Shown: positions 1 to 64,000 of the stretch, piece after piece
Layout of the letters: each line of letters starts with the position of its first letter
Position numbering within the stretch: position 1 is the stretch's first letter
Assembly: GCA_015066345.1 (NCBI GenBank)
Contig: SVOQ01000011.1
Location: 1-64,000, forward strand
Direction of reading: 5' to 3'
From: Oscillospiraceae bacterium
GTDB taxonomy: Bacteria > Bacillota > Clostridia > Oscillospirales > Acutalibacteraceae
Length of the DNA stretch: 64,000 nucleotides
Translations under genes and position numbers: made by a program
The notes under the pieces: model-generated
The model's input: only the letters and a program-made list of their open reading frames with translations
Told to the model about the DNA's origin: nothing
The model's database searches: none

Positions 1-1
1 A

Positions 2-1126
2 TCTGGTGAATATATCAGCAACCTAACCGGAGAAGCAATGTATAAGTCTTTTAGACCTGCTCCTTTACCTCCGGTACTTAATATGGATGATGAGATGATT
101 ACTCAATTGACCAGTGCAACAAAAGCATTGGCAACGTTGGATGCCCTTTCTTCGTATATCCCCAATATGAATCTTTTTGTGTCAATGTATGTTCGCAAGG
201 AAGCTTTGTTATCATCTCAGATTGAAGGCACACAAGCAACACTTGAAGATGTTTTGGATCCATTGGTAGAAAAGAATGCTAATCAAAATGTGGCAGATGT
301 TGTGAACTATATTAAAGCCACAGAGTTTGCACTTGAACGAATGAACTCGCTTCCTCTCTGTAATAGACTTATTAAAGAAACTCATGAAGTTTTAATGTCA
401 GGTGTTCGTGGGCAGGAGAAAAATCCCGGCGAATTTAGAACTTCTCAAAACTGGATTGGCGCTGCAGGTTCATCCATAAAGAATGCACGTTATATTCCAC
501 CGAATCCGGATGATATGATAAATGCCATGTCTGATTTGGAAAAGTATATCAATTCAGACGACTCGTTAGATTTACTGATTCAGGCAGCATTGCTTCATTA
601 CCAGTTTGAAACAATCCATCCCTTCCTTGATGGTAACGGTCGCGTTGGCAGGCTTTTAATTACCCTTTTCTTGATGGATAAGAAAGTGTTAAATTCCCCT
701 GCGCTATATATATCATACTATCTTAAGAAAAATCGAATTGAGTATTATGATCGTATGAGTGAGGTGCGCAATAAGGACAATTACGAGCAGTGGATAAAAT
801 TTTTCTTGAATGCTATTAAAGAGTCAGCCGACGAATCGGTCGAAACAATCAAAAAACTATCCGAACTCCATAATGTAAATATCAAAAAGATAGATGCAAT
901 GGGGAGAGCGGCAAAGAATGCCAGAGCTGTTTTTGATTATCTTGAGCAAAACCCAATCATTGATATCGGTAAAACTGCAGAAGAATTAAATCTTGCATTC
1001 AGCACAGTGTCTCTTGCGGTGAATAGATTGGTGGATTCGGGAATTTTAATTCAAACCAACAATGCAAATCGCAACCGTGTATTTTCATACGAAGATTATC
1101 TTGCAATATTACGAAAAGACACATAA
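2..1126 (+). CDS. Fic family protein (5' end probably truncated by the window edge)
   Basis: HPFLDGNGRVGRL Fic motif; N-terminal SSQIEGTQ fits the class II inhibitory motif ([S/T]xxxE[G/N]). The frame is open upstream of the ATG at 38, to the window edge. Confidence 0.9.
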   Translation, partial: SGEYISNLTGEAMYKSFRPAPLPPVLNMDDEMITQLTSATKALATLDALSSYIPNMNLFVSMYVRKEALLSSQIEGTQATLEDVLDPLVEKNANQNVADVVNYIKATEFALERMNSLPLCNRLIKETHEVLMSGVRGQEKNPGEFRTSQNWIGAAGSSIKNARYIPPNPDDMINAMSDLEKYINSDDSLDLLIQAALLHYQFETIHPFLDGNGRVGRLLITLFLMDKKVLNSPALYISYYLKKNRIEYYDRMSEVRNKDNYEQWIKFFLNAIKESADESVETIKKLSELHNVNIKKIDAMGRAAKNARAVFDYLEQNPIIDIGKTAEELNLAFSTVSLAVNRLVDSGILIQTNNANRNRVFSYEDYLAILRKDT

Positions 1127-1144
1127 ATCAATAATTAACATTAC

Positions 1145-1173
1145 AAAAGCGAGGTGAAATTCACCTCGCTTTT
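1145..1173. terminator. bidirectional intrinsic terminator between convergent genes
   Basis: AAAAGCGAGGTGA-aat-TCACCTCGCTTTT. Confidence 0.8.
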
Positions 1174-1176
1174 GCA

Positions 1177-1656
1177 TTAAAAATTATCTAAAATATATTG
1201 CTTGGTAGATGGGGTTGTTGGTGGCGTATCAATCATAAAAAATTCTTCGGCAGGAACTGGGTCTTTTTCATAATCGACGAGTTTGGCTCGTCGTTTCTCC
1301 AAAGGATTACGTTCTTCCCACTCCATAAAAGCAATTAATCGTTCTTTAATTAAAGACTTATTTGTCCATTCTTCGCACCATTGTTCAAATTTTTTTATTA
1401 TTTCTTCAGGTGTTGTTTGCTCAATTTGCGTCATATAGTGACCGTGGGCTAACATATCAGAGGGAAGCGCATTGATGCGAATACTTGGTCTTATATAATA
1501 TGTTTCTTTTGAAAAACAACTGCCTTGCACATAAAAATAAATTGTAAAGTCACCGATGTCTTTTGTCCAAGTTTTATTCTTTTTCTTAAACCCTTTTGCT
1601 TTCAAATAAGGTTTTACATATTCAATTAATTCTTCTTCGGGTAAAAAGTGTTTCAA
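1177..1656 (-). CDS. hypothetical protein, DUF4304-like
   Basis: 159 aa ORF; N-terminal pattern 'yLkakGFKKKnktWtKd...fyvQgSCfskEtYYIrpsIrI' resembles the DUF4304 style. Confidence 0.5.
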   Translation of the reverse strand: MKHFLPEEELIEYVKPYLKAKGFKKKNKTWTKDIGDFTIYFYVQGSCFSKETYYIRPSIRINALPSDMLAHGHYMTQIEQTTPEEIIKKFEQWCEEWTNKSLIKERLIAFMEWEERNPLEKRRAKLVDYEKDPVPAEEFFMIDTPPTTPSTKQYILDNF

Positions 1657-1776
1657 GAAATCACCGCCTTTAATTCATTATATCACAACAGGTTTAAAAA
1701 GTAAATCTTGCGGTATATTTCTCCCAGAAATACAGATAATAACAACACAATTTGTAATTTAAGGAGAAATGAATAT

Positions 1777-2316
1777 ATGAAAGCAACAGGGATTGTGAGA
1801 AGAATTGATGATTTGGGCAGGGTTGTTATTCCTAAAGAGATAAGAAGGACACTTCGTATTCGTGAGGGAGACCCATTGGAAATTTTTACCGCCAGTGACG
1901 GTGAAGTTATTTTTAAAAAATACTCACCCATGGGTGAGTTGTCGGAGTTTTCGGGTCAGTACTCGGATATATTGAGCCGTACGGCGGATTTACCCGTTGT
2001 TATAACCGACCGCGACCATGTTATTTCCGTTTCGGGTCTTCCTAAAAAGGATTATCTTGAACGTCATATTTCAAAAGAGCTTGAAGAAATTATGGAAAAC
2101 AGGGATAAATATATTAAAACCCGCGAAAACGAACGCCTCTACCCTATTGATAACTGTGATATTGAGGCACTTACAGCCTTCCCCATAATTTCCGCCGGTG
2201 ATATTGGCGGTGCGGTTATTTTCTTAAGTAACGGTGACTACTCAAAGCTTACGGACACTGAGGTTAAATTGGCTCAGGTTGCCGCAACATTCCTCGGAAA
2301 ACAGATGGAGGAATAA
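1777..2316 (+). CDS. spoVT: stage V sporulation protein T (AbrB-type regulator)
   Basis: MKATGIVRRIDDLGRVVIPKEIRRTLRIREGDPLEIF AbrB domain plus C-terminal GAF-like part. Internal ATG at 1777 preceded by AAGGAG. Confidence 0.92.
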   Translation: MKATGIVRRIDDLGRVVIPKEIRRTLRIREGDPLEIFTASDGEVIFKKYSPMGELSEFSGQYSDILSRTADLPVVITDRDHVISVSGLPKKDYLERHISKELEEIMENRDKYIKTRENERLYPIDNCDIEALTAFPIISAGDIGGAVIFLSNGDYSKLTDTEVKLAQVAATFLGKQMEE

Positions 2317-2439
2317 TTCAACAATTGTTATATATTTAATTTGTGAATATCTTCCAAAGGATTTTTATTGAAGAAAACTGCTTTTTGTGTTAAAATTAAT
2401 GTGTATGCGAATGCATTAATTTTACACAAGGAGCAGTTT

Positions 2440-3195
2440 ATGGTTTCAAGAGCCGAGAGAACCGAGGATTTAGCTAAAAACTTAAAAATTTATGTTAGCG
2501 AAGCGCATATTTTCACATCCGACGCTATTGTTCTTGCTGACTTCTGTGCTCCGCGACACAAGGATAAATGCTGCGACCTTGGAACGGGTAACGGCATTAT
2601 TCCCCTACTGTGGATTCGTGATTTTCAGCCCAAAGAGATTACGGGTGTTGAACTTAGCGAAAGTGCCGTAAATCTTTTTAATAAAACTCTAATTGAAAAT
2701 AACCTTAAAGACAAAGTCAATCTGATACATAGGGATTTAAGAGATTTAAAGGGCGTTTTACCCAACGAATATTACGATATAGTAAGTATTAACCCCCCAT
2801 ATAAAAAACTCGGTACGGGCATTGTAAACGAAGGCGAAGACTATAAGAATGCACGTCACGAATTTAACTGCACTCTTGATGACGCTTCAAAAACCGCGTC
2901 TCAGCTTTTAAAATTCGGCGGTCGCTTCTGTATATGTCAACGCCCCGAAAGATTACCCGATATTTTTGCAGCAATGCGTAAATTTAAAATCGAACCAAAG
3001 TCCATGCGTGAAGTTATTCAACGCGTAGGCAAAGAGCCGAGCCTTGTACTCGTTGAGGGTAAAAAGGGCTCAGCCCAAGGGTTCAGAATTTATCCTCCCC
3101 TTATTTTAGAGGATGAAACGGGTCAATACACCCCCGAAGCAGAAGAATTATTCAATTCATATAAATACAAGGAGTTGTTACATAATGAAGTATGA
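2440..3195 (+). CDS. tRNA1(Val) A37 N6-methyltransferase family / class I SAM methyltransferase
   Basis: DLGTGNGIIPLL SAM motif and NPPY motif; ATG at 2440 after AAGGAG. Confidence 0.8.
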   Translation: MVSRAERTEDLAKNLKIYVSEAHIFTSDAIVLADFCAPRHKDKCCDLGTGNGIIPLLWIRDFQPKEITGVELSESAVNLFNKTLIENNLKDKVNLIHRDLRDLKGVLPNEYYDIVSINPPYKKLGTGIVNEGEDYKNARHEFNCTLDDASKTASQLLKFGGRFCICQRPERLPDIFAAMRKFKIEPKSMREVIQRVGKEPSLVLVEGKKGSAQGFRIYPPLILEDETGQYTPEAEELFNSYKYKELLHNEV

Positions 3196-4576
3196 TGTTG
3201 TTATAGTGGGCGCAGGTCCTGCAGGTATTTTTACCGCCCTTGAAATGCGTAGAAGAAACTGCAACAAATCAATACTCATAATCGAAAAGGGTCAACCCGT
3301 TGAAAAACGCAGTTGCCCCAAAGCAAAAACCAAACAGTGCGTTAACTGTAAACCCTACTGCCATATTACAACGGGTTTTTCAGGTGCAGGTGCATTCTCC
3401 GACGGTAAGCTCAGCTTAAGCTACGAGGTTGGCGGTGACTTACCCTCACTTATAGGCGAGGATTTTGCTCAGGAGCTTATAGACTACACCGACAAAATTT
3501 ACCTTGAATTTGGTGCAGACGAGCATATTGAGGGTATTAACAACGATGCGGAAGTTAAAGAAATACGTAAAAATGCCATTCAGGCGGGTCTTAAGCTTGT
3601 TGACTGTCCCATCCGTCACTTAGGTACGGAAAAAGCACAGACACTCTACCTTGAAATCGAAAATCACCTTAGAGATAACAATGTTGATATGATGTTCAGT
3701 TACGAATGTAACGACATAATTATTGAAGACGGTGTATGCAAGGGTGTATTAATAAGCAAGGGCGACGACCATCAACAGATTGATGCAGAAAAGGTAGTTG
3801 TAGCCACAGGCAGACGTGGTGCAGATTGGCTCGAAAAGCTCTGTAACGAGCACGGAATTGAGCATCAGGCGGGTACTGTTGACATAGGTGTACGTGTTGA
3901 GGTTCGTAACGAGGTTATGGAAAAAGTTAACCGTGTTCTTTACGAATCAAAGCTTATTGGCTACCCCAAGCCCTTCAAAAATAAGGTTCGTACCTTCTGT
4001 CAGAATCCCGGCGGTTTCGTAAGTCAGGAAAATTACGACAACGACCTTGCAGTTGTTAACGGACACTCATACAAAGAAAAAAAGTCAAACAACACAAACG
4101 TTGCCATCCTTTGTTCTCATAACTTTAATTATCCTTTCAATCAACCTATTGAATACGCTCAAAAAGTTGGTGAGCTTACAAATATGCTTGGTGCAGGTCA
4201 TATCCTTGTACAAAGATACGGCGATATTCTCGACGGTAAGAGAACCTGGCCCAAAGAATTGGCTCAGTCAAACTTACGTCCCTCCCTCCCCGACGCAGTT
4301 GCGGGTGACATTACCGCCGCTATGCCCTACCGTGCAATGACAAATATTATAAACTTCATTCAGGCGGTTGACCACGTTGTACCGGGCTTTGCATCAACAG
4401 AAACCCTCCTTTATTCACCCGAACTTAAATTCTACAGTAATAAAATTAAAATGGATACCAAACTTAACACAAGTGTTAAAGGTCTTCATTGCCTTGGTGA
4501 CTCCTCAGGTTGGACGAGAGGTCTTATGATGGCATCGGTTATGGGTGTTTTAATGGGACGATTTATAGCTGAATAA
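3185..4576 (+). CDS. NAD(P)/FAD-dependent oxidoreductase (COG2509-like)
   Basis: VVIVGAGPAGIFTALE dinucleotide fold, CPKAKTKQCVNCKPYCHITTGFSGAGAFSDGKLSLS, C-terminal GLHCLGDSSGWTRGLMMASVMG. Confidence 0.85.
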   Translation: MKYDVVIVGAGPAGIFTALEMRRRNCNKSILIIEKGQPVEKRSCPKAKTKQCVNCKPYCHITTGFSGAGAFSDGKLSLSYEVGGDLPSLIGEDFAQELIDYTDKIYLEFGADEHIEGINNDAEVKEIRKNAIQAGLKLVDCPIRHLGTEKAQTLYLEIENHLRDNNVDMMFSYECNDIIIEDGVCKGVLISKGDDHQQIDAEKVVVATGRRGADWLEKLCNEHGIEHQAGTVDIGVRVEVRNEVMEKVNRVLYESKLIGYPKPFKNKVRTFCQNPGGFVSQENYDNDLAVVNGHSYKEKKSNNTNVAILCSHNFNYPFNQPIEYAQKVGELTNMLGAGHILVQRYGDILDGKRTWPKELAQSNLRPSLPDAVAGDITAAMPYRAMTNIINFIQAVDHVVPGFASTETLLYSPELKFYSNKIKMDTKLNTSVKGLHCLGDSSGWTRGLMMASVMGVLMGRFIAE

Positions 4577-4584
4577 AAAAATTC

Positions 4585-4614
4585 ACCTGCTACGTAAACC
4601 GTAGCAGGTTTTTT
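4585..4614 (+). terminator. intrinsic terminator
   Basis: ACCTGCTACG-taaac-CGTAGCAGGTTTTTT. Confidence 0.8.
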
Positions 4615-4627
4615 ATGTCCAAAAAAC

Positions 4628-4852
4628 TTATTTACCTAAAACTTCACCGATAATCTCGTAGAGGTTTTCGAGTTCTTCCTTAGTAAGTGACATACCCTTA
4701 CCCATTTTTATGTGGTCGGGAGCCCAGTCACGGATATCATACTTAGGTGCACCATCGTTCCAGGAAATAAGGTTAAGCTCTCTTGTCCAACCCTTACCTG
4801 TTTCGGAAATAACACCGAATTCGTCTTTGATTTCATACTTAAATTCTGCCAT
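4628..4852 (-). CDS. YdbC/PC4-like family protein
   Basis: 74 aa, FGVISETGKGWTRELNLISWNDGAPKYDIRDWAPDHIKMGKGMSLTKEEL. Confidence 0.8.
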   Translation of the reverse strand: MAEFKYEIKDEFGVISETGKGWTRELNLISWNDGAPKYDIRDWAPDHIKMGKGMSLTKEELENLYEIIGEVLGK

Positions 4853-4885
4853 ATCTATTTCTCCTTTAAAATTAATTACTGTTTA

Positions 4886-5932
4886 TTACTGAACTTCGGT
4901 TTCTTCGGTTGCTTGTGTCGGTATGGACGCAACACCGTTTATACTGAAAAGCGTTGTTTCAACGTCGTAGTCCGAAGTCCATACACTTACGGGATAATTA
5001 CCGAAAATATCCGCAACACTCAAATCAGAATTGCCCATTTCCTTTGCGAGACTCTCCATTGAGTAAGAGTCAAACTTACAACGAATCATATTAAGACTAT
5101 CGTACTCGGTAACAATAAAATCACGTTTATATGTTCCGCCGTTATAGTTAACACCGAAACGCACAAAATTGGTGATAAAGTCATTGTTCAACTCGGTATA
5201 GGCGTTAACATCATCAAAATAAATATCAAGCCATATAAATTCATCGGCTTTTGTAAGTTCCGCCTTTTTAACACCCTGAGCAACATTCAGAATATTAACC
5301 TTATAATTTGAATTATCGCATTTCTTTGAATGCGTACCCATAAGGGTTTCAACCACATCGCCGCTTGATTTTGACTGAACGCATACATTAAATGGTAATT
5401 CAAGAGCGTTTTCGTAGGTTACGGTAACTTCGTCCGTAAGGGCAATTGCGTTAGCGAAATCGTTAAGAACACTCAATGTATAAACCGCCGTATTTGAAGC
5501 AGAATCAAGTTTTAATTCACCGGGACAACTGAACTGAGTACCGTCCGCATTATAAAAGCAAAATACAGGTATATAGTCGGCGTCATTTACATTACTTGCG
5601 TTATGGGTTTTTAAAAGGCTTTCTTTGTCTTTATACTTTACCTTTAATGATACTGATATCTCGTCATTCTCAACGGTGTACGACACTATATTTTTATTAT
5701 ATAATGTGACATTCTTTAACTGAGCAACCGCTTCGGTTTCGGGAACGGTAGTTTCAGTTGTATTAATCACGGTAGATTCGGTTGTACTTTTAGCATCCGC
5801 CTTTTCTTTAATGGCAGAGGTAACGTTAACTATTACGAAAAGTGCAACAGCAATTGCTATTATACCAAAAACCAATAAAATTGGGTTTTTCTGAAGTTTA
5901 TAGCTTAAACTTTTTTTATTAGTATCAGCCAT
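4886..5932 (-). CDS. membrane-anchored hypothetical protein with Thr-rich linker
   Basis: N-terminal TM segment, STTESTVINTTETTVPETEA linker; start codon overlaps the upstream ligase stop. Confidence 0.6.
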   Translation of the reverse strand: MADTNKKSLSYKLQKNPILLVFGIIAIAVALFVIVNVTSAIKEKADAKSTTESTVINTTETTVPETEAVAQLKNVTLYNKNIVSYTVENDEISVSLKVKYKDKESLLKTHNASNVNDADYIPVFCFYNADGTQFSCPGELKLDSASNTAVYTLSVLNDFANAIALTDEVTVTYENALELPFNVCVQSKSSGDVVETLMGTHSKKCDNSNYKVNILNVAQGVKKAELTKADEFIWLDIYFDDVNAYTELNNDFITNFVRFGVNYNGGTYKRDFIVTEYDSLNMIRCKFDSYSMESLAKEMGNSDLSVADIFGNYPVSVWTSDYDVETTLFSINGVASIPTQATEETEVQ

Positions 5933-7889
5933 TCTTTTCTTCCTCCGTTGATTTTTGGTTTTTAGCCGCCTTTTCCTCTGCTTTACGTTCTTTTTTCTCT
6001 AAACGTGCGGCTTCTTTTTCGGCTTTTTCGGTGGCTTTCTTTTCTTCGGCTACTGCCTTTTCTTCCGCCTTACGTTCCTTTTTCTCGACACGTACAACTT
6101 CTTTTTCGGCTTTTTCGGTAGCTTTCTTTTCTTCAACTACCGCTTTTTCTTCCGCTTTACGCTCTTCTTTTTCAAGACGGTCTGCCTCTTTACTTGCCTT
6201 AAAAGCGGCTTTCTCTATTTCCTTTTTCGCTTTATTTGCTTCGCGTACCTCTTTTTTACTGGGTTCCGGTGCAGGAGGTGTATCCGAAAGCTTCATAAAG
6301 TCAATTTTTGCCATTCGGGTTCTGGGGAGTGCATCAAGAATTGTAACGCGACTCGGACGAGAGAATCTTTCGAGCTTACTGTCACAATATTCTTTAATAC
6401 ATCTGCTTATTTCCTCAGGATTATCGGTGGGTTGATTAAGTGAAACAAACAATTTTATAATAGGTTTGCTACCAACATAACCCTGAACCGCACAGGCTTC
6501 ATTAATATAATCAAGTTTTAAAACTTCGTTTTCAATATCATTGGGATAAACATTGTAACCGGAGATGATTATCATACGTTTCTTTCTACCCGTAAAGAAA
6601 ACGAAACCGTCATCATCCATATAGCCCAAATCACCGGAACAAACCCAACGTTTACCCTCTTCATCCACGTAAACGCCACTATCGTCGCTATCGTAATAAC
6701 CGTCCATAACTGTTGAACCTGATATTACTATTTCACCGATTGTATTTATGGGAAGTTTGTTTCGGTCATCATCCCATATTTCAACGGTCATACCGTCAAG
6801 AGGTTTACCGATGGAGTCGGGTTTATACGAACCGTATATATTAGCAGTACAAACGGAGCTTACCTCAGTTAAGCCGTAGCCCCTGTAAAGCCTACCCTTT
6901 GCACGCCATTTTTCAAGGTAGGAATTAAAGGATTTAATAAAGGTTTCACTTACGAAATCGCCACCCGCCCATAAAAGACGAAGTTTTGAAAGATGCTCAC
7001 CGTCAAAGTTCGATGAATCGTGCATTTTCTTAAACATAGCGGGAACGCCAACAATATAAGTGATATTGTATTTTTTCATAAATTTTATAGCTTTGTCCGC
7101 ATTAAAGTTCGTCATAGGAATACAGGTAAATCCCGCACACATACTGAAATGCATAACAACACCAAGGCCGAAAGCATGGAACAAGGGTAAAACTACAAGT
7201 GAACACTCAGCACCGGGGGCGTGGGGTGAATCGAAGAAGCTTAACTTATAAGCCAATTCGTTAAGGTTACTGCTTGTAAGTTTTATTGTCTTACTCTTAC
7301 CCGTTGTACCGCCGCCGTGTAAATACACGGCAATATCGCTACCGTTACCCGTAAGCTTCGGAGCGCGAAGGTTCAGGTGACATATTGTGCTGTAATTTGC
7401 TGTTTCCGCAGAGGGTGTTTTAGATTTAACTTTTATTTTTTCGTATATTTTAAAGGCAGGACGTTTTACTGATGATACGTAGTCAGAGGGCGAACACACA
7501 ATTACAAGTCTGTTTCGACGCCTTAACATACTGACGTACTTTTCCATAAGAATATCAAGTACAAATATTGCCTTAGAATGTGTATTCTTAAGGATTTCCT
7601 CAAGAACATCGGGTGGTGTAAGAGGATGAACAATATTAGCAATAGCACCGATAGCGTTTATGGCATAGAAAGCCGCAAAACTCTGAACGGTATTGGGAAG
7701 GAATATTGTAACAACATCCCCTCTTTTAATATTTTTGCTATTAAGATATCCCGCAATGGACTCAACGTCTCTTACGAATTTTTTACGACTGATAAGATTA
7801 CCGAAACTTTCGGCAACATCATACAAACCGAAATCTTTGGTACACTCGCAAAAAAACTCAAAGCAATTTCTGTTTTCGGGTTTAATCAT
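5925..7889 (-). CDS. AMP-dependent synthetase/ligase with Lys/Glu/Ala-rich C-terminal repeat tail
   Basis: GGGTTGKSKTIKLT, YRGYGLTEVSSVC, SGDLGYMDDDGFVFFTGRKKRMIIISGYNVYP; ~110 aa charged tail. Confidence 0.9.
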   Translation of the reverse strand: MIKPENRNCFEFFCECTKDFGLYDVAESFGNLISRKKFVRDVESIAGYLNSKNIKRGDVVTIFLPNTVQSFAAFYAINAIGAIANIVHPLTPPDVLEEILKNTHSKAIFVLDILMEKYVSMLRRRNRLVIVCSPSDYVSSVKRPAFKIYEKIKVKSKTPSAETANYSTICHLNLRAPKLTGNGSDIAVYLHGGGTTGKSKTIKLTSSNLNELAYKLSFFDSPHAPGAECSLVVLPLFHAFGLGVVMHFSMCAGFTCIPMTNFNADKAIKFMKKYNITYIVGVPAMFKKMHDSSNFDGEHLSKLRLLWAGGDFVSETFIKSFNSYLEKWRAKGRLYRGYGLTEVSSVCTANIYGSYKPDSIGKPLDGMTVEIWDDDRNKLPINTIGEIVISGSTVMDGYYDSDDSGVYVDEEGKRWVCSGDLGYMDDDGFVFFTGRKKRMIIISGYNVYPNDIENEVLKLDYINEACAVQGYVGSKPIIKLFVSLNQPTDNPEEISRCIKEYCDSKLERFSRPSRVTILDALPRTRMAKIDFMKLSDTPPAPEPSKKEVREANKAKKEIEKAAFKASKEADRLEKEERKAEEKAVVEEKKATEKAEKEVVRVEKKERKAEEKAVAEEKKATEKAEKEAARLEKKERKAEEKAAKNQKSTEEEKNG

Positions 7890-7978
7890 AAAAATGATTC
7901 CTTTCGAAATAATGTAGTTTTACATACATAGTCCATTATATTTTATATTTTTATACACTTATTGTCAAGTTTATTGAC

Positions 7979-8803
7979 CTATTTCTTAAGATTGCGGTTT
8001 TTCCACCCCAGAGGTGATATATTATGTTTTTCTTTAAAACAACGTGAAAAATACTCGGAATCAGAAAAACCGCACATTTCCGCAATTTCTCTTACAGAAT
8101 AGGAGTTTTCAAGAAGTAATTTTTCAGCAAGATTCATACGTTTAGCAGTAACATAATCCATAATAGTTATACCGAACTCTTGCTTAAAATGGGTTGTAAG
8201 AGTAACGGTACTGCAATGCAGACTATAACTCAAATCGGATAAAGTGATTTTCTGATTAAGATTATTCTTGACATAGTTTTTTATCATCTGACCTACACTT
8301 TGACGGGGGTCTGAAAGCATATTATTATTCTCAATATACCCCGCAATGACCGGTAACATACACGCAGATGAATTAAACTCATCAACACTTTTATGAGGAA
8401 TTTTATTTATATATTTAAGTAGCAATTCGTAGTCAAGATTATTCGCAACCTCGCACACTTTTTCTATTATACGGTTTCGGGAAACCTCGTCCCCCACGCC
8501 CATGCTCAAAAACAGATATGCTATTACATCCCCTTTTTGCATAATCGGGGCTATTGCTTCCAATATTCCGAAAGGGCAAGTATATATCACAAGCTCCTTT
8601 TCTTCGTTGACTTTATGCAACTGAATATTATCGGATTCAATACACATTTCAAGACAATCAGGATTTTTATGAATATACGTACAAAATTCATTTCCCGAAT
8701 GACGGCGAACAAGAACACGGAAGTCTTTATCAACAATGGCAATATCCAAACCCGTCATTTTATGGTAATTATTCAGTAACTCTTCAAGTTCAGGTAAATT
8801 CAT
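7979..8803 (-). CDS. AraC family regulator with PocR-like sensory domain
   Basis: N-terminal PocR-like domain (GLDIAIVDKDF...CTYIHKNPDCLEMCIESD...YTCPFGILEAIAPI); C-terminal double HTH (LSDLSYSLHCSTVTLTTHFKQEFG...REIAEMCGFSDSEYFSRCFKEKHNISP). Confidence 0.9.
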   Translation of the reverse strand: MNLPELEELLNNYHKMTGLDIAIVDKDFRVLVRRHSGNEFCTYIHKNPDCLEMCIESDNIQLHKVNEEKELVIYTCPFGILEAIAPIMQKGDVIAYLFLSMGVGDEVSRNRIIEKVCEVANNLDYELLLKYINKIPHKSVDEFNSSACMLPVIAGYIENNNMLSDPRQSVGQMIKNYVKNNLNQKITLSDLSYSLHCSTVTLTTHFKQEFGITIMDYVTAKRMNLAEKLLLENSYSVREIAEMCGFSDSEYFSRCFKEKHNISPLGWKNRNLKK

Positions 8804-8998
8804 AATTCGCCCTCCTTTTTTGATATACTACCATAAAAAAATGAATTTTAAAACACAAAAATGAAAAATCGATAAGCATTTCGTATTTTTCTTGAGTTTT
8901 TTATCGATTTTACATTTTTTGTTATCTATTTATCATTCAGTATCATACACCATAGTGGTAGAATTAAGACAAATATTACCAAGAAAGGTTGTCATATT

Positions 8999-10018
8999 AT
9001 GGAAAAGAAATTAGTTTTTGGTGCAATCGGTCTTATGTTCGGTAACGCTCACCTTGAGGGTGCTCTCGCTTACGGCGCAGAGGTTGCCGCAATTTGTGAC
9101 CTTAACGAAGAAACACTCAGAAAATCAGGCGAAAAATATAATATCCCTGAAGAAAAGTGGACAACTGACTACCACGATATTCTCAACAACCCCGAAATCA
9201 ATATGGTTTCAATTGCTATCCCCGACCAGAAGCACAGACAGGTTGCCTGTGAAATGCTCGCCGCAGGTAAGCACGTACTTTGCGAAAAGCCCCTTGCTCT
9301 TACAAGAGAAGATATTGAAGCAATGGTACAGGCTACTGAAAAATCAAGTGCAAAATTTATGGTTGGTCAGATTTGCCGTTTCACCCCCGCTTTTGCAAAG
9401 GCTAAAGAAATTATTGACTCAGGCAAAATCGGTGAGCTTTACTTCGTTGAATCCGAATATGCTCACGACTATATGAACATTGTTAAAAATGAAAATATCT
9501 GGCGTGCAGACCCCGCCCGTCACGGCGTTATCGGTGGCGGTTGCCACGCAGTTGACCTTCTTCGTTGGCTCGCAGGTGACCCCGTTGAAGTTTTCGCATA
9601 CGGTACACATAAGCTTCTCCCCACAGTACCTTATGACGACGCTACCTGTGCTCTTCTTAAATTTGACGAAGAACTTATGGGTAAGGTTTTCGTTTCAACA
9701 GGTTGTAAGAGAGACTACACAATGCGTACTTGCATTTACGGTACAAAGGGTACTATTATCTGCGATAATACATCACCCACAATGCAACTCTTTGTAGTTG
9801 ACGAAAACGACGAAGCTCCTCACGAGCCCGAGATTATCGAAATCGACGTTAACAACCACAACTACGTAAGAGAGTTCCAGGTATTTGCAGATACAATTTT
9901 AGCAGATGCCGAAATGGAAACAAGCGTTTACGAAGGTGCTAAGACTGTTGAAGTTTGCCTTGCAATTGTTGAAAGCGCAAACACAGGCGAAAAGGTTAAA
10001 CCTAACTATAATTTCTGA
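8999..10018 (+). CDS. Gfo/Idh/MocA family oxidoreductase
   Basis: HVLCEKPLALTREDIEAMV, GGGCHAVDLLRWLAG; divergent from the AraC gene. Confidence 0.9.
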   Translation: MEKKLVFGAIGLMFGNAHLEGALAYGAEVAAICDLNEETLRKSGEKYNIPEEKWTTDYHDILNNPEINMVSIAIPDQKHRQVACEMLAAGKHVLCEKPLALTREDIEAMVQATEKSSAKFMVGQICRFTPAFAKAKEIIDSGKIGELYFVESEYAHDYMNIVKNENIWRADPARHGVIGGGCHAVDLLRWLAGDPVEVFAYGTHKLLPTVPYDDATCALLKFDEELMGKVFVSTGCKRDYTMRTCIYGTKGTIICDNTSPTMQLFVVDENDEAPHEPEIIEIDVNNHNYVREFQVFADTILADAEMETSVYEGAKTVEVCLAIVESANTGEKVKPNYNF

Positions 10019-10030
10019 TAAAAATATTGA

Positions 10031-10064
10031 GAGCGTACACGGTAAAAACTGTGTACGCTCTTGT
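10031..10064 (+). terminator. intrinsic terminator
   Basis: GAGCGTACAC-ggtaaaaact-GTGTACGCTC-TTGTT. Confidence 0.7.
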
Positions 10065-10140
10065 TATTGTTGATTTTGATTTTTAATACTTGCGGAAGAA
10101 TAACTTATTGGTTTTTCCAACTGAAGAAAAACCGCAAAAG

Positions 10141-10394
10141 AACTACCCACCACCCCGCCTGCGGCGGTGTCCCCCTCCCTTTTTGCTACGCAAAATGGGA
10201 TGATAAGGACCTTCCACCACCTTACGGCGGTTCCCCTTCCTCCCGCAAGCGGCAGGACGGCGAGGCTTCGCGTTACCTCAATTTATATTTTATAATCGGC
10301 TTTGCCCCGATAATTTTGCATTCTGCATTCTGCATTTTGCATTTACAATCGGCACGCAGTGCCCCTTAAATTACGCATTACGCATTATGAATTA
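10141..10394. repeat. modular palindromic intergenic element (hairpins plus 7-mer tandem repeats)
   Basis: CCGCC-TGC-GGCGG, TTTTGC-TAC-GCAAAA, ATCGGC-TTT-GCCccGAT, GGCAC-GCA-GTGCC hairpins; tandem TGCATTC/T and TACGCAT 7-mers; shares modules with 27074-27226. Confidence 0.7.
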
Positions 10395-11395
10395 TCTATG
10401 GGCATTGATGCTACGGCGTTGAGGGTCAGGTCGGCACGTTTGCCGTCAAGGTATTCATAATAGCCCTGAGAGGCTATCATAGCCGCGTTATCACCGCAAT
10501 ATTTAAGGTCGGGCATATAGAGTTTAATATTTCTCTTATCACAAGCCTCCTGCATAACCTTGCGAAGACGGGAGTTTGCGGAAACACCGCCTGCAAGAAC
10601 AAGGGTTTTAGCTCCCGTATCCTCCGCCGCCAACATAGTGTGAGAAACGAGTAAATCCGTAACGGCTTTTATGAAGGATGCACCCAAATCCTCAGGCTTT
10701 ACTGTTTCACCCTTTTGGGATGCGTTATGTACAAGATTTACCGCAAAGGTTTTAAGACCCGAAAAACTGAAATCATATTTTGAATCCGCAATTTTCGGTA
10801 CAGGGAATTTATATTTATTCTCGTCTGCGTGTTTGGATATTTTATCGAGATTCACTCCACCGGGATACGGAAGCCCCACTGTACGGGCGGCTTTATCCAT
10901 AGCCTCACCTGCGGCATCGTCACGGGTTCTGCCGATAACCTCGAACTCGGTATATGATTTAACATTTATAATATGAGTATGACCGCCAGAAACCACCAAT
11001 GAAAGAAACGGCGGTTTTATTTCTTCATCTGAAATATAGTTAGCAGCAACATGTCCCCTTAAATGGTGAACAGGAACAAGGGGTATACCCGCCGAGAGTG
11101 AAACGCCCTTAGCATAGTTCACACCCACGAGCAAAGCACCTATAAGCCCCGGGGCGTAAGTAACGCCGATTGCATCAATATCATTTAAGGTGCAACCCGC
11201 ATCATCCAATGCTTTTTGCACAACACCGCAAATCGCCTCAGTGTGTCGTCTTGAAGCAATTTCGGGCACTACACCGCCATATATTTTATGTTCTTCAACC
11301 TGTGACGCAATAACGTTTGAAAGAACCTTTCTGCCATCCTCAACAACGGATGCGGCAGTTTCATCACAGGAGCTTTCGATACCGAGAATTTTCAT
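10385..11395 (-). CDS. tsaD: tRNA N6-adenosine threonylcarbamoyltransferase TsaD
   Basis: MKILGIESSCDETAASVVEDGRKVLSNVIASQ...EIASRRHTEAI...SGGHTHI. Confidence 0.95.
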   Translation of the reverse strand: MKILGIESSCDETAASVVEDGRKVLSNVIASQVEEHKIYGGVVPEIASRRHTEAICGVVQKALDDAGCTLNDIDAIGVTYAPGLIGALLVGVNYAKGVSLSAGIPLVPVHHLRGHVAANYISDEEIKPPFLSLVVSGGHTHIINVKSYTEFEVIGRTRDDAAGEAMDKAARTVGLPYPGGVNLDKISKHADENKYKFPVPKIADSKYDFSFSGLKTFAVNLVHNASQKGETVKPEDLGASFIKAVTDLLVSHTMLAAEDTGAKTLVLAGGVSANSRLRKVMQEACDKRNIKLYMPDLKYCGDNAAMIASQGYYEYLDGKRADLTLNAVASMPIDNS

Positions 11396-11613
11396 ATTTC
11401 ACACATATTTAAAACATTCCGTTTCAAATATGTCTCCTTTCGTAAAGTGAGGTTGCTTACAGAAAAACACCTACTCATATTGTTTTAATCATTGTATCAC
11501 AATGTTTTATTGAGTTCAAGAGAAATGATATCTTCATAACAACATAAAAATATAGAGTCACCACAAAAGCGGTAACTCTATATTGGGTACGAGATTCCGT
11601 GAGAGATTAAAAC

Positions 11614-12210
11614 TTAATCTTCCCTTTGTTCGGCAAGATATATCCCCCAATCCGAAAACATTTCAGGAATATCAAAAACAGTTTTACCGTTAGTTTCGAT
11701 TCTTTCAGTTTCTCCGGGAGTATCATGAGTAAAAGTATCCCAAGCGGTTACAAGTTTTTTAACAGGCTTTAATTCATTCTTTTCTAAAATTTTATTATAG
11801 GTTTCAGTAGCTTTTGAATAAATAGTAACAACATTATATTTACCAATCATAATTTCATCGTGTGAAATATGGCAACCAAATCCAAAAGCCGATAAACCAT
11901 CATTGATAAGGATTTCTCCTATTTGCTCTATAATAACAAAAGCTTGTTCCTGAGTACACCCGTCAATATAGTAAACGTCCTTATGTAAACCATCAACCCA
12001 ACAAGGTTTTACTATATTTTCATCCTGTAATTTAGAAGGAATTTCCAAGATAAAAAATAGGGGTTCATTATGCATTTTTATAAAGTCCAGAAGTAAATCC
12101 CCGATCTTATCAGCATCAATATTTGCAATTATACTGTTAGCGTTAATTTCATATTCTTCGTGAATTCTTTCAGGAAACGGAACAATACAACCTTTTCGGA
12201 ATTTAAGCAT
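11614..12210 (-). CDS. hypothetical protein
   Basis: 198 aa intact ORF; no family recognised. Confidence 0.5.
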   Translation of the reverse strand: MLKFRKGCIVPFPERIHEEYEINANSIIANIDADKIGDLLLDFIKMHNEPLFFILEIPSKLQDENIVKPCWVDGLHKDVYYIDGCTQEQAFVIIEQIGEILINDGLSAFGFGCHISHDEIMIGKYNVVTIYSKATETYNKILEKNELKPVKKLVTAWDTFTHDTPGETERIETNGKTVFDIPEMFSDWGIYLAEQRED

Positions 12211-12283
12211 AATATCACCTCTAAAAAAATTATACTCGTATAAAAAATAAAATCAAGACATCTGTTTTATTTATACAAAACAA

Positions 12284-12320
12284 AAATAGAGAACCTACAC
12301 TAAAGTGTAAGTTCTCTTTT
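12284..12320 (-). terminator. terminator of tRNA-Leu
   Basis: AGAGAACYTACACTnnAGTGTARGTTCTCT flanked by A/T runs. Confidence 0.75.
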
Positions 12321-12407
12321 TGGTGCCGGTGACCGGACTTGAACCGGTACGATGTTGCCACCGAGGGATTTTAAGTCCCTTGCGTCTGCCTATTCCGCCA
12401 CACCGGC
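12321..12407 (-). tRNA. tRNA-Leu(UAA)
   Basis: Reverse complement GCCGGTGTGGCGG...GGGACTTAAAATCCC...GGTTCAAGTCCGGTCACCGGCACCA; long variable arm, encoded CCA. Confidence 0.95.
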
Positions 12408-12514
12408 ACAGCTATTAAATTATAATCTTTACTGCACCGATTGTCAAGGACTTTTTTATCAAAAAATACACTTTTCGGTTCTTAAATTATAATTCTTTTA
12501 TATATAAAAAATTT

Positions 12515-12557
12515 AAAACTTGTTGGTAAATTGAAAAACGAACTACCAACAAGTTTT
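12515..12557 (-). terminator. intrinsic terminator
   Basis: AAAACTTGTTGGTA...TACCAACAAGTTTT. Confidence 0.7.
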
Positions 12558-12569
12558 TTCTTTATACTT

Positions 12570-13118
12570 TTATTTATTGGTGTACTCAGACTCCACCTTT
12601 TTAAAGGCTTCTTTATTTTTCATTACAAAATCACGAACAATAAAGCCGAAAACTGCACCAGCAACACCTACAAACCCGCCAACGACAACATTGTAAACGA
12701 GGGTTATAATCAAACTCTTTACAGGTTCATATTTTGCAACGATTCCCGTAGGCTTTGTCAATATTTCTTTACTGTATTTTAAATCCCCGAGAGCAGTCTT
12801 CACATTAAGTACCGCAATAACCCAGATAAGAATACCTGAAAGAATATTTGAAAAGCCTTCGCCCCACTCTATAAGATAAATCAGACCCATAATAACGGAA
12901 CCTAAACCTATAAGCACCTGAGCTGCGGCTACACCCAACCAAATGTAAGCTTCTATTTTTATTTTAGATGACAGTTTTGATACTACATCACCTGTCCCCG
13001 CAGTTGACTGAGGCACAAATGGTGTACCGCTTGGTGATTGATTCTGACCACAATGGTTACAGAAACTTTGTCCCTCCTGAATTTCCTTTCCGCATTTTGT
13101 ACAAAACATAAAAAACAT
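12570..13118 (-). CDS. zinc-ribbon multi-TM protein
   Basis: CTKCGKEIQEGQSFCNHCGQ zinc ribbon followed by hydrophobic helices. Confidence 0.75.
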   Translation of the reverse strand: MFFMFCTKCGKEIQEGQSFCNHCGQNQSPSGTPFVPQSTAGTGDVVSKLSSKIKIEAYIWLGVAAAQVLIGLGSVIMGLIYLIEWGEGFSNILSGILIWVIAVLNVKTALGDLKYSKEILTKPTGIVAKYEPVKSLIITLVYNVVVGGFVGVAGAVFGFIVRDFVMKNKEAFKKVESEYTNK

Positions 13119-13263
13119 CCTTTCTGTGTATATAATTTAACCTTTGCAGATTAATTGAATTGTAGCATAACATACTCCAAAATGCAAGTAATTTCATCTT
13201 GCAAATTTACTTGTATATAATAATTGGTTTTTGCAGTATAATGATATTATAAGAGGTGATTTT

Positions 13264-13446
13264 ATGAGTGATAAAACATTTAAAATAAAAAAGACTCAAA
13301 GCTCCAATAAAACCATAAGAATGCCCGACCCCTTGATTGAAAAAATTCAGAACATTGCCGACCAAAACAATATTTCATTCAATCAATTAGTAGTGCAATG
13401 TTGCGAATACGCTTTAAACAACATGTCCCAAAATTCCGACAAATAA
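13264..13446 (+). CDS. small ribbon-helix-helix-like protein
   Basis: NKTIRMPDPLIEKIQNIADQNNISFNQLVVQCCEYALNNM; RBS AGAGGTGAT before ATG 13264. Confidence 0.65.
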   Translation: MSDKTFKIKKTQSSNKTIRMPDPLIEKIQNIADQNNISFNQLVVQCCEYALNNMSQNSDK

Positions 13447-13450
13447 CAAC

Positions 13451-13495
13451 AAAAAGAGTGTCAGTAGTTTTATTATAACTACCGACACTCTTTTT
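13451..13495. terminator. bidirectional terminator
   Basis: AAAAAGAGTGTCaGTAGTT...AACTACcGACACTCTTTTT. Confidence 0.8.
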
Positions 13496-13517
13496 GTCCT
13501 AAGCTGTGTGCTTAGTA

Positions 13518-14219
13518 TTATAAATATTTTTTTAATTCCGAAGTATTTGCAAATCTTTTCAAGGGGTCAACCCGAATTGCCTTTTCAATAATTTTAGCAA
13601 GTTTTCCTTTATGCATTCTTCGTCCCGGATGCTCCCCCGTCAACATAACATTCATCAAAATTCCTACGGCGAAAATATCAGTACGTTCGTCACTCTGGGC
13701 AAGTCCCATCTGCTCGGGTGCTGCGTATCCCACGGTTCCGATTATTTTAGTATCCGCCGACTTACCTTGTTTAAAAATACGTGCGGCATCAAAATCAATA
13801 ATTTTTACAATTCCCCCGCTTGTAATCATAATATTTTCGGGTTTTATATCCCTGTGAACTATGCCTAACCTGTGCAATACACCGAGACCGTCGCAAACCC
13901 CGGTTATTACGGTTCTCACGCCTTTTTCACTATAAAGCCCCGTTGATAAAACGTCACCGACCGTAACACCATCAATATATTCCTCAAGAACAACCGAAAA
14001 GCCATCATCCCCTTGAAAGGTTCCGTAAACCTGAGGAAGATTGGGACAAACGAAACGTTCTATACGTCTATATACCTCAGCGTCGCCTTTAAACTTTACA
14101 CAGACTACATTCTTCCCCGATTTGTTGTGACGAAAAACCACAAGGGATTTATCCTCAGTTTTCTTAAGCACCCTCACAACGGAATACTCCGTTTTCAACA
14201 CATCATCAATCCAAGCCAT
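13518..14219 (-). CDS. Ser/Thr protein kinase, cytosolic (no TM or PASTA)
   Basis: GIVHRDIKPENIMIT, IIDFDAARIF (DFD in place of DFG), GTVGYAAPEQ. Confidence 0.88.
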   Translation of the reverse strand: MAWIDDVLKTEYSVVRVLKKTEDKSLVVFRHNKSGKNVVCVKFKGDAEVYRRIERFVCPNLPQVYGTFQGDDGFSVVLEEYIDGVTVGDVLSTGLYSEKGVRTVITGVCDGLGVLHRLGIVHRDIKPENIMITSGGIVKIIDFDAARIFKQGKSADTKIIGTVGYAAPEQMGLAQSDERTDIFAVGILMNVMLTGEHPGRRMHKGKLAKIIEKAIRVDPLKRFANTSELKKYL

Positions 14220-14287
14220 TATAACCCTCTTGAAAAAATTATTTTAATTTATTATACTACAATCATACTTTATTGGGAAGTGAAATT

Positions 14288-14710
14288 TTGATTAAAAAGC
14301 CAACTGACGAATTAATGAAAGAATTACTATGCTCAAATAATATCGACCGATACATAAAAGAAAATGAACAGCATTTTGTGGATTTGACAGTATCCGAGTT
14401 TTTAAATGAGTACGTTAAAGCAAAAAATTTAGTGAAATCGCAAATTTTTAAAAATTCGGAAATGAACGATATTTACGGCTATCAGATTTTTTCGGGTTCG
14501 CGTACTCCGTCGCGTAATACGTTAATTTCACTTTGTGTCGGTATGGAAATGACCGTGGACGAAGTACAAGCAACCCTCAAAATCGCGGGTTTTGCTATGC
14601 TTTACCCGAAGAACAAAAGGGATGCTATTATAATACACGGTATAAATACTAAGCAAAGCGTATTTGAAATAAATAACACTCTTTATAATAATTTAGAGGA
14701 AACACTATGA
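14288..14710 (+). CDS. HTH/XRE-like protein paired with kinase
   Basis: IFKNSEMNDIYGYQIFSGSRTPSRNTLISLCVGMEMTVDEVQATLKIAGFAMLYPKNKRDAII; TTG start at 14288 with GGGAAGTG upstream (the track starts at TTG 14273). Confidence 0.7.
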   Translation: MIKKPTDELMKELLCSNNIDRYIKENEQHFVDLTVSEFLNEYVKAKNLVKSQIFKNSEMNDIYGYQIFSGSRTPSRNTLISLCVGMEMTVDEVQATLKIAGFAMLYPKNKRDAIIIHGINTKQSVFEINNTLYNNLEETL

Positions 14711-15726
14711 TAAATAACGATAACGGTACAGAACCCGTAGCATTCACTTGTCCGTATTGCAAAAAGGAACTACCCGAAGAATTATCCTTTTGCCCTTACT
14801 GTATGGAGCGAATAAAAAAGGCAGCAGTAATTACCCCACCCCCAAAAAAGAAAAACAAAATAATCATTCCGTTAATAGCTTTATTCGGTAGTATACTCAT
14901 AATAACCCTTATGTGTTTAATCGGTATTATTTTTGCAATAAACAGTAACCGTCAAGCTAACTCACCCGCTCAAACAACCGAAAACACAACAGGTACAATT
15001 AACGAAGCAGGAAATATAAAAAAAGAGGAGTTATTGACCGAGAATGAAAAAACACCCGTTAAAGTCAACGGTACGGTTAATGAAAGCAACAATCAATCCT
15101 CTGACACTATCCCCTACACCAAGCAAAATGAAAAAGAAACTGCCAATACTCCCACATCACAAGTTACAACTAAATCGAACAAAATAAACAATCACACTAC
15201 CGCTCCCGAAACCGCAAAGGTAACCCAAGCCCCTGTGACGGTTGCAACAACTAAGGAATCGGTCAACACCGTTACCGTTGAACAAATGGCTGGACGTTGG
15301 AACAACGCAAACTCAAGTTTAAACATCTATAATTTCCAACTTTCGGGCTACACCTCGCAAAACCACGGCGACTCTTGTACAATTTCTCAGAGCTTCAACA
15401 ACAGTGGCGTTAATATGAATTTCACCTTTAACAAAAACCTTGACTCGTACACACTTAAAGGTGACAATGTGGCAAATCTAAACAGTATGTATCAGATTTG
15501 TCGCGTATCCTTAAAGGCGGTTGCAGGTAATAGATATAATGACAGTTCTTTTTATGATTTTGTATCTTCCGACAATTGGAAAGAAACGTCAAGCAATACA
15601 CAGACTAAAACGGGCAATTTCGCCGGTTATAATTGCAAACTGACACTTATAGCCCACGAAAATACCGACCAATGGGGTCTGACTTACACACGATATTCAT
15701 TTACCCTTACAGCAACTAAAATATAA
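14707..15726 (+). CDS. zinc-ribbon, single-TM protein with Thr-rich linker and extracytoplasmic C-terminal domain
   Basis: CPYCKKELPEELSFCPYCMERI; TM IIPLIALFGSILIITLMCLIGIIFAI; ATGA overlap with the upstream gene. Confidence 0.75.
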   Translation: MINNDNGTEPVAFTCPYCKKELPEELSFCPYCMERIKKAAVITPPPKKKNKIIIPLIALFGSILIITLMCLIGIIFAINSNRQANSPAQTTENTTGTINEAGNIKKEELLTENEKTPVKVNGTVNESNNQSSDTIPYTKQNEKETANTPTSQVTTKSNKINNHTTAPETAKVTQAPVTVATTKESVNTVTVEQMAGRWNNANSSLNIYNFQLSGYTSQNHGDSCTISQSFNNSGVNMNFTFNKNLDSYTLKGDNVANLNSMYQICRVSLKAVAGNRYNDSSFYDFVSSDNWKETSSNTQTKTGNFAGYNCKLTLIAHENTDQWGLTYTRYSFTLTATKI

Positions 15727-15730
15727 ACCA

Positions 15731-15765
15731 ACCTCCGAGTACACATACGTACTCGGAGGTTTTTT
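15731..15765. terminator. intrinsic terminator
   Basis: ACCTCCGAGTACacatacGTACTCGGAGGTTTTTT. Confidence 0.8.
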
Positions 15766-15785
15766 CAAACCATAAACTTCATCTA

Positions 15786-16832
15786 TTAAAAGCATTTACC
15801 TGTTTTGCAGTCCTCGGCACTGTCGCCACGGAAACATAATTCATTGGGACACTGTCCGTCGTTAAAAAGTTGAACTATATTATTAACGGTTGTTTCGGCG
15901 ATATTTTCAAGGGCTTCTTCGGTTAAAAATGCCTGATGGGATGTTACAAGCACATTGGGCATTGATATGAGTCTTGCGAGAGTGTCATCCTCCATAATAT
16001 GACCCGAGTTATCCTCAAAGAACAGGTCTGATTCTTCCTCATAAACATCAAGACAAGCTGCACCGACTTTTCGGGATTTAATACCCTGAAGCAAAGCCTC
16101 GGCATCTACGAGAGCCCCCCTTGAGGTATTAAGAATTACAACGCCCTTTTTACATTTTTCCAATGCCGTTTGATTAATAATATGATGCGTATCCTCAGTT
16201 AAAGGACAATGGAGGGATATAATATCACTTTTCTCAAAAAGTTCATCCAATTCAACGTATCTTATTGTATCGCCGTTATCAAGTCCCTTTGCGGGGAATT
16301 TATCGTAAGCGAGAACCTTCATACCAAAACCGCGACAAATATCAATAAACACTCTACCGATTCTACCCGTACCGATAACTCCGACGGTTTTACCGTGTAA
16401 GTCAAAGCCCGTAAGATTTGACAAGCTGAAATTAAAGTCCTTGGTACGGATATATGCCTTATGAATACGGCGAATGGATGTGAGAAGCAAAGCCATTGTA
16501 TGCTCTGCTACGGCGTAGGGTGAATAAGCAGGAACGCGTAAAACGTGGATTTTACCGAATGCGTGTTTCATATCCACATTGTTAAAACCCGCACAACGCA
16601 AAGCTATAACTTTTACGCCCATTTCACTAAGTTTATCAATAACAACATCATTTATTGTGTCATTTACGAAAGCACATACACCGTCATACCCGCGGGCAAG
16701 ATTAACTGTATCTTCATTTAATTTAGTTTCAAAATATTTAAACGCAACACCCTTTTCACCGCCAAATTTATCAAAGGAGGGTTTATCGTAGGGTTTGGTA
16801 TCAAAAAAAGCTATTTTCATAGTAATCTCCAT
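15786..16832 (-). CDS. D-2-hydroxyacid (D-lactate) dehydrogenase family
   Basis: GKTVGVIGTGRIGRVF, LRCAGFNNVD, LNTSRGALVD, HQAFLTEEAL. Confidence 0.9.
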   Translation of the reverse strand: MEITMKIAFFDTKPYDKPSFDKFGGEKGVAFKYFETKLNEDTVNLARGYDGVCAFVNDTINDVVIDKLSEMGVKVIALRCAGFNNVDMKHAFGKIHVLRVPAYSPYAVAEHTMALLLTSIRRIHKAYIRTKDFNFSLSNLTGFDLHGKTVGVIGTGRIGRVFIDICRGFGMKVLAYDKFPAKGLDNGDTIRYVELDELFEKSDIISLHCPLTEDTHHIINQTALEKCKKGVVILNTSRGALVDAEALLQGIKSRKVGAACLDVYEEESDLFFEDNSGHIMEDDTLARLISMPNVLVTSHQAFLTEEALENIAETTVNNIVQLFNDGQCPNELCFRGDSAEDCKTGKCF

Positions 16833-16842
16833 TTTTATTTAG

Positions 16843-19056
16843 TTATACATTAATATAATTCTTGCCCGATTTAAGAGGAATTATATTATCCGAATTTTTA
16901 AACACGGCGTTAACACCCTCGGGTATGATGACTTCAAAATATGTTTTGCCTTCTTTATTTTCATAGCATACAGCTACTTCACCGTTAGGGGTTGCCATAC
17001 TGCCGTTCATAAATTCAAAGTTTTTAAATCCCTTGGGTTCTATAATAATTGAGTTATAACCTCCATCGGTTTCAGCCTGATTAATACCTAAAAGGTATTG
17101 GAAAAAATAGGCAACGGGTGCACCGAACATAGGATGAGAGTGAGAACGGCTACGGTTACTGTCCCAATATTCGTGGAATGTGGTAGCACCATTAACACGC
17201 CAATGCTCGTAACCCTGATCACCGTTATTGGTAAGTAGTTTTATAGCTAAGTCCTCATCGCCTTTCTCAAAAAGAACGCGGATTAATATATCCGTTGCGA
17301 AAATACCCGTATCAAAGCAACCTACTTTTTCATAGTATTTCACAAGATTTTTATATGTATTCCCGTTACCGAGACCAATATCAACACCAAAAGCATTTGC
17401 ACCATGAATATTCATAACAAAGTTATCGTCAAAAGCATTGAAATATGCGGCTCTTACGGCATTTTTACGTAAATTAATTTTCGCCTCATACTCTGCTATA
17501 TCATCCGCTTTATTGATTAAACGGGCAATATGGCACATTTTTTGGAGTGTTTTAACCATAAAGTATGTATTCACCATTGCCGCGGGTAAAGCCACTTGTT
17601 GATTGTGCGATGTAATATCCTTATCGGGATATAAAATATTGGGACAACACCAATCACCGAGACACCATTCCCCCGCCTTATCGCTTGTAACAAGACCGAA
17701 TTCGGAATGAGCTTCAAGATAATCAATATAACGACGCATATTTGGATAATATTTTTCGAGAAGTTCGGTATCACCGAAATGCTTATAGAACTGATACGGC
17801 ACTTCCACAATAGCACTACCCCATCCGCCGGGACCACCACCGCTTCTTATATAGGGGGCGGTGTACTGAATATGACCGCTTAAGACATCCTGAGAGTCGG
17901 CAATATCCTGCAACCACTTTTCATATAATGCACGTGCATCCATAGTTGTAAACACTGCGTTGCAGGTAAGTTGTCCGTCACCCGTATATCCCCTTCTTTC
18001 AAGATGGGGACAATCCGACGGATGACCCGTATGCATATTGCAAAGCATTGTATGAATAAATGTTTTATAGGTCCAGTTAAGGGTTTCATTACTGCAATTG
18101 AATGTAGAATTAATCTTAACATCAGAATGAATAACCTTAACTTCAATAGGCTCTGCATCTCCGGTTATCTCGAAACACCTGAAGCCGTACCAAGTAAAAT
18201 CAGGTTGAACAACTCTACCCTTACCATCGGAAATAATCTCACATTCCTGACCATGCCAATGCTCCATATCAATTTTACCGTCGGGTAAAAGTTCTTCGGA
18301 AAAAGTGATTTTTACCATTTCACCTTTAGGTGCATTTATTTTTAATACAGGATAACCCGTTGTATTCACCTTACAATCGTAAACCGTACCGTTTTCACCG
18401 GTACTTACTTTAACAGGAGTGATAGTTTCAATAAGTGCATCATTCGGGCAATCGGTGGTGCAGTACGCAGTTTCAAGACTCTCAACTGCAACCGCATTCT
18501 CCCACAGTGAATCATCAAAATCTAAATCAAAGCAATCATCCCATTGGGAATAATCGCGGTTTTCACAAAATGTAAAGCGGTAATGGGTCACAAAGCTTTT
18601 GCCGATTTTACAATTCTCGTCAGAAACGAAGTCAGTTTCACCATTACTATCCTTTACGCATATATGATAAATGGCCTTAGGTAAACCAAAGATACGATTT
18701 TTATAACAATACCAACCGCCACCGTAATGAATGGCAATAACATTCTCACCATTTTTTACATAAGGGGTTATATCAAACTCAGGAACATATACCCTATGCC
18801 CCGAAATAACCTCATCAACAGGGTCATTGGAATTTTCATAATCCGATGAAAGAGGTAAAAATGTATCGGGGTTAATCAAAAAGCCGTTAATATAACATTT
18901 AAAAAAGCCCAAGCCAAGAACATTTAAAATGGCAGTTTTAACATCATCAACATAAAATTTTCCGCGTAAAACCGAGAAGGTTTCATCCGTTCTTTCACTA
19001 CTTCCGACCCAAATGGCATTTTTAAAAAAGTAAGATTGTTTCATAGTATCACCCAA
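16843..19056 (-). CDS. alpha-L-rhamnosidase-like glycoside hydrolase (GH78)
   Basis: DCPHLERRGYTGDGQLTCNAVFTTMDARALYEKWL; GWGSAIVEVPYQFY; ATTFHEYWDS; C-terminal AxxWFxxxL-like region. Confidence 0.88.
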   Translation of the reverse strand: MGDTMKQSYFFKNAIWVGSSERTDETFSVLRGKFYVDDVKTAILNVLGLGFFKCYINGFLINPDTFLPLSSDYENSNDPVDEVISGHRVYVPEFDITPYVKNGENVIAIHYGGGWYCYKNRIFGLPKAIYHICVKDSNGETDFVSDENCKIGKSFVTHYRFTFCENRDYSQWDDCFDLDFDDSLWENAVAVESLETAYCTTDCPNDALIETITPVKVSTGENGTVYDCKVNTTGYPVLKINAPKGEMVKITFSEELLPDGKIDMEHWHGQECEIISDGKGRVVQPDFTWYGFRCFEITGDAEPIEVKVIHSDVKINSTFNCSNETLNWTYKTFIHTMLCNMHTGHPSDCPHLERRGYTGDGQLTCNAVFTTMDARALYEKWLQDIADSQDVLSGHIQYTAPYIRSGGGPGGWGSAIVEVPYQFYKHFGDTELLEKYYPNMRRYIDYLEAHSEFGLVTSDKAGEWCLGDWCCPNILYPDKDITSHNQQVALPAAMVNTYFMVKTLQKMCHIARLINKADDIAEYEAKINLRKNAVRAAYFNAFDDNFVMNIHGANAFGVDIGLGNGNTYKNLVKYYEKVGCFDTGIFATDILIRVLFEKGDEDLAIKLLTNNGDQGYEHWRVNGATTFHEYWDSNRSRSHSHPMFGAPVAYFFQYLLGINQAETDGGYNSIIIEPKGFKNFEFMNGSMATPNGEVAVCYENKEGKTYFEVIIPEGVNAVFKNSDNIIPLKSGKNYINV

Positions 19057-19079
19057 ATATATTTCAAATTTAACAAGGT

Positions 19080-20501
19080 TTATTTCACAAAGTCGATGTC
19101 ATATTCTATAATTATCATACGGTCGACTTCGGAACTATACAGAATGTTTATAAAGTGGTACGTTCCTTCGTTCTCGGGCAAAGAATTGAACTCCGCCGTA
19201 TCAGTATTATAAATAAGCACATAGTCATAAACAGTGAAGTCGCGATACCACGTCATAACACCGACTAAATCATTGGGCACAGAACTTAACCAGCGGTCAT
19301 CTGTTCTAATTTGTTTTTCAAATTCTTCTGATTGAGAGTTATTAAAGGTGATTTCACTTTTATAAAGAGTGCGTTCCCCGGATGGTCTCTGCCCCCATTG
19401 CGACATATCCTCTGTGCTTATGCTTGTGTATTCGGGTATATCTATACCAATTGTTTGCTCCGTTTCTATAACAGGTGTATCGCTATGGTCATACATTCCG
19501 GCGAAAATAAAGGCAAACGACCCGTAAATGCACAAAACAACAGTCATAATTATACCTGCAATAATATTCTTTTTGTATTTATACCCCTTGGATTTTAATA
19601 TAAAGCCAAAAACAACCGATGCTACGGTAATTGGAGTAAACAAAAATAAAACCCAGATATTTTCTACAAATAATCCGTTTATCTCAGACACAACGAATAT
19701 TAAATTCATACCGGCTATAATTGATAAAAGAGAGGCTATAAACAGTACAATTGATACCGTCCTCAACTTAGCAGGAGTTTGATTTACAACCACTTTATCA
19801 GAATTATTAAACATATACGAATAAAAAATTGAATTTTCCTTTAAATTTTCTTGCCTGACGATGTATGACTGACCCGAAATTTGGAAAAACAACCAACTCC
19901 CGTAATGGTTCACCTTTTCTATGTCTTTGTAATAACATTTTATCTGGCGTGTTCTTTCGTCGTTTTGATATATATTTATGTTTATGTAATCACCATAAAG
20001 TTGGTATTCATAGGTTGAGCCGGCAACTCGAGGAATGGTATTTTTACAAAACTTATCATATCTGCGAAGTTCTTTGAGAAAAACAAGTAAATTCACTATG
20101 AAAACGCCTGCAAAAAACCACAAACCAACCTGAGGATCGGTGGAAATGACAGCGGGTATTACCGCCATAATACATATTATCGCTGTAATAATAGGTCTTT
20201 TCCATATGTTTTTCCTCTGCATACGAAAAATCCCGTCAAGCTCAGTTATAGAAAAGTTGAATACATAATTTTCAAAAGGTGCTTCGTTTACGGCAAGTTC
20301 CTCAGTTTCGGTATTTAAAATATCATCGACCGAAACTCCGAAAATTTCTTTTAATCGTATTAAATTATCAATAGTAGGCACTGTCTGGTCTTTTTCCCAC
20401 TGACTTATTGTTTGCCTGCTGACAAGTAATTTTTGCCCCAATTCTTCTTGTGACATACCCAAGTTTTTTCGGTACAACTGAATTTTTTCGCCAACGGTCA
20501 T
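19080..20501 (-). CDS. XRE-HTH membrane protein
   Basis: GEKIQLYRKNLGMSQEELGQKLLVSRQTISQWEKDQTVPTIDNLIRL plus several TM segments. Confidence 0.8.
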   Translation of the reverse strand: MTVGEKIQLYRKNLGMSQEELGQKLLVSRQTISQWEKDQTVPTIDNLIRLKEIFGVSVDDILNTETEELAVNEAPFENYVFNFSITELDGIFRMQRKNIWKRPIITAIICIMAVIPAVISTDPQVGLWFFAGVFIVNLLVFLKELRRYDKFCKNTIPRVAGSTYEYQLYGDYININIYQNDERTRQIKCYYKDIEKVNHYGSWLFFQISGQSYIVRQENLKENSIFYSYMFNNSDKVVVNQTPAKLRTVSIVLFIASLLSIIAGMNLIFVVSEINGLFVENIWVLFLFTPITVASVVFGFILKSKGYKYKKNIIAGIIMTVVLCIYGSFAFIFAGMYDHSDTPVIETEQTIGIDIPEYTSISTEDMSQWGQRPSGERTLYKSEITFNNSQSEEFEKQIRTDDRWLSSVPNDLVGVMTWYRDFTVYDYVLIYNTDTAEFNSLPENEGTYHFINILYSSEVDRMIIIEYDIDFVK

Positions 20502-20653
20502 AAAACCACTCCTTTAACCGTTTTTATTATAACATACCATTAAGAAAAATAAAAGAATATATTACTTGCCTTTGTCAAGTGACACTTGCGTGGGTGTTTT
20601 AACGAAAATTTTATTATAGCTAAAATTAATTTTAATTTATGCATAAAAAACAC

Positions 20654-20682
20654 TTGACAACATATAATTGTAGTGTTATAAT
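20654..20682 (+). promoter_or_regulatory. promoter of tRNA-fMet
   Basis: TTGACA-17 nt-TATAAT. Confidence 0.75.
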
Positions 20683-20713
20683 ACTCAAGCACTCAGACGA
20701 GTGAAGTAAATAT

Positions 20714-20770
<57 letters not shown>

Positions 20771-20791
<21 letters not shown>

Positions 20792-20978
20792 ACAATAAAG
20801 GATATCCGGTTTGGGTATCCTTTATTTTTTATTATTGTTTATTTTATGGGATTTGAACCACCTCGCCGAAGGCGAACATAATCGGGTGTTCGCGTAGCGA
20901 ATGATGGGCAGAGCCCATCAAATCCCATCTCCGCAACCAACAATAAAGGATATCCAGTTTGGGTATCCTTTATTTTTT
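20771..20978. repeat. 60-bp direct repeat (20771-20830 / 20919-20978) of tRNA-fMet 3' end plus terminator, flanking a hairpin array
   Basis: caaatcccatctccgcaaccaacaataaaggatatccRgtttgggtatcctttatttttt, 59/60 identical; inverted T-arm copy at 20846-20861. Confidence 0.92.
20797..20830 (+). terminator. tRNA-fMet terminator (first copy)
   Basis: AAAGGATAtCC...GGtATCCTTT + T-rich. Confidence 0.75.
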
Positions 20979-21108
20979 TGTGACAGAAATATGACAGTAT
21001 TATCTCAATTCTGTTACAAGTATTCACAATGGGCTTCTGTTAATGTAGTATTAATTTGTTAAAACTCTTAATTAAAATTGAAAAATCTGCAGCAGAAAGG
21101 AAATGATT

Positions 21109-22029
21109 ATGACACAAGAACAGTATTTGAAAAATTTATCAGTTCCGCAGGGTACGGTTGATGTTGTATTGGATACAGATGCGTATAATGAAATAGATGA
21201 CCAGTTTGCTATGGGCTATATTTTGAAGTCTTCTCAGAAAATTTGTGTTAAGGGTATTTGTGCAGCACCTTTTTTGAATAACAGATCTACAAGTGCTGCT
21301 GAAGGTATGAATAAGAGCTATGATGAAATTATGCATTTGCTGCAATTAGCCAAAAGAGAGGAATTGATACCTGTTGTTTTTAAAGGTTCAGAAAAATATT
21401 TACCCGACGAAGCAACACCAATAGAATCACCGGCAGCAGATTTTATGGCAACTTTGGCTGATAAATATTCTCCGGAAAAACCTCTTTATATTATTGCCAT
21501 CGGAGCTATTACCAATGTTGCATCAGCTATATTAAAAAATCCCGCAATGAAAGAAAATTGTGTGGTGATTTGGCTTGGTGGCCATGCTACCTGGGAAACT
21601 TATGGTGCATTTGAGTTTAATATGAAACAGGATATTGCTGCCGCAAGAGTCGTTTTCGGCTGCGGTATACCCTTGGTACAGTTACCGTGTAAAGGCGTTG
21701 TGGATCATTTTGCAACTTCAAAATATGAATTACAGCATTGGCTCAAAGGAAGAAATGAGTTGAGTGATTATCTATATGAAAACACAGTAGAAGAAGCCGA
21801 TTCTTATGCTGAGGGAAAGCCGTGGACCAGAGTTATTTGGGATGTTACTGCAGTTGCCTGGCTATTAAATGATAATAATAGATTTATGAATGCAAGGCTT
21901 ATTCCTGCTCCTGTTCCTGAATATGATGGAAATTACTCATACAACCAAAACGGACATTTTATAAAATACGTTTATGACATTAATCGGGATGCTTTGTTTG
22001 AGGATTTATTCAGAGTGTTAGGAGAGTAA
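21109..22029 (+). CDS. inosine/uridine-preferring nucleoside hydrolase family
   Basis: DVVLDTDAYNEIDDQFAMGYIL; YIIAIGAITNVASAI; FNMKQDIAAARVVF. Start may be 21103 or 21109. Confidence 0.88.
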   Translation: MTQEQYLKNLSVPQGTVDVVLDTDAYNEIDDQFAMGYILKSSQKICVKGICAAPFLNNRSTSAAEGMNKSYDEIMHLLQLAKREELIPVVFKGSEKYLPDEATPIESPAADFMATLADKYSPEKPLYIIAIGAITNVASAILKNPAMKENCVVIWLGGHATWETYGAFEFNMKQDIAAARVVFGCGIPLVQLPCKGVVDHFATSKYELQHWLKGRNELSDYLYENTVEEADSYAEGKPWTRVIWDVTAVAWLLNDNNRFMNARLIPAPVPEYDGNYSYNQNGHFIKYVYDINRDALFEDLFRVLGE

Positions 22030-22046
22030 TGTACCATCTCATAGTA

Positions 22047-22075
22047 TTGACACCTTTTGTCGATTTTTGTATCAT
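22047..22075 (+). promoter_or_regulatory. promoter of zinc-ribbon/TM2 gene
   Basis: TTGACA-17 nt-TATCAT. Confidence 0.65.
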
Positions 22076-22107
22076 ATTTTTATATTTAATTAAAGGAGTT
22101 TTTTATT

Positions 22108-22668
22108 ATGTTTTGTAATACTTGTGGTGCACAATTGGAAGATAATGTTTCTTTTTGTACACAATGCGGTGCCCCTGTTCAAAATATCGAAACACCTGTT
22201 TACGCACCCATAGACGACCATCCCACAGAGCTTTTCAGCGAAGAACCCGTTGCTGAGGTAACTCCCGCTTACGAAGCCACACCTGCTTATACACCCGCAG
22301 AGGAACAGGCTACCGAGCTCATCTCTGAAGTTCCCGCTTACGAGGCTCCCGTTTATGAAAATACAGCTTCGGAATCTCAGGAAGCTAACGTTTCGCCCAA
22401 GAGTAGGAAGACCGCTTTGATTCTTTCAATTTTGTTGGGATACTTGGGTATCAGTCGCCTTTATTTAGGTGCAAAAGGTGGCGTTTCACGACTTATTATG
22501 TACATTATCGGTATGGTTTGTTCCGCGGCTGCAGCGTACGTACCTCCGCTTTTCATCGTTGCTCTTCCCCTCATCATAATTTGTATGGTTGGCGGTATCA
22601 AGGACATTATCCGTTCTGCAAAAGGTACAATGGTCGACAAAGACGGTTTACCCGTTACAAAATGGTAA
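22108..22668 (+). CDS. zinc-ribbon, DxPTELF linker, TM2-domain protein
   Basis: CNTCGAQLEDNVSFCTQCGAP; DDHPTELFSEEP; ALILSILLGYLGISRLYLG TM2. Confidence 0.85.
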   Translation: MFCNTCGAQLEDNVSFCTQCGAPVQNIETPVYAPIDDHPTELFSEEPVAEVTPAYEATPAYTPAEEQATELISEVPAYEAPVYENTASESQEANVSPKSRKTALILSILLGYLGISRLYLGAKGGVSRLIMYIIGMVCSAAAAYVPPLFIVALPLIIICMVGGIKDIIRSAKGTMVDKDGLPVTKW

Positions 22669-22687
22669 TTAAATCCCCATTATTTTG

Positions 22688-22721
22688 CAACGTTGTGGTA
22701 ATTGCCACAACGTTGTTTTTT
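22688..22721 (+). terminator. intrinsic terminator
   Basis: CAACGTTGTGG-taattg-CCACAACGTTGTTTTTT. Confidence 0.8.
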
Positions 22722-22782
22722 AACTTGACAATAGCATACCAAAGATTATAATAGTATATATATTTTTATAGGATGCGAGTTA

Positions 22783-23193
22783 ATGAAACTGACTTTAAAA
22801 CACAAACGCCTTATCGTTCTGGGCGTTGACCTTGGATTAATAATTTGCTTTTTAATTCTATATTTTTTAACCCCTGCACTCATGGATTTTTTACCTGATT
22901 GCATACTCAGGACTTTGGGTTTACCCTGTCTTGGTTGTGGTGGAACTCGGTGTCTTAATGCGTTTGTTCATTTAGAGTTTTTCGATAGTTTTATGCTTCA
23001 CCCTTTCGCGTTTATTAGTATTCTTCTTGCCATATATCTTATGGTAGTTACTCATCTCGCGTGGGTTTTCGGAATTAAAAAAGTCCAGAAATATTTTGAT
23101 ACCCTTATGCACCCGGCATATTCATTTTCGTACCTCGGCTTATTTATAGTATTTGCTATATTAAGAGTTACCCGAATACTGCCAACCCCCTGA
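22783..23193 (+). CDS. DUF2752 family membrane protein
   Basis: GLPCLGCGGTRCLNAFVHLEFFDSFMLHPFAFISILLA. Confidence 0.8.
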   Translation: MKLTLKHKRLIVLGVDLGLIICFLILYFLTPALMDFLPDCILRTLGLPCLGCGGTRCLNAFVHLEFFDSFMLHPFAFISILLAIYLMVVTHLAWVFGIKKVQKYFDTLMHPAYSFSYLGLFIVFAILRVTRILPTP

Positions 23194-23219
23194 TATATAA
23201 AAAAGCCCTAAAAAAACAC

Positions 23220-23248
23220 TTGACATAGTTTTACATTTTTCGTATCAT
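23220..23248 (+). promoter_or_regulatory. promoter of zinc-ribbon/DUF4190-like gene
   Basis: TTGACA-17 nt-TATCAT. Confidence 0.65.
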
Positions 23249-23281
23249 AATATTATATTTTTATATAAAGGAGTCCTAATA

Positions 23282-23944
23282 ATGATTTGTCCTACATGCG
23301 GTTCACATTTAAATGATAACCTTAAATTCTGTACTCAGTGTGGTACTCCCCTCACCAACGCAGCACCCGCTACACCCTATGCTCCCGTTGATGACAACCC
23401 CACAGAGCTTTTCACAGAAGCCCCCGCTTATGAGCCCGCAGCACCTCAGGCTGACGTTTACCAGCCCAACACTGCACCTCAGGCTGATGTTTATCAACCC
23501 GATGTTGCACAGGCACCCTATGAGGCAGCTCCCGCTTATGATGCAACACCCGCTTACGATGCACCCGCTCAGTACGGTCAGGATTACGCTACATTTGATT
23601 CTGCACCCGTTGAGCCCGTTGAAGAAAAGAAAGGCGGAAAGCTTGGTTTAATTTTCGGCATCATTTCTTTAGTATTTGGTGTTATTTCACCCTTGTGCTG
23701 TTGTTGCGGTGTAATCGGTGCAATTTTCGGTATTGTGCTTAGCCTTGTTTCAGTTGCTACAGGTATCGTTAGTCTTATTACATCCAAGAACGGTAGCAAA
23801 GCCGGAAAGATTATGGCGATTATTGGTTTGATCCTTGGTGCACTTGTCCTTCTTGGTTCAATTGTATACCTCGTTATTCTTCTCGTTGCCGGTGCCGGTG
23901 CGATGGGTATGGGTATGCTTGAAGAATTCTCTTATATGTTCTAA
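23282..23944 (+). CDS. zinc-ribbon, DxPTELF, repeat linker, DUF4190-like TM protein
   Basis: CPTCGSHLNDNLKFCTQCGTP; DDNPTELFTEAP; repeated QADVYQP / PAYDA; GLIFGIISLVFGVISP... Confidence 0.82.
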   Translation: MICPTCGSHLNDNLKFCTQCGTPLTNAAPATPYAPVDDNPTELFTEAPAYEPAAPQADVYQPNTAPQADVYQPDVAQAPYEAAPAYDATPAYDAPAQYGQDYATFDSAPVEPVEEKKGGKLGLIFGIISLVFGVISPLCCCCGVIGAIFGIVLSLVSVATGIVSLITSKNGSKAGKIMAIIGLILGALVLLGSIVYLVILLVAGAGAMGMGMLEEFSYMF

Positions 23945-23974
23945 GGTTTAACCACACCTAAAAATTATTTGTTA

Positions 23975-24014
23975 ATCCCTTTGTGGTAAAATTTCCCACA
24001 AAGGGATATTTTTT
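23975..24014 (+). terminator. intrinsic terminator
   Basis: ATCCCTTTGTGG...CCCACAAAGGGAT-ATTTTTTTT. Confidence 0.75.
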
Positions 24015-24094
24015 TACAAAAATCCCCTAAAAACATTGACAAGCAAAAGTGTTTTTTATAAGATTAAGATACAAAATTCAAAGGAGTTGTTATT

Positions 24095-24703
24095 ATGTTT
24101 TGTCCTTCTTGCGGTGCGTTAATTGACGACGGCTTAACTTTTTGTTCGCAGTGCGGTTCTGCACTAAATAATAATGCTCAACCTCAGGATTTCTATCAAC
24201 CGATAGAGGACCGCCCCACCGAATTATTTAACGAGAGCGTTGCGTATCAATCCGAAAGTGCCTACGCCCCCTCACAGAATATGTATCAGAATGCACCCGT
24301 GTATAACCAGGCACCCCCTGTTTATCAAAATGTGCAACCTATGTACAATCAATATCAGAATCCACCTACATACAACCAACCCGGTTATGTCGGTTACGCT
24401 AACCAATACGCAGGTCTTGAGCGTCCCAAAAGAGACCCCGGTAAAGTTTGCGGTATACTTTCTTTGATTTTCAGTTTGGTTGGTTATCCGTTTCTTATTT
24501 GCTACGGTGCAGGATTGATTTATTGGTTAGCTGCCCTCATTACAGGCGGAATTGGTTTAAAATTATCAAAAAGAAACGGCTTCAAAAACGGAAAAGCCAA
24601 AGCGGGCATTATCATAACCCTTATCCCCCTTATGATTTCCGCAATTGCGGCTGTAATAGGCTTATTTATTTTCTTAATCGTATTAATTACCGAAGGAATG
24701 TAA
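24095..24703 (+). CDS. zinc-ribbon, DxPTELF, Tyr/Gln/Pro/Asn-rich linker, DUF4190-like TM protein
   Basis: CPSCGALIDDGLTFCSQCGSA; EDRPTELFNES; PVYNQAPPVYQNVQPMYNQYQNPPTYNQPGY; KRDPGKVCGILSLIFSLVG. Confidence 0.82.
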   Translation: MFCPSCGALIDDGLTFCSQCGSALNNNAQPQDFYQPIEDRPTELFNESVAYQSESAYAPSQNMYQNAPVYNQAPPVYQNVQPMYNQYQNPPTYNQPGYVGYANQYAGLERPKRDPGKVCGILSLIFSLVGYPFLICYGAGLIYWLAALITGGIGLKLSKRNGFKNGKAKAGIIITLIPLMISAIAAVIGLFIFLIVLITEGM

Positions 24704-24753
24704 TATAATAGTTAAACAATATATAAGAATTTAATAAATACATATTTAAACAG

Positions 24754-24782
24754 TTGACATTTTTCGAAAAAAAATTTAGAAT
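24754..24782 (+). promoter_or_regulatory. promoter of zinc-ribbon gene
   Basis: TTGACA-17 nt-TAGAAT. Confidence 0.6.
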
Positions 24783-24812
24783 ATACTTATAAACTTTTTG
24801 GAGGTATGAACT

Positions 24813-25364
24813 ATGATTTGTCCTACATGTGGTGCACAGATCGACGATAACGCTACTTTCTGTACACAATGCGGTTCACCCGTTCAAAACAACACTACTC
24901 CCGAATATGCTCCTATGGAAGACCATCCCACAGAACTTTTTGAGGAAACACCCGCTTATGAAGCCCCTGCATATGAAACACCCGCTTATGAAGCACCCGC
25001 TTACGAAGCACCTGCTTACGATGCAACTCCCGTTTATAACGCAGAGCCCTACGGCTACACAGGTGCGGAAGTTCCCGCAAGTGACCCCGGTGCAGGTCTT
25101 GGTAAGGTATCTAAAATTTTAGGTATTATCGGTTTGGTGCTTATGTGCGGTTGGGCAGGTGCCCCCCTTTCAATCACAGCACTCATTCTCGGTTGCATCG
25201 GTTTAAATAAATCTAAAAACGCAGGCTTCGAAAACAAATCCGCTAAAACAGGTCGTACACTCGGTATTATCGGTGTTGTATTAATTCCCGTCGTTTATAT
25301 TGTAAGCTTTGCTATCGGTATTGCTTTAGGTGCTTTTGAAAGTGGAACATCATACTATTATTAA
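24813..25364 (+). CDS. zinc-ribbon, DxPTELF, (PAYEA)n linker, DUF4190-like TM protein
   Basis: CPTCGAQIDDNATFCTQCGSP; EDHPTELFEETPAYEAPAYETPAYEAPAYEAPAYDATPVY; GLGKVSKILGIIGLVL. Confidence 0.82.
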   Translation: MICPTCGAQIDDNATFCTQCGSPVQNNTTPEYAPMEDHPTELFEETPAYEAPAYETPAYEAPAYEAPAYDATPVYNAEPYGYTGAEVPASDPGAGLGKVSKILGIIGLVLMCGWAGAPLSITALILGCIGLNKSKNAGFENKSAKTGRTLGIIGVVLIPVVYIVSFAIGIALGAFESGTSYYY

Positions 25365-25370
25365 TCAACC

Positions 25371-25410
25371 AAAACTCTGCAAATTTCGGTTTGCAGAGTT
25401 TTTATTTTTT
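25371..25410 (+). terminator. intrinsic terminator
   Basis: AAAACTCTGCAAA-tttcgg-TTTGCAGAGTTTTTATTTTTT. Confidence 0.8.
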
Positions 25411-25503
25411 GTTCACAGTCAACATATTGATTTTACATCCGCTAAGATGTATAATATGTTTACACCGTTACACACCCTGTAATATTATGAAGGGAGCTTT
25501 AAT

Positions 25504-26016
25504 ATGCTTTGTACTGTATGCGGAACTTTAAATGATGATAGTTCACAAATCTGTAGCAGATGTGGTAGTAATATGACCTTTCACACACAGGAGCATTACG
25601 AATATCACCAGGTTTATAACCAACAACCGAACTATAGTCAACAAAATTATCAACAACCAAACTATCAACAACCAAACTATCAACAACCGAATTATCAACA
25701 ACCGAATTATCAACAAAACCCGTATTATCCCCAACCCGAAAGGAAAGACCCGGGTAAAGTCCTTGGTATCGTAGGGTTTGCTTTGTCCATGGCAAGTTTT
25801 GTTTTATCGGACGGCATTCTACTTGCAATCGCGGGTATAATTGTTTCTGCAATAGGTTTCAAAAAATCAAAGGAAGCCGGTTTCAACAATGGATTTGCTA
25901 AAGCCGGTTTGATTTCAGGCATAATAATTACAGCACTCCTATTGCTGCTTATAGTATTTTTCATTATTATTTATGTTATAATGTTTCTTTATACAATGGG
26001 TCCATCCGCATTATAA
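25504..26016 (+). CDS. zinc-ribbon, (NYQQP)n prion-like linker, DUF4190-like TM protein
   Basis: CTVCGTLNDDSSQICSRCGSN; NYSQQNYQQPNYQQPNYQQPNYQQPNYQQNPYYPQP; RKDPGKVLGIVGFALSMAS; no PTELF motif. Confidence 0.8.
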   Translation: MLCTVCGTLNDDSSQICSRCGSNMTFHTQEHYEYHQVYNQQPNYSQQNYQQPNYQQPNYQQPNYQQPNYQQNPYYPQPERKDPGKVLGIVGFALSMASFVLSDGILLAIAGIIVSAIGFKKSKEAGFNNGFAKAGLISGIIITALLLLLIVFFIIIYVIMFLYTMGPSAL

Positions 26017-26025
26017 AGTCTTTAC

Positions 26026-26052
26026 ACCCTGCAGAAAATCTGCAGGGTTTTT
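26026..26052 (+). terminator. intrinsic terminator
   Basis: ACCCTGCAGaaaatCTGCAGGGTTTTTG. Confidence 0.75.
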
Positions 26053-26140
26053 GATATTTTTACATAATTATAAATTTTTATTGATTTTTATATAATTGAA
26101 AACTATAATAATTGTATAATTACGAATCGAGGCGATTACT

Positions 26141-26683
26141 TTGAATATATGGCATGATATAAATCCCGAAAGAATTTCACGCTCATCATATGCGGCTGTT
26201 ATAGAAATCAGCAAAGGCAGTAAAATGAAGTATGAATTGGATAAGGAAACGGGTCTTTTGAGACTTGACCGAGTTTTATATACATCTACCCACTACCCTG
26301 CTAACTACGGTTTTATCCCCAGAACTTACGCTAAGGATAACGACCCCCTTGATGTTCTTGTTTTATGTTCACAACAAATTGTACCTATGGCTATTGTAGA
26401 ATGCTACCCTATAGGTGTTATAACCATGCTTGATAACGGTGCGGCGGACGATAAGATTATTTCAATCCCCTTTAACGACCCCACTTATAGCACCTATAAG
26501 GATATCAGTCAACTTCCGCCCCACGTTTTTGATGAAATGAAGCACTTTTTCTCAGTATATAAAACTCTTGAGAGCAAAGATACCGCAATTGACGAGGTTA
26601 AAGGTGTTCTTGACGCAGTAGCGATTATTGAAGATGCCATACAGGCTTACGACGATATGTTTGTAAAACAAAAAAATGTTTAA
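26141..26683 (+). CDS. ppa: inorganic pyrophosphatase (family I), TTG start
   Basis: KMKYELDKETGLLRLDRVLYTSTHYPANYGFIPRTYAKDNDPLDVLVL. Confidence 0.93.
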   Translation: MNIWHDINPERISRSSYAAVIEISKGSKMKYELDKETGLLRLDRVLYTSTHYPANYGFIPRTYAKDNDPLDVLVLCSQQIVPMAIVECYPIGVITMLDNGAADDKIISIPFNDPTYSTYKDISQLPPHVFDEMKHFFSVYKTLESKDTAIDEVKGVLDAVAIIEDAIQAYDDMFVKQKNV

Positions 26684-26764
26684 AATCTTTAAAAAATAAC
26701 TTGCATTTATAACGGAATAGTGGTATTATATGTGAATGTATGAACGTAAAAAGGAGGTGCCACG

Positions 26765-27025
26765 ATGCCCAACATTAAATCTGCTAAGAAGAGAGTTCTC
26801 GTTAACGCTACAAAGGCTGCTAACAATAAGTCTACTAACTCCGCTCTCAAAACTGCTATCAAGAAAGCTAACGCTGCTATTGATTCAGGTGATGCTAACA
26901 AAGCTGAAGCTGTTAAAGTTGCTGTTAAGAAGCTTGACCAGGCTGCTGCTAAAGGTCTTCTTCACAAGAACAACGCAGCTCACAAAAAGTCACAGCTTGT
27001 TAATAAACTTAACAAGTCCAACTAA
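26765..27025 (+). CDS. rpsT: 30S ribosomal protein S20
   Basis: MPNIKSAKKRVLVNATKAANNKSTNSALKTAIKKA; strong RBS AAGGAGGTG. Confidence 0.97.
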   Translation: MPNIKSAKKRVLVNATKAANNKSTNSALKTAIKKANAAIDSGDANKAEAVKVAVKKLDQAAAKGLLHKNNAAHKKSQLVNKLNKSN

Positions 27026-27040
27026 TTGACTTAAAGAAAA

Positions 27041-27073
27041 AACCCCGCAACTAAGTTGCGGGGCTTTCTTTTT
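27041..27073 (+). terminator. rpsT terminator
   Basis: CCCCGCAAC-taa-GTTGCGGGG-CTTTCTTTTTTT. Confidence 0.85.
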
Positions 27074-27226
27074 TTATAAATGCAAAATTCAAAATACAGA
27101 ATGCAAAATTATCGGGACAAACGCCATATTGAGGACCTCCCACCACCTGACGGTGGTCCCCCCTCCTCCTAAAGCAGGAGGGCAAGGCTTCACAAAACGC
27201 AATATGCACCCAAATACGAATTATTT
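27074..27226. repeat. modular palindromic intergenic element, second copy
   Basis: ATGCAAAATTCAAAATACAGAATGCAAAATTATCGGG; ACCACC-TGAC-GGTGGT; CCTCCT..AGGAGG; GGCAAGGCTTC; parallels 10141-10394. Confidence 0.65.
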
Positions 27227-28243
27227 ACATTGATAGAAGCCGACTTTTTTCATTACCTTATCGAGTGTACGTTGCGAAATACGGGTTGCAAACTCTGCAC
27301 CTTTTTTCATACATTCTTCAAGGTATTTTTTATCTGCGATGATTTCTTTATAACGAGCCTGAATAGGTGCGAGTTCGTTGACAACCGCCTCACCTACCGC
27401 GGTTTTGAAATCGCCGTAGCCTTTGCCCTCAAACTCTTTTTCGATTTCGTCAAAAGTTTTACCTGTACAGCAAGAGTAAATTGTCATAAGGTTATTTATA
27501 CCATCTTTACCCTCGGCGTATTTTACACAAGCCTCGCTATCAGTAACGGCACTTTTGATTTTCTTCATTATTACGTTAGGTTCGTCGAGCATTGAAATAT
27601 ATGATTTGGGGTTATCATCGGACTTACTCATTTTGTGAGTGGGGTCCTGAAGTGACGTAATTTTTGCACCCGCTTTTCCGATAAAAGGTTCGGGCATTTT
27701 AAGTACATTACCGTAAATCATATTGAAACGGTCAACTATATTTCTCGCAAGTTCAAGGTGTTGTTTCTGATCCGCACCGATGGGTACAAAATCCGCACCG
27801 TAAACGAGGATATCCGCCGCCATAAGAACAGGATAATCAAAAAGTCCTACGGAAATATTACCGCCTAATTTCTGGCTTTTTTCTTTAAACTGGGTCATTC
27901 TTGCGGCTTCACCAAACTGAGTATAGCAGTTAAGAATCCAACCTAACTGAGCATGGGTTGGCACGTGGCTCTGTACAAAAACAATATTCTTCTCAGGGTC
28001 GATACCAATTGCCAACAAAAGAGCATAAAGTTCCATAGTATTCTTTTTAAGTTGTGCGGGATTCTCGCGGAATGTGGGCACTGTAATTGAGTGCAAATCC
28101 GCTACACCGTAAAGACAATCATAATCGTCGCACATATTTTTCCAGTTTTTAAGTGCACCAAGGTAGTTACCCAAGGTAGGTGTACCCGTGGGTTGAATGC
28201 AACTTAAAACTATTTTCTTTCTTTCGGGGGTTGTGTTTTCCAT
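27221..28243 (-). CDS. trpS: tryptophanyl-tRNA synthetase
   Basis: SCIQPTGTPTLGNYLGALKNW; HKMSKSDDNPKSYI. Confidence 0.96.
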   Translation of the reverse strand: MENTTPERKKIVLSCIQPTGTPTLGNYLGALKNWKNMCDDYDCLYGVADLHSITVPTFRENPAQLKKNTMELYALLLAIGIDPEKNIVFVQSHVPTHAQLGWILNCYTQFGEAARMTQFKEKSQKLGGNISVGLFDYPVLMAADILVYGADFVPIGADQKQHLELARNIVDRFNMIYGNVLKMPEPFIGKAGAKITSLQDPTHKMSKSDDNPKSYISMLDEPNVIMKKIKSAVTDSEACVKYAEGKDGINNLMTIYSCCTGKTFDEIEKEFEGKGYGDFKTAVGEAVVNELAPIQARYKEIIADKKYLEECMKKGAEFATRISQRTLDKVMKKVGFYQCK

Positions 28244-28260
28244 TGTAACTATCTCCTATT

Positions 28261-29937
28261 TTAGAAAAGACCTGTGATTTTGCCGTTTTCGTCAACGTCT
28301 ATACGTTCTGCGGCAGGGCTCTTGGGAAGACCGGGCATTGTCATAATATCGCCGGTAAGTACAACTATGAAACCTGCACCTGCGGAAACTTTAAGGTTTC
28401 TGACAGTAACGCGGAAGTTTTCGGGAGCACCCAATTTCAAGGGGTCATCAGAGAAACTGTACTGAGTTTTAGCAACACAGATGGGTAAATTACCGAAACC
28501 GTCGGCTTTGAGTGAATCAAGTTGTTTCTTAGCATTAGTTGTAAAGTCAACACCGTCACCGCCGTAAACTTTAGTAACAATTGCTTCGATTTTCTCTTCG
28601 ATAGATGCGTCGGTTTCGTATGAGAAAGTAAAGTTTGAATTATCCTCTTCCTCACAAAGGCGTACAACTTCTTTTGCAAGTTCAGTACCACCCTTGCCGC
28701 CGTCTGCCCAAACCGTTGAAAGAACGGTATTTACACCTAATTCTTTACACTTAGCAATAATGAAATCTATTTCGTTATCTGTATCTGTGGGGAAACGGTT
28801 AACTGCAACAACACAGGGAAGCTTATAAACATTTTTAATATTTGAAACGTGGCGAAGAAGGTTAGGAATACCCTTTTCGAGAGCTTCAAGATTTTCTTCA
28901 CCTAACTGGTCCTTCTTAAGACCACCGTGCATTTTAAGAGCTCTTACAGTTGCAACTACAACTACTGCAGATGGTGTAAGATTTGCGGCACGGCATTTGA
29001 TATCGAGGAATTTTTCGGCACCTAAATCTGCACCGAAACCTGCCTCAGTAATAGCATAATCACCTGTTGACATTGCCATTTTTGTAGCAAGAACTGTATT
29101 ACAACCGTGAGCAATGTTAGCAAAAGGACCACCGTGTACAAAAGCAGGTGTACCCTCAAGTGTCTGTACAAGGTTGGGTTTAACCGCATCCACAAGAAGA
29201 GCAGTCATAGCACCCTGAGCCTTAATATCGCCACAGGTAACGGGTTTACCGCTATAATCATAAGCAACAACTATTCTTGCAAGTCTTTCTTTAAGGTCTG
29301 TAACAGATGTAGCAAGGCAGAAAACCGCCATAATTTCACTTGCAACAGTGATATCAAATCCATCCTCACGGGGTACGCCGTTCATTTTACCGCCGAGACC
29401 GTTAATAACATTACGAAGCTGACGGTCATTCATATCCACGCAACGTTTCCATGTAATTCTCTTAACATCAATACCGAGAGCATTACCCTGTTGGATATGG
29501 TTATCGAGCATAGCTGCGAGAAGGTTGTTTGCGGCACCTATTGCGTGGAAGTCACCTGTGAAATGAAGGTTAATATCTTCCATAGGTACAACCTGAGCGT
29601 ATCCGCCACCTGCGGCACCACCCTTAATACCGAAAACAGGACCTAATGAAGGCTCACGAAGAGCAACTGTGGTTTTATAACCCAAAAGGTTCATTGCATC
29701 CGCGAGACCGATTGTTGTAGTAGTTTTACCCTCACCTGCAGGAGTGGGTGTAATTGCGGTTACAAGCACGAGTTTACCCTGTTTCTTACATTCTTTAATG
29801 TAGGACAAGTCAATTTTTGCTTTATATCTGCCGTAGGGTTCAAGATACTCGTCACCTACGCCCACTTTTGCGGCAATTTCGCCAATGGGTTTCATTTTAC
29901 AACTCTGTGCAATTTCAATGTCTGTAAGATAAGCCAT
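28261..29937 (-). CDS. fhs: formate-tetrahydrofolate ligase
   Basis: [66 protein letters not shown]. Confidence 0.97.
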
Positions 29938-29940
29938 AAC

Positions 29941-30513
29941 TCATTTCTCCTCAACTATATTTAATTTATCACGGCATAATTCTTTGAAAAACTCAAAATT
30001 CTCTTCACCGCAAATATCAATGTGAAACATAAGTTGCCCCTGATATTCGTCAAACAATTTCTGTTTAGCCTTGGGGTTAGTTGTTTTTTCTATTTTTTCA
30101 ATAAGTTCATTAAAGGACTCGTAAATAAAACCTTTTATAATTTTATCCTTACGACTGAGAATATCATCCAACTGCTCCGTAGGGGTATGACCCTCGAAAC
30201 GCCAGTAAGGTTCAACCTTTTTAAGATTTTCGGTACTGGAAATCAAATCTTTTAAAGATTGAAAAAACACCTGCGGATGCTTTGTGGTATTAACATTATG
30301 AGCCGCATTTGAACCTATTTTTATATTTTTTACTACGAAGTTATTAGTTGCAGTTACCAATAACTCGTGTTTCAACATTTTCCTGGTAACGGGAATGGAA
30401 GAAACAATTTTTTGAAGTTCTATTCTTTCGTCCCTGTCATACTCACGGGGACGGAATACGTAACCCTGTTCTTCCTGTTTTTTCTTCTTTTTGAAAAGCA
30501 TATTAATATACAA
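29941..30513 (-). CDS. hypothetical protein
   Basis: 190 aa ORF, no recognised family; overlaps the upstream LRR gene end. Confidence 0.5.
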   Translation of the reverse strand: MYINMLFKKKKKQEEQGYVFRPREYDRDERIELQKIVSSIPVTRKMLKHELLVTATNNFVVKNIKIGSNAAHNVNTTKHPQVFFQSLKDLISSTENLKKVEPYWRFEGHTPTEQLDDILSRKDKIIKGFIYESFNELIEKIEKTTNPKAKQKLFDEYQGQLMFHIDICGEENFEFFKELCRDKLNIVEEK

Positions 30514-32935
30514 CCTTTACCTTGATACCGCTTGAATAATAACTGCTTCGTGTTGAACCGTTATATGCTCTTACGGTATAAATATATGTAGCACCTTTTT
30601 TAGCGGATTTATCGGTAAATGTACCTGTTGCACCACTTTTAACATTACCCACAAGCACCCAATTACCATTTGTGGTTTTACGGTAAATATAATAACCCTT
30701 TGCACCGCTTATGGTGTTATATTTAACTTTGACACCCGAGCGTGTACTCTGTGAAGAAGAAATCTTAGGCGTTTTTAAAAACATTATTGTTTCGCCGTCG
30801 TAATCGTAATAACTTGTGTAACTGCCACTTACCGCTTTAACTGTATAAGTATATTTCTGACCCGTTTTTGCGGATTTATCAGTATAAGAAAGTGTCGAGC
30901 CACCTGAAATGGATGCTATACGAGTCCAACTACCTGAGGAGTTTTTGCGGTAAACATAGTAACCCGTTGCACCCGCGCATTTATTCCACGATACCTTAAC
31001 ACCCGCACCAACATTACCTAATTTAACCTTAGGTGTTGCGAGGGATTTAATTGTTGTACCCGATTTCTCGTAAGCACTGTATGTACCATCACAAACTGCT
31101 CTTACGGTATAGATATATGTTGAGCCACGTTTAGTAGTTGTATCGGTGAAAGATTTTTTGCTACCGTCAACCTCATCAAGTAATTTCCAACCTGTGGTAG
31201 AAGTTTTACGATAAACACGGTATGACTGAGCATTATCAATCAAATTCCACTTAACAACAACACCACTTGTATTATTTGCTACTGTAAATCCAGGGGTTTC
31301 AACATACATAACCCCGAGACCGTCACGGTCATAACTACTTGCGGCAACGCCGTCGTGAGCGATTACTGTATATAAATAATTCGTTCCGCTTTGTGCGGTT
31401 TTATCGAAATAATTTGTATACTTACTCGAGATATAAGTGAGTCTTGTCCACGAAGTGTCCGTAGGTTGTTTTCGGTAAACATAATAACGTGTAGCACCGT
31501 CCACACTCTGCCAACTTACATTAACACCGCCAACCTTATTAGTGACGGACTTAAGTTCGGGAGCTTCAACGTAATGACAGATAACACCGCTTTTATCAAA
31601 ATGCTTGTAACCTGAATAATAGCAAACTTCAATAGCATAGGTATTATCGGCATTATTGAGTGCTTCGGTATCTACATAATTAGTCTGGTCAACATCATCA
31701 CTGGTAACATACGCGATTTTTTTCCATTGGCTACCATCTTTACGATAGATGTTGTAATACGATACTGCAGGAGAAAAGCTCCACTTTAAAAGAACACCAT
31801 TTTTACTATTGGTTGCACTTACGATTTCTGATGACTTAACGTAGTTCAACTCAAATCTCTTGGCGTAATTTTCACCCGCAGAGCCAACGGGAGCGTATAA
31901 AATAAAGTTTTCGTTTGCAAAGCAAACTTTAAACGCATCCACATCAAATCCCATAAGGTTTGCGTAATATTCGAAATCCACCTGATTATTAATTGAACCA
32001 TAAGATATTCCCTCATAATCAAGCATTGCTTTAAGCCCTTCAACATCATAGCCGTAAATATAACCAAAAGCATACACGCCCAGATAATCAACGCTCATAG
32101 GAAGTTGAACATATTTTAAAGCATCACAAGCCAAAAATGCGCTGTCGTATATTTCCTTGACACCATTTTCAATAACAACATTTGTAAGTTCGTAGCAACC
32201 TGCAAAAGCCATTTTTTTAATTGAGGTAATATGGGAAGGGATTGTAATTGAACTAATGGGACAATTTAAGAAAGCATATCGACCGATAGATGTAACCGTT
32301 GACGGGAAACTGAAACCAACCCATTTATCACCCGTATAATTTTTAGGAGCCACCAAAACAAGCTCAGTCATATCCTTGGTGTATAAATTACCTTTATAAC
32401 TCTTGTAATAAGGGTTTGAAGAAGAAACGGTAAATGATTTTATGGGAGAGCCTACAAAAATATTGACATCAACAGCACGCATCTTTGCGGGTATATTGAA
32501 AGTTTCAATTGCGGTATAAGCAAACGCATTCTCGCCAACAAATTCAATAGTAGACGGGAGGTTTACCTTTTTAAGCTTAATTTCACCCGCAAAAGCATTG
32601 GACATAATACTTTTTACGCCCTCTTCAATCGTAAGATTGGTAATATAATAACCCGCGCTTTGTTGTTCTGCGAACCAATCATCGTCAGTACCGTTAGGCA
32701 TATATCCGTTACCCCATATTCTCAGAGATGCACCCTCGGTGCTATTGGGGTTGTAAGTATAGGACCAGTAAAGCTTACCTAATCCGGTAGCTGAGGTATC
32801 CTGCATTGTGCCTGTAATAGTAATATCACCGGTTGTGGCATTTGCCGAAACAGCCACAGATGAAAGCATACAAAAAACCAATAACAAAGAAATAAAGGAT
32901 ATTAAAATTCTTCGTTTCATAGCAAACCTCCACAT
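30503..32935 (-). CDS. secreted BspA-type leucine-rich repeat plus fibronectin III-like repeat protein
   Basis: Signal peptide; LRR_5-like SIGRYAFLNCPISSITIPSHITSIKKMAFAGCYEL; multiple 'ATGYYVYRKNSSGSWTRIASIS...YTDKSAKTGQKYTYTVKAV' repeats. Confidence 0.88.
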   Translation of the reverse strand: MWRFAMKRRILISFISLLLVFCMLSSVAVSANATTGDITITGTMQDTSATGLGKLYWSYTYNPNSTEGASLRIWGNGYMPNGTDDDWFAEQQSAGYYITNLTIEEGVKSIMSNAFAGEIKLKKVNLPSTIEFVGENAFAYTAIETFNIPAKMRAVDVNIFVGSPIKSFTVSSSNPYYKSYKGNLYTKDMTELVLVAPKNYTGDKWVGFSFPSTVTSIGRYAFLNCPISSITIPSHITSIKKMAFAGCYELTNVVIENGVKEIYDSAFLACDALKYVQLPMSVDYLGVYAFGYIYGYDVEGLKAMLDYEGISYGSINNQVDFEYYANLMGFDVDAFKVCFANENFILYAPVGSAGENYAKRFELNYVKSSEIVSATNSKNGVLLKWSFSPAVSYYNIYRKDGSQWKKIAYVTSDDVDQTNYVDTEALNNADNTYAIEVCYYSGYKHFDKSGVICHYVEAPELKSVTNKVGGVNVSWQSVDGATRYYVYRKQPTDTSWTRLTYISSKYTNYFDKTAQSGTNYLYTVIAHDGVAASSYDRDGLGVMYVETPGFTVANNTSGVVVKWNLIDNAQSYRVYRKTSTTGWKLLDEVDGSKKSFTDTTTKRGSTYIYTVRAVCDGTYSAYEKSGTTIKSLATPKVKLGNVGAGVKVSWNKCAGATGYYVYRKNSSGSWTRIASISGGSTLSYTDKSAKTGQKYTYTVKAVSGSYTSYYDYDGETIMFLKTPKISSSQSTRSGVKVKYNTISGAKGYYIYRKTTNGNWVLVGNVKSGATGTFTDKSAKKGATYIYTVRAYNGSTRSSYYSSGIKVKVVY

Positions 32936-32982
32936 TATATTTAATAATACTATATTATACTTTTATTTACTATAAATGTCAA

Positions 32983-33054
32983 TAAAAACAACGAGGGTGA
33001 TATACGGATTATGGCGTTAAATTAAATCCGCATAAGCACTCTCGTTGTTTTTAT
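32983..33054 (-). terminator. long-stem terminator after clpC
   Basis: AAAAACAACGAGgGTG...CACtCTCGTTGTTTTT with inner ACGGATT/AATCCGc stem. Confidence 0.75.
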
Positions 33055-35486
33055 AAAACTACTTTGCTTTTTGTTATTATCAATTGCTCATTTTCATATT
33101 CGCAGTTGATTTTATCCCCTGATTTTATTTCGCCTTTAAGATATTTTTCGGCTAACACATCTTCAATTTCGGATGTTACAACCCGCCTTAAAGGTCTTGC
33201 TCCGTAAATCGGGTCATATCCCTTTTTGCTAAGCATATCAATTACACTTTCATTGAAATTTATATCAATTTTATCCGACTTGGACCGTTGAGAAATCTCA
33301 TTCAACATACGCACGGCTATTTCTCGGATTTCAGTTTGGGATAAAGGTGTAAAAATTATCATTTCGTCTATTCTGTTTATAAACTCAGGTTTAAAAAAGT
33401 TTTTGACCTCATCCTTTACTAACTTATTAATCCTTTCGCGGGAATTACGCTCAAGGGTTTCGTCCGTAAAGCCCATCGCTTTTTTGTTTTCGGATATGAG
33501 TTTTGCACCGATATTTGAAGTCATAATCAACACGCAATTTTTGAAATCCGCTTTTCTGCCGTTAGAATCGGTCAGCACCCCATCCTCAAGAATCTGTAGT
33601 AAAATATTAAAAATTTCAGTATCCGCTTTTTCAAGTTCATCAAACAAAACTATTGAATAGGGATGACGACGAATTTTCTCAGTCAACTGTCCCCCGTCGT
33701 CAAAGCCCACATAACCGGGCGGTGAACCTACAAGTTTTGAAACAGAGTGTTTCTCCATATATTCGGACATATCAAATCGCACAATATTTTGTTCCGAGCC
33801 GAAAAGACACTCCGCAAGGGCTTTTGTAAGTTCCGTTTTACCAACACCCGTAGGACCTAAAAACAAAAACGAGCCTATGGGTCTCTTAGGGTTTTTAAAA
33901 ACAGAGCGACCGCGTCTTACTGCCTTTGAAACTGCGGTTACTGCCTCCTTCTGACCAACAATACGTTTATGAAGAATGCTCTCAAGATTCAATAATCTTT
34001 CGCTTTCCTCCTGAGTAAGCCTTGATACAGGTACACCCGTCCAGGTTGATACAACCGACGCTATATCCTTTGGTGTAACAAGGTGCTTTTGCTCACCTAC
34101 TGAATCCTGCCACAACTGTTTTTTACTTCTGTAAGCACCTACAAGTTCCTTTTCTTCATCCCTGAGTTTTGCCGCCAACTCGAAATCCTGGTCATCTATC
34201 GCCTTGTATTTTTTATCACTTGCGTCTTTAATATGCTTTTCCATATCTTTCAATTCTTCAGGCGGTGTAAATCCCTTAAGCCTGAGCCGTGAAGATGCTT
34301 CATCAATTAAATCAATGGCTTTATCAGGCAAAAATCTATCGGGAATGTATCTGTTACTTAAATTTACCGCCGCGTACATTGCGTCTTCAGTTATTATTAC
34401 TCCGTGATGTTTTTCATAGCACTCCTTTAAACCCTTTATCATAAGAAGTGCATTTTTAGGTGACGGTTCTTCCACATTAACTGTCTGAAAACGTCTTTCG
34501 AGAGCCGCGTCTTTTTCAATATATTTACGGTATTCATTTATAGTGGTTGCACCGACAACCTGCAACTCACCCCTCGCAAGAAAGGGTTTCAATATATTGG
34601 CGGCATCTACCGCCCCCTCCGCAGAACCGGCACCAACTATATTATGAAGTTCATCAATAAATAAAATTACGTTTCCGTCCTTCGAAACTTCCTCAACTAT
34701 GGTTTTGACCCTTTCTTCAAAGTCACCGCGGTACTTTGTACCCGCTACCATACAAGTCAAATCAACACTGACTACCCTCTTATTTTTCAATAATTCGGGA
34801 ACTGTGCCGTTCGCAATACAAAGAGCAAGACCTTCGGCTACCGCCGTCTTACCCACTCCCGGTTCACCTATAAGACAGGGATTGTTTTTAGTTCTGCGGC
34901 AAAGTATTTCGATTACTCTTTCAATCTCATTATCCCTGCCGATAACCGGGTCAATTTCACCATTAGCGGCTAATTCAGTCAAATCCCTACCGTATTTATC
35001 GAGAACGGTTTTAGATGTTTTAGAATAATTATTTTTCTTATTATCCGCCGAAGTGCCATCTGACGAATAACCATTGATTAATTCATAGGTATTTACCCCT
35101 AAATTACTGAGAATTTTACAGGCGGCACAATTTGGTTCACGCACGAGAGCATTCAATAATTGCTCCGTCCCTGCCTCACCCGAAGGCTCACCCCGACCTA
35201 AAGCAAGGGCATTTTCAATTATTTTACGGCACCTTGGTGTTATATCCTCCGGGGTAAGATTTGTGGGCATCCCCATACCCACCAAAGCCTTTATCTGTTC
35301 CTCCGCCTTTTTAAAATTCACCTTTTTAATACTTAGCATAGCCGCGGAAACAGAACGGGAATCGGACAAAAGCCCCAACAAAATATGCTCACTACCTATA
35401 TAGGTGTGGCCGAGATTTTCCGCAGACTCCACGGCACAATTAAGGGCATTATTTGCACTTTCGGTAAAACCGGTAAACTTATACAT
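33051..35486 (-). CDS. clpC: ATP-dependent Clp protease ATP-binding subunit ClpC-like
   Basis: Two AAA+ domains ([31 protein letters not shown]), Clp-N repeats, UVR-like middle region. Confidence 0.93.
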
Positions 35487-35497
35487 TAACTCACACT

Positions 35498-37822
35498 CTA
35501 ATCATTTTTAGTTACGGCAAGGGTAAGCACCGTCATATCGTCATTTTTCTCAGGTTGAGTACGCCGTATATTCTCACAAAGCTCGGCGGTAAAATTACGA
35601 ACATTGCCGTTATTGAATTTTTTTAACTCTCTTTTTAGATAATTATCGTCTTCCTCACGCACACCATCGGAATGCATTAATATTATATCCCCGTTATTTA
35701 ACATTCCGTTGCCCATACCAATTTCCACATTACTTAAAATACCTAAAGGCACGGAACAAAAGCCAACATCAGTAATTTTACCATTGCGTTTCACAACCGT
35801 ATTTGACGCTCCGCATTTATAAAACTCAGCTCTGCCCGTAAACAAATCGAATACTACTAAATCCAATGTAACCGAGCATTCGTCACCTGATTTTGAAATA
35901 AGAGAAGTGTTCACAGTATTTATAGATGCATTTATTCCGAAGCCTGATTTTATCATTTTCTCAAGTAGGGATACGGCTAAATTTGATGAAAGAGCCGCTT
36001 TTGTACCCGTACCCATACCATCACAGATAATTGCATAAAAATAGCCGTTGTTATCCTGAAAAGTTGTGAAGGAATCTCCCGAAAACTTCTCACCTTTGGC
36101 ATTGAACTGCACTCCTGCACTGACGATTTTATACTCTGCCTTTTCTTTGTAAATAAACTTTGCGATGGTGTTATCGGACTCTGTTTCAGGAAGTTCAAAG
36201 TCTCTTTTACAAATAATTTTTATCTGCTCACCTAAAGGTTTAATTAAAGTTTTGTCATAAGGGATTTTAATCTTTAATTCAACGGTCATTTTTTCCATCT
36301 GGTTTATTATGCAACAGGACTCGAAGACCTCAAAACCACAGGATGTAGCGGCAGAACGAATCATCGCGGCAGCATCCATATCAAATTTAACGTCATTATT
36401 TATATCATCACAAAGGGAGTCCAACAACGACGACATATTAACGAACTGCTCTGCCGCAAGGTTATATATTTCCCTGACTCGGTTCTGATTACTCTCGCGT
36501 ATTTTAAAATCCGTATACATTTTGTTATAATTACTCGCTACATTTTCGGAACGTATACAAAAGGAGGTAAACTGTTGCGGAAGGGTTTTATATTCAAGAT
36601 AAATACCGTTTTTCTTAAGTTCAAGAAGACCTTTGAACATATTATTGGTCTGCTCTGCACTTTCACCCCAACACACATCATAAAGCCCACACGAACCGCA
36701 GACCTGTTCTTTGGTCTTTTGGCAAATAAGATTAACATCACGTTTTTCGCTTTTTTCAAGAACTCTGTTAACGTCAGTTAAGGATGTGCAGATTTCCGTG
36801 GATGTTTGTGATGCTTTCTTTAATTTCCCTACAAGGTCACTTTTCACAGACTCAATTACGGGAGAAACTACCGAAGGTAAGAAAACTGATTCAAGTTGTT
36901 TGTTGAATTTTTGCGTAAGTATAAAAAACACAACACCTGAAACCGCGGTTTCAATCGCAAGCGGAAGTGCTTTATCAAGAGTCCCCGACAAAGTAAAAAC
37001 CGCAAAACCCGATAACACTAACGCCAAAAAAGATCCTATTCGTCCAAGGGTTGAAAAAGCTCCCGACAACAAGCCACCCAAAGAATAAAATGGCAGTAAA
37101 GTAATATCAGGCGTACTTAAACCAAGGGCAACACCCGTACACACACCGACTATGGCTCCACCTGCCTCCTTAGCATAAAAACCGCATATAAGAATTATAA
37201 CAACCGTTATAATATGGACAGGATAAACTCCAAATATGTTTAAATTACGCAAAGATAAAAGAAGTAAAGAAATGCTAATAACAAGGGAGGTAGCCTTTTT
37301 AGAAGTTAACATCTTAAGTCCGCCGGTTGTATTTAAAATTTCACAACTTCTTGCAAATAGATATGCACATCCCCCGCCTATTACACTCTCGGACACAGTC
37401 AGAACTATTGAAGAAACATCAATCTCACCCGAAAACACAAGGGCAGAACCCGTAACTAAAATACACAGAAATGTTGTAATTACAGGTGTATATATACTTG
37501 TCCTTATTTGCTTAAAGACCTTAAGTGCACCCAAAATCACGCAAAGGGCAAGTATTGTTGAGGTATACCTTAAAGCATTCAAAGAATCCAAGGATATAAA
37601 ATATCCCGCCGTTGCACCAAGGGCAGCGGACAGAGTAAATTTTTCAGAAACTGCACCAACGAAAGCAATACCGAAAGGCGAAAAATCGCCCTTAAATCCC
37701 GATAAACTGAACAGTAAACCCGTTCCCATAAAACCCAGATGTTTTATTATTAATCCCGATACTTTTTTTGCCGTTAATGTTTCTTTTTCTCTTACCCCCA
37801 CGTACTTTTGTAAGACACCCAT
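35498..37822 (-). CDS. spoIIE: stage II sporulation protein E (PP2C phosphatase)
   Basis: N-terminal multi-TM region; ICDGMGTGTKAALSSNLAVSLLEKMI...C-terminal PP2C/SpoIIE domain. Confidence 0.92.
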   Translation of the reverse strand: MGVLQKYVGVREKETLTAKKVSGLIIKHLGFMGTGLLFSLSGFKGDFSPFGIAFVGAVSEKFTLSAALGATAGYFISLDSLNALRYTSTILALCVILGALKVFKQIRTSIYTPVITTFLCILVTGSALVFSGEIDVSSIVLTVSESVIGGGCAYLFARSCEILNTTGGLKMLTSKKATSLVISISLLLLSLRNLNIFGVYPVHIITVVIILICGFYAKEAGGAIVGVCTGVALGLSTPDITLLPFYSLGGLLSGAFSTLGRIGSFLALVLSGFAVFTLSGTLDKALPLAIETAVSGVVFFILTQKFNKQLESVFLPSVVSPVIESVKSDLVGKLKKASQTSTEICTSLTDVNRVLEKSEKRDVNLICQKTKEQVCGSCGLYDVCWGESAEQTNNMFKGLLELKKNGIYLEYKTLPQQFTSFCIRSENVASNYNKMYTDFKIRESNQNRVREIYNLAAEQFVNMSSLLDSLCDDINNDVKFDMDAAAMIRSAATSCGFEVFESCCIINQMEKMTVELKIKIPYDKTLIKPLGEQIKIICKRDFELPETESDNTIAKFIYKEKAEYKIVSAGVQFNAKGEKFSGDSFTTFQDNNGYFYAIICDGMGTGTKAALSSNLAVSLLEKMIKSGFGINASINTVNTSLISKSGDECSVTLDLVVFDLFTGRAEFYKCGASNTVVKRNGKITDVGFCSVPLGILSNVEIGMGNGMLNNGDIILMHSDGVREEDDNYLKRELKKFNNGNVRNFTAELCENIRRTQPEKNDDMTVLTLAVTKND

Positions 37823-38116
37823 AAACTGACTCCTAAAATTACGTTTTTTAGAATTCTACCAAAAAATGTATAAAAACTTTGTCACTTTGTAATGTAAAAC
37901 AAAGTTTTATTGTGTCGTTATCAGGGAGTTACAGTAAAAATACTACGTTTTTTAACAATAAATGATAATAGAATCACATTTTATTATCTTTTTTAAAATT
38001 TTTTTAATAAATATGGATTATTATATAGCAATTATAAAAAAAGTATGCTATTATATAGTGTATTTTAAAATAGATATTTATGTCGTATTTTTGCGACAGT
38101 TGAGAAGGAGAAAAGA

Positions 38117-39784
38117 ATGTTACCAGCACCTAAAGATATCAACTGCTATGATTACCTTAAAGAGTGCACATCAATTTACGATGACGTATGGATGATGCAA
38201 CATTTCGGTGTCAAGTACAGAAAATCCGAGATTTTCAGAGATATAGATGCTCTCGCTTCATATTTCCAGAATGATTTAGGATTAAAACAGGGTGATGTTT
38301 ACACCGTATTTATGCCCACCACGGTACAGAGCATTATTGCTTTTTACGCTCTTAACAGTATCGGTGTTATCGTAAATATGATTCACCCCCTTATGGCTAC
38401 GGACTTTTTGAAAGAGCAACTTGAAGCCGTACATGCCAAAGGCGTTATGGTTCTTGATTTACTCTCAAAGAACCACGTTGACACAATTAACAATAGCGGT
38501 TTACCCTGTATTGTATGTCGCAGTTCCGATTATTCAAACGGATTCAAAAAATTCGGAACTAAAATCGGCGAAGGTCTTATTAAAGCCATTTTCCCAAAAT
38601 TCAAAAAAGCAACATACTACAAAGATGCGTTAAACTATGACAAAAAGCCTGTTTTCTCAACAAACAATGTTGATGAATCCGCCGTTTACCTTAACGGTGG
38701 CGGTACAACCGGCAAGAGCAAAACAATTAAACTTACCTCTCGTGCAATAAATGAGTTGGTTTACAGAGTTTCCGACCTTGATGAAATTCACGACCCAGGT
38801 AATGAGGCTGAAGTTATCGTGCTTCCCCTCTTCCATTGCTTTGGTCTTTGCGTTGCAGTTCATATGGCTCTTTGCAACAGTGCAAGAATTATACCTATGA
38901 TGCAGTTTGATGCCCGTATCTTCATTAACCTTATGAAGAAAAATAAGGTTGTTGGTATCGTTGGTATTCCCCTTATGTTCCAGAAACTTATGCGTCAGAA
39001 AGGTTTTGACGGCCCCCACCTTAAGAATATGCGAATTATGTTCTGTGGCGGTGATGATGTTTCCGAAGCATTCATTCAGGAATTCAATACTTATTTTGAA
39101 AAATGGGGTTCAGACGCAAGGTTACGTCAGGGCTACGGTCTTACCGAAATCGCTTCAGTATGTTGTACAAATACAAACAACGACAACCGCGATGGCTCCA
39201 TTGGTAAAGCCCTCAGAGGTGTTAATATTGAAATTTGGGATGATGACAAAAACCCCTTACCCGATGGTGAAATCGGCGAAATTGCTATCTCGGGTCCCAC
39301 AATAATGAGTGGTTACTACACCGACGGTGAAGAAAGCGACGATTACGGTCTTTATACTGACGAAAACGGCGTTAAGTGGGTGCTTTCAGGTGATCTTGGT
39401 TACAAAGATGAGGACGGATATTTCCACTTCTCAGGCAGAAAGAAACGCCTTATTCTTATAGCCGGTTACAACGTGTACCCCACCGATATTGAAAAAGTTG
39501 TGGGTGATTTGCCCTACATCAAGGATTGTTGTGCAGTACAGGGCTACAACGAGGCAGGCAAGCCCCTTGTAAGACTTTACGCTTCACTTCTTGAAAAGGG
39601 TGACGAAGAAAAATATAAGGAAGAAATTTGTGAGCTTTGTCTTAAGAATTTCTCAAAATACTATGTACCGAGAGACATTATCTTCCTTGAGGATTTACCA
39701 CAGACTCCCCTTATGAAAATCGACTTTATGAAACTTACAAAAGCCGATGCAAATAAGGCAAGAGAAACAAAAAAAGTTGAATAA
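38117..39784 (+). CDS. AMP-dependent synthetase/ligase (paralog of 5925-7889, no tail)
   Basis: YLNGGGTTGKSKTIKLT; RQGYGLTEIASVC; SGDLGYKDEDGYFHFSGRKKRLILIAGYNVYP. Confidence 0.9.
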   Translation: MLPAPKDINCYDYLKECTSIYDDVWMMQHFGVKYRKSEIFRDIDALASYFQNDLGLKQGDVYTVFMPTTVQSIIAFYALNSIGVIVNMIHPLMATDFLKEQLEAVHAKGVMVLDLLSKNHVDTINNSGLPCIVCRSSDYSNGFKKFGTKIGEGLIKAIFPKFKKATYYKDALNYDKKPVFSTNNVDESAVYLNGGGTTGKSKTIKLTSRAINELVYRVSDLDEIHDPGNEAEVIVLPLFHCFGLCVAVHMALCNSARIIPMMQFDARIFINLMKKNKVVGIVGIPLMFQKLMRQKGFDGPHLKNMRIMFCGGDDVSEAFIQEFNTYFEKWGSDARLRQGYGLTEIASVCCTNTNNDNRDGSIGKALRGVNIEIWDDDKNPLPDGEIGEIAISGPTIMSGYYTDGEESDDYGLYTDENGVKWVLSGDLGYKDEDGYFHFSGRKKRLILIAGYNVYPTDIEKVVGDLPYIKDCCAVQGYNEAGKPLVRLYASLLEKGDEEKYKEEICELCLKNFSKYYVPRDIIFLEDLPQTPLMKIDFMKLTKADANKARETKKVE

Positions 39785-39789
39785 AAATT

Positions 39790-39825
39790 ACGGTTGCTGT
39801 CATTCAGGCAGCAACCGTTTTTGTT
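39790..39825. terminator. bidirectional terminator
   Basis: ACGGTTGCTG-tcattcagg-CAGCAACCGT-TTTTG. Confidence 0.75.
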
Positions 39826-40661
39826 TAGTATATTAATATTTTTGGGTTATCAGCAGGATTCAACCACTTGAGTATGGAAACAATTGTTTCTTCGTCAGAG
39901 GCAACGCAACCGGCGGTGTATTTATAACCCACGTGCAAAAATATAGCAGAGCCATTATTTTTTACTATCGGGTCAGTGTTGTAATTAATAACCGCACCGT
40001 AAATGTACTCATCATACGACCACATTTTTTCGGCAGAAGCCCATTGTATTTTTTGATTTTTAGTATCAACCCACTGATTATAGAAGTCAGAATCAGGGTC
40101 ATCCACCCAATAAATCCCCTCGTAAACATCACGATATTCCATTTTTGTACCGGGATTATCCTTAGTGCCAAAAGCAAAACCCAAATCATATAAACCTTTG
40201 GGTGAGTAATAATCACCCTCAGTTTTTTCATCGGGAGAAATAGTTCCGTTTTTACCAACAAAAACCTTTGATTTTATATCCGTACTTTGCCACAGACCAT
40301 CATTACACTCGTAGCATTGAAGATGATAGTCGTCATTCTCCCCTGTTACTACGATTAGTTGATTGGTGCTTTCAAGGTCTTCAAAATCATAACCCGACTT
40401 TAAAAGTATTCCTGAAAGTTCTGAAGGCAGAGAAACCGCGATTTCTGTTGGTGGTGCTGTCATTTGTGGTACTTCAGTAGTTTGAGGTACTGCGTTAACC
40501 ATCTGTTGAGCAGTACTTTCGGTAGATTCAATTGCAATCGGTAAATTACCAGTGACTTTCGAACCCACAAAAGCAATAACACCGGTTACAAGAAGTACAC
40601 ACCCCAAGGAAACAACCAAAACACTTACAACTATACCTATAATTAGTTTCTTTTTATTCAT
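39825..40661 (-). CDS. TM-anchored L,D-transpeptidase (YkuD-like)
   Basis: VFVGKNGTISPDEKTEGDYYSPKGLYDLGFAFG; GSAIFLHVGYKYTAGCVASDEETIVSILKWLNP. Confidence 0.78.
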   Translation of the reverse strand: MNKKKLIIGIVVSVLVVSLGCVLLVTGVIAFVGSKVTGNLPIAIESTESTAQQMVNAVPQTTEVPQMTAPPTEIAVSLPSELSGILLKSGYDFEDLESTNQLIVVTGENDDYHLQCYECNDGLWQSTDIKSKVFVGKNGTISPDEKTEGDYYSPKGLYDLGFAFGTKDNPGTKMEYRDVYEGIYWVDDPDSDFYNQWVDTKNQKIQWASAEKMWSYDEYIYGAVINYNTDPIVKNNGSAIFLHVGYKYTAGCVASDEETIVSILKWLNPADNPKILIY

Positions 40662-40662
40662 A

Positions 40663-41919
40663 TTAATAAATTATGATAACGGGATTCTTAGCACTGTCAA
40701 GATAGTCAAGGAAAATGAGCATGTCATCACCGGAAATATCCACGCAACCCTGAGTCTCGGTAAGAGTATCATTTTTACCACAGAGGGTTATAACAGAACC
40801 ACAACCGGGACTTGCATTATCACTTACAATACCATCACCGTTAGCGGCAATATTGATACAGTAATTATGCCTGTCGTTCTTGAAATAAGAACTATACATA
40901 GGCTCTGCGCTACTCCAATCCTTATAGTAACTATCGGACTGCTGAAGTGTATTGTAATAACGGGAATTCACATCATCAACCCATACAGAGTAGGAATCTA
41001 TACGTTGGAAACTCATAGCCGTGCCCGGGTCACTCAAACCACAGCAGAAGGTTAAATCAAATTCACCTGCAGGGGTACATCCGTCACCCTCGTGCTTATT
41101 CTCTGTAATACCGTTTTTACCCACTCTGCCGTTAGCAGTTGCTTTTTCAACCCATATATCCCCTTCTTTTTCATAGAGAACGATGGTTGTATGAGTACCA
41201 TTACACTTAGCGAGAATAAACTGCTCACAATACATAGCAGTAGGCACTCTCTCAGGTAATTCAACGGGAACAACAGTAGTAGAAACTTCGGTTGTAATTT
41301 CTTCCGTTACATCTTCAGCAGGTATTTCCGTTATATCAACATATGGTGCCATTGTCATTTCTACACCAATATCTGTTTTTTTATTAAACAACGCAAAAGC
41401 ACCCACGCCTAAAATACCCAACGCACCAAGAATCAGGAAACCGATTATACCTAAAACGAACAATACAACAAGAATAATTGCAATAATTATAGGTGCTTTA
41501 CTTTTCTTTTTAGGTTTAGTGGCTTCAGGCTCTTCTTTCTTGGGTTCGGAAGAAGTAGCAGAAACAGAAACGGTATCTTCTTTAATATCCACAAACATAG
41601 TTACCGCAGGTAATGTTTTATTATCTTCATCTGCGATACGGATTTCCATACCATTTGATAACTTAACATCTTTTCTCTTGGTACTGTTTACAACTATTCC
41701 GTTCTTACTCTGATTATCGAAAACAACCCAACCAACATTTGTAAACTGAAAATAACCGTGATTTTCAGATACAGTCGGGGAATCTATAACAATATCATTG
41801 GCGGAACTATTACCGAAGGTTACTTTGTTTTTACCAAAAGAATTTAAATCGACTGTAAAAACTGAGCCTGTACCGTTATAAATATTAATAACAACAGGTA
41901 TTACTTTTTCACTCATCAA
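40663..41919 (-). CDS. FHA domain - TM - L,D-transpeptidase-like fusion protein
   Basis: VTFGNSSANDIVIDSPTVSENHGYFQF...WVVFDNQSKNGIVVN FHA; TM; ANGRVGKNGITENKHEGDGCTPAGEFDLTFCCG...TQGCVDIS. Confidence 0.82.
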   Translation of the reverse strand: MMSEKVIPVVINIYNGTGSVFTVDLNSFGKNKVTFGNSSANDIVIDSPTVSENHGYFQFTNVGWVVFDNQSKNGIVVNSTKRKDVKLSNGMEIRIADEDNKTLPAVTMFVDIKEDTVSVSATSSEPKKEEPEATKPKKKSKAPIIIAIILVVLFVLGIIGFLILGALGILGVGAFALFNKKTDIGVEMTMAPYVDITEIPAEDVTEEITTEVSTTVVPVELPERVPTAMYCEQFILAKCNGTHTTIVLYEKEGDIWVEKATANGRVGKNGITENKHEGDGCTPAGEFDLTFCCGLSDPGTAMSFQRIDSYSVWVDDVNSRYYNTLQQSDSYYKDWSSAEPMYSSYFKNDRHNYCINIAANGDGIVSDNASPGCGSVITLCGKNDTLTETQGCVDISGDDMLIFLDYLDSAKNPVIIIY

Positions 41920-41976
41920 ATCACCCCATATATTTTGATGATTTGATTATAACAAAGGTAAAAGCCCTTGTCAAAT

Positions 41977-42294
41977 TCAGTCGATGCAATCCTTATCGGA
42001 CCATTCTGATGCAGGATTCTTATCCTTACCGCCTCTGAAAAACTCATGAGTGCGGTTTTTCATCTCGGGTGTTTCACCCTGAGCAATGGCAGGAAAATCA
42101 TTTTCTGTATTTGCGGTAGGTTGAATTTCATAAGTACCGTAAACATTAACCTGCTCCTCACAACTATCAGGATTACAAACGGCATAACTTACGGATATAT
42201 CCACGGGCGGATTAAAATTTTCGTTGTTGATTTCTTTTGATATATAAGTTTGTAAATTTCTGTTATCAGACTTATTGTTTTCAGATTTTGACAT
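41977..42294 (-). CDS. hypothetical protein
   Basis: 105 aa ORF, no family recognised. Confidence 0.45.
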   Translation of the reverse strand: MSKSENNKSDNRNLQTYISKEINNENFNPPVDISVSYAVCNPDSCEEQVNVYGTYEIQPTANTENDFPAIAQGETPEMKNRTHEFFRGGKDKNPASEWSDKDCID

Positions 42295-42354
42295 AAAAAA
42301 CTTCCTTTCATTAAATACTTTTAGTATCCGCAGAAAGGATTTTGATATGCACTA

Positions 42355-42906
42355 TTATAATAAATTATCATCATAAACAGCTCGTACACCGCCGATAAAT
42401 TTAGGACGTGTGCGCGCACCAACCACCAAAGCTTTGCCAATGGTATTATTTTTAAGTCTTATGGGTACTGCAACCTTTTTAAGATGCATACCAATCATAG
42501 TAAGACCGATATCAAGACCTGCATCAGCTTTAATTTCCTCTAACGCTATAGGGTTTTCAAAGGCTTTATATGCTTGTGTTGCAAGGGAGCCACCAGCTTT
42601 AGGTTGAGGTACAACGTTTACACACTCGGTAAAGGGCACTGCTTTACGCTCGGTAATGATGGCACGATTAAGATGCTCACAACACTGTACAGCAAGAAAC
42701 AAGCCTTTTGATTTAGTAAAATCATAGAGAGCCTCAAAAATCTTCCCTGCCACGTCGTAATTAGAATTAGTGCCAATAGTAGAGCCCACAACCTCACTGG
42801 TTGAGCAACCCACAACCACAATGTTACCTTCTTTTAATTTTGCGGTTTCACAAAGCTCGGAAATCGCTGCTTTTGTCTGTTCATAAATTGATTTATCCAT
42901 AATCAT
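42355..42906 (-). CDS. YwlG/DUF436 (TIGR01440-like) family protein
   Basis: VVGCSTSEVVGSTIGTNSN; AVQCCEHLNRAIITE; GLDIGLTMIGMHLKKVAVPIR. Confidence 0.88.
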   Translation of the reverse strand: MIMDKSIYEQTKAAISELCETAKLKEGNIVVVGCSTSEVVGSTIGTNSNYDVAGKIFEALYDFTKSKGLFLAVQCCEHLNRAIITERKAVPFTECVNVVPQPKAGGSLATQAYKAFENPIALEEIKADAGLDIGLTMIGMHLKKVAVPIRLKNNTIGKALVVGARTRPKFIGGVRAVYDDNLL

Positions 42907-43009
42907 CCCTATTTCGTAGATTTAAACTTTATTATACACATTATACGATAAAACTGATTATATAACAACTACCAAATCAAAAGTTTTTAATATGGTCAAA
43001 TGGAGTGAT

Positions 43010-43183
43010 AATGAAATATTCGGCAATGCCGAACATGAAATAATCTTCGATTATGAAATATTTTGTCTGACGACAAAATGTGAAATAAAATTTGCCATAA
43101 TTATCATATGCGTAAGCATATTTCACACACGAAGTGTATTTCACAGCGTAGCTATTTCACTTGCCCGAAGGGCAAATTTCATT
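43010..43183. repeat. micro-hairpin array with TGAAATA / TATTTCA spacers
   Basis: Seven short stems with 3-4 nt loops: TTCGGC-AAT-GCCGAA, ATAATC-TTC-GATTAT, ATTTTGTC-TGAC-GACAAAAT, ATATGC-GTAA-GCATAT, ACAC-GAA-GTGT, AGC-GTA-GCT, TTGCCC-GAA-GGGCAA. Confidence 0.9.
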
Positions 43184-43184
43184 G

Positions 43185-43214
43185 AAAAAAGCAGTTCCGA
43201 AGAACTGCTTTTTT
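43185..43214 (-). terminator. tRNA-Arg terminator
   Basis: AAAAAAGCAGTTC-cgaa-GAACTGCTTTTTT. Confidence 0.85.
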
Positions 43215-43216
43215 CT

Positions 43217-43291
43217 TGGCACCCCCTGCGAGAATCGAACTCACATCTAATCCTTAGGAGGGATTTATTCTATCCATTGAACTAAGGAGGC
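43217..43291 (-). tRNA. tRNA-Arg(CCU)
   Basis: Reverse complement GCCTCCTTAGTTCAATGGATAGAATAAATCCCTCCTAAGGATTAGATGTGAGTTCGATTCTCGCAGGGGGTGCCA. Confidence 0.93.
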
Positions 43292-43387
43292 TTAAATATT
43301 AAGTTATTCTTTCATCAAAGTATCCGAAAGCAAACCAATTATATCAAAATAACAGTATTTGTCAAGTAATGACTAAGGTGATGTATT

Positions 43388-43840
43388 TTACTTATCTTCT
43401 TTCTTTTTGTTCTTTTTTCTGAATATTATCAACTTACTGGAAACGTAGTTCATAATAACAACAACAATTGAAAGTACTAATTTTATACCAAGTTGACCCC
43501 ACTTGGTATCGCAGGAAAAAAGGTCTATGGCAACAACAAGACCAACCGTTTCAAATACGTAACTCAAAAGACGTGCTAAAGTAAACTCCAACGCCTCTTT
43601 AACAACGGTAAGTACTTTTTTACTTTTGGATTCAAACACCCATATCTTATTAGTTACAAAAGCAACTGCAACACCCACAAACCAAGCAACAGTATTGTTA
43701 ACGGCGGCATATTCCTCACCTAAGATTTCCGACATCAACAAAAACGCTCCTGCATTTGCTATTGTTGTCAGAACACCAAAAAGAGCATACAGAACGAACT
43801 CTTTATATTTAATTAACAAGCCTTTAATTTTTTCTTTCAT
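43388..43840 (-). CDS. GtrA family membrane protein
   Basis: FVLYALFGVLTTIANAGAFLLMSEILG...VAWFVGVAVAFVTNKIWVFESK. Confidence 0.85.
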   Translation of the reverse strand: MKEKIKGLLIKYKEFVLYALFGVLTTIANAGAFLLMSEILGEEYAAVNNTVAWFVGVAVAFVTNKIWVFESKSKKVLTVVKEALEFTLARLLSYVFETVGLVVAIDLFSCDTKWGQLGIKLVLSIVVVIMNYVSSKLIIFRKKNKKKEDK

Positions 43841-44768
43841 CCTTACCCAAATGCTCCTTCAAAACATAGATAGGTCTGTTTTTAACCTGCATATAGATTT
43901 TTGAAAGGTATTCACCCAAAAGACCAAGGCAGAAAAGCTGTATTCCGCCGAGGAATAAAACAAGAACAACAATTGTTGCATAACCCGGTACATCAATACC
44001 GAAAATCAATTTTTGGAAAATAACAACCAATAAATATAAAACCGATGCAAATGAGGTTGCAAGACCAATACCCGTAACGAACTTCAAGGGGAATGTAGAG
44101 AATGAAATTATACCTTCAATGGCATATTTTAACAGTTTTATAAAATTCCACTTAGATTTACCGAATCTACGTTCTTCGACAGTATAGGGAATATACTTAG
44201 TATTAAATCCGACCCAACTGAAAATGCCCTTTGAAAAACGGTGATACTCACCCATATCAAGTATGGCATCGACCATATTACGTTTCATAAGGCGGAAATC
44301 GGACGCGCCGTTAACAAAATCCACATCCGCAATTTTATTAATCACCTTATAAAAGCCGGATTTAACCACAGTCATAAACTTACTTTCTTTGCGGTTTTCC
44401 TGATATGCTGTAACGCAATCTATGGAATCATCCTCGCTCATTGCCTTGAGCATTTCAATAACTACCTCGGGGCGTTGTTGTAAATCCGCATCAATGATAC
44501 AAACTAAATCCCCTTTTGCGTGGGAAAGTCCCGCAAAAATCGCAGATTCTTTACCAAAATTACGGCTGAAAGTAAGTACCTGTACTTTATCAGGGTTATT
44601 TTCATAAATAACCTTAAGGTTTTTGCGGGTGTTATCTGTACTGCCGTCATTAACAAAAACTATTTCATAATTACCAACTAAGCCCTCAAAGGCTATTTGA
44701 GTTTCATCAAAAAATAACTGAACATTCTCTTCCTCATTAAAACAAGGAACAACTAACGACAATTTCAT
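43824..44768 (-). CDS. GT2 family glycosyltransferase (GtrB/DPM-like)
   Basis: LSLVVPCFNEEENV; FVNDGSTDNT; IIDADLQQRPEV; two C-terminal TMs. Confidence 0.9.
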   Translation of the reverse strand: MKLSLVVPCFNEEENVQLFFDETQIAFEGLVGNYEIVFVNDGSTDNTRKNLKVIYENNPDKVQVLTFSRNFGKESAIFAGLSHAKGDLVCIIDADLQQRPEVVIEMLKAMSEDDSIDCVTAYQENRKESKFMTVVKSGFYKVINKIADVDFVNGASDFRLMKRNMVDAILDMGEYHRFSKGIFSWVGFNTKYIPYTVEERRFGKSKWNFIKLLKYAIEGIISFSTFPLKFVTGIGLATSFASVLYLLVVIFQKLIFGIDVPGYATIVVLVLFLGGIQLFCLGLLGEYLSKIYMQVKNRPIYVLKEHLGKDERKN

Positions 44769-44924
44769 TTACACCCCTCCTTAGAGCAGATTAAGCACAT
44801 ATATTTGTATTATATCACAAATATATATCTTTTTTCAATACGGACACAAAATTTTACATTTTATTTATTCTTTACAAAAAAGTATAATTGATGTAAAATA
44901 AGGTCATATTATGGAGGTGAAGTT

Positions 44925-45377
44925 ATGATAAAAGACCACTCTCTGAAAGCAGCAGAGTTATTTGTAAATGGTTGTAACTGCTCACAGGCGGTTTTTGTAG
45001 CCTTTGCTGAGGATTGCGGTATTGACGAAAGAACCGCAATGAAAATCTCATCATCTTTCGGTGGCGGAATGGGTAGATTAAGGGAAGTCTGCGGTGCAGT
45101 AACAGGTATGTTTATGGTCGCAGGACTTCTTAAGGGATATGAAAACACCGACCCAAAAGAAATGAAAGACGAACATTATAAATTAATACAAACCCTCGCA
45201 AAAGAGTTTAATGAAGTACACGGCACATATATTTGCCGTGAGCTTTTGGGAACAATCGGTAAATCCTCACCAATATCCGACCCACGTACTGCGGAGTACT
45301 ACAAAACCCGTCCTTGCGTAAAATTTGTTATAACCGCTTCAAAAATACTTGACAAACACTTCTTTAATGAGTTATAA
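44925..45377 (+). CDS. C-GCAxxG-C-C family protein
   Basis: NGCNCSQAVFVAFAED...SSSFGGGMGRLREVCGAVTGMFMVAGLL. Confidence 0.88.
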   Translation: MIKDHSLKAAELFVNGCNCSQAVFVAFAEDCGIDERTAMKISSSFGGGMGRLREVCGAVTGMFMVAGLLKGYENTDPKEMKDEHYKLIQTLAKEFNEVHGTYICRELLGTIGKSSPISDPRTAEYYKTRPCVKFVITASKILDKHFFNEL

Positions 45378-45410
45378 GTATATTATTATTATATTTAAAA
45401 GGGTGATAAT

Positions 45411-46874
45411 ATGGCAACCGGATTAAAAAAGCAATACGGACTTCTGATGGCTATCTGCATGGTTGTAGGTACCGTTGTAGGTTCAGGTGTTTTCTTCAAG
45501 GCTCAGGCAATTCTTGAGAAAACCGAAGGCGATATGCCCATGGGTATCATCGCATGGATTATCGGTGGCGCAGTTATGATTTTCTGTGTCCTCGCTTTCT
45601 GCGTTATGGCTCAACGTTACGAAAAGGTTAACGGTGTTGTTGACTACGCAGAGGCTACAATCGGTAGTAAATATGCCTATATGATGGGTTGGTTTACTAC
45701 AACAATTTACACTCCCGCTATGACCTCAGTTCTTGCATGGCTTACTGCAAGATACTTCCTCACTTTCCTCAAATCCGTAAATCCCGACTTTATGCTTGTA
45801 AGCACCGACCAGGGATTTGCCCCCGTAAGCAGTTCCGAAACTTTCCTTCTTGCAGGTTTTATTCTTATTTTTGTATTCGCTGTTAATACTCTTTCTTCAA
45901 AACTTGCAGGTAAACTCCAGATTAGTGCTACATTTATTAAGCTTATTCCCCTTCTCCTTATGGCAGTTGGCGGTATCATTTATGGTCTTTCACATGATAT
46001 CTCAGGTGCTCCCGTTGAAGACGCAACTTCTATTCTTGTTTCAAACTTCGGCACAAGCAAAGGTAACATCTCGGTTCTTTTCGGTGCTGTGGTTGCTACC
46101 GCTTTCGCTTACGAAGGTTGGATTCTTGCTACATCCATTAACTCTGAAATCAAGAATTCAAAGAGAAATCTTCCCATCGCTCTTGTTTTAGGCGGTATCA
46201 TTATCATAGCAATTTACCTTTTCTATTATATTGGTGTTGCAGGTGGTGCAACTGTTGAGACACTTCAGTCCGATGGTGCTACAACCGCTTTCACAAATGT
46301 ATTCGGCAATGTTATCGGTAATATTCTTAACCTCTTTGTTTCAGTTTCCTGTCTCGGTACTCTCAACGGTCTTCTTATCGGTTGTATCCGCGGTATGTAC
46401 TCTATTTCAGTGCGTAATATGGGTCCCAAGATTAAACTTATGAAACAGGTTGACCCCGCTTCAGGTATGCCTTCAAACTCCTGTATCGTCGGTCTTGTAA
46501 TCGTTGCTGCATGGCTCGTTTATTTCTATGGTGCAAATCTTGCTCCCACAGGTTGGTTCGGTAAATTCAACTTTGACTCTTCCGAACTTCCCATCATCAC
46601 AATCTACGCTCTTTACATCCCCATGTTCATTATGTTTATGGTTAAGGAAAAGAGTTTAAACCCCTTAAAGAGATTCGTTTTGCCCATGCTTGGTATTATC
46701 GGTTCAGGATTTATGGTATTCGCCGCTATCTATTCACACGGCTATATCCCCTACATTACCGCTAAAGAAGCCGGTCAGGGTTTCTCCTGTCCTGTACTTT
46801 TCTACCTTATAGTATTTGCAGTTATTATGGGAATCGGTTTAATTCTTATGAAACCAAAAAAAGCAAAAGAATAA
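45411..46874 (+). CDS. APC-family amino acid permease
   Basis: 12-TM-like hydrophobic profile; VGTVVGSGVFFKAQAIL. Confidence 0.88.
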   Translation: MATGLKKQYGLLMAICMVVGTVVGSGVFFKAQAILEKTEGDMPMGIIAWIIGGAVMIFCVLAFCVMAQRYEKVNGVVDYAEATIGSKYAYMMGWFTTTIYTPAMTSVLAWLTARYFLTFLKSVNPDFMLVSTDQGFAPVSSSETFLLAGFILIFVFAVNTLSSKLAGKLQISATFIKLIPLLLMAVGGIIYGLSHDISGAPVEDATSILVSNFGTSKGNISVLFGAVVATAFAYEGWILATSINSEIKNSKRNLPIALVLGGIIIIAIYLFYYIGVAGGATVETLQSDGATTAFTNVFGNVIGNILNLFVSVSCLGTLNGLLIGCIRGMYSISVRNMGPKIKLMKQVDPASGMPSNSCIVGLVIVAAWLVYFYGANLAPTGWFGKFNFDSSELPIITIYALYIPMFIMFMVKEKSLNPLKRFVLPMLGIIGSGFMVFAAIYSHGYIPYITAKEAGQGFSCPVLFYLIVFAVIMGIGLILMKPKKAKE

Positions 46875-46887
46875 TCAATAGCACAGC

Positions 46888-46920
46888 AAAAATCCGACTG
46901 AGAAATCAGTCGGATTTTTA
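46888..46920. terminator. bidirectional terminator
   Basis: AAAATCCGACTGAgaaaTCAGTCGGATTTTTA. Confidence 0.8.
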
Positions 46921-46933
46921 TTTACTTGATATT

Positions 46934-47692
46934 TTAAAATGCTATGGGTGAATTATCAAATCTGCATTTTCTATAAAGCATTCCCCGGGCTAATTTATCG
47001 CCGTTTCTTGTAAGCAGGTCATCCACCCTGACAAACTCAAAACCCTCGCCCTGAAGCTCTTTAACGGCCTTTACAACGCCTTCAACGGTACTTTCACTAT
47101 TAATATTAAGTCTTATAATTTCGCCGTCCTTGGCGTTTCTCATAAGTTTTTCATAAACTTCATCTGCGGTGTAATTACCCTTGTCATAAACGCTTGATGA
47201 CCAGGCAACAAAAAAGCAATCAAGAGCTTTTAATTGATAAGAGCTTACAAACCCATCGGGCACTCTGACAAAGTACGGTCTTGTACCAATTTCGTCGCCG
47301 ATAATTTCAGCGGAATTATTAATATCCTCTTTGGCTTTGTTTTTCCCCATAAATAAAAGAGGTTTTGAATCATAGGTAAAATTACCTATCATATGTCCCT
47401 CGTCATAGGCACGTAAAACCGTCTGAGGATTTTTAGCAACATCCTCACCATAAACGAAAAACGTAACCTTTGCACCCGTAGGAGCAAGAGAATCTATTAG
47501 TTTTTTAGTATATTTACCCGTTGTTCCCTCAAATGTCAGGGCAATGGCTTTTTCACCAACGGGACTTGTACCTAAATTCAATCGGGAAACACCGTCAGGA
47601 ATACCCCTGGAAACTATAACAAGGACAATAAGAATTGAAATAACAATAAAAACAATATCCTTTTCTATAAAGGGTCTTTTTTTCTTTTTCAT
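46934..47692 (-). CDS. NodB-like polysaccharide deacetylase homolog, catalytic motifs degenerate
   Basis: ALTFEGTTGKYTKKLIDSLAPTGAKVTFFVYGEDVAKNP...GHMIGNFTYDS...RPYFVRVPDGF; lacks TFDDG and HSxxH. Confidence 0.75.
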   Translation of the reverse strand: MKKKKRPFIEKDIVFIVISILIVLVIVSRGIPDGVSRLNLGTSPVGEKAIALTFEGTTGKYTKKLIDSLAPTGAKVTFFVYGEDVAKNPQTVLRAYDEGHMIGNFTYDSKPLLFMGKNKAKEDINNSAEIIGDEIGTRPYFVRVPDGFVSSYQLKALDCFFVAWSSSVYDKGNYTADEVYEKLMRNAKDGEIIRLNINSESTVEGVVKAVKELQGEGFEFVRVDDLLTRNGDKLARGMLYRKCRFDNSPIAF

Positions 47693-47713
47693 AAGAAGCC
47701 TTCCTTCAGTAAT

Positions 47714-47750
47714 CAAAAAGCCGACCGTAAAAATCCGGTCGGCTTGATTT
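47714..47750 (-). terminator. ftsZ terminator
   Basis: AAGCCGACCG-taaaaat-CCGGTCGGCTT (read on minus strand, followed by T-run). Confidence 0.75.
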
Positions 47751-47757
47751 TATTGAA

Positions 47758-48825
47758 TTATTTCTTGAAAAGACCAAGGATATCAACGATATCACCGTCA
47801 TCATCGTCAGCAGAAGAGTAACTGTCGGAAACAACAGCAGCGCCGGATTTGTTTGCAATGCCGTTTGAATCAGTACCGAAACCTGTTGCGATAACTGTAA
47901 CAACCATTTCATCCTCAAGTTTTTCGTCGAATGCAACACCGAAGATAATGTTAGCATCAACATCAGCAGCTTCAGCAATAATACTTGCGGCTACGTCAAC
48001 ATCATCAAGAGTGATGTCAGGTGAAGAAGTGATACTGATAATAACACCCTTTGCACCCTGGATAGTTGTTTCAAGAAGGGGGCTTGAAACTGCTGCGTTT
48101 GCAGCTGCTTCTGCCTTTTCTTTACCTGTTGCACGACCAACACCCATATGAGCGTGACCTGCGTCTTTCATAACTGCAGTAACGTCAGCAAAGTCAAGGT
48201 TGATAAGACCGGGAACTTTAATAAGTTCGGAAATACTCTTTACACCCTGACGAAGAACATCGTCAGCAACGTCGAAAGCGTTAGCAAATGTAATCTTCTG
48301 GTCGGAAACGAGTTTAAGTCTTTCGTTGGGGATAACGATAAGGCTATCAACATGCTGAGCAAGTTCTGCGATACCTGCTTCTGCCTGCTGCATTCTTCTC
48401 TTACCTTCGAAAGCGAAGGGCTTTGTAACGATACCTACTGTAAGGATACCGTTGCTCTTAGCAATTTCTGCGATAGCGGGAGCTGCACCTGTACCTGTGC
48501 CACCGCCCATACCGGCAGTAATAAATACCATATTAGCACCGCTGAGTGCATCAACGATAGCATCTCTGCTTTCTTCGGCTGCTTTAAGACCCATTTCGGG
48601 ACGAGCACCTGCACCACGGCCGCCTGTTACCTTTTCACCAATCTGAATTTTGTGAGTTGCTTTAGAAAATGTAAGAACCTGTTTATCGGTATTTACTGCG
48701 ATAAACTCAACGCCCTGAACACCTGAGCTAACCATACGGTTAATAGCGTTTCCGCCGCCGCCACCGACACCGATTACCTTTATCTGTGTAACGTCTTCAA
48801 AATCGTTGGAAATTTCAAAGTTCAT
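47758..48825 (-). CDS. ftsZ: cell division protein FtsZ
   Basis: [39 protein letters not shown]. Confidence 0.98.
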
Positions 48826-48994
48826 TTTTCTTCCTCCTAAAATTATACACTAATATACAAATATAGTTTTACCTATAATACATCCACTAAATGTTATCAC
48901 AGTTTCGTGACAATATCAAGTTATTTTTTTAAAAAATTACTTATATTACATTATAATTTCTTTTTTTCTTCATTTTTAGAACATTCAAGACGAA

Positions 48995-49918
48995 TTATTC
49001 GCTTTTTTCGGTTGTACTTGGGGGTGTCTTTTTATTGCCCTTTGTGGTAGGCTCGGTAGTTTCGGCACCGGGTTTAAAATAAGCATTGTCCCCCATGGTT
49101 AAATCAATCACACCTTCGGTATAGGGATTTCTCTCATTTTCGGTATCGAGAATCTTGACCGCCCTCTTCATATTGGTTTCAATATCGCCATCCGAAGGAA
49201 TTTTAATAGTTATACGGTCATCATAACGAATTTCCCAATTGCCCGTTTTATTTAAAGAAATGTCTGTAAGAAGTTCTATTTTGCTATTTTTAATGGCGGT
49301 AAGTAAGTTCATAAAAGCATCGGTAGTTTTTTCATCAGAAAAGGTGATTACCTCTCCTGCAGATGCTTCCTTAACCTTTATACCGCTGACAACTGCCACA
49401 TTATCCCTTAACATAGATGCATTTTCACTAAGCACTTTACCGTGTGCATCCACAAGAATGAAACCTGCGCCACTTTGGAAAGCAACCACTTCCCTCGTAG
49501 CACTGACATTTATAATCAAGGTATCGGGTAACTTTTTCTCAATTGTTATTTCGCCAACGTAGGGCAAGTTTTTGGTAAGTATATCGTTAATTTTTTGTTC
49601 CTTTACCCTTATAAGGCTATCGCCTGTTTCAATACCGCTTTGAAGTACAATTTCTTTGTCGGCATAAACTTTATCTCCCGTAATCTTGATAGTATCTATT
49701 TTAAAGAAAAGCACTAAAATCAGGACTACACCAATGCTCAACACTACAAGCGAAAGAGCAGAGAGCATTGCCAGACGTTCTGCTTTGCGTTTTCTTATGA
49801 TTTTCTTTTTATTTATAGAACGCACTTCGTCCCTTGATAAACTCTCGGGACGTTTCTTTTTAGGTGGTATTATTTTAGTTTTAGAACGATTAGACCTTTT
49901 TTTGTTCCTTTGTTCCAT
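48995..49918 (-). CDS. ftsQ: cell division protein FtsQ/DivIB
   Basis: Basic N-terminus, one TM, POTRA-like (IDTIKITGDKVYADKEIVLQSGI), FtsQ-like domain; start moved to ATG 49918. Confidence 0.85.
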   Translation of the reverse strand: MEQRNKKRSNRSKTKIIPPKKKRPESLSRDEVRSINKKKIIRKRKAERLAMLSALSLVVLSIGVVLILVLFFKIDTIKITGDKVYADKEIVLQSGIETGDSLIRVKEQKINDILTKNLPYVGEITIEKKLPDTLIINVSATREVVAFQSGAGFILVDAHGKVLSENASMLRDNVAVVSGIKVKEASAGEVITFSDEKTTDAFMNLLTAIKNSKIELLTDISLNKTGNWEIRYDDRITIKIPSDGDIETNMKRAVKILDTENERNPYTEGVIDLTMGDNAYFKPGAETTEPTTKGNKKTPPSTTEKSE

Positions 49919-49920
49919 TT

Positions 49921-51177
49921 TTAAACCTTCCTGTAAATATCTGCATTCAGACTGCAAAGATTATTTTCAAAATCCTCATAACCACGGTCAATAAAAGCAA
50001 TATTTCTGACCGTTGTTGTGCCCACGGCACACAAACCCGCAACAACCAAAGACGCTCCGCCTCTTAAATCGGGTGAAAAAACTTCCGCACCGTATAATCT
50101 ATCGACACCATCTATTACGGCAACCCTTGATTCCGTTCTGATTTTAGCACCCATACGCACAAGTTCGGGAATATGCTTCAACCGACTTTCGAATATGTTT
50201 TCAACTATCACCGTAGTGCCTTTGGCAATTGTAGCCAAGGTAGTAAAAGGTGCCTGAGCATCCGTAGGAAACCCCGGGAAAGGTTGGGTAACAAGTTTAT
50301 CTATTCTGTTTAATTTACGCGGTGCTTTTAGTCGTATTGATTTACAACGAACTCTTATATCGCACCCTGCCTCCTCCAAAAGAGGTAAAACAGAATTCAA
50401 GTGTATGGGGACTGTGTTGTTAAGTTCAACATCACCGCCTGTTACGGCACCCGCTACAAGGAATGTTGCTGCGGCAATTCTATCACAAATAACGGTGTAT
50501 TCACACCCCGTAAGGGTTTTAACCCCTTCTATTGTAATAACACTTTCCCCTGCACCTTTTATCTTAGCACCGCAGGAATTAAGGAAATTACATAAATCCG
50601 TAATTTCGGGTTCACGGGCGGCATTCACAATGGTTGTAACACCATCCGCCGTTACTGCAGTAAGAATGGCATTTTCCGTAGCACCAACGCTTGGAAAGGA
50701 AAAAGTGATTTTTGTACCTACTAATTTATCGGGAACTGTGCAACTTAATCTACCGTGACTGTCATCAATTTCTACACCTAATTTTTTGATTGCGTACAAA
50801 TGCAAATCAATAGGTCGTAACCCTATTTCACAACCACCCGGTGTTGAAATCTCCGCCTTACCTACCCTACCTAATACCGCACCTAAGAAAACTACCGACG
50901 AACGCATTTCACGCATTAAATCCTCGGGGATTTCATAGCCAGAAGCATCGGTACTGTCAACAGTTATAGTATTACCGTTTCTGATTACCTTGCACCCGAG
51001 AGTACGCAGAATTTTAACTGTACAGTGGGTATCTGAAAGCATGGGACAATTATGTATTACTGATTTCCCTTTAACAAGTAAAGTGGCGGCAAGTATGGGC
51101 AAAACGCTGTTTTTGGAGCCTTGCACACGCAAACTTCCGTTGAGCCGTCTTCCGCCGTTAATGACAAAGGCAGACAT
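49921..51177 (-). CDS. murA: UDP-N-acetylglucosamine 1-carboxyvinyltransferase
   Basis: LNGSLRVQGSKNSVLPILAATLL; STPGGCEIGLRPIDLH. Confidence 0.95.
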   Translation of the reverse strand: MSAFVINGGRRLNGSLRVQGSKNSVLPILAATLLVKGKSVIHNCPMLSDTHCTVKILRTLGCKVIRNGNTITVDSTDASGYEIPEDLMREMRSSVVFLGAVLGRVGKAEISTPGGCEIGLRPIDLHLYAIKKLGVEIDDSHGRLSCTVPDKLVGTKITFSFPSVGATENAILTAVTADGVTTIVNAAREPEITDLCNFLNSCGAKIKGAGESVITIEGVKTLTGCEYTVICDRIAAATFLVAGAVTGGDVELNNTVPIHLNSVLPLLEEAGCDIRVRCKSIRLKAPRKLNRIDKLVTQPFPGFPTDAQAPFTTLATIAKGTTVIVENIFESRLKHIPELVRMGAKIRTESRVAVIDGVDRLYGAEVFSPDLRGGASLVVAGLCAVGTTTVRNIAFIDRGYEDFENNLCSLNADIYRKV

Positions 51178-51253
51178 ACAGTTGCTCCTTTCGGATTGAA
51201 TTGAACCTGAGTTCTATGCTGTATATTATGCCTGTGTCAGAAAAATGTTAATA

Positions 51254-52369
51254 TTATTTTTTTATAAGATCAACAACTATATTACAAATACGTTGTGAAG
51301 CATCGGTAACCGCCATTTTACGGGCATTTTCACCTACGGTCTTTAAAAGATTCTTGTCTTCAATAAACTTCTCGATTTCTTTACCGAGAGATTCACCCGT
51401 AAGGTCTTTGTCCTCAATAAGAACCGCCGCATTTTTATTAACGAGAGCCATTGCGTTATGGAACTGATGATTCTCGGTAACATTGGGTGACGGAACAAGA
51501 ATCGAAGGTTTACCCAAAGCCTGAATTTCGGAAAGTGAAGATGCACCCGCACGGCAAATAACCAAATCCGCCGCAGAAAGGCATCTCGCCATATCGTCGA
51601 TATATGTACGGATTTTAATATTGGGATATTTCTCAGGGTCAACACCCATTTCTTTGAGTTTATCAGGAACCCAAAGACCATTCTGACCCGTAGAAATCAT
51701 AAAATTAATATTTCTGTCTTTATTTTCTGCAAGGTAATCAACAATTGCCTCGTTGATAACCTTTGCACCTAATGAACCACCCATACAAAGAATAATTGGG
51801 TCATTATTAAAACCTAATTCCCTACGTGAAATTTCACTATCTGCTTCAAAAAGTTCTCCGCGAACAGGAAGACCCGTTAAAACAGGTTCGTTTTTGAACT
51901 TCATATGTTTTTTTGCTTCCTCGGCAGTGAGCATTACTGCATCAACCTTTTCTGCCAAGGCTTTATTGGTAACACCGGGATAAGCATTCTGTTCGTGAAT
52001 AGCCGTGGGAATGCCCATTTTTGCCGCCATTCTTATAACAGGTCCGCTTACGTATCCGCCAAAGCCCACGGCAACATCGGGATTAAATTCATTTATAATC
52101 TTTTTAACATTACCTGAACTTTTTAAAAGACGTGTAACAGTCTTAATATTAGCCTTTATCGCCGCAGGAGAAAAACTTCTTTTAAAACCTGAAATTTCAA
52201 TGGTTTTCAAGGGATATCCTGCCGCAGGAACAATTTTAGATTCGATTCTGTCGGGAGTTCCGACAAAACAAATTTCAGCATCGGGATATTGTTTTTTTAT
52301 TTCACCTGCAACTGCAAGTGCGGGGTTAACGTGACCGCCCGTACCCCCTGCTGCTATTAAAACTCTCAT
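51254..52369 (-). CDS. murG: MurG N-acetylglucosaminyltransferase
   Basis: VLIAAGGTGGHVNPALAVA; VGFGGYVSGPVIRMA; HEQNAYPGVTNK. Confidence 0.97.
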   Translation of the reverse strand: MRVLIAAGGTGGHVNPALAVAGEIKKQYPDAEICFVGTPDRIESKIVPAAGYPLKTIEISGFKRSFSPAAIKANIKTVTRLLKSSGNVKKIINEFNPDVAVGFGGYVSGPVIRMAAKMGIPTAIHEQNAYPGVTNKALAEKVDAVMLTAEEAKKHMKFKNEPVLTGLPVRGELFEADSEISRRELGFNNDPIILCMGGSLGAKVINEAIVDYLAENKDRNINFMISTGQNGLWVPDKLKEMGVDPEKYPNIKIRTYIDDMARCLSAADLVICRAGASSLSEIQALGKPSILVPSPNVTENHQFHNAMALVNKNAAVLIEDKDLTGESLGKEIEKFIEDKNLLKTVGENARKMAVTDASQRICNIVVDLIKK

Positions 52370-52385
52370 AAAGCACGTTCCTTTT

Positions 52386-53642
52386 TTATTTTTTATTGGA
52401 TTTTTTTAATTTTCGCATAAAGTATACTTTCGGTAAATCCGCCTGACGGGAAACTGCAAGAATAGTACCCATTTCAATTAAAGTTATGAGAAGAGCCGAA
52501 CCACCGTAACTGAAGAAAGGTAACGGAATACCCGTATTAGGCACAGTATCCGTAACAACCGCAACGTTGAACATTACCTGAAGCCCTAACTGAGCGGTCA
52601 TACCGAAAACAAGAAGAGCACCGAAACGGTCTTTTGCGTGCATACCGATATAGATACCCCTGATAATAAGCACTGCAAAAGCAAGAAGAATAAGAACACA
52701 ACCCACAAAGCCTAATTCCTCACCAATAATTGAGAAAATGAAGTCTGTATGGGATTCGGAAACATAAAGATATTTCTGTTTCGAATTACCAAGACCTGCT
52801 CCAAGGAAACCGCCCGAACCGATAGCGTAAAGTGAATGGTTTATCTGCCAACGGGCATCATCGGGTTCAAAATCCTTTATACGCCAAGCCTTAATACGTT
52901 CAATCATATATTCTTTAAGGGGTAAATCCTCGTAGTTGAATACAACGTATATAAGAACAATGAGGGCTATAATACCGCCGATAGCAAACCAACGGGCTCT
53001 GCACTCGCCTATCCAGAGCATTGCAACACCGATAAGCATAATAAGAATAGCACCTGAAAGGTGGCTTCCTAAAAGAACCATACCCGCAGTAAAGGCAATA
53101 ACCAAAGCATAGAAGAACATTGTGGTTGTGCCCTGGGTTATTTTAATACTACCCTTTGTAAGTTCGGTAATTTTCTTAGCCCAACCTGCTTTTGAAGGCT
53201 CGGAACTTATAATTTTTTTGTGGTCCTTATCAAGTCCTGCGGCACAGAACATAATAAGCATCAATTTAGCGGTTTCAGAGGGCTGGAATGAGAACGAACC
53301 GATACCAAACCATCTGTTAATACCGTCACCGCCACCACGTAAAACGGTAATTGCAAGTAACAGCAAGGATATTATCAAGCCGATATTAGCAAGATTTTTA
53401 ATATATTTATAGTTTAATTTCGAATAGAATATCATTCCGACAACGCCAACTATGGCAAAGACAATCTGCCTTTTGAAGTAATAAAGACTGTCACCGGAAC
53501 CACTGTTATAAAAGGCGTAGATGTAACTTGAGGACAAAAGCATAACAAGTCCTATTGTCATAAGTCCTAACATTATAAGAAAAAACGGCATATCCATACT
53601 GTTTTTCACAAACAAGTCGTTGAACTTATTTTTCTTTTCCAT
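52386..53642 (-). CDS. ftsW: SEDS-family FtsW/SpoVE-type glycosyltransferase
   Basis: Multi-TM; GAGLGNSKQKYLYVSESHTDFIFSIIGEELGF; TGIPLPFFSYGGSALL. Confidence 0.93.
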   Translation of the reverse strand: MEKKNKFNDLFVKNSMDMPFFLIMLGLMTIGLVMLLSSSYIYAFYNSGSGDSLYYFKRQIVFAIVGVVGMIFYSKLNYKYIKNLANIGLIISLLLLAITVLRGGGDGINRWFGIGSFSFQPSETAKLMLIMFCAAGLDKDHKKIISSEPSKAGWAKKITELTKGSIKITQGTTTMFFYALVIAFTAGMVLLGSHLSGAILIMLIGVAMLWIGECRARWFAIGGIIALIVLIYVVFNYEDLPLKEYMIERIKAWRIKDFEPDDARWQINHSLYAIGSGGFLGAGLGNSKQKYLYVSESHTDFIFSIIGEELGFVGCVLILLAFAVLIIRGIYIGMHAKDRFGALLVFGMTAQLGLQVMFNVAVVTDTVPNTGIPLPFFSYGGSALLITLIEMGTILAVSRQADLPKVYFMRKLKKSNKK

Positions 53643-53675
53643 GTTACCACACCTTTCAAAAAGATTTTTAAAATT

Positions 53676-54746
53676 TTATCTTTCTACACCGAAGTAGAAA
53701 AGAAGCACTGCAGCAAGACCGCCCAAAAGATTTATAGCAGAGAAGATTTTAACAATTTTAACTTCTTTCCATCCGCACATCTCAAAGTGATGGTGAATGG
53801 GAGCCATTTTAAATATACGTTTACCGTGAGTTAATTTGAAATAACCAATCTGGATAATATCCGAACCGAACTCGGCAACGTAAATAATACCCGTAAGAAG
53901 AATAATAAAGGGACAATCAACCGCATAGGAGAAAGCAACTATAAGTCCCCCAAGGAACATTGAACCTAAGTCACCCATCATAACCTTTGCAGGATGCCAG
54001 TTCCAGATAAGGTAACCGATAAGAGCACCAACAAGGCAGGATGCAAGAAGGCTTACACCAAGACGATTATGTAATGCGGCAATGGCAATGAAACTGATTG
54101 CGGCAGTAAGTGTAACAGAACCGCAGAGTCCGTCGATACCATCAGTAAAGTTAACTGCGTTTGTAGTAGCGTAAATAACCGCAAAACCTATAAGCCAGAA
54201 GAACACTTTAGTTTCTACTATACCTACAAAGGGAATAAGCATTGCGCCCGTAGGGTCATTGATGTAAAGAACGAGAAGGTAGCCCACCATAAGAACAACC
54301 TGTAAAATGGTTTTCTGTAAAATGGTAAGACCAAGATTACGTTTCTTTACAACCTTAATATAGTCATCAAGGAAACCGATAAAAGCAAAGCCGAGAGCCA
54401 TTATAAGACCACCGATTACTTTTATGTAATTGGATTTGGCTACTTCGGAGATTTCGTTAACGAGATTAGCGGAATCAGCACTTGTAATAACAGAGCCGAT
54501 AATATCGCCACCGAGAATCTTATCTATTATAACCATAACAACGAAGGCTATAACAGTACCGAGTATAAATAATATACCGCCCATGGTGGGTGTACCCTGC
54601 TTATTTTTATGCCATTTAGGACCAATATCAAGAATGGTCTGACCAAATTTAAGTTTATGAAGGAAAGGTATAATGACATAACCTAATCCGAAGGAAATAC
54701 CGAAAGCAATTACGGCACCAACAAGGCATTTAATTACAACATCCAT
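53676..54746 (-). CDS. mraY: phospho-MurNAc-pentapeptide transferase
   Basis: KQGTPTMGGILFILG; TNAVNFTDGIDGLC; KMAPIHHHFEMCGWKE. Confidence 0.97.
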   Translation of the reverse strand: MDVVIKCLVGAVIAFGISFGLGYVIIPFLHKLKFGQTILDIGPKWHKNKQGTPTMGGILFILGTVIAFVVMVIIDKILGGDIIGSVITSADSANLVNEISEVAKSNYIKVIGGLIMALGFAFIGFLDDYIKVVKKRNLGLTILQKTILQVVLMVGYLLVLYINDPTGAMLIPFVGIVETKVFFWLIGFAVIYATTNAVNFTDGIDGLCGSVTLTAAISFIAIAALHNRLGVSLLASCLVGALIGYLIWNWHPAKVMMGDLGSMFLGGLIVAFSYAVDCPFIILLTGIIYVAEFGSDIIQIGYFKLTHGKRIFKMAPIHHHFEMCGWKEVKIVKIFSAINLLGGLAAVLLFYFGVER

Positions 54747-54803
54747 ATTTTTTGCTCCTTATTAATTCTGATACTTTAATCCTACCTTTAAACAGGCAAA
54801 AAA

Positions 54804-56174
54804 TCAAGTATTATCACCCTTATAACCCATTTTTTTATAAAGTGAATTAAATATATCTTCCATTTTCATTCCGCGACTGCCTTTAAAAAGTACAACGTCA
54901 CCGACTGAAAGATTTTCATATAAGAATTCTGCTATTTTTTCTTTATTGTCATAGTTTTCGGCAAAAATGCCTTTGGACTTCGCTTCGTCAGAAGTAAGTT
55001 TCGCATTTTCTCCGTATGTAAGAACATATTCACAACCCGTACTTACGGCAAATTCACCAACTGCACGGTGTGCCTCTTCACTGAAGTCGCCAAGTTCAAG
55101 CATATCACCCAAAACTGCAAAAGAACGTTTCTTTTTAAGAGTTTTAAGTGCCTCGAGAGATGCTTTCATACTATCGGGATTTGCGTTATAACAATCCTCG
55201 ATAAAAGTAATACCGTTAATTTCGGTAATCTTCTGTCGCATTCCTTCGGGTTCAAAATCCGCAACACCCTGTGCCGCTTTTTCCAAGGTAAAACCTAACT
55301 CTTTACCAACGCACATAGCACATAAGGCATTATAAACATTATGAATTCCCACAGCAGGAACAAAAACTTCGGCTTTTTCATCACCGCAAAGAGCGATAAA
55401 AGTACTACCCTTTTCATCGGATTTAATTTTTTCGGCTCTCATATAGAGATTATTTGAATCAATACCGAAACGAAGTATATTGTAATCCGCATTTTCAACA
55501 GTTGCCAACATATCATTGTCACCATTGATAATAAGGGTTGAGCCTTTTTTCATTCCGTCAAGAATTTCCAATTTGGCTTTTAATATGCCCTCTCTTGAGC
55601 CTAAGTTTTCAATATGTGCAGTACCGACATTGGTTATTACTGCAATTGAAGGTTCAACCGTAAGTGAAAGCCTCGAAATTTCATCAAAGTGATTCATACC
55701 CATTTCAATAACTGCCGCCTGATGATGTTCCTCAAGAGCGAAAAGGGTTTTGGGAACACCTATTTCGTTATTAAGGTTACCCGCGGTTTTATGGGTATCA
55801 AAACCTTTTTTAACTACTGAATAAATCATACCCTTACTTGTGGTTTTACCCACACTGCCCGTAAGACCGATAAAGGGTATATTGAACATTTTTCTGTATC
55901 CGTGGGCTATCTGAAGAAGTGCTTTGCCCGTATCTTCAACATAAATTATGCGTTCATCATTGCCTACGTTTTTACTGCAAATAACGGCTTTTGCACCTTT
56001 TTTCAACACATCGTCTACAAAATCGTGAGCATCAAAACGTTCGCCGATAAGAGCAACAAACAGTGTATTTTCATCAATTTCGCGACTATCTATTGAAATT
56101 TTACTTATTTCACCACTGAGATTTGTAGTGGAAGAGCAAAACTGAGCCACATCTTTCAAACTGAGTTTTTTCAT
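54804..56174 (-). CDS. murF: MurF ligase
   Basis: GLTGSVGKTTSKGMIYSVV; EMGMNHFDEIS; IEDCYNANPDSMKASLEAL. Confidence 0.95.
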   Translation of the reverse strand: MKKLSLKDVAQFCSSTTNLSGEISKISIDSREIDENTLFVALIGERFDAHDFVDDVLKKGAKAVICSKNVGNDERIIYVEDTGKALLQIAHGYRKMFNIPFIGLTGSVGKTTSKGMIYSVVKKGFDTHKTAGNLNNEIGVPKTLFALEEHHQAAVIEMGMNHFDEISRLSLTVEPSIAVITNVGTAHIENLGSREGILKAKLEILDGMKKGSTLIINGDNDMLATVENADYNILRFGIDSNNLYMRAEKIKSDEKGSTFIALCGDEKAEVFVPAVGIHNVYNALCAMCVGKELGFTLEKAAQGVADFEPEGMRQKITEINGITFIEDCYNANPDSMKASLEALKTLKKKRSFAVLGDMLELGDFSEEAHRAVGEFAVSTGCEYVLTYGENAKLTSDEAKSKGIFAENYDNKEKIAEFLYENLSVGDVVLFKGSRGMKMEDIFNSLYKKMGYKGDNT

Positions 56175-57592
56175 TTTTTATCCCCTAAAACTTCGGCAAC
56201 TACTTCACGTTCATCGTAATGAACACGTTCTTTGCCGATTACCTGATATGTTTCGTGACCCTTACCTGCAAGAATAACTGTATCGCCTTTCTTCGCAATA
56301 CCCAATGCGTAAGCAATAGCCTCACTTCTGTCTGTAACACAGATAACCTCTGCTTTAGAGCCAACCGTACCGATTAAAATATCCTTGATTATTTCATCAG
56401 GGTCCTCTGTACGGGGATTATCGGTTGTAACTACAACAATATCGGATAAATCCGTTGCCATTCTGCCCATTTTAGGACGTTTGGTTTTATCTCGGTCACC
56501 ACCGCAACCGAAAAGAGTAATAACTCTGCCCTCGGTAAATCCGCGAACGGCATTAATCGCCTTTTCGAGTCCGTCGGGTGTATGAGCATAGTCGATAATA
56601 ACACCAAAATCCGTATTAGTCTTTAAAAGTTCTAATCTTCCCTTAACTGTACCTGCACACGAAATAGCATCGATTACTTCTTCAATATCATATCCGAGTG
56701 AGCATACAGAACCAATTGCACAAAGGGAGTTGTAGACCGAAAAGCTACCGGGAATGTTGAAAATAACCTTTTTACCATTTAATGAATATTCAACTCTATC
56801 GGAGAAATATTCTATATCTTCAGCTTTATAATCACAAGAGGAATTAATACCGTATGTTTTAGTGTGAGCAAAAATACCATCGCTCATATATTCCCCTGTT
56901 TCATCATCCGCATTTATAACCGCTTCATCACAGTTAAGGAACAACATTTTTTTGCAACGTTTATATTCCTCGATAGTACCGTGGTAATCAAGATGGTCCT
57001 GAGTAAGGTTGGTAAAGGCGCCTGTTTTAAAATGTATTCCTGCAAGACGCATCTGATGAAAAGCCTGTGACGATGTTTCCATAACGCAGTATTCAATGCC
57101 GTCATCAACCATCATTTTGAAAAGTTTGTGCATATCATAGGGGTCGGGTGTTGTGAGCTCTGTATGGAACTCCTTATCACCAACCATATTTTTAACAGTG
57201 CCGATAAGACCACTTTTCTCACCTAATTGAGCGAGAATATCTTTAATAACAAAGGCGGTGGTAGTTTTGCCGTTTGTACCGGTTATACCGATTAAGGTAA
57301 GCTTATCTACCGCACAATCATTAAGATTTTTGCACATTACAGCATAAGCTTCACGGGTGTTTTCTACAAGAATCTGTTCTTCAAGACCCAAATCCTTTGA
57401 AACAATAACCGCTTTTGCACCCTCTTTCAAGGCATTTTCCGCAAAGGTATGACCGTCAAAACGTGCACCTACAACGCAAACGAAAGCACAACCCTCACTT
57501 ATCCGGTGAGTTTTATCGGTTACATCCGAGATTTCACGGTCTTCGTATTCAGAAAGTATATTTATACCCTTTAAAAGTTCTGATAAAAGCAT
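56171..57592 (-). CDS. murE: MurE ligase
   Basis: GITGTNGKTTTAFVIKDIL; TTPDPYDMHKL; IIDYAHTPDGLEKAI. Confidence 0.95.
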   Translation of the reverse strand: MLLSELLKGINILSEYEDREISDVTDKTHRISEGCAFVCVVGARFDGHTFAENALKEGAKAVIVSKDLGLEEQILVENTREAYAVMCKNLNDCAVDKLTLIGITGTNGKTTTAFVIKDILAQLGEKSGLIGTVKNMVGDKEFHTELTTPDPYDMHKLFKMMVDDGIEYCVMETSSQAFHQMRLAGIHFKTGAFTNLTQDHLDYHGTIEEYKRCKKMLFLNCDEAVINADDETGEYMSDGIFAHTKTYGINSSCDYKAEDIEYFSDRVEYSLNGKKVIFNIPGSFSVYNSLCAIGSVCSLGYDIEEVIDAISCAGTVKGRLELLKTNTDFGVIIDYAHTPDGLEKAINAVRGFTEGRVITLFGCGGDRDKTKRPKMGRMATDLSDIVVVTTDNPRTEDPDEIIKDILIGTVGSKAEVICVTDRSEAIAYALGIAKKGDTVILAGKGHETYQVIGKERVHYDEREVVAEVLGDKK

Positions 57593-57607
57593 TTCGACAC
57601 CTCTTTT

Positions 57608-59812
57608 TTAATCGTCCTGAACGCCTGTTGTTGTTTTAAAGTAAACTGTTATTGTTGTACCAAGTTCGGCTTTTGTTCCCGCCTCAATACTCTGACGGTA
57701 GGAAACAACCTCACTATTGAGAGCCGCACCAGATACTTTAATATTATAACCGGCATTTACCGCCATTCTGTTCGCCTCACTGATACTCATACCCGTAAGG
57801 TTCGGAACAGTTGAAGACTGACTGCTATTATCCTTTTCGGTGTAGAGAATAACCACACCACCCATAGGAATACTCTGATTCTTTGCAGGATACTGAGCAA
57901 GAACGGTATCACCGTCACCAACAACTCTTGCAGTAAAGTTCTGAGCCGTAAGCACATTCTTTGCCCCAGTAACGGTCATACCGTTAACATCGGGAGTTGC
58001 TGCGTTGAGTTTTGAAAGTTCCTCGTCGGTGTACACAGGCTCGACATTCATATATTTAAGAGTCTGCTCAATAACTGAACCCGCAACGGGTGCCGCAATA
58101 GCACCACCGCCGTGGTTACCGACCTGAGGCTCATCTATAATTATAAGAACCGCTATTTTGGGGTCATCTGCAGGAGCACAACCTACGAAAGACGCAATAT
58201 ACTGACCGTCAACCGTAAGTTTTTCGGAAGTACCGGTTTTACCCGCTACTCTGTAACCGGGAATATATGCATTTTTACCTGTACCCTCGGAAACAACCTT
58301 TTCCATCATACCGATAACGGTTTCGCTGGTACTCCGGGAAACTACCTGACGTCTTACGGTAGGTGTTTTTTCAAAAAGAGTATTTCCGTCACCGTCAAGT
58401 TTTTTAGCCACAACGTAGGGTTCCATAAGTTTACCGCCATTAGCAACGGCAGAAACCGCCGTAATCATCTGAATAGCACTGACCTGGAAGGTCTGACCGA
58501 ATGCACTGGAGGAAAGCTGAGCGATACCCATATTTTCTTTTGAGTGATATGTGATATCCGCCGCGGGTGAAGCCTCGGCAGGTAAATCAACACCCGTTGT
58601 TTCGGTAAAACCGAATGCCTCGAAATATTTATAAAATCTATCCGTACCAAGTTCCTGACCAACCGTAATAAAGAACGGGTTACAGGAATTCATAAGACCT
58701 TCGGTAAAACTCTGAGTACCGTGACCTTCGTGACGGTGGCATCTGATAGTGTTATCCGCAACGCGGATAGCACCCGTACAATTATAAGTTGAATTAGTCG
58801 TAACTACGCCCTCTTCAAGTCCCGCAGCGGCAGTAAATATTTTAAAAACTGAACCGGGCTCATAAGTATCACTTATGGCTCTGTTTCGCCACATAAGATA
58901 AACCGCATTATTATAAGCAACGTCATACTCATCCTCGTCGGTTATCTTAGCGAGTTCTTTGAGGGTTTCTTCATCCGTAATAACGGACGGTTCATTAAGG
59001 TTATAGTCGGGCATTGTTGCCATAGCAAGAATAGCACCCGTATCAACATCCATAACAATACCGTAAGCAGATGCGGCATCATTATCAATAACCGCCTGTG
59101 ACAAGCCTTTTTCAAGGTAATACTGTACAGTTTTATCAATTGTAAGAACGAGACTTGTACCCTGCTCCGCATCAAACTTAGTTTCGTAATTGCTTGACAT
59201 ATTATGGCTGTTAGCATCCTTAGCGGTGATAATTCTACCGGGGACACCTGTCAGAGTGTCATTATAAGCCAGTTCAACACCCGCTCTGCCGTTATTATCA
59301 CTATTTGTCATACCGATGATGGTGGATGCAAAATTACCGAGGGGATAATATCTTTTTGTATCAGGGTCAATACCGATAACCTCATACAGGTCATTTTCTT
59401 TTATGAACTTAGAAACTGCCGTTTTTTCGTTATATTCAACACGGCTTTTGATTTTCACGTAACTGTAATCGGAATTACTGATTTTTTCTTTAATATTTTC
59501 AACTTTAAGGTCCTTAAAAATACCCGCAAGACCCGTTGCCACAAGATTTTTTTCGGTTTCATCCTCAATTTTTGAAGGATTGACATAAACGAGCCACGCA
59601 GAAGCACTTTCCGCAAGGACATTCATTTTTGCGTCGTAAATAACACCGCGGTCGGCAGAAATAACCGTATCACTAAGTTGCTGAGCCTCGGCGGCAGTTT
59701 TATATTCCTCCGATTTTATTACCTGAAACCAGAAAAGACGGCATATATCCACACCGAAACCGAGTACAAGAATAACCGCTATTGCAGAAATGCAACGTTT
59801 TTTCAAATTCAT
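57608..59812 (-). CDS. class B penicillin-binding protein with PASTA domains (SpoVD/PBP2B type)
   Basis: EPGSVFKIFTAAAGLE (SxxK), KTGTSEK, C-terminal PASTA repeats; the track ORF extends to 59887, start uncertain. Confidence 0.92.
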   Translation of the reverse strand: MNLKKRCISAIAVILVLGFGVDICRLFWFQVIKSEEYKTAAEAQQLSDTVISADRGVIYDAKMNVLAESASAWLVYVNPSKIEDETEKNLVATGLAGIFKDLKVENIKEKISNSDYSYVKIKSRVEYNEKTAVSKFIKENDLYEVIGIDPDTKRYYPLGNFASTIIGMTNSDNNGRAGVELAYNDTLTGVPGRIITAKDANSHNMSSNYETKFDAEQGTSLVLTIDKTVQYYLEKGLSQAVIDNDAASAYGIVMDVDTGAILAMATMPDYNLNEPSVITDEETLKELAKITDEDEYDVAYNNAVYLMWRNRAISDTYEPGSVFKIFTAAAGLEEGVVTTNSTYNCTGAIRVADNTIRCHRHEGHGTQSFTEGLMNSCNPFFITVGQELGTDRFYKYFEAFGFTETTGVDLPAEASPAADITYHSKENMGIAQLSSSAFGQTFQVSAIQMITAVSAVANGGKLMEPYVVAKKLDGDGNTLFEKTPTVRRQVVSRSTSETVIGMMEKVVSEGTGKNAYIPGYRVAGKTGTSEKLTVDGQYIASFVGCAPADDPKIAVLIIIDEPQVGNHGGGAIAAPVAGSVIEQTLKYMNVEPVYTDEELSKLNAATPDVNGMTVTGAKNVLTAQNFTARVVGDGDTVLAQYPAKNQSIPMGGVVILYTEKDNSSQSSTVPNLTGMSISEANRMAVNAGYNIKVSGAALNSEVVSYRQSIEAGTKAELGTTITVYFKTTTGVQDD

Positions 59813-59900
59813 ATTAACTCGTGACACATAAACACCTCGCAAACCTATCAATGCAAAAAAGAGAGTCGAGCATCTCTCAACTCTCATATATATTTTTTAT

Positions 59901-60464
59901 TCAGAAAATATATGCAAACAATGTTTTCAATTTACTTTCTTCTTTTTCTCCGAGAGTTTTTTCACCGGAAACAACTATTTCGTCACCTTCGGAAAGGTCA
60001 ATATAGTTAATCTGATAACTTTCGGCTTTAACCATACCCAATTCGTTCTCTGCGTACTCCTCGATCCGGTCCGAAGCTATCATACTGTTAAGCTCTGCGT
60101 TAAGTCTTACATTTTCGCCCTGAGCAATTTTAATATCGCTCTGTACTGATGCTATCTCAGTTGTAAGATTATCATTCTTGGTCTGCATCACAAGAAGAAC
60201 AACCATCAAAGAAACGCAAAGCACACAGAAACACATTATCTTTTTAACGACTGCAGGAATGGCAACGCTCTTAGCATCACGCTCTGCCTCGTACTGTATA
60301 TCGTTTATAACCTTTGAAACGTTCGTCTTTTTAGACACAGGTTTTCTTACGGGAGCAGCGTTACGTTTAGGTTGTCCGTTAGTTTTATTCTGTTTTTTGG
60401 GTTCCTCGATAACCTGAGGTTCGAAAAGCGAAAAGTCGTAAGCTTCTGTTCCTCTGTAAACCAT
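59901..60464 (-). CDS. ftsL: FtsL-like division protein
   Basis: Position in dcw; one TM then coiled coil (NLTTEIASVQSDIKIAQGENVRLNAEL...AENELGMVKAESYQINYI). Confidence 0.75.
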   Translation of the reverse strand: MVYRGTEAYDFSLFEPQVIEEPKKQNKTNGQPKRNAAPVRKPVSKKTNVSKVINDIQYEAERDAKSVAIPAVVKKIMCFCVLCVSLMVVLLVMQTKNDNLTTEIASVQSDIKIAQGENVRLNAELNSMIASDRIEEYAENELGMVKAESYQINYIDLSEGDEIVVSGEKTLGEKEESKLKTLFAYIF

Positions 60465-60487
60465 AACTTCCTCCCACGGGGATTTGA

Positions 60488-61417
60488 TTACTCCCCTATT
60501 TTTATTGCCGTACGCAATTTTGCACTACGGCTTCTGTTATTTTCATCAACTTCTTTACCCGAAGCCTTAATACCCGAAGATTTCACAATGGCTTTGGGTT
60601 TTCTACCACAAACACAAACGGGAAAATCCTTAGGGCATATACACCCTTCTTTAAGTGTTCTGAAATAATCTTTAACTATTTTATCCTCCAGAGAATGGAA
60701 TGTAATAATGGATAAAACACCGTCATCCTTAAGATTTTTGAACATTAAGGGAAGAGTGTTTTTAAGAACATCCAATTCACCGTTAACTTCAATGCGTATA
60801 GCCTGAAAAGTTTTTCTTGCAGGATGACCATTACGACGAAACTTAGCGGGAATGGCATTTGACACAATTTCCGCAAGTTCAAGAGTTGTTTCTATTGCCT
60901 TTTCTTCACGGGCACGGATTATGGCATTTGCAACTCTGTCGGCAAATTTTTCCTCACCGTAACGGGATATTATTGTATACAACTCATTTTTGGAATACGT
61001 ATTAACAACATCATAAGCACTTTTGCCCTGTTGACTCATTCGCATATCAAGGGGTGCATCATAATGAAAAGAGAAACCTCTTTCCGCAGTATCAAGTTGG
61101 TGACTGCTAACGCCAAGGTCCGCAACCATACCGTCAACACCATTTATACCCAACTCCGAAAGAATACTGTCAATTGCAGAGAAGTTGCTTTTTACAATCT
61201 GTACTCTCGAATCGCCTTTGAAACGCTCCGTAATAGTTGCGATAGCATCGGGGTCCTGGTCAATAAGCACCATCCTACCCTGCTCATTAAGATGAGCGAG
61301 AATAGCCGCCGAATGACCGCCACCACCCGAAGTACAGTCAACGTATATACCGTCGGGCTTTATATTTAATGAATCGACTGATTCCTGAAGTAAAACTGAT
61401 ATATGTTTAAAATCCAT
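60488..61417 (-). CDS. rsmH: 16S rRNA m4C1402 methyltransferase RsmH
   Basis: HISVLLQESVDSL; YVDCTSGGGGHSAAIL; LGVSSHQLDTAERGFSF. Confidence 0.97.
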   Translation of the reverse strand: MDFKHISVLLQESVDSLNIKPDGIYVDCTSGGGGHSAAILAHLNEQGRMVLIDQDPDAIATITERFKGDSRVQIVKSNFSAIDSILSELGINGVDGMVADLGVSSHQLDTAERGFSFHYDAPLDMRMSQQGKSAYDVVNTYSKNELYTIISRYGEEKFADRVANAIIRAREEKAIETTLELAEIVSNAIPAKFRRNGHPARKTFQAIRIEVNGELDVLKNTLPLMFKNLKDDGVLSIITFHSLEDKIVKDYFRTLKEGCICPKDFPVCVCGRKPKAIVKSSGIKASGKEVDENNRSRSAKLRTAIKIGE

Positions 61418-61428
61418 AAAAGCACCTA

Positions 61429-61857
61429 TCAGAAATTGATATTAAGAGAATCGGTGGACTGTTCATCAAGAATAGCAAGTTCCTTAGCCCATTCTTCAGG
61501 TGACCAGATTTCTATATGGTTGTTATTACCGACGATGTGAACTTCGCCCTCGATACCCGCATACTCTTTAAGAGCCGCGTTAAGTGTAAGTCTACCGCCT
61601 TTATCAACCTCACCACTGACAACACCCGAAAGTATCTTTCTTGCCATACGGCGCATAAGTTGGTTATGTTCACCGCTTTGATTGAACTCTTTGTAAAGTT
61701 CGTTCCAACCTGCTTCGGAATAAATAAAAATACATTTAGTGTCGGAATCAGGTGATTTGATAAGATAAGCCTTTGTACCTAATTCGTCACGAAGAGCCGC
61801 CGGCACTTTGAAACGATTTTTATCATCAAGAGAATGGTCAAACTGACTACAAAACAT
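61429..61857 (-). CDS. mraZ: MraZ transcriptional regulator
   Basis: FDHSLDDKNRFKVPAALRDELG; VDKGGRLTLNAALKEYAGI. Confidence 0.95.
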   Translation of the reverse strand: MFCSQFDHSLDDKNRFKVPAALRDELGTKAYLIKSPDSDTKCIFIYSEAGWNELYKEFNQSGEHNQLMRRMARKILSGVVSGEVDKGGRLTLNAALKEYAGIEGEVHIVGNNNHIEIWSPEEWAKELAILDEQSTDSLNINF

Positions 61858-61894
61858 ACCGACACCCCTTCCAAATTAAGATTCAACAGTCAAA

Positions 61895-61934
61895 ATCGAG
61901 ACACTTTAGCCCATTTCGAGACACATCGTACCAC
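61895..61934 (-). promoter_or_regulatory. four 10-bp repeats, candidate MraZ operator
   Basis: Minus strand gtggtacgat/gtgtctcgaa/atgggctaaa/gtgtctcgat. Confidence 0.55.
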
Positions 61935-61935
61935 T

Positions 61936-61964
61936 ATTATATTTTTTAATACCTGTTTTGTCAA
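61936..61964 (-). promoter_or_regulatory. dcw (mraZ) promoter
   Basis: Minus strand TTGACA (61964-61959), 17-nt spacer, TATAAT (61941-61936). Confidence 0.8.
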
Positions 61965-62020
61965 TAGTTTTCACTAAAAAAATATAGTTTTTCTCGTGGT
62001 TTTTCGGCAAAAAGCAAAGC

Positions 62021-62062
62021 AAAAAACCTTGCAACACAAAAACGTGTTACAAGGTTAAAAAA
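62021..62062 (-). terminator. intrinsic terminator
   Basis: AACCTTGyAACACg...GTGTTrCAAGGTT with T-run on minus strand. Confidence 0.75.
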
Positions 62063-62073
62063 CAAGTGATTTT

Positions 62074-63390
62074 TTATTGTATTTTTCTTATATTCCCGAT
62101 AGCCGTATCCACTATCTTACGGGCAATCGCATCCCCGCATTTTTGAGTTTTATATCTGAAATTTACGTACCCTTCCCCGTCTTTCATAATAAAATCAAGA
62201 GCAGTTGCACACCTCATTTTAAATGGCTCGGCTACATAAATATCCTCAAATTCTTTTATGTCACGCCAATATTCCTGCTCAAGATTACAGTAAAAATAAT
62301 CGCACATCTTTTCACAGGCACAACCATAATTTTCCGCAACAGTACGGGCGGTTTTGCTTTTGAATGCCCCCGCTTTATACACATACGATCCGTCGCACAA
62401 AGATGGTGAAACACGCATAAGAAGTACATCATCATAAAAAACTTTAAAGGTTGATGTTGCGTTTTTATAGCAATCAACGTGAAAAGCTTTTGATCTTTCG
62501 CTAAAATCCCCTTCTGCGTACTTCTTTTTATACGACATCTCGAAAATTCCGTTATAAGCACCGATTCTGTAATCTTCAGAATTCACAAAAAACAATCTTT
62601 CGTCGGCGTATATATTCATCTTATTAAACTTTTTCTTACCCGCTATATTCTGAAGCAGAGCATCGTAAAAAGTGAAGCCCACAAAAGCTACAACATCCAT
62701 ATTCTGTTTTTTGCAAAAATCTTTTAACGCAGATAGCTCACCCTCGGTAATTCGGGTACAAATGCTGTTCGTATCACCCTTTGTTTTATCAAAAGATTCT
62801 TTGGATTTAATGTAGTCATCCACATTAAAAACACGTGCATCCTTCTGCCATTTTAAATCCAGATCAGCAGAAAGTCGGTCAATTACAGGTGACGCAACCT
62901 CCAAGGGTAAATCAGTTTTTTCGGACAAAAGATTTATATTTGAAGGTTCAACGTTTCTCAACGGTTCTTTATAGAATCCTTTTAAATCAATCGCCAGACG
63001 CAAAAGTGATTTTGCATCACAAACAGCCGTATGGGCGGCTATAACAAGAACGCCATCCGAAGTATACGAAAACTCAAATGTCTTATTATAAAAAGCCACA
63101 CCACATTTTTCGTACCTTTTTTTCAATTCTTCTGCTGTATCCTGACAAAAGATAATCTCTTGCTCCACAGAGTCGGTCAGAACGTAGGCTTCCCCATCTT
63201 CCTCAAGAGAAATCCGCGAAGTTACAATTGATTCTTTGGTACATAACAACCTTAGAGCTTTCTCAAGTCCGTTTTTTTGAAAATCATATTTACCACAGAA
63301 CAACACCGCGTTATCAAACTCAAACAAACGGTTTCTTGTTAAGCCCAGTTTGTATTTTTCAGACATATCAGTTTTCTCCGATAACATCAT
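62074..63390 (-). CDS. hypothetical; possible degenerate condensation/CoA-acyltransferase-like fold
   Basis: 438 aa; LVIAAHTAVCDAKSLLRLAIDLKGFY resembles HHxxxDGxS with second His and Gly replaced. Confidence 0.4.
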   Translation of the reverse strand: MMLSEKTDMSEKYKLGLTRNRLFEFDNAVLFCGKYDFQKNGLEKALRLLCTKESIVTSRISLEEDGEAYVLTDSVEQEIIFCQDTAEELKKRYEKCGVAFYNKTFEFSYTSDGVLVIAAHTAVCDAKSLLRLAIDLKGFYKEPLRNVEPSNINLLSEKTDLPLEVASPVIDRLSADLDLKWQKDARVFNVDDYIKSKESFDKTKGDTNSICTRITEGELSALKDFCKKQNMDVVAFVGFTFYDALLQNIAGKKKFNKMNIYADERLFFVNSEDYRIGAYNGIFEMSYKKKYAEGDFSERSKAFHVDCYKNATSTFKVFYDDVLLMRVSPSLCDGSYVYKAGAFKSKTARTVAENYGCACEKMCDYFYCNLEQEYWRDIKEFEDIYVAEPFKMRCATALDFIMKDGEGYVNFRYKTQKCGDAIARKIVDTAIGNIRKIQ

Positions 63391-64000
63391 TCTGATGCAT
63401 AATTTTTTCTATAAGGGACTGCTTGATTCCCCAGAGTTTACCCGAGAAATCCACATAATATCTATGAGGATTTTCGAAACGCACAACTTCCTCCCAAAGG
63501 GATGAAACCTGTTCATTACAGTAGCTGCACACTTCCTCAAGAGAGGGCACAGTATATACACACTCGCCTTTTCTGAAAACCGTTACAAGCATTTCACGGG
63601 CAACAAAATTATCAACAGTTTTTCGTTTCCAAGTGAAATCCGGGTCAAAAAGAGAGTAAGTTTTTTCGTTATCAATGTTTTCATCTTCCGTAGTAAGCAC
63701 ATCTGCAATAGCCTTACCCGTATCCATATCAAAAAGTCTCCACACACGTTTCGAGCAAGGTGTAGTAATTTTATTAACGTTATTACTTACCATAATAGCG
63801 GGAATTTTATCCCCATTCTTTTCAGTTTCACAGAGTTTATAAACACCGTCAAGCACAGGAGAAGATGCGGATGTTATTAACTTTTCACCCACAACGAAAC
63901 CGTCAATTTTTGCACCCTGATTAAGCATATCTTTAATGAGAATTTCATCAAGAGAATTGGATGCATATATATCACAATCAGGGAATCCCGCTTCATCAAG
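63368..64000 (-). CDS. pncB: nicotinate phosphoribosyltransferase, C-terminal part (truncated by window end)
   Basis: MLNQGAKIDGFVVGEKLITSASSPVLDGVYKL; frame continues to 64000 (LDEAGFPDCDIYASNSLDEILIKDM). Confidence 0.85.
   Translation of the reverse strand, partial: LDEAGFPDCDIYASNSLDEILIKDMLNQGAKIDGFVVGEKLITSASSPVLDGVYKLCETEKNGDKIPAIMVSNNVNKITTPCSKRVWRLFDMDTGKAIADVLTTEDENIDNEKTYSLFDPDFTWKRKTVDNFVAREMLVTVFRKGECVYTVPSLEEVCSYCNEQVSSLWEEVVRFENPHRYYVDFSGKLWGIKQSLIEKIMHQNDVIGEN

Follow-up and report, generated by a model that had tools for sequence, protein, structure and literature searches.

A row of seven micro-hairpins beside a tRNA-Arg gene of an Oscillospiraceae bacterium is probably a solo, non-autonomous copy of a REPIN-like mobile hairpin array, for which we propose a four-helix-bundle protein as the partner. 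The copy spans approximately positions 43009–43215 on the minus strand of the window (the whole 64-kb stretch of DNA that was analyzed) and contains no protein gene, and its boundaries were set by reference to other copies and to array-free tRNA-Arg sites. A full element would comprise a longer hairpin (hairpin0), an inverted array of micro-hairpins joined by a constant heptamer, and sometimes a gene of the PF05635/TIGR02436 family. A sequence-only reading of the same DNA had suggested a non-autonomous mobile or structural repeat, which is now backed by dispersed copies, polymorphic orthologous sites, and compensatory stems.

Architecture and folding of the array

The seven stems described in that reading were all found where it had placed them: TTCGGCAATGCCGAA (TTCGGC-AAT-GCCGAA, 43019–43033), ATAATCTTCGATTAT (ATAATC-TTC-GATTAT, 43040–43054), ATTTTGTCTGACGACAAAAT (ATTTTGTC-TGAC-GACAAAAT, 43060–43079), ATATGCGTAAGCATAT (ATATGC-GTAA-GCATAT, 43106–43121), ACACGAAGTGT (ACAC-GAA-GTGT, 43127–43137), AGCGTAGCT (AGC-GTA-GCT, 43145–43153), and TTGCCCGAAGGGCAA (TTGCCC-GAA-GGGCAA, 43161–43175). 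The array is the densest micro-hairpin cluster and the sole inverted TGAAATA array in the window. The reported switch in spacer orientation is borne out, with TGAAATA present four times in the left half (43012, 43036, 43054, and 43081) and TATTTCA three times in the right half (43119, 43137, and 43153). Dyad symmetry, which had been ascribed to the whole block, holds for the spacers but not for the stems, whose sequences differ between the left and right halves.

An eighth, longer hairpin had been overlooked. Hairpin0 (43184–43215), with the perfect stem GAAAAAAGCAGTTC/GAACTGCTTTTTTC, is terminator-like in both directions and lies one base past the CCA of the tRNA-Arg(CCT) gene (43217–43291, minus strand; identified by ARAGORN and by the Rfam tRNA model), which would be the host gene of the insertion site. 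Because hairpin0 adjoins the array and appears to be part of the unit, we place the element at approximately 43009–43215. On the minus strand, starting next to tRNA-Arg, it consists of hairpin0, first arm, center, and second arm, in that order.

Folding of the stretch 42990–43215, which takes in hairpin0, had been proposed in the earlier reading; compared with dinucleotide shuffles, it gave z values of −6.5 as RNA and −8.9 as DNA, with none of the 200 shuffles equaling it in either form. A central stretch, AAATTTGCC (43088–43096), is complementary to GGCAAATTT (43171–43179) beside hairpin0, and this 9-bp long-range complement competes with the hairpin at 43161. The center of the element is likewise complementary to its own first spacer and stem in other copies, with sequences that vary by subfamily. 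The multi-branched rosette that had been envisaged is possible as one among several candidate folds.

Stem pairing was scored for each segment between spacers, since stem lengths differ between copies. Among 114 such segments, which represent 101 distinct sequences, a closing stem of at least 4 bp is present in 70%, versus 4% after shuffling. Stem density is 27.6 per kb in arrays versus 5.2 in flanks. Compensatory variation, on which the earlier reading had staked its case, is therefore present: stem sequences change and pairing is kept. The triloops are also polarized, with C(TNC)G in 30 of 48 left-hand and C(GNA)G in 13 of 35 right-hand cases. Since unusual stability is a property of GNA loops in DNA and of GNRA-type loops in RNA, the polarity cannot choose between the two.

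Relationship to Gut-1 RNA

The array had been judged unassignable to any named repeat family, which proved incorrect, as each half matches the Rfam family Gut-1 (RF01706). The first arm (43115–43184, minus strand) scores 66.7 bits against a gathering score of 50, which places the window copy in RF01706 on covariance-model grounds. The second, inverted arm (43009–43091, plus strand) is Gut-1-like, with 41.1 bits, below gathering, and an E value of 7.7e-7 in a 401-base search. Because the two arms match on opposite strands, RF01706 as named covers a single arm of a two-armed element. Gut-1 was put among likely noncoding RNAs in 2010 from human-gut samples only, and its noncoding-RNA status in that paper is an inference (PMC2864571). 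The restriction to the human gut is not upheld, given that we found array loci in Clostridia genomes from the guts of goat, sheep, and deer.

Gut-1 might still be a genuine trans-acting noncoding RNA gene, with the array as its transcribed gene or gene pair, and the match above the gathering score, the conservation of hairpins through compensatory change, and the classification in the discovery paper (PMC2864571) are all in keeping with this. We nevertheless regard it as unlikely. The arms are arranged head to head on opposite strands, a single genome can hold as many as 48 matches, occupancy of orthologous sites is polymorphic, and the array sits behind a terminator-like hairpin. In addition, at one locus that carries a protein gene (L048) the best promoter-like match (11/12) falls between the array and that gene, so the array need not share the transcript; at a second (L047), no promoter-like match was found in this interval. 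Gut-1 is probably not an sRNA gene. Literature searches on Gut-1, on mobile elements with four-helix-bundle proteins, and on tRNA-downstream palindromes, mostly of freely accessible papers, recovered no previous description of Gut-1 as a mobile element and no report linking it to a four-helix-bundle protein.

A dispersed family of arrays

The array is a dispersed repeat. A DNA search of its own genome gave E values of 1e-41, 3e-37, and 7e-25 at nonhomologous loci, with near full-length copies on contigs C31 and C34 and shorter ones on C41 and C34, all at unrelated sites. Searching the same genome with the Gut-1 model revealed further arm pairs on C5 and C47 together with remoter subfamilies. 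The search for similar arrays that had been recommended thus succeeded in the genome itself, and also in 40 of 60 related genomes, in which Gut-1 matches reach a maximum of 48 in one. Ruminant-gut Clostridia are the source of most of the loci that we named. Subfamilies are distinguished by their spacer (TGAAAT, TGATAT, TGAAGT, or GCGATAT), and the spacers of one element mostly change in concert, inverted in the second half. Copies L028, L030, and L032, which come from different families, are nearly identical, and one of the three adjoins a different tRNA gene. Viral contigs yielded 42 loci in a pattern search, which are pattern matches only.

Two further features were observed among these loci. 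A common tail resembling GAGAGTTCGAATTCATACGCAAAACTGCGAAAATATCTTTTTCG lies approximately 185 to 260 nucleotides from the array start in L028, L029, L032, L040, and L055, trailing both TGAAAT- and TGATAT-type arrays in different families. A long, one-directional micro-hairpin array with TGATGTT/TGAAGTT spacers (L078; G000, contig C18, from position 29978) immediately follows a coding region.

Linkage to a four-helix-bundle protein

PF05635 is the sole ORF family that recurs at a fixed position beside the arrays. A same-strand PF05635 ORF lies 208 to 249 nucleotides from the array start at 7 of 46 Gut-1 loci, of which 5 have a right flank too short for ORF presence to be judged, and two further arrays are located directly behind a PF05635 gene. 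The product is a PF05635/TIGR02436 four-helix-bundle protein (match to PDB 2rld, E value 3e-23) and belongs to the family of the S23p/IVP protein of 23S rRNA intervening sequences. It also has a weak match to DivGenRetAVD, and Avd and PF05635 are related (PMC10053308).

The linkage is seen from the side of the protein as well. Inspection of ten PF05635 loci in the own genome (one split into two matches) showed clear iterated inverted repeats beside nine; the one on C45 is doubtful. When genes were ascertained through PF05635, inverted 6-mer arrays (at least three occurrences per orientation in the gene flanks) accompanied 18 of 31, versus 36 of 600 control ORFs. PF05635 is present in 36 of 40 genomes with Gut-1 versus 7 of 20 without (p 2e-5, relatedness ignored); the four Gut-1 genomes with no PF05635 match are G010, G029, G032, and G050. 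In a protein tree, the genes adjoining hairpin arrays group together (28 rows, 26 of them labeled as hairpin; support 86/99), and the subclades follow the array word. The window copy has no PF05635 gene, and longer relatives on C34 and C5 of the same genome carry one. The designation as a non-autonomous repeat fits the window copy, but the protein gene of the longer copies elsewhere had been missed.

A separate class of PF05635 loci (L080–L085, L088–L091, L097, L106, L108, and L109) has tandem heptamer-like repeats (e.g., GTCAGTG, AATGCAG, and GAATAAT), mostly inverted on either side of the gene, and no hairpin arrays. At L094 (G011, contig C57), a heptamer-type element with a four-helix-bundle gene is situated between a repeated 5′ part of tRNA-Leu (approximately 38 bp) and the complete gene, as if the insertion had duplicated the first half of the tRNA.

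The small size, inverted-repeat symmetry, and dispersal of the array would also suit a classical MITE derived from an unrecognized autonomous parent, either a DDE transposon or another type, for which the four-helix-bundle gene is cargo or a hitchhiker. This explanation is improbable, since no other ORF family occupies a fixed position beside the arrays, the array word tracks PF05635 phylogeny, and no target-site duplication is seen at the compared sites. Our association counts for mobility enzymes covered the Y1 transposase (PF01797) and reverse transcriptase (RVT_1), and a hidden transposase of another family may exist.

Hairpin0 and the 3′ ends of tRNA and tmRNA genes

Arrays are located immediately 3′ of the CCA of tRNA and tmRNA genes and less often at the 3′ ends of other genes. 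The position of the block by tRNA-Arg had been noted correctly before, but the preference for tRNA/tmRNA 3′ ends had not. GAAAA, preceded by zero to two nucleotides, directly follows CCA in 58 of 61 array-bearing tRNA/tmRNA genes versus 11 of 113 others, a count that is partly ascertained in that the GTDB loci were fetched by a pattern containing TTTTTC; 7 of the 11 carry other array subfamilies. In the ssrA set, which was fetched independently of that pattern, GAAAA is present in 7 of 8 genes with an array versus 0 of 13 without.

The 45 nucleotides before the array were folded for 36 nonredundant copies and gave a median z of −4.5, versus approximately 0 at four control offsets; in 26 of the 36, the base of the hairpin borders the array. 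Two copies in the own genome (L072 and L073) share one sequence that runs from ACCA across hairpin0 into the array, and the DNA upstream of them differs. This identity, together with the confinement of GAAAA, means that hairpin0 is best seen as a component of the unit. The view that the hairpin is merely a pre-existing target is disfavored: few genes without an array have GAAAA after CCA, and hairpin0 travels with the array.

At one copy (L107), hairpin0 has as its first arm the terminal 3′ sequence of the host gene, which encodes a C-terminus (GTIEFE*) resembling that of GuaA. This clear case, and a weaker one (L037), hint that host sequence may have been copied in inverted orientation.

T-arm palindromes form a second family of elements at tRNA ends. 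Within the window (20714–20990), the 3′ end of a tRNA-Met gene and its terminator are repeated approximately 150 bp downstream, with a palindromic stretch (GGGATTTGAACCACCTCGCCGAAGGCGAACATAATCGG...) between them, and similar palindromes follow tRNA/tmRNA genes in G000 (contig C41), G006, G008, G014, G018, and G020.

Occupancy of orthologous sites

The 3′ flank of ssrA was compared across 19 genomes of one genus. Six have TGAAAT arrays (G007, G012, G013, G008, G014, and G018), with the protein gene following the array in the last three; two have TGATAT arrays (G019 and G015), three have TATATCATC arrays (G003, G009, and G017), one has a heptamer-type inverted repeat (G001), two have other T-arm palindromes (G011 and G020), and five have no array (G000, G004, G006, G016, and G021). 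The comparison of tRNA-Arg orthologs that the sequence-only reading had called for uncovered the same kind of presence/absence polymorphism across 15 genomes. Gut-1 arrays follow the counterpart of the window's tRNA-Arg(CCT) in four (G000, G005, G009, and G020), TATATCATC arrays in two (G013 and G018), and heptamer-type elements in three (G004, G006, and G007), and none is found in six (G001, G002, G012, G014, G015, and G019). In G002, the tRNA is identical to that of the window over 75 nucleotides and the array is absent. Occupancy of these sites is recurrent, and recurrent insertion predicts just such a pattern, with close relatives carrying unrelated elements at the same position. Neither clean excision nor a target-site duplication was found at the compared sites, where right boundaries are ragged and species-level divergence is often too high to align.

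Behind ssrA and tRNA-Arg, loci L319, L321, L325, L346, and L347 carry hairpin arrays of yet another family, with TATATCATC-like spacers.

Quasi-palindrome template switching would yield perfect stems of changing sequence without selection, and the arrays could accordingly be immobile, that is, fast-evolving structural or terminator/insulator regions after tRNA genes whose stems are upheld in this way. The persistence of orthologous arrays at a dCMP-deaminase locus in three genomes is compatible with such an origin. We consider it quite unlikely, however, because unrelated spacer families share one orthologous site, two loci of one genome carry an identical hairpin0 and array, and near-identical copies occur across families, including one by a different tRNA gene.

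A proposed mode of movement

A mobile hairpin array remains our preferred reading, and from it we infer transposition along the following lines. The unit would settle directly 3′ of a tRNA or tmRNA CCA and supply a terminator-like hairpin of its own, leaving the 3′ boundary of the host RNA gene intact. Binding of the four-helix-bundle protein to arrays of its own subfamily would most likely assist their movement as a single-stranded, hairpin-rich form, with the cutting and joining left to host enzymes. The proposed partner has no known catalytic domain that would account for breaking and joining. Solo arrays would be moved in trans, and the putative cognate gene for the window copy is at C34:133886–134185 of the same genome.

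Trans-mobilization might be attributed instead to a Y1 (RAYT-type) transposase acting on a REPIN, given that the palindrome-bearing arms form inverted pairs scattered through intergenic DNA and that the own genome has two PF01797 matches. This is very unlikely: neither of the two genes adjoins an array cluster, stem sequences are not conserved, PF01797 occurs in 17 of 40 genomes with Gut-1 versus 8 of 20 without (p 1), and array-rich genomes such as G059 (48 matches), G039 (33), and G017 (30) do without it. A Y1/RAYT partner was rejected for this want of association over 60 genomes.

That a group II intron or a diversity-generating reverse transcriptase drives retro-mobility in trans, with the four-helix-bundle protein in an Avd-like role, is hardly credible despite the relationship of Avd to PF05635, the weak DivGenRetAVD match, and the habit of group IIC introns of likewise inserting at the 3′ sides of terminator hairpins, because RVT_1 is absent from the 98%-complete own genome and occurs in 9 of 40 genomes with Gut-1 versus 5 of 20 others (p 1), counts that essentially refute a reverse transcriptase as a general requirement.

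Most of the compared genomes are draft assemblies and are related to each other. More tentatively, the arrays may exemplify a distinct class of mobile element in which a micro-hairpin array and a four-helix-bundle protein, with neither a transposase nor a reverse transcriptase of their own, target tRNA/tmRNA 3′ ends and carry or regenerate a terminator-like hairpin; 23S rRNA intervening sequences and the heptamer-repeat loci would then be branches of it. The mobile-array reading would reassign Gut-1, a curated noncoding-RNA family, to mobile DNA, and the widespread PF05635/S23p family, recognized for decades in 23S rRNA intervening sequences but with no assigned function, would gain a testable role as the partner of iterated repeats. 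The ssrA and tRNA-Arg 3′ ends, with empty and occupied alleles in one genus, offer natural test sites.

Comparison with known systems

Gut-1 (RF01706) shares both sequence and a three-hairpin structure with one arm of the window element, above the gathering score. It was described from human-gut metagenomes, however, whereas here it makes up half of an inverted, dispersed element with ties to tRNA 3′ ends as well as a protein family, and it is found in ruminant-gut Clostridia also.

Like REPIN/RAYT systems (BIMEs), the family has an inverted pair of palindromic arms, is dispersed extragenically, and has a partner protein gene beside some copies. In contrast, it conserves the spacer rather than the palindrome (101 distinct sequences among 114 segments), has three to four hairpins per arm and a preference for tRNA 3′ ends, and is associated with a four-helix-bundle protein and not with a Y1 transposase. 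The array resembles a REPIN, yet it lacks the conserved palindrome and the Y1 partner by which a REPIN is recognized.

The 23S rRNA intervening sequences (S23p/IVP) have in common with it the protein family, the small size, and an inverted structure, and in the intervening sequence of Coxiella, tandem heptamers precede the S23p gene (PMC4990558). The window element differs in lying beside tRNA-Arg, outside 23S rRNA, in its hairpin array and its own terminator-like hairpin, and in that solo copies are common. MITEs are likewise small, non-autonomous, dispersed inverted-repeat elements. In the present family, the sole ORF with a fixed position beside the arrays is PF05635 rather than a transposase sharing their ends, and target-site duplications were not recognized at junctions that are blurred by species-level divergence. 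Diversity-generating retroelements encode Avd, a relative of the four-helix-bundle protein, whereas the genome of the window has no reverse transcriptase and no recognizable template or variable repeat.
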